A DNA stretch of 41,562 nucleotides from a virus. The DNA lies in IMG/VR virus record IMGVR_UViG_3300009512_000025, positions 1 to 41,562 of that record. The stretch is one strand, 5' to 3'. Position 1 is the stretch's first letter, and each line of letters begins with the position of its first letter. The position numbers and the translations under genes were made by a program. Below, in pieces: positions 1 through 41,562 of the stretch. The notes beneath the pieces are model-generated. The model was not told the DNA's origin. It did not search any database and worked only from the letters and a program-made list of their open reading frames with translations.

Positions 1-272
1 CCAACGTTATTTGGCCAGCCACCGTAGTTAGATGGAGGATTTGAACCGTAAATATGTCGATACCAGTTATACAGGTCTGTAATAACTCTACCATATTGTT
101 CAACAGTAATTTTATCTGATTCACTAACACCTAGTGCATTAATAGCTTGGCCATATCCACTTTTTGCATATACATGAGAGGATGTGTTCGTAGAATTCCC
201 TATGTAGAGATTCATGATTTCTACTAGGTTGTTGTATTCGTTTTTATCAATTTTATCGCCGATGCCGGACAT
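1..272 (-). CDS. Structural protein with GYGQ N-terminal module (3' part cut off)
   Basis: Partial gene: the start is inside the window and the C-terminus lies beyond base 1. The 90 visible residues begin MSGIGDKIDKNEYNNL and contain SGYGQAINALGVSESDKI followed by an aromatic helix (YNWYRHIYG). The same pattern (short helix, GYGQ, a Ser/Val stretch, then a helix with aromatic and His residues) opens the next gene upstream at 307-1209, so the two are paralogous at their N-termini. The start at 272 is supported by a GAGGAA ribosome site about 7 bases upstream and a late promoter (AATAAATA, 289-296) just before it. The role is inferred to be a virion structural or fibre-related protein from position and late control. 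No enzyme motif is visible in the part present. Confidence 0.7.
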   Translation of the reverse strand, partial: MSGIGDKIDKNEYNNLVEIMNLYIGNSTNTSSHVYAKSGYGQAINALGVSESDKITVEQYGRVITDLYNWYRHIYGSNPPSNYGGWPNNV

Positions 273-288
273 ATGTTTTCCTCAACAG

Positions 289-296
289 TATTTATT
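289..296 (-). promoter_or_regulatory. T4-type late promoter AATAAATA
   Basis: The minus-strand reading is AATAAATACTGTTGAGG, a full match to the NATAAATA late box recognised by gp55-type sigma factors. It lies in the 34-base gap between the genes at 307-1209 and 1-272, 16 bases before the ATG at 272, and is followed by a GAGGAA ribosome site. It should start a separate late transcript for the leftmost gene. Confidence 0.75.
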
Positions 297-306
297 GTAC
301 CAGCAA

Positions 307-1209
307 CTAAGAAGCACTGATCGCGGCGGCTGTGTATGCTGGCGATGTGATAGAAAATGCAGTATTAGCAGGCAATATTGTTCCTGTAGCTTTTAATTCT
401 TCTACAGTAATAGAAAGAGTGCCGTCTACTGAATCTCCCGGAGCTGGTGCTCCTGGATCTGTATAGTTGTCTGATAATAAAACTTTAAAATCAAAGATTC
501 TAGCTGTTCCAGCTGCATTACTAGCAACATCACATTTGCCTAAAATTTTGTATTCGTTGTTTGAATAAGGTGTACTTGCAGCTAACGTATAAAGTTGCTG
601 ATATGTGTTAGTCAGCATGTATGTGTGAGCTAAAGGTGTAGGTAATCTGCCGCCAAACGTTTGTGAACCAGCTGCTGATAACAAATCTGTCCATGCACCA
701 TTTTGTTGTGTTGCAGATCCAAACGCTCTGTTTGCTGTAATTCTAAGTCTGCTTCCTGAATTCCAAAAATGCCTTGCATCGTCTGCATTGGCAAATGTCA
801 TAGTAACCACATGTTCAGCAGCACTACTCCATGCTGATGTGTAAGTTGTAGTAGCTTTTGGAGTAACTGTTAGTAGACCAGGATCGCAATCAAATCTATC
901 ACTTCTAATTTCATCTGCAAGAGCATTGTACCCATTAAACGGATCACTTGCTCCTGCTGAAATAGGATCACCAATTTTTGCAATTGTTGCTGCTGGAACT
1001 AAACCGTTTTGATGAAAATATGCATTAACAATATCAAACCTAATTGCATCAAAGTGAGACTTTAAAACTGTTTGCCCTGAAATAACTGTTGAGCTGTTTA
1101 CAGTTTGGCCGTATCCGAATGTGCCGGTGCCACTACCAATTACGTCAGAAACTTTGTTTCTTAACGTGTTTAGGTCTGTAGATAATATTTGTGCGCCGGT
1201 TGTAGCCAT
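307..1209 (-). CDS. Virion structural protein, 300 aa, GYGQ module plus ARHFWNSG domain
   Basis: A 300-residue protein. Residues about 10-70 form the GYGQ module (NTLRNKVSDVIG..GYGQ..YFHQNG) shared with the downstream partial gene at 1-272. Residues about 115-200 contain TYTSAWSSAAEHVVTMTFAN, DDARHFWNSGSRLRI and GAWTDLL. This arrangement (strand, A-R-x-F-W/F-N-x-G, W-x-x-LL) recurs in structural proteins of marine T4-like phages, as recalled from the family. The start codon overlaps the stop of the fibre gene at 1209-2975 (TAATG), so the two are translationally coupled. No catalytic motif is seen. Probable virion protein of the fibre/neck/tail-tip group; exact location in the particle unknown. 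Confidence 0.72.
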   Translation of the reverse strand: MATTGAQILSTDLNTLRNKVSDVIGSGTGTFGYGQTVNSSTVISGQTVLKSHFDAIRFDIVNAYFHQNGLVPAATIAKIGDPISAGASDPFNGYNALADEIRSDRFDCDPGLLTVTPKATTTYTSAWSSAAEHVVTMTFANADDARHFWNSGSRLRITANRAFGSATQQNGAWTDLLSAAGSQTFGGRLPTPLAHTYMLTNTYQQLYTLAASTPYSNNEYKILGKCDVASNAAGTARIFDFKVLLSDNYTDPGAPAPGDSVDGTLSITVEELKATGTILPANTAFSITSPAYTAAAISAS

Positions 1210-2975
1210 TATAATACTACCGCTTCAATAACTTTTGTTCCTGAATTTGAATTAGACTCTAACGCAATTGCAAACACATCAGGGTCAAGTGCTTGAGCAA
1301 CTTTTGCATACCCGTCAGCGGCTGCAACTAGTTTATTACCTTTAGCGACAGCTCCAATTACTTTAACCGGAACTCTACCTTTAAGTGCAATGTACTGACC
1401 GCCTTCTAGCCATGCATTCATCATGTATGCAGGTTGTGCTGAAATAACACCTAACGCTCTATCGCCATCTTTACATTGTGTAACTTCTTCTTCGCCACCT
1501 ACTGATACAACTGTTCCTGCTTCGTATTCATCATCAGTTAAATATTTTTCTGCAAGATCAGCATAACGTGCTGCTGTTGCAGTACCTTGGAATAGATTAG
1601 CAATTAAGTCTCCTGAACTATTTCTTGCTGCAATACTATTTGCTGTTGCAGTAGTCTTAGCTGTTTTATAGTTTGGATCTGAATCTGTAGCTGTGTCGTC
1701 GATTTTAATTCTGTCTGCTTTACTTGCTGTGCCGTTAAACGTAGTAGCGTAAATTGTACCTGTAGCATCTCTAACTGCAATACTGTTTCCTGATGCAGGA
1801 ACTGGAATAGATGGAGTAATACCGTTTAACGCACTTGCATCAGATGCAGTACCTGTTAAGTTACCTTGTACTGATCCAAATAGTGTTCCGTATAATGAAG
1901 CTCCTGTGTAACCAATAGTTTTTGTTATACCATTAACCATAATGGTTGAATCTGTTGCAAGTAAGCTACCTTGAGTATTACCATTTATATTACCCGTAAG
2001 TGGTCCTGTAAATGCTCCTGTAAATGTATCAGCATGTACTGCTGACCATTTTAATGAAGCTGAACCAAGTGTGTATGAACTTGTTACGCCAGGCAATAAT
2101 CCTGTTGACGCTAACGTCATAACATTTTTTCTTGTTGTTCCGCTATCGTTAATAATAAATTTAACAGGGTTACCAAGTACACTCTCTAAAACAATTTCAT
2201 CATCGTTTTCAACTCTAAGTCTAAAGTCACTTTGGTCACCAACTCTATAACCTGCATCTTGGAAATTAATTTCTTGGTTAAAGGTAATGCTACCTTTTTG
2301 TAAGTATTCTGTTGCAGCAACGCCGCCTAGCTTTAATGCATTTGATGATGTTCCCCAATAAACATAATCATCTGTGGTAATACCATTGGCATCTGCTTTT
2401 GCCATAGTAATACCTTTCTTGATTAATGTAAAGTCATCAATTGGGTTAATTGAACTGTTTAGTGTAAATTCTGTTTGTGAAACAATTGAAACAGTTTTTC
2501 CACCTGAATTAATTTTTAAAATAGAATGGTTAGTGTTGCCTGTGTCTTTGACAACTTGTGCAATTGCACCACTAGCACCTAAGTCTGGAGATGCTTCTGG
2601 ACCTACTAATACAAACTCACCGCCTGACCATGCATATAACTGCTTTGCTGATGTATCCCACCAAATTTCACCTACTGCTAGTCCTGACGGAGCAACTGAT
2701 GCAACTTCAGCACCGTTTGCTGTTTTCCATTTTGTTCCATCATAAAATTTAAGTCTTAAAGAAGCACTATCAAACCAGATTTGGCCTAAAACTGCTTTTG
2801 GTGGAGCAGTAGTATTTGCAAAGTTTTCTAACAAATGTAAGAAGTTTTCGTTCTGTACTTCGCCATAACCTGCATAATTTTTACCAACGAAGCGTAAATC
2901 CGTACTGGTATCGATAGTTCCGTCTTCGACTGACGTTAAAAAAGTTCCGTTAAATTTATCTACTTGGTATGCCAT
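1209..2975 (-). CDS. Tail fibre paralogue 4 (588 aa) with YADLAEKY C-terminal domain
   Basis: Residues 1-125 are the attachment domain shared by four neighbouring genes: MAYQVDKFNGTFLTSVEDG, GYGEVQNENFLHLLENFAN, GQIWFDSASLRLKFYDG and a second GEIWWDTSAKQLYAW half. The middle has fibre-like GNL/GNI repeats (TGPLTGNINGNTQG, GSVQGNLTG). The C-terminal 120 residues contain YADLAEKYLTDDEYEAGTVV, GGEEEVTQCKDGDRALGVIS and GRVPVKVIGAVAKG, a terminal domain found on many phage fibres; it resembles the DYAE-type domains of phi29-like appendages, some of which self-cleave. Self-cleavage is not demonstrated here. A late promoter at 3004-3011 and ribosome site GGAAG precede the start. It differs from the three sibling fibres mainly in its C-terminus, where receptor contact is expected. 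Confidence 0.85.
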   Translation of the reverse strand: MAYQVDKFNGTFLTSVEDGTIDTSTDLRFVGKNYAGYGEVQNENFLHLLENFANTTAPPKAVLGQIWFDSASLRLKFYDGTKWKTANGAEVASVAPSGLAVGEIWWDTSAKQLYAWSGGEFVLVGPEASPDLGASGAIAQVVKDTGNTNHSILKINSGGKTVSIVSQTEFTLNSSINPIDDFTLIKKGITMAKADANGITTDDYVYWGTSSNALKLGGVAATEYLQKGSITFNQEINFQDAGYRVGDQSDFRLRVENDDEIVLESVLGNPVKFIINDSGTTRKNVMTLASTGLLPGVTSSYTLGSASLKWSAVHADTFTGAFTGPLTGNINGNTQGSLLATDSTIMVNGITKTIGYTGASLYGTLFGSVQGNLTGTASDASALNGITPSIPVPASGNSIAVRDATGTIYATTFNGTASKADRIKIDDTATDSDPNYKTAKTTATANSIAARNSSGDLIANLFQGTATAARYADLAEKYLTDDEYEAGTVVSVGGEEEVTQCKDGDRALGVISAQPAYMMNAWLEGGQYIALKGRVPVKVIGAVAKGNKLVAAADGYAKVAQALDPDVFAIALESNSNSGTKVIEAVVL

Positions 2976-3003
2976 TGTGCTTTATCTTCCTAGTTTGTAG
3001 TTG

Positions 3004-3011
3004 TATTTATC
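3004..3011 (-). promoter_or_regulatory. T4-type late promoter GATAAATA
   Basis: The minus-strand GATAAATACAACTAC lies in the 41-base gap before the fibre gene starting at 2975, 28 bases upstream of its ATG. The leader ends AGGAAGATAAAGCACA-ATG, nearly the same as the leader of the gene starting at 10875 (GGAAGATAAACAC-ATG). It is a full NATAAATA match. Confidence 0.75.
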
Positions 3012-3016
3012 AACCT

Positions 3017-3460
3017 TTACTCTTCTTCTGGTGCTACAGGCTTAGGGTAAAAACTGTATACACTTGGGTTATCTTTATATGTTTGTAGTGCAGAATTGTA
3101 ATTTACTGATTTTTGATTAATATATTCACGCATTTCAGTAAACTCGCTTGTAAGCGGAATTCCAGCTGCTTCTAAACAAGTTGCAATAATATTTAATTGC
3201 TTGTGAACAGGATATTTTACAAGAATTTGTTTATTGATAACTTCTTCAATAGCAACTTCTTCAATTAACGGCACATCATTTAACGATCTTACACCGCCAC
3301 TAGCATAGTCGCCCCACCAATATTCATTTTCAGTATCAATGTCTATTGTTTTATGCGGCACTCCGCCTTCAGTAAGTCTTTCCGAAAACTCGCTGTCGTA
3401 GTCTTGTGCTGAGATCACTTGTGATCGATCAGTGTTAAAAATTATAATTTGTTTGCTCAT
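3017..3460 (-). CDS. Small fibre-cluster protein, possible fibre assembly factor (147 aa)
   Basis: A 147-residue soluble protein, no membrane segment. Its start overlaps the stop of the oxygenase gene (ATGA at 3457-3460), so the two are co-translated. The N-terminal half is acidic with strand-like segments (KQIIIFNTDRSQVI, YWWGDYASGGVRSLNDVPLIEE). The C-terminal half is helical (INKQILVKYPVHKQLNIIAT, EFTEMREYINQKSVNYNSALQTYK). The KYP-x-x-KQLNI signature with following helices is reminiscent of small tail-fibre assembly chaperones, which often carry an I..KYP..KQL helix, but this is a weak resemblance. Its position between two fibre genes supports an accessory role in fibre maturation. Function otherwise unrecognised. 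Confidence 0.6.
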   Translation of the reverse strand: MSKQIIIFNTDRSQVISAQDYDSEFSERLTEGGVPHKTIDIDTENEYWWGDYASGGVRSLNDVPLIEEVAIEEVINKQILVKYPVHKQLNIIATCLEAAGIPLTSEFTEMREYINQKSVNYNSALQTYKDNPSVYSFYPKPVAPEEE

Positions 3461-3954
3461 CTAGTTCTTCCCCAACTTAATGCAAGACTTATCTTAGGTC
3501 TTTCATTTTGTTCTATTTTAGTAACTTCGTGTTCTAAATTAACTGGCATATCAATAAACATTCCAGGTGTTTCGTCAACCAAATTACTGTTACCTTCTTC
3601 ATCGTACCAACAAAAGTGCGGAGCATCAGCTCTTAAAAATATTAGTTTAAACTTCCAATACCCGCCTGCACTATCTCGGTGCCTTTTTAAATAATCGCCT
3701 GGATCGTATTTGTTTATACAAAAACTATCACAAGTCTTATCTTCTTCTGGAATTGATTCATTTATCAACTCCTTTAATTCGTTTGGCATGTTCCAACGGA
3801 ACATACTTTTTAGTTTACTTTCGCCGTATGCAGTAACAAAATTAAACTCTGCGCCTTGTTCTCTTACAAAAAAACTTTCTTCGTTTGCCTCTACTAACCT
3901 TACTATTTCATCAACATTTTTACAATAGTTCGGTATCAACGATACCTGTGCCAT
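3457..3954 (-). CDS. 2-oxoglutarate/Fe(II)-dependent oxygenase (prolyl 4-hydroxylase-like)
   Basis: A 165-residue single-domain enzyme. The start chosen is the ATG at 3954 (MAQVSLIP), which overlaps the stop of the upstream fibre gene as TAATG; a longer frame to 3987 would run into that gene. The double-stranded beta-helix signature is complete: iron ligands H92 and D94 (KRHRDSAGG), distal H142 (NLEHEV) and R152 ten residues later (ERPKISLALSWG) for 2-oxoglutarate. The family hydroxylates protein side chains or small molecules using O2 and 2-oxoglutarate. INKYDPGDYLKRHRD is typical of the prolyl-hydroxylase-like branch common in marine myophages. Lying inside a fibre operon and coupled to it, it may hydroxylate fibre residues; the substrate is inferred, not seen. 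Confidence 0.85.
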   Translation of the reverse strand: MAQVSLIPNYCKNVDEIVRLVEANEESFFVREQGAEFNFVTAYGESKLKSMFRWNMPNELKELINESIPEEDKTCDSFCINKYDPGDYLKRHRDSAGGYWKFKLIFLRADAPHFCWYDEEGNSNLVDETPGMFIDMPVNLEHEVTKIEQNERPKISLALSWGRTR

Positions 3955-6185
3955 TAAATCGTACTCCAGGTTCCTGTATATGCCCAAGTACTACCATTGG
4001 ATTGATAAATCAATTTATATCCTGTACTACTATTATAAATCGAAGTACTAGTTGATACACTTGCAGTGGCCCAACGATATGCTAAGATCCATCTTCCTGC
4101 GCTAAAGCTACTTGAACTCCCTGCATAAATGTTGTTAATAATTAATTCAAATGTCTGTCCACTTGCTGTACTTGCTGGTAGATATGCTTGAATAAGATCA
4201 GCATATTGTGCATCAGGTGAGCTAGTATTTGGAGCTGGTGAACTAATTGTCATAGTTCTTTTAATTGTAGTGTTAACAACGTTTTGTACAAATGCTGTTG
4301 TAGCAATTAATGTTGAACTATCTGCTGTTGCTTGAGTAACTGCATAAGATGCATTAGTTGCATTAGTTGCAGTAGTTGCAGTAGTCGCCGACGTTGCTGT
4401 AATTGCTGTAGTTGCTGTAGTTGCTGTAGTTGCATTACCTGTTAAGTTTGCAGTAATTGTACCAGCACTAAAGTTACCACTTGCATCACGAGCAACTACT
4501 TTATTTGCTGTGTTTGCAGTTGTTGCATCTACATTAAATGAGGTGCTAGTAATACCGTCATATGCTAACCCTGTAATATAACTACCAGCTGTTAGTGTTG
4601 AAAATGTAATAGTATCCCATACCGGCTGCCCTGATCCAGTTGATTTTAATAACTGACCTGCAACGCCTGATGGTATATGAGCCGTTGTTCCTGTAGCAGT
4701 TTGATACGGCATTGTTCCGCCTGCTCCGCCAGCAACGTTTGTTGCAGTAGTTGCAGTAGTTGCATTACCTGTAACATTACCAGTCAAGTTACCTGTAAAG
4801 TTTTGTGAGTATGTATTCTTAAAACGTAATGCACTAGATCCAAGATCTAAATTTACATCATTGCTTGGAATAAATCCTGCATTTAAACTAGGTGATCTTG
4901 TTGGTCCGTATAAATTTAATTGATAATCTACACCTTCTGTTGCAGCTAAACTAATTTGGTTAGTTGCTTTTATTTCAGTAGCATTAACTGTACCGTCAAG
5001 CACTAAATTTCCATTAATTGTAATATTTCCAGCAGTGTTAAGTGTTGTTAATGTACCTACACTTGTTAATGCAGATGAAATTACAGTATTATGTAAATTA
5101 GTACCTGTTAGTGTATTAGCATCAGATGTAACTGTAATGTCAGTTGTTCCGTCAAACCCAACACCGTTAATATTTCTTGCTGTTGATAAACGCTGTGCTG
5201 CGGCTGCTGTTCCTGAAAGAGATGCTCCTATAAATCTTGCTGCTGTAACATCACCTGTAAAACTTGCTGTTGCACCTGCAACGTCACCTGCAACGTCACC
5301 TGTTAAGTTTGCAGTAATTGTTCCTGCTGCAAAATTACCTGAACTGTCTCTTGCTACAATTTTTCCAATTTGATTTAAACTAGATGCATCAACTGCCCAA
5401 GATAAAGTACTTCCACCATCAAAGTCTGTACCTGTAAGGTACCCGCCTGCTTGTAGACTGTGAGGTGTTTGCGCTCTAACTGTAAGGTCTGACGATCCGT
5501 CAAAAGTAACACCATTAACTAGTACTGGATGTTCTAGTCTTACTGCCTTGTCAGCAACACCTTGTAGTGTGGCCATTACCTTTGTAGTTGCTGCTAGGTT
5601 AATACCTGCAATTAAATCGGTAAATCCTGGAACTGCATTTGATGATGCAATTGTAAATGGACTTGATGTTACTATTCCTATTACAATATCATTAACAACG
5701 AGCTGTATAACTGGATATGTTGCTCCTGCGTCTGATACTAATGACGTAGATTTAGCTCTAGTTTCAAGAAATCCTTCTGCACTCTCTGGACCTATTTTAA
5801 TCCATTCAATGCCGTTATAAACATGTAGTGATGGTATTGCTGGTGTTAGTGCTGTTGGCGCACTTTTTAACCAAAAAGATCCTGTTGCTGGTGTTGTTGG
5901 CGATGTTGCACCTACTGATGCTGCACCTACTTCTACCCAGTCTGCACCATTGTAAATCTTTAGAATATTTAATATTGAGTCAAACCAACATTGCCCTACA
6001 ATAGGTGTAGCAGGAGCTGAACGGTTTGCAAAATTCTCTAAAAGGAATAAAAAGTTTTCATTTTGAATTTCACCGTATCCAACGTAGTTTCTACCAACAA
6101 ACGATAAACTTGTTGTTGAATCAACTGCTGCATCTTGTAGTACAACTAATTGAGTACCGTCGGTTTTATTAATTACATAAGCCAT
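3954..6185 (-). CDS. Tail fibre paralogue 3 (743 aa), repeat-rich shaft
   Basis: Residues 1-125 carry the shared attachment domain (MAYVINKTDGTQLVVLQDA, GYGEIQNENFLFLLENFAN, GQCWFDSILNILKIYNG, then a second half ending WIKIGPES). The shaft is low in complexity, with recurring blocks GNFAAGTITANLTGD / GNFSAGTITANLTGN and runs of TATTAT, and the fibre motif DSSTLIATTAFVQNVV near residue 640. The C-terminal 90 residues (FELIINNIYAGSSSSF, WILAYRWATAS, YKLIYQSNGSTWAYTG) are Ser/Thr/Tyr-rich and probably form the tip. Start ribosome site TAGGAG. The 3' end is coupled to the oxygenase gene by TAATG. The DNA repeats in the shaft could allow length changes by recombination. Confidence 0.83.
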   Translation of the reverse strand: MAYVINKTDGTQLVVLQDAAVDSTTSLSFVGRNYVGYGEIQNENFLFLLENFANRSAPATPIVGQCWFDSILNILKIYNGADWVEVGAASVGATSPTTPATGSFWLKSAPTALTPAIPSLHVYNGIEWIKIGPESAEGFLETRAKSTSLVSDAGATYPVIQLVVNDIVIGIVTSSPFTIASSNAVPGFTDLIAGINLAATTKVMATLQGVADKAVRLEHPVLVNGVTFDGSSDLTVRAQTPHSLQAGGYLTGTDFDGGSTLSWAVDASSLNQIGKIVARDSSGNFAAGTITANLTGDVAGDVAGATASFTGDVTAARFIGASLSGTAAAAQRLSTARNINGVGFDGTTDITVTSDANTLTGTNLHNTVISSALTSVGTLTTLNTAGNITINGNLVLDGTVNATEIKATNQISLAATEGVDYQLNLYGPTRSPSLNAGFIPSNDVNLDLGSSALRFKNTYSQNFTGNLTGNVTGNATTATTATNVAGGAGGTMPYQTATGTTAHIPSGVAGQLLKSTGSGQPVWDTITFSTLTAGSYITGLAYDGITSTSFNVDATTANTANKVVARDASGNFSAGTITANLTGNATTATTATTAITATSATTATTATNATNASYAVTQATADSSTLIATTAFVQNVVNTTIKRTMTISSPAPNTSSPDAQYADLIQAYLPASTASGQTFELIINNIYAGSSSSFSAGRWILAYRWATASVSTSTSIYNSSTGYKLIYQSNGSTWAYTGTWSTI
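4351..4437. repeat. Short tandem repeat in fibre shaft (GTAGTTGCT type)
   Basis: About 87 bases of near-perfect 9-base units (gtagttgct / gtagttgca / gcattagtt) encoding the TATTATNATNA stretch of the 743-residue fibre. A second short block of the same unit is at about 4741-4767. The units are multiples of three, so gain or loss of units would keep the reading frame. Confidence 0.75.
4437..4460. repeat. 24-base direct repeat, copy A (copy B at 5298-5321)
   Basis: Bases 4437-4460 (acctgttaagtttgcagta...) are identical to 5298-5321, 861 bases away within the same fibre gene. 861 is a multiple of three, so recombination between the copies would remove or add 287 residues in frame. The flanking sequence is similar but diverged, showing an older internal duplication of the GTITANLTG shaft block. 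Confidence 0.75.
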
Positions 6186-6207
6186 TTAGAACGCTCCTAT
6201 TTTCATA

Positions 6208-8076
6208 TTATGGTAGCACCTGATCGTTAAGATGTTGCCAATTACCACCTAACAACTGGAACGTTTTAATAATTCTAGATGTTGTAATACCTGCTGCTGG
6301 AATACTTGCAGTATCAAGCGACACATTTACCACTCCTGGGGCTGTACCTGTTGGAGTATTAAATGTAGCTGTAGCTTGATCTAATAACGGATTTAAATTA
6401 ACTGAAACTGTTGAGTTACTTAAAAGTGTTGCTAAGATTCTTGCTATTGTCCCAGTTCTATACTCTGCTGGTGGTGCTAAGTTTGTTAAAATTTCTGATG
6501 CAATATAACTGTTTGGTTTACCATCTGATAAGTCCATGCTAAATGCTAGTGATCTAGTTTCAGCAATATCGTCTACATATTCTTTTGTTGCGGCATCTTG
6601 CGGATTAGTTGGATCTAACATTCCTGTAATTTTAGGAGATCCAATTAATGCAACGTTACCTGTGCCATTTGGTTCTATTTCTAAGTTGTCGTTATTAGCA
6701 AGAGTTGAAATTTTATTATCTTCAAGTCTCATCTGCGCTACAGGTGGTAGCCCAGGGCCAACGTTAACAACGTTTTGCGCACCAAAGCTAGTAACACCTG
6801 GAATAGCTGTAATACCAGTACCTAATGAATTTCCGCTTAGTACTGTAACGCCGTTAATTTTAAATTCTTTACCTGTTGCAAGGTTTACATGTTCTGAACT
6901 TGTCCATGCTTGTGATGCTAGTGCTGGATATTCTGCTGTTGCTCCAAGGCCGTCTTTTGAGTACATCAACACTTTGTCTGTTGTGCCTTTTAATACTAAA
7001 CCTCCACCGTCAGCAATCTCATCTGAATTAGATCCACTGTCGCCTGTTTGTGCTAGTACAATGTATTTGTCTTCAACTACTAGTTCGGTTTGTCTAATTG
7101 TAGCAAGATCGCCATCATTAATAACTAAACTTCCTCTAATAGTAACATCACCTGCAACTTCTAACTCTCCACCAAGTTTAACAGCACTATCTATAGCACC
7201 TTCGTATAAATCAATCTGTCTATTAGCTGGATCAATTTTTATTGCAATCTCTTGCGAAATGCCTTTTCTTACATCTAAAATCAATAATTTATTTTCAGCA
7301 GCGTTTGATAGTTTAACGTTACCGTTGTCAACTGACAAGTTAGCTTGTGATGCAGATCCTACAACTAGTCCTAAATCACTTTCAATTCTAAGTGTATTAG
7401 TTAAAGAGTTAGCAGTGTCTTTTCTAACATAGTTTGTAGAATCAACGTTGGCTAACTTTTCAGAGTTTGTACAAGTAACATCAAATTTAATTCCTGCTAG
7501 TGTACCTTGGTTGAATCCTGGAATGATTGCACCGCTAAATCCATCAATATCATTTTTAGGAGTAAACGTATCTTTAGCAAATATACCTAACAAAATACCA
7601 TTATTATATAATGACGAAATAACACGAGTTTGGTTTAGCGTATCAAGTATGCTTGTTACAACAATACCACTTACTCCTTGTGCATCAGAATATGCTGGGC
7701 CTAGTAAGATTGTACTTGTACCATCAAAGAAATATAGCTGTTTAGCAATGTCGTTAAACCACAAGTCACCTACACCTAGTGTAGCTGGTTGTGTGTTAGC
7801 AATTGTTGCAGAACTTACAGGAACAAATGCTGTTCCGCTATATACTTTTAGTTTTGATTCAGATGCATCAAACCAAATTTGCCCTTTAATTGGAGCAGTT
7901 GGTGCAGTTACGTTTGAAAAGTTTTCAAGTATTTTAATAAAGTTTTCATTAAGTACTTCGCCGAAGCCACTATAGTTCTTACCAATCAGCGTAATGTCAG
8001 TTGAGATATTATCAATTTGACCGTCTGCGACTGTTGAAACTATTGTGCCGTCTGTTTTATTAATTTGATATGCCAT
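6208..8076 (-). CDS. Tail fibre paralogue 2 (622 aa)
   Basis: The N-terminal ~125 residues match the three siblings: MAYQINKTDGTIVSTVADG, GFGEVLNENFIKILENFSN, GQIWFDASESKLKVYSG, then VGDLWFNDIAKQLYFFDG. The middle region includes a beta-rich stretch (GELEVAGDVTIRGSLVINDG) and the common fibre motif DPTNPQDAATKEYVDDIA near residue 495, seen in many phage tail fibres just before the tip. The C-terminal 115 residues (YIASEILTNLAPP, GTIARILATLL, IIKTFQLLGGNWQHLNDQ) have no recognised domain. Ribosome site AAGGCGAG lies before the ATG. Probably a side or long-fibre component sharing the same baseplate socket type as its paralogues. Confidence 0.83.
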   Translation of the reverse strand: MAYQINKTDGTIVSTVADGQIDNISTDITLIGKNYSGFGEVLNENFIKILENFSNVTAPTAPIKGQIWFDASESKLKVYSGTAFVPVSSATIANTQPATLGVGDLWFNDIAKQLYFFDGTSTILLGPAYSDAQGVSGIVVTSILDTLNQTRVISSLYNNGILLGIFAKDTFTPKNDIDGFSGAIIPGFNQGTLAGIKFDVTCTNSEKLANVDSTNYVRKDTANSLTNTLRIESDLGLVVGSASQANLSVDNGNVKLSNAAENKLLILDVRKGISQEIAIKIDPANRQIDLYEGAIDSAVKLGGELEVAGDVTIRGSLVINDGDLATIRQTELVVEDKYIVLAQTGDSGSNSDEIADGGGLVLKGTTDKVLMYSKDGLGATAEYPALASQAWTSSEHVNLATGKEFKINGVTVLSGNSLGTGITAIPGVTSFGAQNVVNVGPGLPPVAQMRLEDNKISTLANNDNLEIEPNGTGNVALIGSPKITGMLDPTNPQDAATKEYVDDIAETRSLAFSMDLSDGKPNSYIASEILTNLAPPAEYRTGTIARILATLLSNSTVSVNLNPLLDQATATFNTPTGTAPGVVNVSLDTASIPAAGITTSRIIKTFQLLGGNWQHLNDQVLP

Positions 8077-8088
8077 TTATATCTCGCC

Positions 8089-10230
8089 TTATGTCGTTGT
8101 AAACGCTGGTGGTCCAGATCGTATAATATAGTTAAGTGTTAAATACGGATTCATAATACCCACTAACGAACCTAATGCAAAGTCAGTGCTTGGCTTTTTA
8201 ATACCGCCGGACTGTTGCAAGTACTGTGCTTGGCCAACTGCTGTTGGACCTAATCCAGTTGTACCTGGGCTAACAATAGCAGAGTCAATTCTAACTGCCG
8301 AGTATTGAACTCCGTTTGCTGTCATGTTGTGTTCGTGATCTGGTAAGTTGCCAAGTGTTAGTCCTACCGCAGATGCACCAGCTGCGCCTGCAAGTGTTTG
8401 AGCTTCTGTACCTTCAACTCTTGATGGGCTTGGTTCACCGCCGCCATTGTCAACAAATCCGCCAATTGCATTTGGAACATTAATATTGTTATCCATATTA
8501 TGTTTACCTAATGCAAAACGTCCACGTAAGTCTGGAAGTCTAAATGTTCCTACACCGTTAAGTGCTGCTGATCCGTTATATGTTGTTCCAATAATGTCAA
8601 ACAATTCTGGAAACTTAGATCTTTCAACTTCGCCACCATCACATAATAAAAAACCATTGGGTGTTGCTGATCCTGCATATGGCATAATACCGCCTAGTGG
8701 AATACCTAAGTCGCCGACGAATGTATCTCTAGTTTGTTTTAATAGCCCAGTTGCGCCTCCAGCTTCTGCTGAAGATCTGTATACCAGCAAAAAATCATTT
8801 TTATCTGATATGTTTGGTGCTGGTTCATCTCTATCTTTAACAATGTTAGCTGTTAGTGTAGTTTGGAAAGTTTTAGTATAGTTTCCAACTTGTCCGTCAA
8901 ATTGTACTGCTGGCGACACAACGTCACCTACAAGTGAAAAACTAGTAACATTTTTTAAGTTTGTTGCAGTATTAGCATTACCTGTAATGTTACCGTTAAT
9001 TGTACCAATAATTTCATCAGCTTTAATTGATTTAGCATATACTGTGTTCCACCGATTAGTCTCTTCACCAACATTATATGTGTCATTTGTTTGCGGTCTT
9101 AAAGTCTGTGATTTAATCGTGCCAGTAATATCTGCTGCGCCGCCAACTAAAATATTTTTAGCAACAGCAATACCGCCTGCTGTAATAATACTACCTGTTG
9201 ATAAGTTTGTTGTTTCAGCAACGTTAGTGATCTTAATTGCGCCAGTTAATCCAAAATTACCGTCAACATCAAGTGCTTCTTCTGGAGCAGCAAGGTTAAT
9301 GCCAATTTTATTATCAAGCACTCTAAGAATTGTAGTTGGAATGCCGTTTCTGTTAATTTGTAGATCTAATGAACTACCTGCTGCTGAATTATAAATCTTT
9401 GCTGCTGTTGCTGATGTTGTTACTTGGAAGTTACCGTCAACTCCAATAGTTAAACCTGCATTATTTCTAACATTAAAACCAAAATCAGTTGTATTAATAA
9501 TATCGCTTCTTAAAAACTTACCTGCTGATACTTCAACTCCGCCTATGTTTAACGCATCTGCATTTTTTGCAGTACCAATTAGTTTAGGAAGGTTGCCGCC
9601 TAAGAATAATGAAGCAAATTCAGTTCTTTCTGTGTCGTTTGCAGGAGTAGCAACATTAAGACCTGCTTTAATAGTTGCAAATCCTTTAATATTAACTTTA
9701 GGAGTAAATGAATCTTTTGAAACAACAACAATCGGTTGGTCAGCAATATATAAAGTTAAAATACTTTTTGTTTGGTTATCTGAGTCTGCAATATTTTCAA
9801 CTGCTGGGCCGTATCGTAAACCGTCAATTGAACTTTCTGCTGGTCCAACTAATAGCCATCTAGTTCCTGTGTAAATTCTTAGCTGCTGGTTTGTTGTATC
9901 AACCCAAAGTTCACCAACTTTAGAATTTTCTACGCTTGGCTCAGTAACACTCTTTTGAATGTTTGATGCTGCTTTCCATGCAGTGTTATCAAATAATTGT
10001 AGTACACCGTTAGTAGTATCGTACCATAACTGGCCTTCGACTGGATTAACTGGTGCATTAGCACTTGCAAAGTTTTCTAAAACAGAAAGAAAGTTTTCAG
10101 CAATAATTTGTCCGTATCCAGTAACGTTACGTCCTGGAAATGTTAAACTAGTATCCTGACTAGACGTATTATCGAAAACTGTAATTGGAGTTTTGTTTTC
10201 GCTGTCTGTAAAATTAACAATATATGGCAT
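8089..10230 (-). CDS. Tail fibre paralogue 1 (713 aa) with phage tail collar domain
   Basis: It opens with the shared attachment domain (MPYIVNFTDSENKTPITVFD, GYGQIIAENFLSVLENFAS, GQLWYDTTNGVLQLFDN, GELWVDTTNQQLRIYTG). The shaft includes GSIITAGGIAVAKNILVGG and a TNRWNTVYAKSI register typical of fibre proteins. Residues about 513-577 form a Tail Collar domain: GGIMPYAGSATPNGFLLCDG, FPELFDIIGTTYNG and GTFRLPDLRGRFALGKH. The C-terminus continues with LGNLPDHEHNMTANG; His-rich loops of this kind bind metal in T4 gp12. By domain content this is the short-tail-fibre (gp12-like) candidate, although the N-terminus is unlike T4 gp12. A strong ribosome site (GGAGG) follows tandem stops of the upstream gene. 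Confidence 0.86.
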   Translation of the reverse strand: MPYIVNFTDSENKTPITVFDNTSSQDTSLTFPGRNVTGYGQIIAENFLSVLENFASANAPVNPVEGQLWYDTTNGVLQLFDNTAWKAASNIQKSVTEPSVENSKVGELWVDTTNQQLRIYTGTRWLLVGPAESSIDGLRYGPAVENIADSDNQTKSILTLYIADQPIVVVSKDSFTPKVNIKGFATIKAGLNVATPANDTERTEFASLFLGGNLPKLIGTAKNADALNIGGVEVSAGKFLRSDIINTTDFGFNVRNNAGLTIGVDGNFQVTTSATAAKIYNSAAGSSLDLQINRNGIPTTILRVLDNKIGINLAAPEEALDVDGNFGLTGAIKITNVAETTNLSTGSIITAGGIAVAKNILVGGAADITGTIKSQTLRPQTNDTYNVGEETNRWNTVYAKSIKADEIIGTINGNITGNANTATNLKNVTSFSLVGDVVSPAVQFDGQVGNYTKTFQTTLTANIVKDRDEPAPNISDKNDFLLVYRSSAEAGGATGLLKQTRDTFVGDLGIPLGGIMPYAGSATPNGFLLCDGGEVERSKFPELFDIIGTTYNGSAALNGVGTFRLPDLRGRFALGKHNMDNNINVPNAIGGFVDNGGGEPSPSRVEGTEAQTLAGAAGASAVGLTLGNLPDHEHNMTANGVQYSAVRIDSAIVSPGTTGLGPTAVGQAQYLQQSGGIKKPSTDFALGSLVGIMNPYLTLNYIIRSGPPAFTTT

Positions 10231-10233
10231 CTA

Positions 10234-10875
10234 TTAAACCTCCGTAAAGCCGGTTAAGCTCTGTACCCTAATTGTGTAATCAATTTGTAAGAGTCTGTTT
10301 AGCGACTTTTGAACTGGGTGGAAAACTACATGTGTTAAAAGTTTGCCTGTTCCTGCTGGATCATACCATTTAAGTCCAAGCTCGTCAAAAACAAAGTTAC
10401 TGTCCATGTCAACACTGTTATCAAATGCTTGTTGATCGTCTGGCTCACCGTAATCTAATGTACAAGTTATAACAATATCACTATATGTTGCTCCGCTAAT
10501 ATGTCTAATTTCCATTTTATTTCTTACTGGGTCAGCATTAGCAATTGAGTTTTGATCAACAACTTTAGTATATGTTTGATTATAAAGACTGGAGTTTGCA
10601 CCGATTGTGTTAGGTGTTAGATATGTAATTAAGCCTGTAGGATCAACAGTAGTACCGCCGCTACCAAACGCCATTTCGTAGACAGTGCCTATCCCTTGAT
10701 TTGAAAGACTGTTAACTATTGCAACACTCATATTTTCATAATGAATAGCATTGCGCTTATCCTGAAACACTTCTCCTGTTTCTGGATCGAAGATCTTAAT
10801 ATGCCCTTCAAAATGGAACCCTCCGGTCTCATTTAATCCAGGTTTGTTTGGCGTTTTATTTTGTTTATCTGACAT
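10234..10875 (-). CDS. Conserved virion structural protein, 213 aa
   Basis: Start taken at the ATG at 10875 (MSDKQNKTPNKPGLNE), not at upstream in-frame ATGs, because a late promoter box ends only 26 bases upstream and GGAAG is correctly spaced (8 bases). Upstream ATGs would lie at or before the expected transcript start. After an unstructured N-terminus the protein is beta-rich: FHFEGHIKIFDPETGEVFQD, KRNAIHYENMSVAIVNSLSN, YEMAFGSGGTTVDPTGLITY, FVFDELGLKWYD. This looks like a family of structural proteins conserved in marine T4-like phages between the baseplate and fibre genes; I do not recognise a T4 counterpart. It may be a baseplate component that receives the fibres that follow. Confidence 0.72.
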   Translation of the reverse strand: MSDKQNKTPNKPGLNETGGFHFEGHIKIFDPETGEVFQDKRNAIHYENMSVAIVNSLSNQGIGTVYEMAFGSGGTTVDPTGLITYLTPNTIGANSSLYNQTYTKVVDQNSIANADPVRNKMEIRHISGATYSDIVITCTLDYGEPDDQQAFDNSVDMDSNFVFDELGLKWYDPAGTGKLLTHVVFHPVQKSLNRLLQIDYTIRVQSLTGFTEV

Positions 10876-10900
10876 GTGTTTATCTTCCAGTTTCATAGTG

Positions 10901-10908
10901 TATTTATT
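10901..10908 (-). promoter_or_regulatory. T4-type late promoter AATAAATA overlapping a stop codon
   Basis: The minus-strand AATAAATACACTATG is a full late-box match. It overlaps the TAA stop of the giant gene (10904-10906) and begins the transcript for the 213-residue protein and the fibre cluster. The leader carries GGAAGATAAACAC before the ATG at 10875. Confidence 0.78.
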
Positions 10909-13900
10909 CCGGTAACTTTGATGTCTTGGCAGCAATGAACTGACTAATCGGTGAACTGTTTTTAAGCAGCGTAGCGCCGGTTGTAGCAGTGGTTGTGCCT
11001 CTATCGTACCATACTTTTCCTTGTTGTTTAATAATACTAATACGTGTACCTGCGGATGGTACCGTTGTTAGCCTAATATACGCTGTATCTCCGTCAACAC
11101 TAAATTCAGCTTCAACTTTTTTATCACCCATTGGGCTAGTTGCGCTAAGAGTTTCATCGTATTCTTCAATGTAAGTCTTGCGTAATCTTCTACCGCCTGC
11201 AAACACTTCAATCGAATCACATCTTCCGTAAATAGCTGGAATTGCGCCTGCATACCAATCTGTAACAGTACTTAGCTTAGGAACGAACGGTAATGGTCCT
11301 ATTAACTGACTACTGCCATCACTTACGAAGTCATATCTTTCATGTACATCTTTGTAAGGTATAATTTCGTTTTTGCTTAGATCAACTACAAATGAACCTT
11401 TTACAGTTACATTATTAATTCCTGTACCCTGCGAGCCACGTCTTAGTTGTCCTAACACATTGCCTTGCTTAGTCATGTATTCAATTTTCTCTCCATTGAT
11501 CTCAACAATACCAGCTGAATTAATAGTTGATTGTGGATTAAACAATGTTGACGCATCTGTTAATGTAATAGTAGTATCGTAATAATTTAAATCTTTATCA
11601 AGTACAAGACTATCAGTAATTGCATATCTAGTATAATGATTCTTGTTTAACATGTCTTTGCTGACTTCGTATGCACTTGGTAATGCAAATACATTTGTGC
11701 CAAAAGCAACAATATCAAAAACATCACTAGTTACATTTGAGCCTTCAATGTATATTGCTCCTCTAACTACATCTAGTTGATAATCAATATCCTGAGTTAA
11801 CTTTGATCCGTTTCTATAAATCCAAACATAACTTACTGAAAGTGGTTTGAACGCAATTGGGTAAAATGATCTACCGCCAGCGAATTGATCAGTAACGATT
11901 TGCATTGACGGATATTCACTAAACCAAGTTACGTTGATAGTGTCGCCTGCAACTAATGAAGTAGTATCGTTAATAATAATGTTATTACCAACAACAGAGT
12001 ACTGTGCATTTAAATTGTTTTCAATTTTAATAACATCACCCACTGCTAGATTTTCAGCAGTAATTTCTAATTCTTTAGTTGTACCGTTATAAACATAATC
12101 TGTAATGAATGTTCTAAGTTCGTTGTTAATATAAACTTTAATATTAGTTGGAACAATAGAACCAGATGATGCAATAGGATCAATACCTAAAATAAACTTT
12201 TTAACTACACCGTCGTATACATTATAGATAGTATCAGCACTTTTTAGTTTCTTATTATTAACTTCAACAATAGTAGATGCCAATGCGCTTTCTCTAGTTA
12301 GCTGCACAAAGTTATCTAAATCGTAACTTCTAGTACTACCTTCATAAACAAATTCTTGTTGGTTAATTCTAATCAAAGACTGTAATGTACTATCAACATC
12401 AGTAGACGCACCTAATGCAACAATTTTAATAATTGCAAGTCTATCAGGATTTGTACCAAATTGTACTAATGTTCTATCTGGTGTTTCGGGTAGTATGTTA
12501 GTACTACTTCTAAATCCTGTATCTTCTTGTACTCCGTTAACTGTTACAAAGATAGTTGCAGTTTCATCGTAGTTTGCATTTGTTAGATACAAGCTAGTTT
12601 CGCCGTCGGCAATAAACTCTTGGTAATCAAGAATAGCAATGCCGCCTAATCCAATTGAAAGTATTTCAATTTTTGCATTTAATGCAGGTGCAGTTGAAAA
12701 TTCAATAGTGCTAGATGCAATATTAACAACATATGTTGCCGGTAATTGTTTTATACTATCAACATATACAATAACTGATTTAGATTCTAGAATTTTTTGA
12801 CCTATTCCAAACACAGTTGTTGTAGCATCGCCAAGTTTTACAGTTGCATTTAAAGGAGCACCTCTATCCTCTGTTGTATTTTGAAATACTTTAATACTTA
12901 AACTATCTAATACTTGTCCTGGAACATTTTCTTCAGTTGCAGCAACTTGTTCTGGACTAAAATATGAGCCGCCATCAATAACAATATCTTCAGCTCTTAA
13001 TCCTGTTGCTGATGCATAAGCACCTTCCATTGCTGACAATGTGCCACCTGTTAATTGTGTATCTAATAAGTTAATATCATTAATAGTAACAGCGCCATCG
13101 CTTTCCGCAGGACGGAATATTAATATATCGCCTGTTTGTGTTGATACATTTTCTCCAATATGAACTATGTTAGTACTACCATCTCCAACAAATGTCGGCA
13201 TTTGTGCATGTGGATTAACAGTACTTGATGAATCCCAACTTTCTGTGTAGTTTGGATCGTCAATTCTAAGTGTAGGAGGTTCTTGTACACCTTGTTCAAT
13301 TTGTAGATCTTGAATATCGTCTTGTATAACAATACCTGCTCGTTTTAAGTAGATGTTAATTACTTGACCGTCTGCTGGTGTGTATGGTAATACTACATCA
13401 AGTGTGCTACCGTCTGCAACATGGTAGTAATCAGCCGATGCTTCTACACTATCCCAACTATCAGTAAACCAAGGTAGAGCGTCCCAGCCTCCAGTTACTT
13501 CAAATGTTGTTCCTTGTACTTGAACTCCACCAAAATCAATTCCTGTCATAAGCTGGTCAAGCTCGTCACCGAGCATGCCTGAGACCGGAGAATAGTATTT
13601 GTTAATTCTACTAACACTATCTAAAATTTCATCGTTTTTCTGATATGTAATTTTAATTGTATCACTTGCTGCCGGTGGTGTATTAAAGGTAATTTTACCT
13701 TTAAGTTGTTTATAAACATCAGAGTCTAATGTGTACAACGAAATATTGTATTCGTTGTCAAGAACAAGTTGGCCGTTCTGTATAATTGTAATATTTGACT
13801 TTTGTCTAGTAGGAGGATATGTTAAATTAAACACCGCAGTTGAACCCGTTGCTACAAAATTCTCTTCTTGAGTAAAGTTTTGATAAAGTCCTGTTTTAGA

Positions 13901-16900
13901 GAGCCTATCAAACTTAATACCAAGTTGCATTGAACGTGCTTTACCGTTACCTAGAATAGCAACAGCGTTGGCAGTGTTAGGTGATGTACCATTTCCGCCA
14001 ACTAACGTTACTGTTGGGGTTGATGTGTATCCAGCACCGTGTTCAGATAGTCTAATTCCAACTACTTTTCCACTAGTAATATATGCTGTTGCTTTAGCTC
14101 CAGAGCCTCCGCCGCCAGTGATCAATACTCTAGGAGCTTCTGTATAATCAGCACCTTTATTAGAAATATTAACACCTGTAATCTCATATCCTTTATTGTC
14201 ATTCCAATATTTGTATGGATATGTGCTTACTATTTTATCGTTTGCACTCACAGGAACAATTTTGCCTGCTTCTGTTGAGTAGTAAGGAGGTAAATCAAAG
14301 TCTGATATACCTGCATTAGCAGTATCAGTAGTATCATACTTACTGATGTATTCTCTTACTGTTGTACTATATGGTTTAACTTCATTAATATAATCTAAAT
14401 AACTTTCTAAACTGTCATTTCTATAATTTGTTTTTTGTTTTAATGTTCCAACATTGTGAGTTGCATTTAAGAAACTAGTTTTAAATGCCCAATCAACGTA
14501 TGTTTGTTCAGCAAATACATAACGCACTGATGTAAAGAATAATTTATTCCACTCAACAGCATAATCACCAATACAAATATCTTCTTTAATTGCTTTCATA
14601 ATGTATCTTAACTCAAATGATACTTCTTTATCATAAAAGTCAATATCAAAGCTATCAACATTATCATAACCTACACCATTTAATGATGCGTCATACAATA
14701 AATTCGATAGTTGAATAGTACCTAGTTCTCTACCAATTAATACATAATTGTTTAGGCCTGCATTTTCAGTATCAGTAACTTTTCTAAACACTGCCCAGCC
14801 GCCGGAGCCATATTCTTTAATACGGATTAAGTCGCCAATTGAAACCTCAATAGTTGGAAGTTGATATACACTAATTATTTCTTGAATAATTCTTGATGTA
14901 GGACCAAAGTCATTATCCCACCAATCAGCGTAGGACCAATATGCTGGTGTGTTAAACGCTTGAGATCTACTTCTGTAAAAAGTTTTTCTTACATCGTCCC
15001 ATGAGTAAATGCTCCAAAAGCCTCGTGCTGTAGAATCACTGTTAACTAACACACTAAACTGTCTTGGTTTAGTAATAATTGTAGTGTAAAGTTTACCTGG
15101 ATTTACAATAGTAACTCCAGTTACTCTACCTTGGCTATCAATGGTAGTAGTTGCTTCTGCGTTTACACCGTCACCTTCAAATTCGATAGAAGGAGCAATT
15201 TTATAACCAAAGCCCGGATCAATAATATCAATAGAATTAACTTCGTTGTCAATGATATTTGACCTTAATTTACACGCTTTAACTCTAGTAGTACCAACTT
15301 CTAATAAATCAATATAAGTGTCTGCTGTTGTATCATACAAGTTTAGTAATACACTTGGCTCAGAATCTACACTATTAAGTGTTTTAAAATTAATAGAATC
15401 TGCAAACGCTTCGTTGTGCAGCACTTTATTAATATTAGTAATAAGTGTTTTTAGGATTGCCCTTCTCTCAACAAACATACTTTGTCTTGGTCTAAAAGCA
15501 ATACCATATTTTTGTTTTTCAGGAAGATCTGATGCAGGTATTCTATTACCTTGTATATCACGCCCTACCAAACTATCAATCCATTTATTTTCTAATGATA
15601 AACTAGGTAAGCTGTCTGAAACACCTTCTGTTAATAGTTGGTATTCGTTGTGTACTTGATTTTGTTGTTCAGTTGAATTATAATATTCAATGTTAAACAA
15701 TGAATAATCTTCTGTAACTGTTGACTTATAGTTGAATAGTAAAAACTTGTCTGTATCAATAAATGCTGCATAGGTTTGTCCTAATGCACTAGGATCGTTA
15801 ATTAAGTTAAACACATCGGCAGCTGAAATATCTCTATCAGTATTGCTTGGTACAGTTACTTTTCCTTTAACCCAGAAGTAATAAAGTGTTTCTGTTTGTA
15901 ATCCAGTGTTAGGATTATAATCCTGTCTAACGCAATATGCAGAGTCGTCTGCATACAGTGGTTGCCCTGAAATACCCAACGGTACTCCTTCGTTAGTGTC
16001 TGCTAAAATTGCCCATTCAGATGGAAGTAATTTTGATTCTACCCATTCGTAAATATCAATCGATGCGCCAGGTGCTAATGCTCCCCATGATCCAATTCTA
16101 TATGATGCATCACCTTGCTCGTAGTCATACCATTTAGCTGTAGAAATATCCCACCATAGTTTACCTACGTTAGAAGACTTCCAGCATATCGAGCTATCAA
16201 TAACCGCATCGGTTGCTGTGCCATTGCTATAAATTGCAGGATCGTATGGAACTTTAAACGATAGTTCTCTTTCTGCTGCTGCTAATAATTTTAATTTAGC
16301 AGGATCAAATATTTCAATGTCAATAATTTTTGTATCATCAACAGTATCATAAAGTGATAATCTTTTAAATTTATCAATATCAACTGTAAGTGGCTGTGAT
16401 CCAATAATGTTTAATGAATTAGAGTTTGTAGTTTTTTCAAATAAACGTACTGTACCTGTCTTGTCGCCTTCAAATGCAATATTAACTCCGTGCGGTGCTG
16501 GAGAAATATATCCAGGTGAGCCAACTAGTATTGCATCTCTCGATGCTGAAATACTATATCCAAAAGATTCATTTAATGAAAGCGCATCATCAAGTTTTTC
16601 TGTTAAGAAGAATGTTTCAGATGTGCCTTTTTTCTCAAATACATAAACCGCTCCAGCAAACCCGTCATAGTCTTTAAATCTAGTTCTAGTTCTATCAAAC
16701 GATGTTTGTGAAGCATCAAATCTAGTTTGTAATGCATAAGGAGAATTAGTTGCTCCTACTGCAATAATTTCTGTTCCGCTAGATATTGAAATATCTTGTC
16801 CAAACATTTCATTTGGATAATTTGTAAAACTTGTTAATTTCTGTTTTAATCTATAAGCATACTCTGTTGAGTCTGAATCATATTTGAATACATACGCACT

Positions 16901-19900
16901 TCCTTGATTCTGGAAGTTCTTATCTGCTAGTGGGCTAGTTACAACTAGTGTATTACCAGTATAATCTAATGCAATTGCAAATCCAAATTTATCGCCTGAG
17001 CTAATAACTTCACTTGCATCAAGGTCACTTAGGTATGGTAATGAATCTGCATTAATTTGTTGAATTAAATTATAAGCACCTGAGTTAGTATCTTTCTTGT
17101 AAAGGAATACTTTTCCTGAAGCAGTATCTGTACTATCTCCAACATTAACCCAAGGTTGGCCAGCATCAGGCAATTCGTTGTAGCTTCTAATAGTGCTATC
17201 AGCACCTACTGCATTTGGACCTTCGTTTTGTAATTGGTGATATGTGCTTTGAAATTTTACAACATCACCGTGCTTATATTCATAATTGTTTTTCCACAGC
17301 CCTTTATAATTTGGAAAATACTGCCCGTCACTATTAGGTGCTCCAACAGCTAGTATTGTTCCATTATAATTCATTGCTAGTGAGGTACCAAAACGATCAT
17401 CTTGTTTGACCATTTCAAGTATTTGATTCTCGTCAAGTATTCCTGCATCTAATGTTGATCCGTCATCGCCAGTTGCAAGTGATTGTGGTAAAGATGCACC
17501 TGTTGTAACTGGATCCATTACTTGCCAGTCATTTGAGTAAAGTGTTAATGAACTTCCGTCGGATACATTATCAACTAATGCTTTCCACATTTCACCGTTT
17601 GAATAAACAATCGATCCTTTAGGATAAAAAGTAGAATCATCAGCAGCATATGTGCCTCTATAATTCTTGTTATAATCTAAGCGCCAGCCATCAGTAGCAT
17701 TGTATGTATAAAGATACACACGCCCTTTGTTATCCTGAGAACCCGGTGCAGATACTGCCATAAAATATGTGCCAGCGGTATCTTTGCTTAATGTAATTTT
17801 TGAACCGAATCTTTCACGAGCATAAAATCTTGGACTTACTTGTATATCAATTAAATTCCACTGTTGAGAACCATACTGGTATATAAACATTGCTCCAGTT
17901 TCAAAATCTCCTGCATTTGACCCGCTACTAACTGCTTTTATGTTTTGTACTTCTGTCCATTCATTACTGTAAACATCAATAGTACTACCGTCACCTTGAA
18001 TGTTGTCAGTAGCTTTGTAAAGTCTTCCAGCATACAAAACAATATCACCAATAAGATAGTTTGCATTTACATTAAAAGCACCTTTATAGTTACTTGTAAT
18101 TCCACTTGCTAAAGGAGCTCCGACTACAAGCCATTCACTATCAGGCGAAATTGCAATTTCGTTACCAAACGATCCAGTAGCTGCTGATTGCGCCCAAACC
18201 GGTGGCTCTAATAATTGCTTAGATGACAGGCCAGTAGCAGTTTTAACATAGATACCTACTTTACCTTCGTCTGGAATACCAACAATAGCTTGTTTTAACA
18301 AATCACTGTATACTGTTTTCTTGCCAACACTTTCTGGAGTAGTAATACCAAAATCAATAATTTTACTTGGTGTAAATTGTTTTGTTTTTTCTGCTACTTC
18401 CCAACGTCCATTTACATTAGAATCTACAAATACTTTTGAGCCGTTAGTTAATAGTGCAACATGTTCCGGATTCATTGATTCATAAGATCCAAATCGTGCA
18501 GTAGTAAGAAGCATTGGATATGTTGCTGTGCTAGGATCATATCCATCAGCTGCATCAAACGTTTCTGTATGTTGTACAGTTATAGAAGTAGTAGTTGCTG
18601 CTTTAACTTTCCAAAATTTGTTCAACCCTACAATAGTAGTAATACCAAACATGTCATCAACTTTTAGCATGTGTGCTTTATCAAAGTCAAATGTTACTTC
18701 GTTGTCATCATTACTTGTAACGTTGGTTATTTTTAAATCATAAACAGTATTTGCTCTAAGTACTGTCCAAGAAGGCCCATCAAAGGTTACCCAAATGTGA
18801 CTGTTGTCGTTAACTAGTGAAATATCTAAATCTAAAATACTATCTTTGTTTGTAACTGTAAAATCTACTTGACCAAATTTCACATACCCTGCTGTTTTAA
18901 CAGGTTTAGAATCGTAACTAACAGGACTAATGTTAGTTGAATATGGAGTTGGCGCATATTGAAAGTTTGTTTTATCAATTCTATAATATCTATCAACTGT
19001 AGTTTCTGCCGAAGGTTGTATAATAACAGGCTGCGGATTTAATTGAAATTTATCTGTTTCTAGTTTAATTTCAATTTTTGTAGACTGATCAACTCCGCCT
19101 AGTTGGCCTACTCTAAATCCCCATTCTTCGTTTAGGTCAACTGCTGATGTGTTAGTATCAGCACCTAATTTAGTAAACAATTTTGTAACAGCGTTGTTTG
19201 TGCCTTTTTCTCTAATAAATCCTTGATACAATTGAAACTGAGTAGTTGGATCTTCAGATAAGTTTTCTAAATAACTTCTAGTTTGATAACCTATTGTATG
19301 CCTTGCTAAATCTCTTTGGCTTTTGCCAAGTCCTTCAGAAGAAACATCAAAGTAATCTTCAATTTGATTAATTCTATAATCAAAGTTAGGAATCAATTGC
19401 TTAACTGGCTCTGAATCTAATAAGGTCCAGTTGCTGTCTAAGAAAGTTTCGTCACTAGTGTGATTGCTTCTTGCAGTATACTTGTAAGATCTATAAGAAA
19501 CAATATCGCCTAATTTATAATCATAGTAAGGAGACCATGTTCCAATAGAAACATTATCAAACAAAAATCCAGGACTAGTATAATCACCATCCCAATCAGT
19601 TGTTCTAAATCCCTGGGCTTTGATTCTTTCTTGTCTATAACCTGTCGCTTTATCAAAAATAGTATCGTTGAATACTGTTTTATCATCAAATATTGCTACA
19701 TGCTCTTTAACAACATAATTTATTTTTAATAGATAAATGCCTTGCGTTGTATCTGTTGTACTAATTTCAACATTTTGAAAACTTCTTGATACATCTAAAA
19801 ACTGAGGATCTAATGCAGACCCGTCTGCGTTTAGTACATTGTAATCGTAGAAACCATCTAATAGACTTTCAGCAACACCAACTGCAAGATTAATGTCCAT

Positions 19901-22900
19901 ACGTGTTGCGCCAGGACTAACTGTTAGGATAGATCCTTGTGCCCAGTTGTGAACTGACCAGTACATAAATTCTTTTGCTGCTGTTACAAAATCTTGTACT
20001 ACCTGATTAGTGCCGTCATAGTTTGCAAAATTAAAACCTTGTCCTTTAAGATATTCTTGATACCCTAGTAGAAAATCTACTACACTTTGAATAGTATTAA
20101 ATTCTGTTCCGTAGCTAACATTAACAACATCAAAAGTATTAAAACTTCTTCTACGCTGTGCTATTACAGCATTATCAACTGGTAGGTCTGGAAGTTTAAC
20201 TAGTTTATCTTCACTAAACGTGTCTCCTTGAGTGTGAGTAGAATTAGCTCTGTAAAATACTCCTCTATAAGAAACAATTTGTCCATTATTAAATGTTTTT
20301 CCTGCTTCCCATTCTGAATACGCTGCTGAAGTTCCTGCAACTGAAATTACAGGATCTTTCTGAAGCGGATAAGGTGTATATGTTTTAAAATACGGATTAA
20401 CATTATCGTATCCGTTAATTGTCCAACCAGACGCTGTCTTTTCAAAAATCACACCACTGTATGTTGCTGAAGAAATTGGTGAACTCACATTAAAGATAAT
20501 GTCATAGTTTTCTTGAGGTATAAACACACTAGTACTCGACGAACTAGGATTCTTACTATCTAACAAGTATCGTTGTTGCTCTTGGTCAACAAATCCGCTT
20601 AGTCTAGAAGTAAGCCTAACATTGATATTAGAAATAGTTTTTTGTGCTTCAGATATCAATTCACCTTGAGATTTAATATAAGATGAAAGATAGTACGATA
20701 GTCCAGCAACTTGAGTTGTTCCTGAAACTGGAAGCTGTAGTTGGCTAAGAGTTAAAAACGTATCTGTAGTGGTATGCACTAGCTGATTAATAATATTACG
20801 TTTTGCAATAGCTCTATCAAAGTTTAAAATTAAGTAATCAAAAGGCTTTAACAATGCCAATGCAGTAGTAACTGCAAATGGATATTCAGAACTAGATTTC
20901 CATGCATATTCAACAGGACTAACATCTCCTAGTTTGAACGAGCCTCTGTTGTTTATAAGTTGGAAGTTACCTGCAAGTCCTGACGTTAGCGGGTCTAATA
21001 AGTTACCGTCACAGTCGCATGGTATATGAGTTAATATACTTGGTCTTGCATATCTAGGATAAATTCCAGCTGTAGTACCTTGTGCAATTTTACCAGCTTG
21101 AATATCTTCCCATAAAACTAAGTTACCGTTTGTGTACGGTGCTGCTCCATATTCTGTATCCCACCAAGTTGGCTTTTCTGTAAAACCAAGCATTTCCCAT
21201 GGATGAGTATGTGGTCTATCAGTATCATAAAAATGCTTGTACACTCCTCTCCAATATCCCGGCAAGTTTACAGTGCCTGTTGGGTCTGTCATATTTGAAT
21301 ATGTATATGTAAACGGCTCACCATCAACAAAGGCATCATTTACTGTATATGATAAATTAGTATTTTGTACCCAAGATAAAAACTCTTGGTTAATAACGCT
21401 ATCTAGCTCTTCTTTTGTAAATGTTGCATTGCCATAATATCCGCCTAATGCTTTATCGATATCAAATACAGCAGGATCATATTGTTGCTTAATGTTGTTA
21501 TAAATTCTGTATTCAAACTCTAAAAGTAAATCATCTCTAAAGTCATCATAGGATGTTGTTTTACTACCATCATGTCCTTGAATTACATTCTTAGGAGTTC
21601 TATAAGTATCGTCTAAATACATCTCAGGTTTGAACTTAGGATATACTCCAATTGAAGTAGGCGTTGGAGGAACATGGCTAAATGCCGTTGACACATATTC
21701 TCTAATTTCTATTCTGTCGTCTTCTTCTAGTGTAGTTGAAATATCAATAAATCCAAACGCACTATTAATTGTGTAATCAGTATTAACTAATAGCTGATTG
21801 TCGTTTAAGTAAACATACACAGCTCTTCTACTAAGTGTATCTAAATTAAAATTCTCAGTTAACGTAAAAGTTGTAATACCAATATCTGCTACAATATATT
21901 TTGTTGATGTAAACGCTCCTGCACCTATCATATCAGAATCAGCAAAAGGACTGTCAATAGTTTTAGTCTTTGTCATTGACTCGATAATTGTATCTAAGAA
22001 ATCAGCAGTGTTATCGTTAAACTCTAGTATAGTTGACTGTTTAATAATATTTTGTTTAAAAACAGTATAAGCATTTTTAGCATGTCTTAGCGATTTTACA
22101 ACGTTAAGATCTTTATCGTTGATTAGCATAGTTGATACTGCTGCAAATCCAGAGTGTTTAAGGAATCGTTTTGAGTGCTTTTGATAATCTGCTAAATCTC
22201 TAAGATTAGAAACACCTGGAATTGCGCCAACTATTCTTTTATCAAATTCTAAAGACGATTTTAAATGATCAGATGCTTGACCTAATGTGAATGTTTTAAG
22301 TTGTTCGTTTAGAGGATTTTTTTCTATGCCTACTGGAATTTCGTAGTAACCTTTATCAGGCACAATATCTGCTACTACTTTAATTGTAATAACATCGTTA
22401 ATTGCAAAAGTTTTTTCAAAAGTAAACTGCGAAGATGCTCTTGTATACGGAGTACTAATAGCTTCGCCGTTAAGGTAAAAATTAATAATAGCGTTACTAG
22501 GTAATTTTTCCCAGTCAACAGTTTCAAACACTGCTACTGAGTCAGCAACAGTTAATGTATAAGAATCAACAATCGGTTGAAGGAATGTTTTATCAGTAGC
22601 AATCCACCCATTAACATACATGTCATTAATTTTATAATACCCAACATTAGTATTTTTAGTATACTGTGTTTGAGATAAAGTATAAACAAACTTATCTGTT
22701 TCAAAATTCCAATCAAAAACAATATCTCCAACGTTATTGATATTGGCATACTTTAATGCAAACCCTAATTCAGTATCTGCGGTGCCAGTTCCAACTTTAT
22801 AACTTACAAGATTAGATCCAACAAATGTTGACACAGGATATGTTACTGCATCACCAAAAGATACTCCACTACTATCAAACACATCAAACAATGGTGATTG

Positions 22901-24682
22901 ATTAGCTTTTATTTTAGCCTGACTCTTAACCCAGTTTGTACCGTTATAATGATACATTCTGCCTGAGTTTGCAGTTCCTCTACGTATTAATACAGCTTCG
23001 TTAAACACTGAATCTGAATCTGCTGTTTCTTTTAAAGTAATTTGTGTTTTATTGTTATGCTTAACAAACTTAACTTCGTATATTTTGTTATTTGCTTGAT
23101 TGTCTGTATCAGAAATTACAAGAACTCTTGCTCCTTCAAACAAAAACTCTCCGTCAACATTGTAGCCTTCGCTTCCTTCAATGTTAGAAAACACATCAGT
23201 AGTAAAGTCATCAACATAGTCAACAGTTTGTTTTGCAACAGCACCATGATTAAACAATTGAATGTTAGGTAAGAACTCAATAATTGGACGTTTAGCTCTT
23301 GCAGTTTCTAACGAGTCAAAATCTTGGCCTCTAAGTCTAAATGCTTGTTCTAGTACAGATCTATGAAACCATCTATTATATCTTGACCACGGATTAGAAT
23401 CTTTGCTATTTCTTGCAATAGTGATATAATCTTTATTACCAGGATATTGAGTTGCATCATCAAATGGCTGTGTATCAAATCCTTCATTATCAAACAAAAT
23501 TTCCGGTGTGTCGGTTGCAAGTGGTGGTGGAACTAAATCAGCAAAGTTAATTAATGTGATACTATCGCCCACACCTTCAACTAGCCATGTGTTGTTTGCA
23601 TATTTTGCAGGCTCAACCTGTCCTCTAAAATCTACAACTAGACCGTTTGTAAATGCTAGTCCGGTTGCTGTGGTATAATCTTTTTTACCAACAATTTCTT
23701 TATCAACGTTGATGAATGTGTTTGAATCAATGTCAGCAATAATAAACCTACCTAATCTGTTAGGTGATACATCACTTTGATAATATAAAATATCAGGTGA
23801 GTTGGCTGGAACTGTAAATGTAATTGTTCCAACTGTTGTACCATTGCCTTCAACTCCCTGATTGTATAGTAGCGATGCAAATGCTGCATCGTTAGCTTCT
23901 AATTTCCAATCCTGCGAATCAACTGTAATACTACTTCCGTCTAAAATACTTGTGTTATTAATACACTTCCATAACTTTCCGTCAAATACTGCTAGTTCAC
24001 CAGCAAAATATGCTTTGTTAGGATTAAAAATTAACGACCCAGTATCGTAATTACTTCGAATGTAAAACCCTTCTTGAGGAGAGTTTACTTCAAACTTATA
24101 AGTTTGGCCTCTGTATAATGTGATGTCTGGATTATCAGTAATATTATCAGGTGAAAGTACCCAGCTATTAATTCCTGTCTTTACTTTATAAGTACTTTGA
24201 ATATTAGATGCTTGTCCGTATACATCTACAGACGGTGTTCCTGCTGGCACCCAATAGTATTCTCTGTAGTTAATAAACTTGTCCCAATTAACAGGTGGGT
24301 TCCAACTGTAATGCTCTTGCTCTGTTGTTTTGTCATCGCGCTCGTTAGTATTGCCAAAAAATTCCAACATACTTTTAAGATCAATGTAGTCATTAAACTT
24401 TTTAACTTCTTGATTTTCTTCAACAGTAATTCCGGGCTCTAATTGATAACGACTTCTTAATGTTTGATCATTATCAAGATATACATCTTTCCCGTTATAC
24501 GTTTTACCGTAACGCTTTCCAATATACCCAACAGTTTTGTCAACAACACCTGGTTGTACAAGAGGATCTAATACTCCTGATAAAAACTTTTTATTTGCAG
24601 GAGTTTGAAAAACTGTAGGAAGAAAGTCTGAGCTGTTTCTAATTGGAATATCGCTCTTAGGAAACTTTTTCTTGTCTGCCAT
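10904..24682 (-). CDS. Giant 4592-aa baseplate/tail-tip protein (FG-GAP propeller, carbohydrate-binding-like and Ig-like modules)
   Basis: One uninterrupted 13.8-kb gene coupled to gp6 by TAATG, in the place of T4 gene 7. Residues 1-160 hold a phage-specific N-terminus (IPIRNSSDFLPTVFQTP, DYIDLKSMLEFFGN, NWDKFINYREYYWVP). About six short modules of the type GDIVSYRSYKYTARSNHT, resembling chitin/cellulose-binding domains, lie near 212-258, 1454-1495, 1712-1757, 2199-2244, 2341-2389 and 2457-2517. Residues about 2170-2750 carry six FG-GAP-like blades (FGSKITLSKD, FGTSLAMNYNGTILAVGAPN, FGFAIALDYTGNTLVVTSP). GYxxxPxV-GGGGSGA repeats occur near 3140-3210 and 3500-3565, and repeated beta-sandwich modules run from about 3610 to the end. 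Likely an extended baseplate-wedge or tail-tip protein that also contacts glycans; function inferred. Confidence 0.8.
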   Translation of the reverse strand: MADKKKFPKSDIPIRNSSDFLPTVFQTPANKKFLSGVLDPLVQPGVVDKTVGYIGKRYGKTYNGKDVYLDNDQTLRSRYQLEPGITVEENQEVKKFNDYIDLKSMLEFFGNTNERDDKTTEQEHYSWNPPVNWDKFINYREYYWVPAGTPSVDVYGQASNIQSTYKVKTGINSWVLSPDNITDNPDITLYRGQTYKFEVNSPQEGFYIRSNYDTGSLIFNPNKAYFAGELAVFDGKLWKCINNTSILDGSSITVDSQDWKLEANDAAFASLLYNQGVEGNGTTVGTITFTVPANSPDILYYQSDVSPNRLGRFIIADIDSNTFINVDKEIVGKKDYTTATGLAFTNGLVVDFRGQVEPAKYANNTWLVEGVGDSITLINFADLVPPPLATDTPEILFDNEGFDTQPFDDATQYPGNKDYITIARNSKDSNPWSRYNRWFHRSVLEQAFRLRGQDFDSLETARAKRPIIEFLPNIQLFNHGAVAKQTVDYVDDFTTDVFSNIEGSEGYNVDGEFLFEGARVLVISDTDNQANNKIYEVKFVKHNNKTQITLKETADSDSVFNEAVLIRRGTANSGRMYHYNGTNWVKSQAKIKANQSPLFDVFDSSGVSFGDAVTYPVSTFVGSNLVSYKVGTGTADTELGFALKYANINNVGDIVFDWNFETDKFVYTLSQTQYTKNTNVGYYKINDMYVNGWIATDKTFLQPIVDSYTLTVADSVAVFETVDWEKLPSNAIINFYLNGEAISTPYTRASSQFTFEKTFAINDVITIKVVADIVPDKGYYEIPVGIEKNPLNEQLKTFTLGQASDHLKSSLEFDKRIVGAIPGVSNLRDLADYQKHSKRFLKHSGFAAVSTMLINDKDLNVVKSLRHAKNAYTVFKQNIIKQSTILEFNDNTADFLDTIIESMTKTKTIDSPFADSDMIGAGAFTSTKYIVADIGITTFTLTENFNLDTLSRRAVYVYLNDNQLLVNTDYTINSAFGFIDISTTLEEDDRIEIREYVSTAFSHVPPTPTSIGVYPKFKPEMYLDDTYRTPKNVIQGHDGSKTTSYDDFRDDLLLEFEYRIYNNIKQQYDPAVFDIDKALGGYYGNATFTKEELDSVINQEFLSWVQNTNLSYTVNDAFVDGEPFTYTYSNMTDPTGTVNLPGYWRGVYKHFYDTDRPHTHPWEMLGFTEKPTWWDTEYGAAPYTNGNLVLWEDIQAGKIAQGTTAGIYPRYARPSILTHIPCDCDGNLLDPLTSGLAGNFQLINNRGSFKLGDVSPVEYAWKSSSEYPFAVTTALALLKPFDYLILNFDRAIAKRNIINQLVHTTTDTFLTLSQLQLPVSGTTQVAGLSYYLSSYIKSQGELISEAQKTISNINVRLTSRLSGFVDQEQQRYLLDSKNPSSSSTSVFIPQENYDIIFNVSSPISSATYSGVIFEKTASGWTINGYDNVNPYFKTYTPYPLQKDPVISVAGTSAAYSEWEAGKTFNNGQIVSYRGVFYRANSTHTQGDTFSEDKLVKLPDLPVDNAVIAQRRRSFNTFDVVNVSYGTEFNTIQSVVDFLLGYQEYLKGQGFNFANYDGTNQVVQDFVTAAKEFMYWSVHNWAQGSILTVSPGATRMDINLAVGVAESLLDGFYDYNVLNADGSALDPQFLDVSRSFQNVEISTTDTTQGIYLLKINYVVKEHVAIFDDKTVFNDTIFDKATGYRQERIKAQGFRTTDWDGDYTSPGFLFDNVSIGTWSPYYDYKLGDIVSYRSYKYTARSNHTSDETFLDSNWTLLDSEPVKQLIPNFDYRINQIEDYFDVSSEGLGKSQRDLARHTIGYQTRSYLENLSEDPTTQFQLYQGFIREKGTNNAVTKLFTKLGADTNTSAVDLNEEWGFRVGQLGGVDQSTKIEIKLETDKFQLNPQPVIIQPSAETTVDRYYRIDKTNFQYAPTPYSTNISPVSYDSKPVKTAGYVKFGQVDFTVTNKDSILDLDISLVNDNSHIWVTFDGPSWTVLRANTVYDLKITNVTSNDDNEVTFDFDKAHMLKVDDMFGITTIVGLNKFWKVKAATTTSITVQHTETFDAADGYDPSTATYPMLLTTARFGSYESMNPEHVALLTNGSKVFVDSNVNGRWEVAEKTKQFTPSKIIDFGITTPESVGKKTVYSDLLKQAIVGIPDEGKVGIYVKTATGLSSKQLLEPPVWAQSAATGSFGNEIAISPDSEWLVVGAPLASGITSNYKGAFNVNANYLIGDIVLYAGRLYKATDNIQGDGSTIDVYSNEWTEVQNIKAVSSGSNAGDFETGAMFIYQYGSQQWNLIDIQVSPRFYARERFGSKITLSKDTAGTYFMAVSAPGSQDNKGRVYLYTYNATDGWRLDYNKNYRGTYAADDSTFYPKGSIVYSNGEMWKALVDNVSDGSSLTLYSNDWQVMDPVTTGASLPQSLATGDDGSTLDAGILDENQILEMVKQDDRFGTSLAMNYNGTILAVGAPNSDGQYFPNYKGLWKNNYEYKHGDVVKFQSTYHQLQNEGPNAVGADSTIRSYNELPDAGQPWVNVGDSTDTASGKVFLYKKDTNSGAYNLIQQINADSLPYLSDLDASEVISSGDKFGFAIALDYTGNTLVVTSPLADKNFQNQGSAYVFKYDSDSTEYAYRLKQKLTSFTNYPNEMFGQDISISSGTEIIAVGATNSPYALQTRFDASQTSFDRTRTRFKDYDGFAGAVYVFEKKGTSETFFLTEKLDDALSLNESFGYSISASRDAILVGSPGYISPAPHGVNIAFEGDKTGTVRLFEKTTNSNSLNIIGSQPLTVDIDKFKRLSLYDTVDDTKIIDIEIFDPAKLKLLAAAERELSFKVPYDPAIYSNGTATDAVIDSSICWKSSNVGKLWWDISTAKWYDYEQGDASYRIGSWGALAPGASIDIYEWVESKLLPSEWAILADTNEGVPLGISGQPLYADDSAYCVRQDYNPNTGLQTETLYYFWVKGKVTVPSNTDRDISAADVFNLINDPSALGQTYAAFIDTDKFLLFNYKSTVTEDYSLFNIEYYNSTEQQNQVHNEYQLLTEGVSDSLPSLSLENKWIDSLVGRDIQGNRIPASDLPEKQKYGIAFRPRQSMFVERRAILKTLITNINKVLHNEAFADSINFKTLNSVDSEPSVLLNLYDTTADTYIDLLEVGTTRVKACKLRSNIIDNEVNSIDIIDPGFGYKIAPSIEFEGDGVNAEATTTIDSQGRVTGVTIVNPGKLYTTIITKPRQFSVLVNSDSTARGFWSIYSWDDVRKTFYRSRSQAFNTPAYWSYADWWDNDFGPTSRIIQEIISVYQLPTIEVSIGDLIRIKEYGSGGWAVFRKVTDTENAGLNNYVLIGRELGTIQLSNLLYDASLNGVGYDNVDSFDIDFYDKEVSFELRYIMKAIKEDICIGDYAVEWNKLFFTSVRYVFAEQTYVDWAFKTSFLNATHNVGTLKQKTNYRNDSLESYLDYINEVKPYSTTVREYISKYDTTDTANAGISDFDLPPYYSTEAGKIVPVSANDKIVSTYPYKYWNDNKGYEITGVNISNKGADYTEAPRVLITGGGGSGAKATAYITSGKVVGIRLSEHGAGYTSTPTVTLVGGNGTSPNTANAVAILGNGKARSMQLGIKFDRLSKTGLYQNFTQEENFVATGSTAVFNLTYPPTRQKSNITIIQNGQLVLDNEYNISLYTLDSDVYKQLKGKITFNTPPAASDTIKITYQKNDEILDSVSRINKYYSPVSGMLGDELDQLMTGIDFGGVQVQGTTFEVTGGWDALPWFTDSWDSVEASADYYHVADGSTLDVVLPYTPADGQVINIYLKRAGIVIQDDIQDLQIEQGVQEPPTLRIDDPNYTESWDSSSTVNPHAQMPTFVGDGSTNIVHIGENVSTQTGDILIFRPAESDGAVTINDINLLDTQLTGGTLSAMEGAYASATGLRAEDIVIDGGSYFSPEQVAATEENVPGQVLDSLSIKVFQNTTEDRGAPLNATVKLGDATTTVFGIGQKILESKSVIVYVDSIKQLPATYVVNIASSTIEFSTAPALNAKIEILSIGLGGIAILDYQEFIADGETSLYLTNANYDETATIFVTVNGVQEDTGFRSSTNILPETPDRTLVQFGTNPDRLAIIKIVALGASTDVDSTLQSLIRINQQEFVYEGSTRSYDLDNFVQLTRESALASTIVEVNNKKLKSADTIYNVYDGVVKKFILGIDPIASSGSIVPTNIKVYINNELRTFITDYVYNGTTKELEITAENLAVGDVIKIENNLNAQYSVVGNNIIINDTTSLVAGDTINVTWFSEYPSMQIVTDQFAGGRSFYPIAFKPLSVSYVWIYRNGSKLTQDIDYQLDVVRGAIYIEGSNVTSDVFDIVAFGTNVFALPSAYEVSKDMLNKNHYTRYAITDSLVLDKDLNYYDTTITLTDASTLFNPQSTINSAGIVEINGEKIEYMTKQGNVLGQLRRGSQGTGINNVTVKGSFVVDLSKNEIIPYKDVHERYDFVSDGSSQLIGPLPFVPKLSTVTDWYAGAIPAIYGRCDSIEVFAGGRRLRKTYIEEYDETLSATSPMGDKKVEAEFSVDGDTAYIRLTTVPSAGTRISIIKQQGKVWYDRGTTTATTGATLLKNSSPISQFIAAKTSKLPE

Positions 24683-27600
24683 TATGTGTTACTCACTATT
24701 GAATTTGTTGCTGCATTAATTTCAGCAGCCGTGATAGAAGTTACTATTTCTATATCATCAACAGTGGCACCATTAGCGAAAATCTCGTCTGGCTTACTTT
24801 GGATTTCAAACAGGCTTCCAAATGCCTGTGATGATTGTCTTGGTAAAATAACAAGGTTTGATATATCTGGTGATACAACATTAAGAACGTATGTTGAAAG
24901 TTCACTTAGATAGAACCTATCTCCAAAGTCCCAGTTATTAATATCAAAGAAATCATTCATTGCATTAACTATTCTAACTTTTAAGTTATTATCATTAATT
25001 GTTTTTCCAGTATTCTTAACAACTTTAAACTTAGCTTGTAATTTTGTATCAGCTGCGGCACCAAATAGTACTTTGTATTTTACAGGATGGTACACTACTT
25101 CGTCACTAATTGATTTAATTGCACTTAACCCTATGCCAAATGCAATTCTTAATTCATCTGAACTAGGAGCTATTGGCTCAATTGTTGTAGCTCCTACTAG
25201 ATAATTTTTAAAACTAGTATCATACGACCTGGTTAGTACAAACAAGTCAATAATGTTTGTTACACTAGGATCAATTCTTCTATCTTCACTAGCTGAATGT
25301 GTGTATTGGAATTTTAAATTGTCTCTTCCAATATTTGCTTTGTATGTACTTTCTAACACTAGTGTATTAGTTGTTCTGTCAACACGTTTAACTCTATTTT
25401 GTGCAACATCATAAAAGTATATTAACTGACCGTCTGCATAATTGTTAACATTAACTAATGACTCTTTTTCAATAATCAAAATTGGAGTTACTGCCGTATC
25501 AATTAAATTATAAATTGTTGTGCCGTATTCGTCTTTAGCAGATTTAAAAAATAGATATTTTAAGTCAAGATCTTCACCAACAACATTAACAAACGATTCT
25601 GGATTATCAATTACTCCGTCGGCATCTGAATCTCTAAAACCTAACTTAATTTCACTTGCACTTTCATACCCGTCATCGTATGCAATAGTATCCGAAACTT
25701 CAAACGGGTAATCTTGGATCAATGAACCTATACCAACATTTAATGAATTAATACCTAACACATTGATCATGTCTTTTTCAACCTTGCCAGTTAAGTTATT
25801 ATATGCTTTTTCATTTTTATCAAAATAAAATCTATTTTGTTTTTTACTACCAAATACATAATTTAGTGTTCTTATTCTTACAACGTACTCGTCATTCTCT
25901 TTAACAAATGCAACAATCCAAGAACTATCTAAATTGTTGTTTGATATATCACCTGTTTTACCTAAACTAAAAGATGCTGTTAAGTTTAAGTTTTGATTTT
26001 GAATAATTTTCCAACTTGCCGTATCTTGTTCAAATCGCAATCCAAAGTTTAAATTAGCAAACGCTTGGGTAACCATTGACGATTCAAGGGCGTCTGAAAG
26101 ATCACTAACAAACTTAGGAACAATCCTCGAAGCAACTGCTCCTGAAGGAACATTATCATTAAACACTACCGGACCTACGCCTTTAGCATTTGCTCCTGTT
26201 CCTGCGTTTGTTCCGTCACCTGCAACACTTATAACTTTTGTCCATATAAAACTTTTTTGTGTAGCATCAGTTGTATCTGTAGTAACTAAGTTTCCATTTT
26301 TAAATGACTGTCCTGTTGGAGCTGTAAATTTAACATTTGCTCCTGGAGAAATATATTTTAAGTTGTTTGTAGAATATGTTCCTACTTTTAGTAATGACAG
26401 ATCAACTTTGTTCTGAAAATACCCTGTACCAATATTAACATCATTAGTTGATGCAGTCCATACAATGTTATCTCCTGAAAACAAGATCTTATCAAACTTT
26501 GTAAAATAAAAATTATATACATCAGTATCTGTAAACACTTTTTCTACTTTTTGTTTAACAAAATTAATAATGTCTGCTCTATTTGCAAATTTAAAAGAAA
26601 GCTGTTTTTCTTCTTCTTGTTTATAAATGTAGCCGTCTGTACCAAACACATTAATAGAACTATATTTTCCACTTGCATCAATAATATCAAAGTTTCTAGA
26701 AAGGCCGCTTGATGTTCTATTTGTTGCTTTTACTTTTAAAATATTCTGCGAACTTGCTAAAGGTGCAAGATTATAATCTTCACCTGTAATCATTCTATTT
26801 TGTGTGTAATATTGTGCCGGAGCATTTTGCTTAATTGAAGCTAATGACTCAGTTGCTGTTGCTGTTGAAACAGATGACTGTAAAGCTAACCCAATTGTTA
26901 ATGCATGTTGCACACCTTGATCGTTAACATAGTCAACTGTAATACTAATGTTTTTCATTTCATTAGGATTAATAGTATAATTTAAACCATTACTAATTCT
27001 GTAATATGACCTAAAAGATCCTTGTGGTAAATTACCATAAACACCGTCTGCAAAAATTAAATCAACTTTGTCGTTTTCTTTAGTTTCAGTTGCATATATG
27101 TTTCTAATGTTTCCTTGTAAGCTATTGTAAGCAATATTGTTGCCAGTAAGACTAGAAACTTGAGTCCATTCAGTAGTTTGATTGCCGTTGCCATTTACAG
27201 CAAACAACCAAACATCATCGTTATTAATATTTGACGTATCAATTGCAACCTTTTCATTTGTTGACGGCGAAGGAATAGTAAAATCTGCTAGTTCTAATGC
27301 ACCCTGTTTAAACTGTAGAAAGAACCCTGTATTAGTACTTGCAGGGCCTTTGTTATCCTGTCTATAAACAAACCCCATTTGATTGCCTGGAGTTGGCGAC
27401 TCTTCATAAAGTTCTTCAGCATCTTTAAAAGAAGTACTTACAATTTCAAAAGTCATATTTCTGCCAGCTACCGATTTAGCAAAATTAAACAAAGGAACAT
27501 CAGTACCAATTGATCTAAATCTATATTGTTCTGTTGGAATACTTTGAATAGTAGCAGTACCTTGACTTCTACCAAATTTTGTGTTATCAGACATTGAAGC

Positions 27601-28083
27601 ATCAAGTGCTAAAATAAATTGCTCTGCCCAATTAGTATTTGTTGGGTCGTTCCAACGAATTACTTGACTTGCAAGGTTTCTACCATTACTATCAATTAGT
27701 TCTTCTGTTGTGCTAACTGATGTAAATTTTAGCAGCCCTTTTGCAGGAACGTTACGTTTAGCATTATAACTAAGCATTTTAGCAATACGTAATACACTTT
27801 CTTTACGTTCTGCTAGTTCAATAAAGTTTTCTCTAGAAGCTAAATCAATACGGAATGAAAGACTTTGACCTAAAAATGCAATAGCATCAATGAGCGCAAG
27901 GTATTCTGAGCTTTCAATGTAATCGTTAAAATCTTCTGGGTAGTTTTCACGCAGATACGTAATAATCACACGTCTTAAATTTTCAAAGTCGTATGATTTA
28001 AAATCTGCATTAGCGAATGTCTGGTAGATACGGGTCCAGTCTTCGTTAAGTAGTAAGTTGTTTTGTCTTGACGTTGTGCTCAT
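24682..28083 (-). CDS. 6: Baseplate wedge subunit gp6-like
   Basis: A 1133-residue protein, larger than T4 gp6 (about 660). The N-terminus LLLNEDWTRIYQTFANADFK, RRVIITYLRENYPEDFNDYIESSEYLALIDAIAFLGQSL, FRIDLASRENFIELAERKES is typical of gp6/baseplate-J-like wedge proteins of marine T4-like phages. The C-terminus returns to J-like helices (VVKNTGKTINDNNLKVRIVNAMNDFFDINNW, FYLSELSTYVLN). The middle 600 residues are beta-rich inserts. In T4, gp6 forms the wedge ring that drives baseplate switching. It lies after gp25, as in related phages, and is coupled to the giant gene. A 41-base gap upstream contains a near-match late box. Ribosome site AGGATT. Confidence 0.9.
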   Translation of the reverse strand: MSTTSRQNNLLLNEDWTRIYQTFANADFKSYDFENLRRVIITYLRENYPEDFNDYIESSEYLALIDAIAFLGQSLSFRIDLASRENFIELAERKESVLRIAKMLSYNAKRNVPAKGLLKFTSVSTTEELIDSNGRNLASQVIRWNDPTNTNWAEQFILALDASMSDNTKFGRSQGTATIQSIPTEQYRFRSIGTDVPLFNFAKSVAGRNMTFEIVSTSFKDAEELYEESPTPGNQMGFVYRQDNKGPASTNTGFFLQFKQGALELADFTIPSPSTNEKVAIDTSNINNDDVWLFAVNGNGNQTTEWTQVSSLTGNNIAYNSLQGNIRNIYATETKENDKVDLIFADGVYGNLPQGSFRSYYRISNGLNYTINPNEMKNISITVDYVNDQGVQHALTIGLALQSSVSTATATESLASIKQNAPAQYYTQNRMITGEDYNLAPLASSQNILKVKATNRTSSGLSRNFDIIDASGKYSSINVFGTDGYIYKQEEEKQLSFKFANRADIINFVKQKVEKVFTDTDVYNFYFTKFDKILFSGDNIVWTASTNDVNIGTGYFQNKVDLSLLKVGTYSTNNLKYISPGANVKFTAPTGQSFKNGNLVTTDTTDATQKSFIWTKVISVAGDGTNAGTGANAKGVGPVVFNDNVPSGAVASRIVPKFVSDLSDALESSMVTQAFANLNFGLRFEQDTASWKIIQNQNLNLTASFSLGKTGDISNNNLDSSWIVAFVKENDEYVVRIRTLNYVFGSKKQNRFYFDKNEKAYNNLTGKVEKDMINVLGINSLNVGIGSLIQDYPFEVSDTIAYDDGYESASEIKLGFRDSDADGVIDNPESFVNVVGEDLDLKYLFFKSAKDEYGTTIYNLIDTAVTPILIIEKESLVNVNNYADGQLIYFYDVAQNRVKRVDRTTNTLVLESTYKANIGRDNLKFQYTHSASEDRRIDPSVTNIIDLFVLTRSYDTSFKNYLVGATTIEPIAPSSDELRIAFGIGLSAIKSISDEVVYHPVKYKVLFGAAADTKLQAKFKVVKNTGKTINDNNLKVRIVNAMNDFFDINNWDFGDRFYLSELSTYVLNVVSPDISNLVILPRQSSQAFGSLFEIQSKPDEIFANGATVDDIEIVTSITAAEINAATNSIVSNT

Positions 28084-28100
28084 TGTTTAATCCTATACTG

Positions 28101-28108
28101 TATTTACC
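28101..28108 (-). promoter_or_regulatory. Possible degenerate late promoter GGTAAATA before gp6
   Basis: The minus-strand GGTAAATACAGTATAGG matches NATAAATA with one mismatch. It lies in the 41-base gap between gp25 and gp6, 17 bases before the gp6 ATG. This is one of the few non-coupled junctions of the baseplate operon, which fits a secondary late start. Unproven. Confidence 0.4.
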
Positions 28109-28124
28109 AATGTTTATTAAGTGC

Positions 28125-28562
28125 TTACTTTATAACCGAACTGTTTTTATCAAAATCAAACTGCATCCTTTCAGTAACATTAAATGGAACATATGTTACA
28201 TCTGCTTGGATGCGAATTCCCATTTCTGTACTATCAACACTTATTTGATTTACAACTATTCTAGGGTCATAGTTTATCACATCTTGTACATCCTGTGCTA
28301 TTAAATCTTTAACTTCGGGTGTAAATTGTTCAAAAATCATATCCCAAATGATAGTTCCAAAATTAGGATTTTCTAATTTTTCACCTTTTCTAATATAAAA
28401 ATGATTTATAATATCTTGCTTTACAAGATCAATATCATAAAGTTTAAAGTTGTCTGGCTGGTTTTGCGAACTAAACCCTTTGTAAGTATAAACTGTTGAA
28501 CCAGCTGATCCAACAGATGCTTGGTTAGTCGATACTGTTTTCTTATTGTATAGTTTTGCCAT
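28125..28562 (-). CDS. 25: Baseplate wedge subunit gp25-like
   Basis: A 145-residue protein, close to T4 gp25 (132). The core FKLYDIDLVKQDIINHFYIR, KGEKLENPNFGTIIWDMIFE, FTPEVKDLIAQDVQDVINYDPRI is the GPW/gp25 domain, including the conserved R-K-G-E, NPxFGT and W segments. gp25 connects the wedge to the tail sheath and starts sheath assembly in T4. Its start overlaps the gp5 stop (TAATG), and gp6 follows, the usual neighbour in contractile tails. Confidence 0.92.
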   Translation of the reverse strand: MAKLYNKKTVSTNQASVGSAGSTVYTYKGFSSQNQPDNFKLYDIDLVKQDIINHFYIRKGEKLENPNFGTIIWDMIFEQFTPEVKDLIAQDVQDVINYDPRIVVNQISVDSTEMGIRIQADVTYVPFNVTERMQFDFDKNSSVIK

Positions 28563-30310
28563 TATTGATTCTCCTCTCTATCGGTTGCTGATGGAGTTGT
28601 TTGTCCAGGTGCTTGGTTTTCGTGCAATGCCCAAGGCTCGTGCTGTGGAACTCTACGCATAATAGATGGAATTGTGCCGTCTAAGAATTTACTGCTTGAC
28701 CATTCTTTATCTGGGTTTGTTCTTATATTATCGTATGTAATTAAATCTGTAATTGTTAATGCAGTGTCGGCCTGTGCTGCTCCTGTTGCTGCTGGACCAT
28801 TAAAGTGTATGTTAGGACTTGCTGACATAAGAATGTCGCCGCCTGCGGCAACTTCTGTATTAGCGCCTGATGTTAAGTAATTGTAGCCGCCTGTGTTAAT
28901 ATCCCAGTTTGCTTGTGTGTCTGATCTATCACCAATTGTTTGAATATCAGTAGTTCCGCCAACATAATGTCTGTGATTGCCAGCGACTGAAATATCTAAA
29001 TCTCCAGCAATAGACTCATCAGCTGCATTGTTATAAGTTCTTGTTTCAATTTTTCCGTTAGCACCAATTAATATGTTAGTGTTGAACGCACTTTCTATTT
29101 GTACTCTACCACTCTCTTGTTTAAGAGCATCTTCAATTTTTGCGGGTTGATCTAAACTATCAGGTGACTGGTATTGAGCAGTTGCTTTAATGTTTACATT
29201 ACGTCCTGCTTCCATATTGATATCTCTACCTGCTTTAATATTAACATCATTTTTAGAATGTACACTAACGCTATCGTTTGCAAAAACATCTATTTTTCCA
29301 TTAGAGGTTAGTTCGACCCAAGCTGTTCCTTTAGCATTACCAATGTAAATTAAATCTTCAGTATTGTGTAAAAGTATTTGATGTCCTGTACGTGTTCTAA
29401 GTCTTGCATATTCATTATAAGGAAGATCTGTTATACCTGCTTGAGTTGCATCACTTGCTTCAACATATTCTACAGGTCCGGTATTAGGAGCAGATTTTCT
29501 AATGTAACGATCATCGCCATCGTCCATAACAAACTGTGTTCCGCCTAATCTTGTAACAGGAATAGCAACTGATTGACTTTCAGTTGTTCCTACTTGATAG
29601 CGTTTTCCTGTTGATGAATAATCTAATGGGCCAGGAGTGCTAATACCAAAAACTGCATTAGGGTTGTTGCGCCTACTAGTTGTAGTGCTAACTCCTCTAA
29701 CATCATCTTCTAAAAGTCCCTGTGCTAAAAATCTATCTGCAATTGGATGTAACGGTTTAGGAATTGCTTCTGCATCTGTTTCACGGTCATTAATATTATG
29801 TCTTTTATTAATTTCACCAACTGGCAACGGCTGTTTAGTGTTATAATATTTTTTCTGTTCTTCTGTTAATGCAACTAGAGAACTGCGGCCTTCTTGTGTT
29901 GGGTCAGTATCAGCTGCTCCGATAGCAGGCACCATGTGATTAGAAAATCTTGGAGGAACACATGCAAACCAATAGCCGTTTGCAGGGTCGCCATCTATAA
30001 ACATAATCATAATAGTTACGCCAACATCTGGCGGTACCATCCACATCCCATAAGATTGCTGTGTATCTTTAAAATCTGTTTGATTCATACCCATTGCTTC
30101 AAATGGAGTATATCCAAAGAAAGGTGAAGCATAATTTACAACATAGGTTTTACCTTCAACGCCTAACTCGTTACCTTGATCTTTTAAAAGAGTAACTTTT
30201 AGTCTGCCGTTAAACGTCGGATCTAAAACACTAATAACTTTTGCAAGATATGCTCCGGATCCTAAATTTGCACCTGTTGGTTGTTGTCTTGTTCTACGTT
30301 CGATAGCCAT
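28562..30310 (-). CDS. 5: Baseplate hub subunit gp5-like, without lysozyme domain
   Basis: A 582-residue protein. Residues about 15-130 form the OB-fold (YLAKVISVLDPTFNGRLKVTLL, VNYASPFFGYTPFEAMGMNQTD, VPPDVGVTIMIMFIDGDPANGYWFACV) of gp5/VgrG-type spikes. Residues about 330-375 have the VSVHSKNDVNIKAGRDINM / AGRNVNIKA repeats of the trimeric beta-helix needle. T4 gp5 carries a lysozyme domain between these parts. Here that region (YDRRETDAEA.. through DDGDDRYIRKSAPN, fibre-like) shows no E-D-T lysozyme motif I can see, so peptidoglycan cleavage must come from elsewhere or be absent. Coupled by TAATG on both sides. Confidence 0.88.
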   Translation of the reverse strand: MAIERRTRQQPTGANLGSGAYLAKVISVLDPTFNGRLKVTLLKDQGNELGVEGKTYVVNYASPFFGYTPFEAMGMNQTDFKDTQQSYGMWMVPPDVGVTIMIMFIDGDPANGYWFACVPPRFSNHMVPAIGAADTDPTQEGRSSLVALTEEQKKYYNTKQPLPVGEINKRHNINDRETDAEAIPKPLHPIADRFLAQGLLEDDVRGVSTTTSRRNNPNAVFGISTPGPLDYSSTGKRYQVGTTESQSVAIPVTRLGGTQFVMDDGDDRYIRKSAPNTGPVEYVEASDATQAGITDLPYNEYARLRTRTGHQILLHNTEDLIYIGNAKGTAWVELTSNGKIDVFANDSVSVHSKNDVNIKAGRDINMEAGRNVNIKATAQYQSPDSLDQPAKIEDALKQESGRVQIESAFNTNILIGANGKIETRTYNNAADESIAGDLDISVAGNHRHYVGGTTDIQTIGDRSDTQANWDINTGGYNYLTSGANTEVAAGGDILMSASPNIHFNGPAATGAAQADTALTITDLITYDNIRTNPDKEWSSSKFLDGTIPSIMRRVPQHEPWALHENQAPGQTTPSATDREENQ

Positions 30311-33132
30311 TATACTACAATCTCTCCATAAATTCTAATTGTGTTTCCTTCAGAATCAAACGATTCTGAAAACGGTTGTGATCTATCAATATTAAAGTTT
30401 ACAAGAGTACCGTTTGCCTGTCGACGTTTTTCTATTAACTTAGGTTTAGATTTAAACGATTCCGAACTTGCTGGTTTTAATGACCCTGCTGGGCCTGTCG
30501 GAAGTCCTAAACTTTTTAAGAATTCATTTGCAGATGTTTCAAGTGATCCCCCAGGCTTTGATGCGTTTATTAAATTGTCAAACGATAAAGTTGTCCAATC
30601 TTTAGCAGTAGCAATCTGCTGTGTTATGTTAGTTTTCTCAGGAACTTTATTACCAAGTACAACAGCTGGTGTATTAGTATCTGCGCCTTTTGGTAACTGG
30701 CCGTTAAAGTCAACTTCTTGTTGTTGCATTCTTAAGCATTTTAAGGTCTGTGTAAAATTACCTGCTCTAAATTCGCTATCAACTTTAATTACTTTGTATA
30801 CTCCACTAAAAGGACTAGGTGCTGAATTTTTAAAATCATAAAGTCCACTTTCTGTATTAACATCAATTGGAGTTCTAAATGAAAGGTAAATGTAAACGTC
30901 TTGTCCTTCATAATTAGCCGATCCGTCACCGGTTGTCATTGAACGTGGCTTGGAGGATGCAACATAATTTCCAATTCCACTGTCAACTAGCCAGTATGTA
31001 TCGCCTAAAATTTCTAAATCTAATTTAACTAAGTCTGTTGTTCCGTTTTGTGTAAATGCTTTTTGAAAGCTATCAGCAACTGTTTTTTCAACATCTTTAA
31101 ATCCACTACCGCCCTGTCGGTTTAACATTGCAGCAATGTCTCTCTTAGTTTTTGTTTTACCAAGATTACCTGCTGTTGCTTCGCTGTTAGTAGGCTTAGG
31201 TGTGTTAGTTCCTACGGGTGGTGATGACACAGTAAAACGTTGATCCTGATTTTGTTCACTTGAAGTATTTGCAGGATTAGTTGGATCAGTGCCTGTAAAG
31301 AATAAGTTATTAATTTGAATATCAAATTTTAAAACATCAGTATTTTGTCCTGTATAGAGATACTGATAATGTTTGGCAATTGTTTTTTGAAGGGCTAATG
31401 TATTAACTGCTGACCCAGGAGTTTTAAATATACTCTGATGAACAAAATAAGGCACAACTCTATAAGTGTATCGTTTTGCAAAATCACCTATTTGTACATC
31501 GTACCCTAAAAACTCAACTTGAATATCGATCCTAAACCATTTAATATAACCTTCTGGTGTTAGATTATTTGATGCTTGGGTTCCGCTGATAGCGTCAACT
31601 GCATATTTCGAACTTAAAATTACTTGTGTTATAACATCTGTTAGCGGCTGCTTCTGTGTAAACAAGAATTCTCTAGACTTTTGATTAATTGACATTTTAA
31701 ATCTGTCAACTCTGCCAGTTTCTTCATTGTATGCATCGCCTGCTCTAGAAAAGTTAAAGTTGCCGCCTTGCTCTGCATCAAATCCAAACGAGGCTTTGCC
31801 AATAGGGTTTGTACCAAATGCAGTTTTAGTTACTTGTCCACCTCCACCAACAACTGTTGTACTTGATGAAGATTTATCAGTTGCACCTTTATTAGAATTA
31901 TTTGAATCTTTCTTTTGAGCAGTAACCCAGTCTCCTGACTTTTCAGGAAATTCAATTATATACTCGTCTGGCACTGAATACTTGCCTGCTGTAATAAGAG
32001 ATAGCTCGTTATCATTTAAAACTTTTTCTAAACTGTTAGGACCAGACTTTAACATTTCTTCAACTGTTCCTTTGTTAGGAGCAGAAATATTAATGTCGTT
32101 AAACAACATATTAATAGTATCTAAGTAACCAATGTGGTTATACGGAAATGCTGACACTTTATACGAGCTACCTGATTCGTTGGTGTCAAATGTTACTGTT
32201 TTAAATTTTAGAACAAAGTATTTTGATTTTACTGATGAGCGTTTTGCCATGTCTTCGTCAAAGCCTTGAAAGTCAAGTTTTAAAAGATACGGTGCATCAA
32301 GATAGTTTGGCCAACCAGCTTTAATAGCAGCAACTTGCATAGACTCTAATAATAGTCCCATACTATATGGTTCAAAAATATCAAAGTCAAAATTCAGCGC
32401 ATTTGTATTACCAGTTTTTTCACTAGCACTAATTGCTGCTGACATTCTAAAGTTGTCAATAAAAAATTCAGGTACGCCGGATGCTGTTTTTACTCGTGCA
32501 TCATCGCCACGTCCTGCAGATGAAAATATAATTCCTGACTCAAATGTTCTAGATTTGTCTTTGCCGCCTGGAATAAAAATGTTTTGCTTATGCTTTGCAA
32601 ATGATAAGTCTCCTGATCTATAGCTATCAGGCTTGTTAAACTGATCCGATGTTAGAACTGCAAGAGTCCATAACGGTGTCATTGAAGCAAACTGTTCTAA
32701 CGGATTCTCAACAATATTAGGCAAAGTTCTAGTTGCTTTTTTGCTAGGCTCTCCAACGTTAGTTACTTCGCCACTTTCTGATTTACCTGCAGAGTTCTTG
32801 TTCATATGTTTGTCAATAAACGCAGAAGCTCCATTGTTTGTTTCAAGTGAGTCTTTGATAGTCGCTATTCCTGTTTTAATATTAGTAGCTTGTGACTCAA
32901 TAGTATCAAGAACTTTCAACCCATCTGGTCTTAGCTTAGGACGAAGCCAATTACCACCTCCATTTTGAACTCGGTTTGCGGCACTTGGCGGCCAATCGTT
33001 AGGTTTGCCAGCACGGATCCAAGCATAATAATCTGCTGTATTTTTAAAAGGATTGTCAGTACCACCAGGTTTATTAGTATCTACTTTAATCTTTCTGCCG
33101 GTTATAGCATCTGTTATTTCGCGTATTGCCAT
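30310..33132 (-). CDS. Large baseplate hub-associated structural protein (940 aa)
   Basis: A 940-residue protein between gp53 and gp5. Landmarks: DAITGRKIKVDTNKPGG and NTADYYAWIRAGKPNDWPPS at the N-terminus; a central beta-rich part PEFFIDNFRMSAAISASEKTG, NFDFDIFEPYSMGLLLESMQ, YLLKLDFQGFDED; KWFRIDIQVEFLGYDVQIGD, AKRYTYRVVPYFVHQSIF; and a C-terminal RTPIDVNTESGLYDF..FSGVYKVIKVDSEFRAGNFTQTLKCLR. The strand-rich core and location next to gp5 suggest a hub protein doing the job of T4 gp27, which is otherwise missing here. I infer this from position and have no motif that proves it. It starts one base after the gp53 stop. Confidence 0.68.
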   Translation of the reverse strand: MAIREITDAITGRKIKVDTNKPGGTDNPFKNTADYYAWIRAGKPNDWPPSAANRVQNGGGNWLRPKLRPDGLKVLDTIESQATNIKTGIATIKDSLETNNGASAFIDKHMNKNSAGKSESGEVTNVGEPSKKATRTLPNIVENPLEQFASMTPLWTLAVLTSDQFNKPDSYRSGDLSFAKHKQNIFIPGGKDKSRTFESGIIFSSAGRGDDARVKTASGVPEFFIDNFRMSAAISASEKTGNTNALNFDFDIFEPYSMGLLLESMQVAAIKAGWPNYLDAPYLLKLDFQGFDEDMAKRSSVKSKYFVLKFKTVTFDTNESGSSYKVSAFPYNHIGYLDTINMLFNDINISAPNKGTVEEMLKSGPNSLEKVLNDNELSLITAGKYSVPDEYIIEFPEKSGDWVTAQKKDSNNSNKGATDKSSSSTTVVGGGGQVTKTAFGTNPIGKASFGFDAEQGGNFNFSRAGDAYNEETGRVDRFKMSINQKSREFLFTQKQPLTDVITQVILSSKYAVDAISGTQASNNLTPEGYIKWFRIDIQVEFLGYDVQIGDFAKRYTYRVVPYFVHQSIFKTPGSAVNTLALQKTIAKHYQYLYTGQNTDVLKFDIQINNLFFTGTDPTNPANTSSEQNQDQRFTVSSPPVGTNTPKPTNSEATAGNLGKTKTKRDIAAMLNRQGGSGFKDVEKTVADSFQKAFTQNGTTDLVKLDLEILGDTYWLVDSGIGNYVASSKPRSMTTGDGSANYEGQDVYIYLSFRTPIDVNTESGLYDFKNSAPSPFSGVYKVIKVDSEFRAGNFTQTLKCLRMQQQEVDFNGQLPKGADTNTPAVVLGNKVPEKTNITQQIATAKDWTTLSFDNLINASKPGGSLETSANEFLKSLGLPTGPAGSLKPASSESFKSKPKLIEKRRQANGTLVNFNIDRSQPFSESFDSEGNTIRIYGEIVV

Positions 33133-33133
33133 T

Positions 33134-33433
33134 CTATACTCCTAAATGCTTCTTTAGGTTACTGTGTTTAGGAATATAAATCTGCGTTCCTACTTCAAAA
33201 TCAAAAATAGGATCTTTTATTACTTCCATATTTCGTTGCACAAACACCCACCACAACTTAGGATCTTCGTAAAGATCAAATGCTAGTAGATCCGGACGAT
33301 GGGTATAATGCGATTCTATTGTGTAAAGCACATCGTCATCTTCTGCTGGAACTGGTCTAATATCTAGTAATTCTAAATACAAAGAATTTTGACTTGTTGT
33401 TGCATACGGTGAGTTATTATTATATACAGCCAT
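33134..33433 (-). CDS. 53: Baseplate wedge subunit gp53-like (short)
   Basis: A 99-residue protein. YTIESHYTHRPDLLAFDLYE followed by PKLWWVFVQRNMEVIKDPIF and GTQIYIP is the gp53 core: a YxxRPD helix, L-W-W-V-F, and a LysM-like ending. T4 gp53 is about twice as long, so this is the reduced form with only the core. In T4, gp53 clips neighbouring wedges together. Start overlaps the stop of the gp48-like gene (TAATG). Confidence 0.85.
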   Translation of the reverse strand: MAVYNNNSPYATTSQNSLYLELLDIRPVPAEDDDVLYTIESHYTHRPDLLAFDLYEDPKLWWVFVQRNMEVIKDPIFDFEVGTQIYIPKHSNLKKHLGV

Positions 33434-34578
33434 TATACATACCCCTTCAGTGTACCGTTGGCATACGATTCTAAACTAAATTGTCTCATTTTTGTTCTGT
33501 TGTAAATTGGTTGTACTTCTATCGAAATAGTACTTTGTCTAGGTACCCATGTTGGCTTAGCTCCCTGTGAAGCAGAGTTACACTGAATGTAATCAACATC
33601 AGTTGGAAAGTCTACGCTAAAAGATTTAACTACTACAGGTACATCGTTAAACACGTTTGCACCGTATCCGTTCAGCTTACATATAATTGGTGGGTTACCT
33701 TGATTTGCTCCTTGACCAAAAAACATCTTCGTTGACGTTTTAAAGAACGTAGTTGCTGCAATCCAATATAGTGCATCTTTTTCGCTTTCAGCTGTAAACT
33801 TGCCTGCAATGCTAATTGCGTCCACTTGTGAGTTCTTGTAAGCCTGATAAGGATAATTATTATGAACAGGATCAATTTGTGTGTAATTTGCGGATGTGGA
33901 GAATGTTACTTCTGGCAAGTATGGAAATACAACACCGTCAGTCTCTTTTAACATATCAAATAATGGGTTACTACCAAATAGATCAAAAGGGGCTTTAATC
34001 CTTACACGCCAATCATTAGGATTAGTAGCTGACATTTTAATACCTGGGGCATCTGTTTGAAACAGTTCGCCACCTGCGGGGAGATTTATACCTCTTTTGA
34101 GACTTAACAAATTATTTAAAACACCAGCAGCAGCACCGACCCGTGCAGCCGCATCTTGGAAACCACTTGCTAAGTCGCCGCCAATACCTAATTTAGATAT
34201 AGTAGATGAAATTTCGCTTAAACTGCCGGACACTTTATTGACTGTTCCTAACGCATCTACGCCGGAACTAAATGCATTGCTAACACCAGTGCCAACATCA
34301 GTAGCAAAATCTGATATACTGCCTGCGCCTAACTTAGTAGACACAGTATCAAGTGCTCCTGAAACATTGCCGCCAACAGTGGAAGCAAAACCTTGTATAT
34401 CTGAAGTTGCTTGGTTTAACGCAGATCCAAGATCGCCGTTACGCAAACTGTTTGCTTTGTCTAGTGCTTCTTTGGCAGCATCGGGCACTTGTTTCAGTGC
34501 TGCTTTTTGTTGTTGGTCAACAGCTACGGCTACGCCGGCTACAAGTATTGCTAGTGGTGCTATTTTAGGTAATGCCAT
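33433..34578 (-). CDS. 48: Tail tube cap/initiator protein, gp48-like
   Basis: A 381-residue protein, near the length of T4 gp48 (about 364). The N-terminus has a hydrophobic stretch (LAILVAGVAVAVDQQQ) then 150 residues rich in Gly, Ala and Ser with heptad-like helices. The C-terminal half is a tail-tube-like beta domain: DWRVRIKAPFDLF, GVVFPYLPEVTFSTSANYTQ, AISIAGKFTAESEKDALYWIAATTFFKTSTKMFFG, VVVKSFSVDFPTDVDYIQC. This pattern fits gp48/gp54 proteins that cap the hub and start the tube. I favour gp48 by recall of marine phage homologues; gp54 is the alternative. First gene of the leftward late block, behind a late promoter. Confidence 0.75.
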   Translation of the reverse strand: MALPKIAPLAILVAGVAVAVDQQQKAALKQVPDAAKEALDKANSLRNGDLGSALNQATSDIQGFASTVGGNVSGALDTVSTKLGAGSISDFATDVGTGVSNAFSSGVDALGTVNKVSGSLSEISSTISKLGIGGDLASGFQDAAARVGAAAGVLNNLLSLKRGINLPAGGELFQTDAPGIKMSATNPNDWRVRIKAPFDLFGSNPLFDMLKETDGVVFPYLPEVTFSTSANYTQIDPVHNNYPYQAYKNSQVDAISIAGKFTAESEKDALYWIAATTFFKTSTKMFFGQGANQGNPPIICKLNGYGANVFNDVPVVVKSFSVDFPTDVDYIQCNSASQGAKPTWVPRQSTISIEVQPIYNRTKMRQFSLESYANGTLKGYV

Positions 34579-34662
34579 TTTGGTAATATTTCCTCTTAAT
34601 AATACTATTTATTTACGGAATAATGTGCTATTATATTACTTATACAACTGGAGAACTAACTG
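34579..34662. promoter_or_regulatory. Divergent control region between tail and gp55 blocks
   Basis: An 84-base gap between divergent genes. Leftward it carries the late box at 34606-34613. Rightward there are -10-like hexamers (TATTAT at 34629-34634) but no matching -35 at normal spacing, so a sigma-70 promoter for gp55 is not convincing. A GGAGA ribosome site at 34650 precedes the gp55 ATG at 34663. Confidence 0.5.
34606..34613 (-). promoter_or_regulatory. T4-type late promoter AATAAATA for the baseplate operon
   Basis: The minus-strand AATAAATAGTATTATTAAGAGG matches NATAAATA fully, 27 bases before the ATG at 34578, with an AGAGGA ribosome site between. It is the first late promoter of the leftward baseplate block. 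Confidence 0.78.
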
Positions 34663-35484
34663 ATGACAATTGGGCAACCAAAAAAGGTGCTATACCTTAC
34701 AAATAAAGACTTATTAGCTGAAATACACCGCAGTAAAGCAACATTCTGTTCATATACTGATGATTCATATGGTCAATACGACCTTATATTACCTTCATTA
34801 GATAAAATTAACATTAGAACTGTTGCCGATGCAAAAAGGGCTCGTGCTAAACGATTGAGCCAACAAGCACATGCGGCTGCTGTAAAAGAACGTGGTAAGA
34901 AGATACCTGCAAAAGAATTTGAAATTGATTATAGGAAAATGCAAAAAGAAGATTTAGTGTTTCGTATTATGTCATTCGAGCATGTGCCGGAAGACCTTCT
35001 TCGCAAAAAGACTAAGAAGACAGTTGCTGATCATCACGAGAAAGTAAACTTTCCACCCTTTCAACATTGGAAGTTTGATGACAAGGACAATTTAATCTGT
35101 GTAGGAAAAAGCCATTGGGTTGGCGGAATGGAAAACGGTTATTTTGATAAAGGCTGTGGACAGATGACTAATGACCTAGCAAGAATGTTTATGAAGCTAT
35201 GTGATCGTTATGCAACTCGAGGAAACGTTCGTGGTTACACATACAACGACGAAATGAAGGGTCAAGCAATTCTACAACTAGCACAAATCGGACTACAATT
35301 TGATGAATCAAAATCTAATAATCCGTTTGCATATTATACTGCTGCTGTTACTAATAGTTTTGTAAGAATCATTAACATTGAAAAACGTAATCAAAATATA
35401 CGTGATGACATTTTAGAAATGAACGGTATGAATCCTAGCTGGTCTAGACAAAATCAAGACACCGGAAAAGAACCGAAAAAATAG
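34663..35484 (+). CDS. 55: Late transcription sigma factor gp55-like
   Basis: A 273-residue protein. The C-terminal 100 residues carry the phage late sigma signature: NDLARMFMKLCDRYATRGNV, YNDEMKGQAILQLAQIGLQFD, NPFAYYTAAVTNSFVRIINI, EKRNQNIRDDILEMNG, corresponding to sigma region 2 that reads the NATAAATA -10 box. T4 gp55 is about 185 residues; this one has an N-terminal extension (residues 1-150) including a basic part (AKRARAKRLSQQAHAAAVKE) and HHEKVNFPPFQHWKFDDKD. gp55 replaces the host sigma factor on RNA polymerase, working with gp33 and the sliding clamp in T4. Several matching promoters occur in this window. It opens the rightward block. Confidence 0.88.
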   Translation: MTIGQPKKVLYLTNKDLLAEIHRSKATFCSYTDDSYGQYDLILPSLDKINIRTVADAKRARAKRLSQQAHAAAVKERGKKIPAKEFEIDYRKMQKEDLVFRIMSFEHVPEDLLRKKTKKTVADHHEKVNFPPFQHWKFDDKDNLICVGKSHWVGGMENGYFDKGCGQMTNDLARMFMKLCDRYATRGNVRGYTYNDEMKGQAILQLAQIGLQFDESKSNNPFAYYTAAVTNSFVRIINIEKRNQNIRDDILEMNGMNPSWSRQNQDTGKEPKK

Positions 35485-35513
35485 TTGACACACTGTTTTA
35501 TATGTGTTACTAT
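35485..35513 (+). promoter_or_regulatory. Sigma-70-type promoter before gp47/gp46
   Basis: TTGACA at 35485-35490, a 17-base spacer, and TACTAT at 35508-35513, starting directly after the gp55 stop codon. A perfect -35 with standard spacing is a good early promoter for a phage using host RNA polymerase. The expected start leaves only a short leader before the GGAG site at 35521 and the ATG at 35530. Confidence 0.55.
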
Positions 35514-35529
35514 ATATTAAGGAGTAAAA

Positions 35530-36552
35530 ATGCCGTTATTTAAAAAAGCTGCTTGTTTCACCGATATACATTTTGGTATGAAGGGCGGAAGCAGGACGCA
35601 CAACAATGATTGTGAAGAATTTGTAAAATGGTTTTGCAAGGAAGCTAAAGCTGCCGGTGCAGAAACCTGTATCTTCTTAGGAGATTGGCACCATAACCGT
35701 GCAACTACAGATGTAAGTACAATGAACTATACTGTATCTAATCTCGAAAGATTAAACGAAACTTTTGAAAAAGTATACTTTATGGTTGGTAACCATGATT
35801 TATTTTACAAAGACAAACGTGAAATTAACTCTATTGAGTTTATGCGGCTGTTTCCAAACATTATTCCAATTACTGAAATATACACCGAAGGCGAAGTAAC
35901 AATGTTACCTTGGCTAATCGGCGAAGAGTGGAAAACAGTTCCTAAGATACAAAGCAGATATATTTTTGGACATTTTGAATTGCCATTATTTTATATGAAT
36001 GCATTGGTGCAGATGCCTGATCACGGAACACTCCAAGCAGAACATTTTATTAATCAAGAATATGTATTCAGTGGTCACTTCCACAAACGCCAAACTAAAG
36101 GCAACGTTACTTACATGGGTAATGCTTTCCCTCACAACTATGCAGATGCATGGGACGATGATCGAGGAATGATGTTTTTAGATTGGGGCGGTACACCTGA
36201 ATATAAAACTTGGCCTAAGCAGCCAGTGTTTAGAACATTTAAACTTAGTCAGCTACTTGAAGATCCCGATAATAGCCTATCAGAAAATATGCATTGTCGT
36301 GTTACAATTGATGTTCCTATTAGTTTTGAAGAAGCTAATTTTATTCGAGAAACATTTATACCGCAATACAATCTTAGAGAGCTTATGCTTATACCTGAAA
36401 AGGTAGAAGTAGACTCGAATGTCGATCCAATTGATCTTACATTTGAAAGTGTAGATACTATTGTACTAAATCAGATCGAAGCAATTGATAGCGATACTAT
36501 TGACAAACGAATGCTAATGGAGATATATAGGGACCTCGGACGTAATCTATGA
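35530..36552 (+). CDS. 47: Recombination endonuclease subunit gp47 (SbcD/Mre11-like)
   Basis: A 340-residue protein, the length of T4 gp47 (339). All metallophosphoesterase motifs are visible: FTDIHFGM (D-x-H), FLGDWHHNR (GDxxH), MVGNHDLFY (GNHD), IFGHFELP and VFSGHFHKRQ (GHxH). With gp46 it forms the nuclease that resects DNA ends for recombination-dependent replication and host DNA breakdown in T4. AAGGAG ribosome site (35519-35524), 5 bases before the ATG. Its stop overlaps the gp46 start (ATGA, 36549-36552), coupling the two subunits. Confidence 0.95.
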   Translation: MPLFKKAACFTDIHFGMKGGSRTHNNDCEEFVKWFCKEAKAAGAETCIFLGDWHHNRATTDVSTMNYTVSNLERLNETFEKVYFMVGNHDLFYKDKREINSIEFMRLFPNIIPITEIYTEGEVTMLPWLIGEEWKTVPKIQSRYIFGHFELPLFYMNALVQMPDHGTLQAEHFINQEYVFSGHFHKRQTKGNVTYMGNAFPHNYADAWDDDRGMMFLDWGGTPEYKTWPKQPVFRTFKLSQLLEDPDNSLSENMHCRVTIDVPISFEEANFIRETFIPQYNLRELMLIPEKVEVDSNVDPIDLTFESVDTIVLNQIEAIDSDTIDKRMLMEIYRDLGRNL

Positions 36553-38324
36553 TTAAAATTAAAGACATAACCGTAAAAAACTTTATGAGTGTGGGCAACC
36601 AGACTCAAGCAATTAACTTTGACAAAGGCGAACTTACTCTTGTGCTAGGTGAAAACTTAGATCTAGGAGGTGACGATAGCGGTTCTAGAAATGGCACAGG
36701 TAAAACTACTATTGTTAACGCACTAAGTTATGCAATATACGGTAGCGCATTAACAAACATCAAACGTGATAATCTTATTAACAAAATTAACGGCAAAGGA
36801 ATGCTTGTTACTATTAATTTTGAAAAAGATAATATTGCTTACAAAATTGAAAGAGGGCGTAAGCCTAATATTTTAAAATATACAGTTGACGGTGAGGAGC
36901 ATGAAGAAAGTGCTGATGAAAGTCAAGGCGATAGTAGACAAACACAAAAAGTAATTGAAGACTTGTTTGGTATGAGTCATGATATGTTTAAGCATTTAGT
37001 TGCACTAAACACATACACTGAACCGTTCCTTGCATTAAAAAATAATGATCAAAGAGCAATTATTGAACAGTTACTAGGTATTACATTACTTTCTGAAAAA
37101 GCAGATGCGTTGCGAGAAGAAATGAAACGCAACAAAGATGCTATGGGTACAGAAAATACTAGAATTGAAACTGTTAAAATTTCTAACGAAAAGATTCAAC
37201 AAAATATTGAGTCTCTAGAACGCAAACAGCGTATGTGGAACGACAGTAATCAAGAAACTATTGATCAATTTGAGAAAAGTATTACTATCTTGCAAGAAAT
37301 GGATATTGAAGCTGAGATTGACGCACACAAATGTTTAGAAGAATACAATAAACAAAAATCTCAATTAGCAGAAGCAACTCGATGGATAGCTAGTATTGAA
37401 GCTGACGATTCTAAACAAGAAAAAACAATCTCTAAACTTGATAACGAAATTAAACTTTTAGAGGAACACAAGTGTCATACGTGTGGACAAGAATTACATG
37501 ATGAAAAACAAGCAGAAATTTTAAAAGCAAAAGAAGATCAAAAGAAAGAAGCAGCATTACAAATTATTACTAATAGTTCACAGCTGACAGAACATTTAGA
37601 CGTTGTTAACTCTATTGGAGAACTAGCTTCTTGTCCGCCTACACAGTACGACACGCTTGAACAAGCTCTTGGTCATAAAAATACTGTTGATGGGTTTGTT
37701 AAAGACTTACAATCAAAGAAAGACGAAACTAATCCGTACTCAGAACAAATTACAGAGTTACAAGATACTGCTATTCAAGAAGTAAGTTTTGATCTGTTAA
37801 ATGAATTAACAAAAGTTAAAGATCATCAAGAGTTTTTATATAAACTGTTAACAAACAAAGACAGTTTTGTTCGTAAGAAAATTATTGAGCAGAACCTTGC
37901 ATACTTAAATCAGCGAATTACATTTTATCTAAGTAAAATTGGTCTGCCACACATTGTAGAATTTCAAAATGATTTAAATGTTACAATTACACAGCTAGGA
38001 CAAGACTTAGACTTTGATAACCTGTCACGTGGTGAACGTAATAGACTTATTTTGTCTATGAGCTGGGCATTTAGAGATGTGTGGGAAAGTTTATATCACA
38101 GCATTAACTTATTATTCATTGACGAACTTGTTGATAGTGGCATGGATAGTGCAGGTGTTGAGTCTAGTATTGGTATTTTAAAGAAGATGACTAGAGAAAG
38201 ATCAAAGAATGTATTCTTGATTAGTCATAGAGATGACTTAACCAGTCGTGTTAATCATGTACTTAAAGTAATCAAAGAAAACGGATTTACATCTTATAGC
38301 AATGATGTTGAAATTGTGGAATAG
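36549..38324 (+). CDS. 46: Recombination endonuclease subunit gp46 (SbcC/Rad50-like)
   Basis: A 591-residue ABC ATPase of SMC type. Walker A GSRNGTGKTT is at residues 45-54, a coiled-coil arm runs from about 180 to 450, and its apex carries the zinc hook CHTC (C309, C312). The ABC signature LSRGERNRL is at about 492-500, Walker B LLFIDE at about 521-526, and the H-loop ISHRDD at about 558-563. Rad50-like proteins tether DNA ends and control the gp47 nuclease. Length is close to T4 gp46 (560). It sits two bases before the next small gene. Confidence 0.95.
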   Translation: MIKIKDITVKNFMSVGNQTQAINFDKGELTLVLGENLDLGGDDSGSRNGTGKTTIVNALSYAIYGSALTNIKRDNLINKINGKGMLVTINFEKDNIAYKIERGRKPNILKYTVDGEEHEESADESQGDSRQTQKVIEDLFGMSHDMFKHLVALNTYTEPFLALKNNDQRAIIEQLLGITLLSEKADALREEMKRNKDAMGTENTRIETVKISNEKIQQNIESLERKQRMWNDSNQETIDQFEKSITILQEMDIEAEIDAHKCLEEYNKQKSQLAEATRWIASIEADDSKQEKTISKLDNEIKLLEEHKCHTCGQELHDEKQAEILKAKEDQKKEAALQIITNSSQLTEHLDVVNSIGELASCPPTQYDTLEQALGHKNTVDGFVKDLQSKKDETNPYSEQITELQDTAIQEVSFDLLNELTKVKDHQEFLYKLLTNKDSFVRKKIIEQNLAYLNQRITFYLSKIGLPHIVEFQNDLNVTITQLGQDLDFDNLSRGERNRLILSMSWAFRDVWESLYHSINLLFIDELVDSGMDSAGVESSIGILKKMTRERSKNVFLISHRDDLTSRVNHVLKVIKENGFTSYSNDVEIVE

Positions 38325-38326
38325 CT

Positions 38327-38599
38327 ATGGCTACAGACTCTCATGATGAAATGATTGAAGCGTTTCAAAACTACTTTAAGTGGCAAGATCGTTTTGAATA
38401 TCATGATAGTGATGAGGCTGGCATCAAGGCACGTTTTTGGTTAAGCGAAATACGAAAACATGCAAGTACTAGGAGATTAGAAATACAAGATAAGCGTACA
38501 GATAGGAAAGTAGCCAGAAAGGGCATGATCGGTAGACCCAAGAAAGTAAGTACTACTGATGACGACCCCACAATGGACATTCCAGAACAAAATAGTTGA
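38327..38599 (+). CDS. Small basic hypothetical protein (90 aa)
   Basis: A 90-residue protein starting two bases after the gp46 stop, in the same operon. Residues 1-55 look helical and aromatic (MIEAFQNYFKWQDRFEYHDS, AGIKARFWLSEIRKHASTRR), followed by a basic patch (QDKRTDRKVARKGMIGRPKK) and an acidic tail. The basic patch and the operon position suggest nucleic-acid contact, possibly an accessory to gp46/47, but no family is recognised. The last 41 bases overlap the next gene in another frame. Confidence 0.65.
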   Translation: MATDSHDEMIEAFQNYFKWQDRFEYHDSDEAGIKARFWLSEIRKHASTRRLEIQDKRTDRKVARKGMIGRPKKVSTTDDDPTMDIPEQNS

Positions 38600-38999
38600 A
38601 ACACTTCCGGAAGGATGTGAAGGTTTTGTATATTTGATTACAAACCTAACTAACGATCGCAAATATATAGGCAAGAAATTAGCAAAGTTTAAAACTACTA
38701 AACCACCGCTAAAAGGCAGAAAGAATAAAAGACGTGGGTACAAGGAAAGTGATTGGAAAACCTATTGGGGATCATCAGATAACTTACTTGCAGACGTAGA
38801 AAAATTAGGCAAAGATAAGTTTACCCGGGAAATAATTCATTATTGTCCCAGCAGAGGCGTGTTAAGCTACTTAGAGGCTAAAGAACAATTTGATCGTAGA
38901 GTACTAGAAACTAACGATTACTATAATGGCATAATCAATGTAAGAGTAGGCAGTTCGAAGGTCTTAACAGAGGCACTACAAAAAATAAATGGCTCTTAA
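38559..38999 (+). CDS. SegE-like GIY-YIG endonuclease
   Basis: A 146-residue protein. GFVYLITNLTNDRKYIGKK (residues 22-40) is the GIY-YIG signature in its VYL...YIG variant. WKTYWGSSDNL (about 65-75), REIIHYCPSRG and YLEAKEQFDRRVL carry the downstream conserved Trp, Arg and the likely catalytic Glu of the SegE-type subgroup found in T4-like phages. No DNA-binding NUMOD helix is obvious; the basic stretch KPPLKGRKNKRRGYK may bind DNA. The start at 38559 overlaps the previous gene by 41 bases and has a weak ribosome site, so expression may depend on coupling. It may be a free-standing homing endonuclease or a domesticated nuclease acting on DNA intermediates. Confidence 0.82.
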   Translation: MTTPQWTFQNKIVETLPEGCEGFVYLITNLTNDRKYIGKKLAKFKTTKPPLKGRKNKRRGYKESDWKTYWGSSDNLLADVEKLGKDKFTREIIHYCPSRGVLSYLEAKEQFDRRVLETNDYYNGIINVRVGSSKVLTEALQKINGS

Positions 39000-39394
39000 T
39001 TTTTATTTTATACACAACTATCAATAATACACAATATATCCTCAGGCAGTACGAACAGCAAATAAACCGTTAAATAAGCCCGCCACGGCGTTGTTATGTG
39101 GCCCAAAGTCCGTTCTGATGTGTGACGGTAAGGAATTCTGGTTAACGGCAGAGATATGACAGCACTATCCTTAACAGGACGATGATTGGATACGCCTAGA
39201 ACAACCGGTTTGCTGTATATTAATAAAACAAATTTTCTAATAGGCTAAAAGAGCAGGTAATTCCTGCAGGTTTACTATGTAAGGTAGTATTTGTATAGTA
39301 AACTGCCGTTGTAACAACGAAACTAAGACGGAATGAGTAGGTATCGGATAACCGCCTACGCTATGTTTAATAAAAGCATTGTAGTTCTAATACT

Positions 39395-39489
39395 ATTGTG
39401 ACTGTGCGAACTCAGATGATGTTCAAAATTCATTCTTGGCCCGGTAACGGGCTAATTGTGACCATACAATCTAGATGATGCTAAAATTG
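39395..39489. repeat. Imperfect direct repeat at 60-base spacing flanking a hairpin
   Basis: Copies begin at 39395 and 39455. Both read ATTGTGAC, ten to eleven variable bases, AGATGATG, two to three bases, AAAATT. Between them lies the GCCCG-GTAA-CGGGC hairpin (39439-39452). The conserved blocks with variable interiors look like a duplicated RNA or protein-binding element. Confidence 0.7.
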
Positions 39490-39582
39490 CTTCGCAATTA
39501 ATATTAATGTTTATTTTTACACTATTAAGTATCTAGATAATTAAAAGCGAAGCATAAGGCTTTGAGCGAAAGCGAAAAAGCA

Positions 39583-39600
39583 GAACAGCTTTAGCTGTTC
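39583..39600. terminator. Strong hairpin, possible terminator before a late promoter
   Basis: GAACAGC TTTA GCTGTTC forms a perfect 7-bp stem. On the plus strand it is followed by TTAAATAAAT, not a clean U-run. Read on the minus strand it is followed by TGCTTTTT, a better terminator tail. It could insulate the late promoter at 39604 or form the 3' end of the candidate RNA. Confidence 0.35.
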
Positions 39601-39603
39601 TTA

Positions 39604-39611
39604 AATAAATA
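39604..39611 (+). promoter_or_regulatory. T4-type late promoter AATAAATA (rightward)
   Basis: AATAAATAACATATATG matches NATAAATA fully, 35 bases before the ATG at 39647, with AGAGG as ribosome site. It is the only full late box seen on the plus strand in a gap, so the two genes that follow are late genes, unlike gp55-gp46 before them. Confidence 0.75.
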
Positions 39612-39646
39612 ACATATATGAATACAAAGTATAGAGGTCTCTTAAA

Positions 39647-40765
39647 ATGCGTTTAAATGAAATTCTGATTGAAAAACAACTTGACGAAAAGCCTATGGGT
39701 TTTCTAAGTAAGTGGGCAAACAAGCTAACACCTACTAATGCTGCTACAGGTAGACTGCAGAGTGGCAAGGAAGCAAATGAACTTAAAAAACAATTTCAGA
39801 TATTTCTTGGACAAAGCAGACAAAAAGCTGAACCAGAAGTTCTTATTAAATGGCTAGCTACTAAAGGGTATCCAACTAAGGGTGCTGAAGCAGAAATGCA
39901 AAAAGCCACTACAGGACAAGTAATTGGTAAAGCACTAGGTAAAGGCGTTAAAGCTGTTGGCAAAGGTATTGCAGCAGTTGGCAAAGGAGCTGCCAATGTT
40001 GCTAAAGGCGCAGTAGCAGGAGCGAAAGCAGCAAATCCAGCACCAGTAGCAGTAGATAAAAACTTTGACAAGACCCAACGCATGGGTAACTTTGGAAAAG
40101 TTGGAATGCAAACAGCATCAGTAGATTTTACAAACAAAGATTCAATTATGGAAGCACTTAGTGGCGGCCAATTAGACAACATTTTTCTTAGAGCGGTTGG
40201 GGACAAGTATGCCCAACAAGGTGGCGTTTCTAAAAAAGGAACAGGTAGTGCGCCAGCAGATGCTCAACAAGGCGGAGCACTTGGAGTACCAGGAGCAATT
40301 GACGGAGTTAAACAAGGTTTCACAGGCGACAAACCAGCAGCAGCTGGCGCCACAGACGCTAGTACAGCGTCAACAGCAGGTAGTAAGCCACAAGCGGTAC
40401 AAACACCAGCAGCGCCAACTAATCCAGCTAAACAAGAGCCAGATAATACTGCGGCACCGGCAGCAACTAATGCGCCACAAGCGCAAACACCAGCTAATAC
40501 AACTGCACCGGCTGAACCACAAGCACAAGCTAATACAACTCCACCGAAAGCAGCAGCGCCGGCAGCACAAACACCAGCTGAGCCAAAAGCAGCAGCACCA
40601 GCAGCAACTGATGCTCCACAAGCACAAGCTGAGCCAGAAGCTGAACCAACAACACAAGCTGCACCAAAAGCAGCAGCACCAGCAGTTCAACTGCCTAAAG
40701 ATATTCAAACACAAATTGATAAGCTAGACGCAAAGCAAAAACAAGAACTTTTAGGAATGCTATAA
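39647..40765 (+). CDS. Late protein with possible capsid-targeting N-terminus and Pro/Ala-rich tail (372 aa)
   Basis: Residues 1-20 (MRLNEILIEKQLDEKPMGFL) resemble the short capsid-targeting peptides of T4 internal proteins; LIE-K and LDE-K are near the (L/I)-x-E cleavage rule of the gp21 prohead protease. Residues about 90-130 are a Gly/Ala/Lys repeat (GKALGKGVKAVGKGIAAVGK), amphipathic and possibly membrane- or DNA-active. Residues about 225-350 are a Pro/Ala/Gln/Thr low-complexity linker, ending in a short helix (IQTQIDKLDAKQKQELLGML). A late promoter lies just upstream. No known family recognised. Inferred: an internal head protein or other packaged protein; a scaffold-like role is an alternative. 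Confidence 0.7.
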   Translation: MRLNEILIEKQLDEKPMGFLSKWANKLTPTNAATGRLQSGKEANELKKQFQIFLGQSRQKAEPEVLIKWLATKGYPTKGAEAEMQKATTGQVIGKALGKGVKAVGKGIAAVGKGAANVAKGAVAGAKAANPAPVAVDKNFDKTQRMGNFGKVGMQTASVDFTNKDSIMEALSGGQLDNIFLRAVGDKYAQQGGVSKKGTGSAPADAQQGGALGVPGAIDGVKQGFTGDKPAAAGATDASTASTAGSKPQAVQTPAAPTNPAKQEPDNTAAPAATNAPQAQTPANTTAPAEPQAQANTTPPKAAAPAAQTPAEPKAAAPAATDAPQAQAEPEAEPTTQAAPKAAAPAVQLPKDIQTQIDKLDAKQKQELLGML

Positions 40766-41562
40766 TGAGAATTTCACACTTAACAACAAACACAAAATTA
40801 ATTACAGAGGGTTGGAACGATCCTAGAATGACATTGTTAGAAACAAAAGTTATTCAGCCTTGGGTTGGTGACATTGAACGTTATGTTGTTGAAGCAAATT
40901 TATCACAGGCCCAAGTTGGTGAGTTGTTTAAAAACATTGAAACTGATTCTAACAGCGCCGGTGGTAATAGAACAGGTATTGGTAAAGGTGTTGATGTTGC
41001 TAAACTTCCTATCGAAGCAGTTAAGTGGATTGATGGTAAAATTAAAGAGCTAGGTAAAGCAGTACAAAACACAGGCCCAGTTCAAAATATAGACGCTAAG
41101 TTCGCTGAACTAAAAACAAAGATTGGCGAAAAAGACAGTAAGGTAGTTAAAGCAGTTAAGGTTGTTAGTGATTGGGCAAAAGCCAATCCAGGCAAAGCAA
41201 GTATAGCAGTTGCTATTCTAACTGCGGCAGCAGCAATTGCAGGTGGACCACTAGGCGGTGCAGTAGCAGGTTTCCTTGCTAGAGCTACTAAAGATTTGTT
41301 GCAAGGTGAAAAACTTTCAACAGCAGTTGGTAAGTCAGCTAAGACAGCAGCAATTGGTGCTTTGATTGGTATGGCATCAGAATATATTGCAGCTGACGAA
41401 ATTGAAGCAATTGCAGATGGCGGAGCAAAACAAATTGCAGACCAGGCTGCTAAAATGGGAGCCGACAATCTTAAAGACACTATGGAGTTAATGCCAGATG
41501 ATGTAGCGGCTGTATGGGAGCAAAATCCTAACTTAGATGTATATGCAAAAACTTATCAGACA
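40765..41562 (+). CDS. Late protein with targeting-like N-terminus and hydrophobic Gly/Ala segments (C-terminus cut off)
   Basis: Start ATG at 40765 overlaps the previous stop (TAATG); the frame is open to the window end (266 residues seen). The N-terminus MRISHLTTNTKLITEGWNDP has LITE-G at residues 12-16, a good match to the T4 prohead protease rule (L/I-x-E before a small residue). Residues about 145-175 (ASIAVAILTAAAAIAGGPLG, GAVAGFLARA) are strongly hydrophobic with Gly spacing, and a second such helix is at about 195-211 (AAIGALIGMASEYIAA). The rest is charged and helical. This suggests a protein packaged in the head that might insert in a membrane on ejection. The evidence is sequence pattern only; no family recognised. 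Confidence 0.68.
   Translation, partial: MRISHLTTNTKLITEGWNDPRMTLLETKVIQPWVGDIERYVVEANLSQAQVGELFKNIETDSNSAGGNRTGIGKGVDVAKLPIEAVKWIDGKIKELGKAVQNTGPVQNIDAKFAELKTKIGEKDSKVVKAVKVVSDWAKANPGKASIAVAILTAAAAIAGGPLGGAVAGFLARATKDLLQGEKLSTAVGKSAKTAAIGALIGMASEYIAADEIEAIADGGAKQIADQAAKMGADNLKDTMELMPDDVAAVWEQNPNLDVYAKTYQT

Follow-up and report, generated by a model that had tools for sequence, protein, structure and literature searches.

The Polynucleobacter-1 RNA motif is the 5′ part of a larger structured phage RNA with two near-identical, co-varying sequence elements

The window analyzed here comprises 41,562 bases of IMG/VR virus record IMGVR_UViG_3300009512_000025 and carries T4-like genes, among them those for a late sigma factor, gp47- and gp46-like nuclease subunits, the baseplate, and other virion proteins. 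No ORF of 60 or more amino acids is present between positions 38999 and 39647, in agreement with an earlier note on this DNA, which had described the stretch as gene-free and as lying beside a nuclease gene between early and late genes. The gap indeed separates an early-type block (late sigma factor, gp47/gp46-like, SegE) from a late-type gene (Table 1). Despite the GC-rich patches noted there, the region is not GC-rich overall: the RNA described below has 37.7% G+C versus 36.1% for the window. T4-like late promoter boxes (TAAATA) are found on the − strand at window positions 34610, 34606, 28101, 3004, and 289, and on the + strand at 39602–39611; they immediately precede structural genes and the ORF following the gap. 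A similar box at the start of the RNA (39071, UAAAUA) was rejected as a late promoter because relatives do not conserve it. On the − strand, positions 10904–24682 form a single ORF of 4592 aa beside a baseplate wedge gene; the largest ORF at a comparable place in Methylophilales phage Melnitz, the closest isolated phage by SegE (76% identity), is ∼2130 aa.

The earlier note had proposed a large phage RNA of no recognizable family. Contrary to the latter point, the Rfam covariance search that it suggested (cmscan) returned RF01718, the Polynucleobacter-1 RNA, at 63.4 bits against a gathering cut-off of 37, with the full model (positions 1–141) aligned on the + strand to the first 144 nt. This was the only Rfam match in the whole window, and the remaining ∼500 bases of the gap yielded none; GOLLD and ROOL, which the note had named for comparison of length, were not found even at E-values up to 5. 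Conserved sequence and structure nevertheless continue past the Rfam-covered 5′ part to about 39601. The resulting length of ∼540 nt is similar to that of GOLLD and ROOL. The RNA almost certainly extends beyond the Rfam model, and the previously known part is its first quarter only. In the discovery paper, Polynucleobacter-1 was listed as probably an RNA and probably cis-regulatory, with Burkholderiales and fresh water or estuary given as its sources (PMC2864571); no other paper naming it or its accession was found in the open literature searched.

To examine covariation, relatives were gathered via the SegE protein and via DNA patterns in viral contigs. Two search motifs were used, CACTATCC..GGACGA in the Rfam part and GGTAYCGGAYRACCGCC ∼150 to 180 nt further on. 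Both were found in the same order and on the same strand at at least 187 viral loci initially and at at least 216 with relaxed matching, which were reduced to 120 clusters of <85% identity. Since both motifs served for fetching, their own conservation is by construction; the covarying columns lie almost entirely outside their fixed letters. The 120 representatives were aligned in blocks between two anchors, a tree was built with FastTree, and APC-corrected G statistics were compared with those of 20 null alignments in which tree and substitutions were kept and columns randomized. This test imitates R-scape, and its E-values, obtained from an exponential tail fit, are approximate. At E < 0.05, 36 of 134,940 column pairs covaried, spanning 39084 to 39600 and including a long-range pseudoknot. 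Most are Watson–Crick, as exemplified by 39331–39387 (GC 53, CG 38, AU 12, UA 10; E = 1e-11). In a separate check, 39 loci were realigned with MAFFT defaults and a 76-pair structure including pseudoknots was counted, giving a covariation score of 0.302 as compared to 0.140 ± 0.006 for shuffled alignments (0 of 500 as high) and 0.08 to 0.14 when partners were slid out of register. P1, P3, and PK1 were poorly paired in the MAFFT alignment, probably as a result of misalignment. G-U outnumbered A-C in paired columns (1067 versus 223), consistent with the + strand, to which the structure was fitted. The predicted + strand fold of 39000–39646 (−152.6 kcal/mol versus −138.4 ± 6.7 for 20 dinucleotide shuffles, none as good; z = −2.1) is suggestive alone but too weak to decide. 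Covarying pairs across 120 non-redundant loci, with no sign in relatives of a decayed gene, together with the fixed gene position and the ∼540-nt extent, strongly support the proposed large structured phage RNA, which is almost certainly real and under selection.

Table 1. Elements of the RNA and flanking genes, in window coordinates
Feature	Position	Strand	Details
SegE-like GIY-YIG endonuclease	38559–38999	+	Pfam PF19835, 118 bits; neighbor of the RNA, outside it
Whole structured RNA, ∼540 nt	39062–39606	+	Ends approximate; viral homologues with both motifs, covariation
PK1 5′ strand, CCGUUAA	39067–39073	+	Proposed pairing with UUAACGG in P3 loop (39142–39148)
5′ domain, Rfam RF01718 Polynucleobacter-1 RNA	39077–39220	+	cmscan 63.4 bits, gathering 37
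P1 hairpin	39082–39102	+	39082–39086 with 39098–39102; 39084–39100 E = 8e-7; 39086–39098 E = 1e-4
P2 hairpin	39110–39128	+	39111–39127 E = 2e-6; 39115–39122 E = 3e-5
P3 hairpin	39136–39153	+	Loop holds proposed PK1 3′ strand; 39136–39153 E = 0.005
P4 helix	39159–39216	+	39159–39163 with 39212–39216; encloses P4a (39168–39179) and P5 (39184–39210)
P6 and P7 hairpins	39253–39303	+	P6 39253–39267, 39255/39266 E = 0.006; P7 39270–39303
PK2	39285–39395	+	P7 loop UAGUAUU (39285–39291) with AAUACUA (39389–39395); 39289–39391 E = 9e-6
P8	39308–39352	+	GUUGU (39308–39312) with AUAAC (39348–39352); 39310–39350 E = 4e-6
P10	39331–39387	+	39331–39334 with 39384–39387; 39331–39387 E = 1e-11; 39332–39386 E = 8e-9
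P9, inside P10	39337–39341 with 39355–39359	+	91% of cells paired
Repeat copy 1, GUGAC...GAACUC-AGAUGAU-G	39398–39424	+	Code AGAUGAU at 39414–39420
P11 hairpin between the two repeats	39436–39455	+	GUAA loop in window; 39438–39453 E = 0.05; 81% of cells paired
Repeat copy 2, GUGAC...CAAUCU-AGAUGAU-G	39457–39484	+	Code AGAUGAU at 39473–39479
UGAGCGA-n-AGCGA conserved hairpin element	39563–39574	+	39566–39573 paired in 99% of loci, 39567–39572 in 96%
3′-terminal hairpin	39582–39601	+	39585–39598 E = 7e-8; 39588–39595 E = 7e-7
ORF downstream of RNA	39647–40765		Flanks the gap on its downstream side

At least 10 hairpins can be named (P1, P2, P3, P4a, P5, P6, P7, P11, 39487–39497, 39566–39573, and 39582–39601), in line with the nine or more first counted. 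Both GNRA loops seen at the outset are present, GUAA in CCCG-GUAA-CGGG (39443–39446) and GAAA in GC-GAAA-GC (39568–39571), and neither stays GNRA in every relative. Within the 5′ domain, the putative pseudoknot PK1 comprises seven Watson–Crick pairs in the window, and a complementary run of at least five bases occurs in 72 of 120 loci as compared to 37% for swapped loci, giving the interaction moderate support. The P4 column pair 39160/39213 covaries (E = 2e-4), although gaps displace it by two relative to the window register. P5 is paired in 100% of cells, individual pairs showing as many as 14 double changes (39187–39207, E = 3e-6). Further 3′, P7 exhibits double changes in nine of nine pairs. 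PK2, paired in 80% of cells, is also supported at 39288–39392 (E = 2e-4), and all 15 changes at 39289/39391 are same-branch. P8 forms part of a GGUAYCGGAYRACCGCC block and is paired in 100% of cells, with 24 of 24 to 25 changes at 39310/39350 on the same branch. The 3′-terminal hairpin received a terminator-like score on the − strand only and is probably a bidirectional terminator.

Four of the 36 covarying pairs are identities rather than base pairs, all at an offset of 59 nt, and connect two direct repeats that flank P11 (consensus GUGRC...NNA-CUC-xGAUyAn and GUGRC...NNA-UCU-xGAUyAn). These pairs are 39414/39473 (G-G at 65 loci, A-A at 50; E = 3e-7), 39418/39477 (A-A at 72, G-G at 46; E = 2e-5), 39409/39468, and 39408/39467. 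Each repeat contains a 7-nt code that varies between phages. In 100 of 119 clusters the two copies have exactly the same code; mean code identity within an RNA was 0.968, versus a maximum of 0.764 in 500 shuffles among phages. The first code base changed on the same branch in both copies in 24 of 27 cases, 23 times to the same base, and same-branch changes were likewise seen at the second (9 of 9) and fifth (8 of 8 to 9) code bases. Gene conversion between the repeats is unlikely, and was rejected, because the triplets adjoining the code almost always differ and have not been homogenized (CUC in 111 clusters for copy 1, UCU in 113 for copy 2).

The 7-mer complementary to an RNA's own code was absent in all 120 RNAs, and no RNA column strongly tracked the code except its twin copy, which led us to reject pairing of the code within the RNA. 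A pairing of copy 1 with copy 2 proposed by RNAalifold was also rejected: other codes do not support it, and at one of its pairs just 54% of loci have a standard base pair. Because the RNA holds no complement of its code, we infer that the twin elements probably bind the same partner in trans. We lean toward an RNA rather than a phage-specific protein as this partner, since the code makes use of all four bases and is free to diverge. Code complements in flanking DNA numbered 89 versus about 70, a slight enrichment at most. One recurrent complement site, in the gp46-like gene ∼1.2 to 1.6 kb upstream of the RNA, fits codon choice plus kinship. There, a conserved YYLD motif is encoded by TATTATCT, which complements code AGATAATA; TATTATCT was found in 8 of 21 phages with code AGATAATA and in none of seven with code GGATAAT, a match that could be due to kinship.

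A protein reading two DNA copies would likewise force identical changes, and the twin elements might be iterons or recombination sites that a phage protein recognizes as DNA, with the RNA fold merely bracketing them. Integrases do lie near chromosomal copies of the RNA, including one whose neighborhood contains a candidate defense system (below). We consider this explanation improbable: the repeats sit inside an RNA with covarying helices on both sides, the CUC and UCU triplets beside the code differ in a fixed way, and no third or fourth repeat copy was found beside the locus in the window.

The family is large, spanning aquatic phages and some bacterial chromosomes, and extends beyond the loci used for covariation. 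When the sequence downstream of SegE in 80 relatives was compared with a DNA profile of the RNA, 30 matched, and many such loci match profile positions 283–448 only, corresponding to the 3′ domain, with different 5′ parts, which indicates that the 3′ domain is constant while the 5′ part is replaced or fast-evolving. A perfect 7-nt twin code is found in 35 of 80 SegE-downstream and 9 of 23 DUF6641-upstream regions, as compared to a frequency of 0.000 in shuffled sequence. Of 398 Burkholderiaceae genomes, seven (1.7–2.2 Mb) contain RF01718 at E ≤ 0.001, six of them over the cut-off, consistent with the Burkholderiales and fresh-water occurrence given for this family. The chromosomal copies also carry the 3′ domain, with twin codes such as AACAAAA, AGAGAAA, and AGCGAAA, and lie divergently upstream of a DUF6641 gene in seven of seven cases; several further DUF6641 loci have related RNAs that Rfam misses. 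One small Burkholderiaceae genome has up to four DUF6641 copies (L447–L469), some with a twin-code RNA divergently upstream and others with a different ORF there. Three loci (L469, L449, and L451) have another 5′ domain (AAACGCGGGTTGTAATA...GCCCGCAC) ahead of the same terminal hairpins, possibly representing a second subtype or a separate RNA. One chromosomal neighborhood (L440 490–4959) contains a PADLOC PDC-M33 A–C candidate defense system and a type II methyltransferase, and another (L444 1147–8464) DrmD-like, type III methylase, and restriction genes. A pattern scan of genome contigs returned 78 stretches that were attributed to chance, none having the second motif. Blastn searches of 50,697 phage records, made with the RNA in three versions, gave no match.

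As an alternative, the RNA might be a structural homo-multimer of the GOLLD/ROOL kind, assembling in many copies into a cage or ring with the twin elements as docking sites. A conserved 3′ and variable 5′ region is also a property of GOLLD (PMC12286853), the size is similar, the setting is likewise phage or mobile island, and two identical contact sites per chain would suit a symmetric assembly. However, identical, non-complementary sites cannot pair directly, most codes are not self-complementary, and Rfam matches to GOLLD or ROOL are lacking, so that we regard such an assembly as unlikely.

Gene order bears on two further explanations. The SegE gene lies directly upstream on the same strand in 188 of 199 RNA loci with enough upstream sequence, as might be expected if RNA and nuclease formed a mobile unit, with SegE spreading or processing the RNA in the manner of IscB and its RNA. 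The adjacency can, however, reflect inheritance, since synteny extends over the gp55-gp47-gp46-SegE block as a whole; genes resembling gp46, gp47, and sigma are found further upstream of the RNA loci. DUF6641 takes the place of SegE beside the chromosomal copies, and in phage Melnitz the SegE gene is located beside nrdB, with no match to the RNA across the whole genome. We consider a unit of this kind very unlikely. The RNA might instead be a cis-acting 5′ or 3′ UTR element that controls SegE or the gene downstream. In favor of this, the next ORF is co-directional in 56 of 103 clusters, and Weinberg et al. flag Polynucleobacter-1 as probably cis-regulatory in their table (PMC2864571), a listing that also speaks against a trans-acting RNA. 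The opposite orientation in the other 47 clusters argues against cis control of that gene. Moreover, the downstream gene is not conserved (the window's ORF is present at 19 of 216 loci), a hairpin ends the RNA before it, and the chromosomal neighbor is the divergent DUF6641 gene. We judge cis regulation a doubtful explanation with little probability. A common short N terminus (MRLNEILIE, MKIYEIISE, MKVYDIISE) is shared by the ORF at 39647–40765 and, in 35 of the 56 co-directional clusters, by the first ORF downstream of the RNA. It resembles the capsid-targeting peptide of T4 internal proteins, and these ORFs may encode packaged, injected proteins.

Taken together, the pattern is best explained by a ∼540-nt noncoding RNA that likely acts in trans as a two-handed binder of lineage-specific specificity, a reading drawn from comparative sequence analysis and consistent with the fixed order and strand of both halves at at least 216 loci (120 clusters). 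By sequence comparison, the + strand RNA folds into a 5′ scaffold, composed of Polynucleobacter-1 plus P6–P10 and the pseudoknot, and a 3′ domain in which two near-identical recognition elements flank a hairpin, with the terminal hairpin closing the molecule. The same partner in trans would read the code twice, and the RNA might serve as a scaffold, sponge, or adaptor; it would be produced along with the end of the SegE-carrying transcript or cut out of it. In its widest form, we consider it an evenly balanced proposition that this is an unrecognized class of large RNA in T4-like aquatic phages and bacterial islands, bearing two lineage-specific address codes that co-evolve with one partner and acting as a two-handed guide or adaptor RNA whose phage and island versions have different codes. 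Polynucleobacter-1, listed in Rfam since 2010 as a 141-nt RNA of unknown function, is a fragment of a much larger RNA, for which hundreds of sequences and clear covariation are sufficient to build a structural model and define a new Rfam family. It is unusual for two parts of one RNA to covary by identity, and this provides a direct handle on function; the common 3′ domain in phages and chromosomal islands, two of them with defense genes, points to phage–host or phage–island contact. Since none of the isolated phages in the collection searched was matched by blastn, the practical way in is through a cultured strain that carries a chromosomal copy.

Compared with known systems, the closest is Polynucleobacter-1 itself, to which the window's 5′ domain fits over the whole model and six chromosomal copies score 83 to 96 bits. 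In contrast to that model, which ends at 141 positions, the RNA runs ∼380 nt further and adds P6–P11, two more long-range pairings, and the twin-repeat domain, and among the sequences found it is mainly a phage RNA. Group I and II introns are not indicated, the only match being a group II hit of 15.9 bits, below the 34.5 cut-off, and the RNA lying between genes; nor is an OMEGA/HEARO-like nuclease RNA, as the Rfam search gave no HEARO match and the neighboring SegE is a GIY-YIG rather than an IscB/TnpB-type nuclease, with DUF6641 in its place in chromosomes. GOLLD and ROOL are often near tRNA islands, whereas the window has no tRNA, tRNA island, or tmRNA (ARAGORN, Rfam) and no covariance match to either. 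ROOL resembles the present RNA as a large pseudoknotted phage RNA of unknown function. GOLLD, a large phage or prophage RNA, shares with it a conserved 3′ and less conserved 5′ region, and both GOLLD and ROOL form cage-like assemblies (PMC12286853). The twin elements themselves, placed in one large RNA on either side of a hairpin and with no known reader protein, differ in these respects from lambda boxB. The boxB elements in nutL and nutR are duplicated phage RNA recognition sites read by one phage protein, and the likeness to them is that each phage carries two copies of one RNA element that are kept alike.
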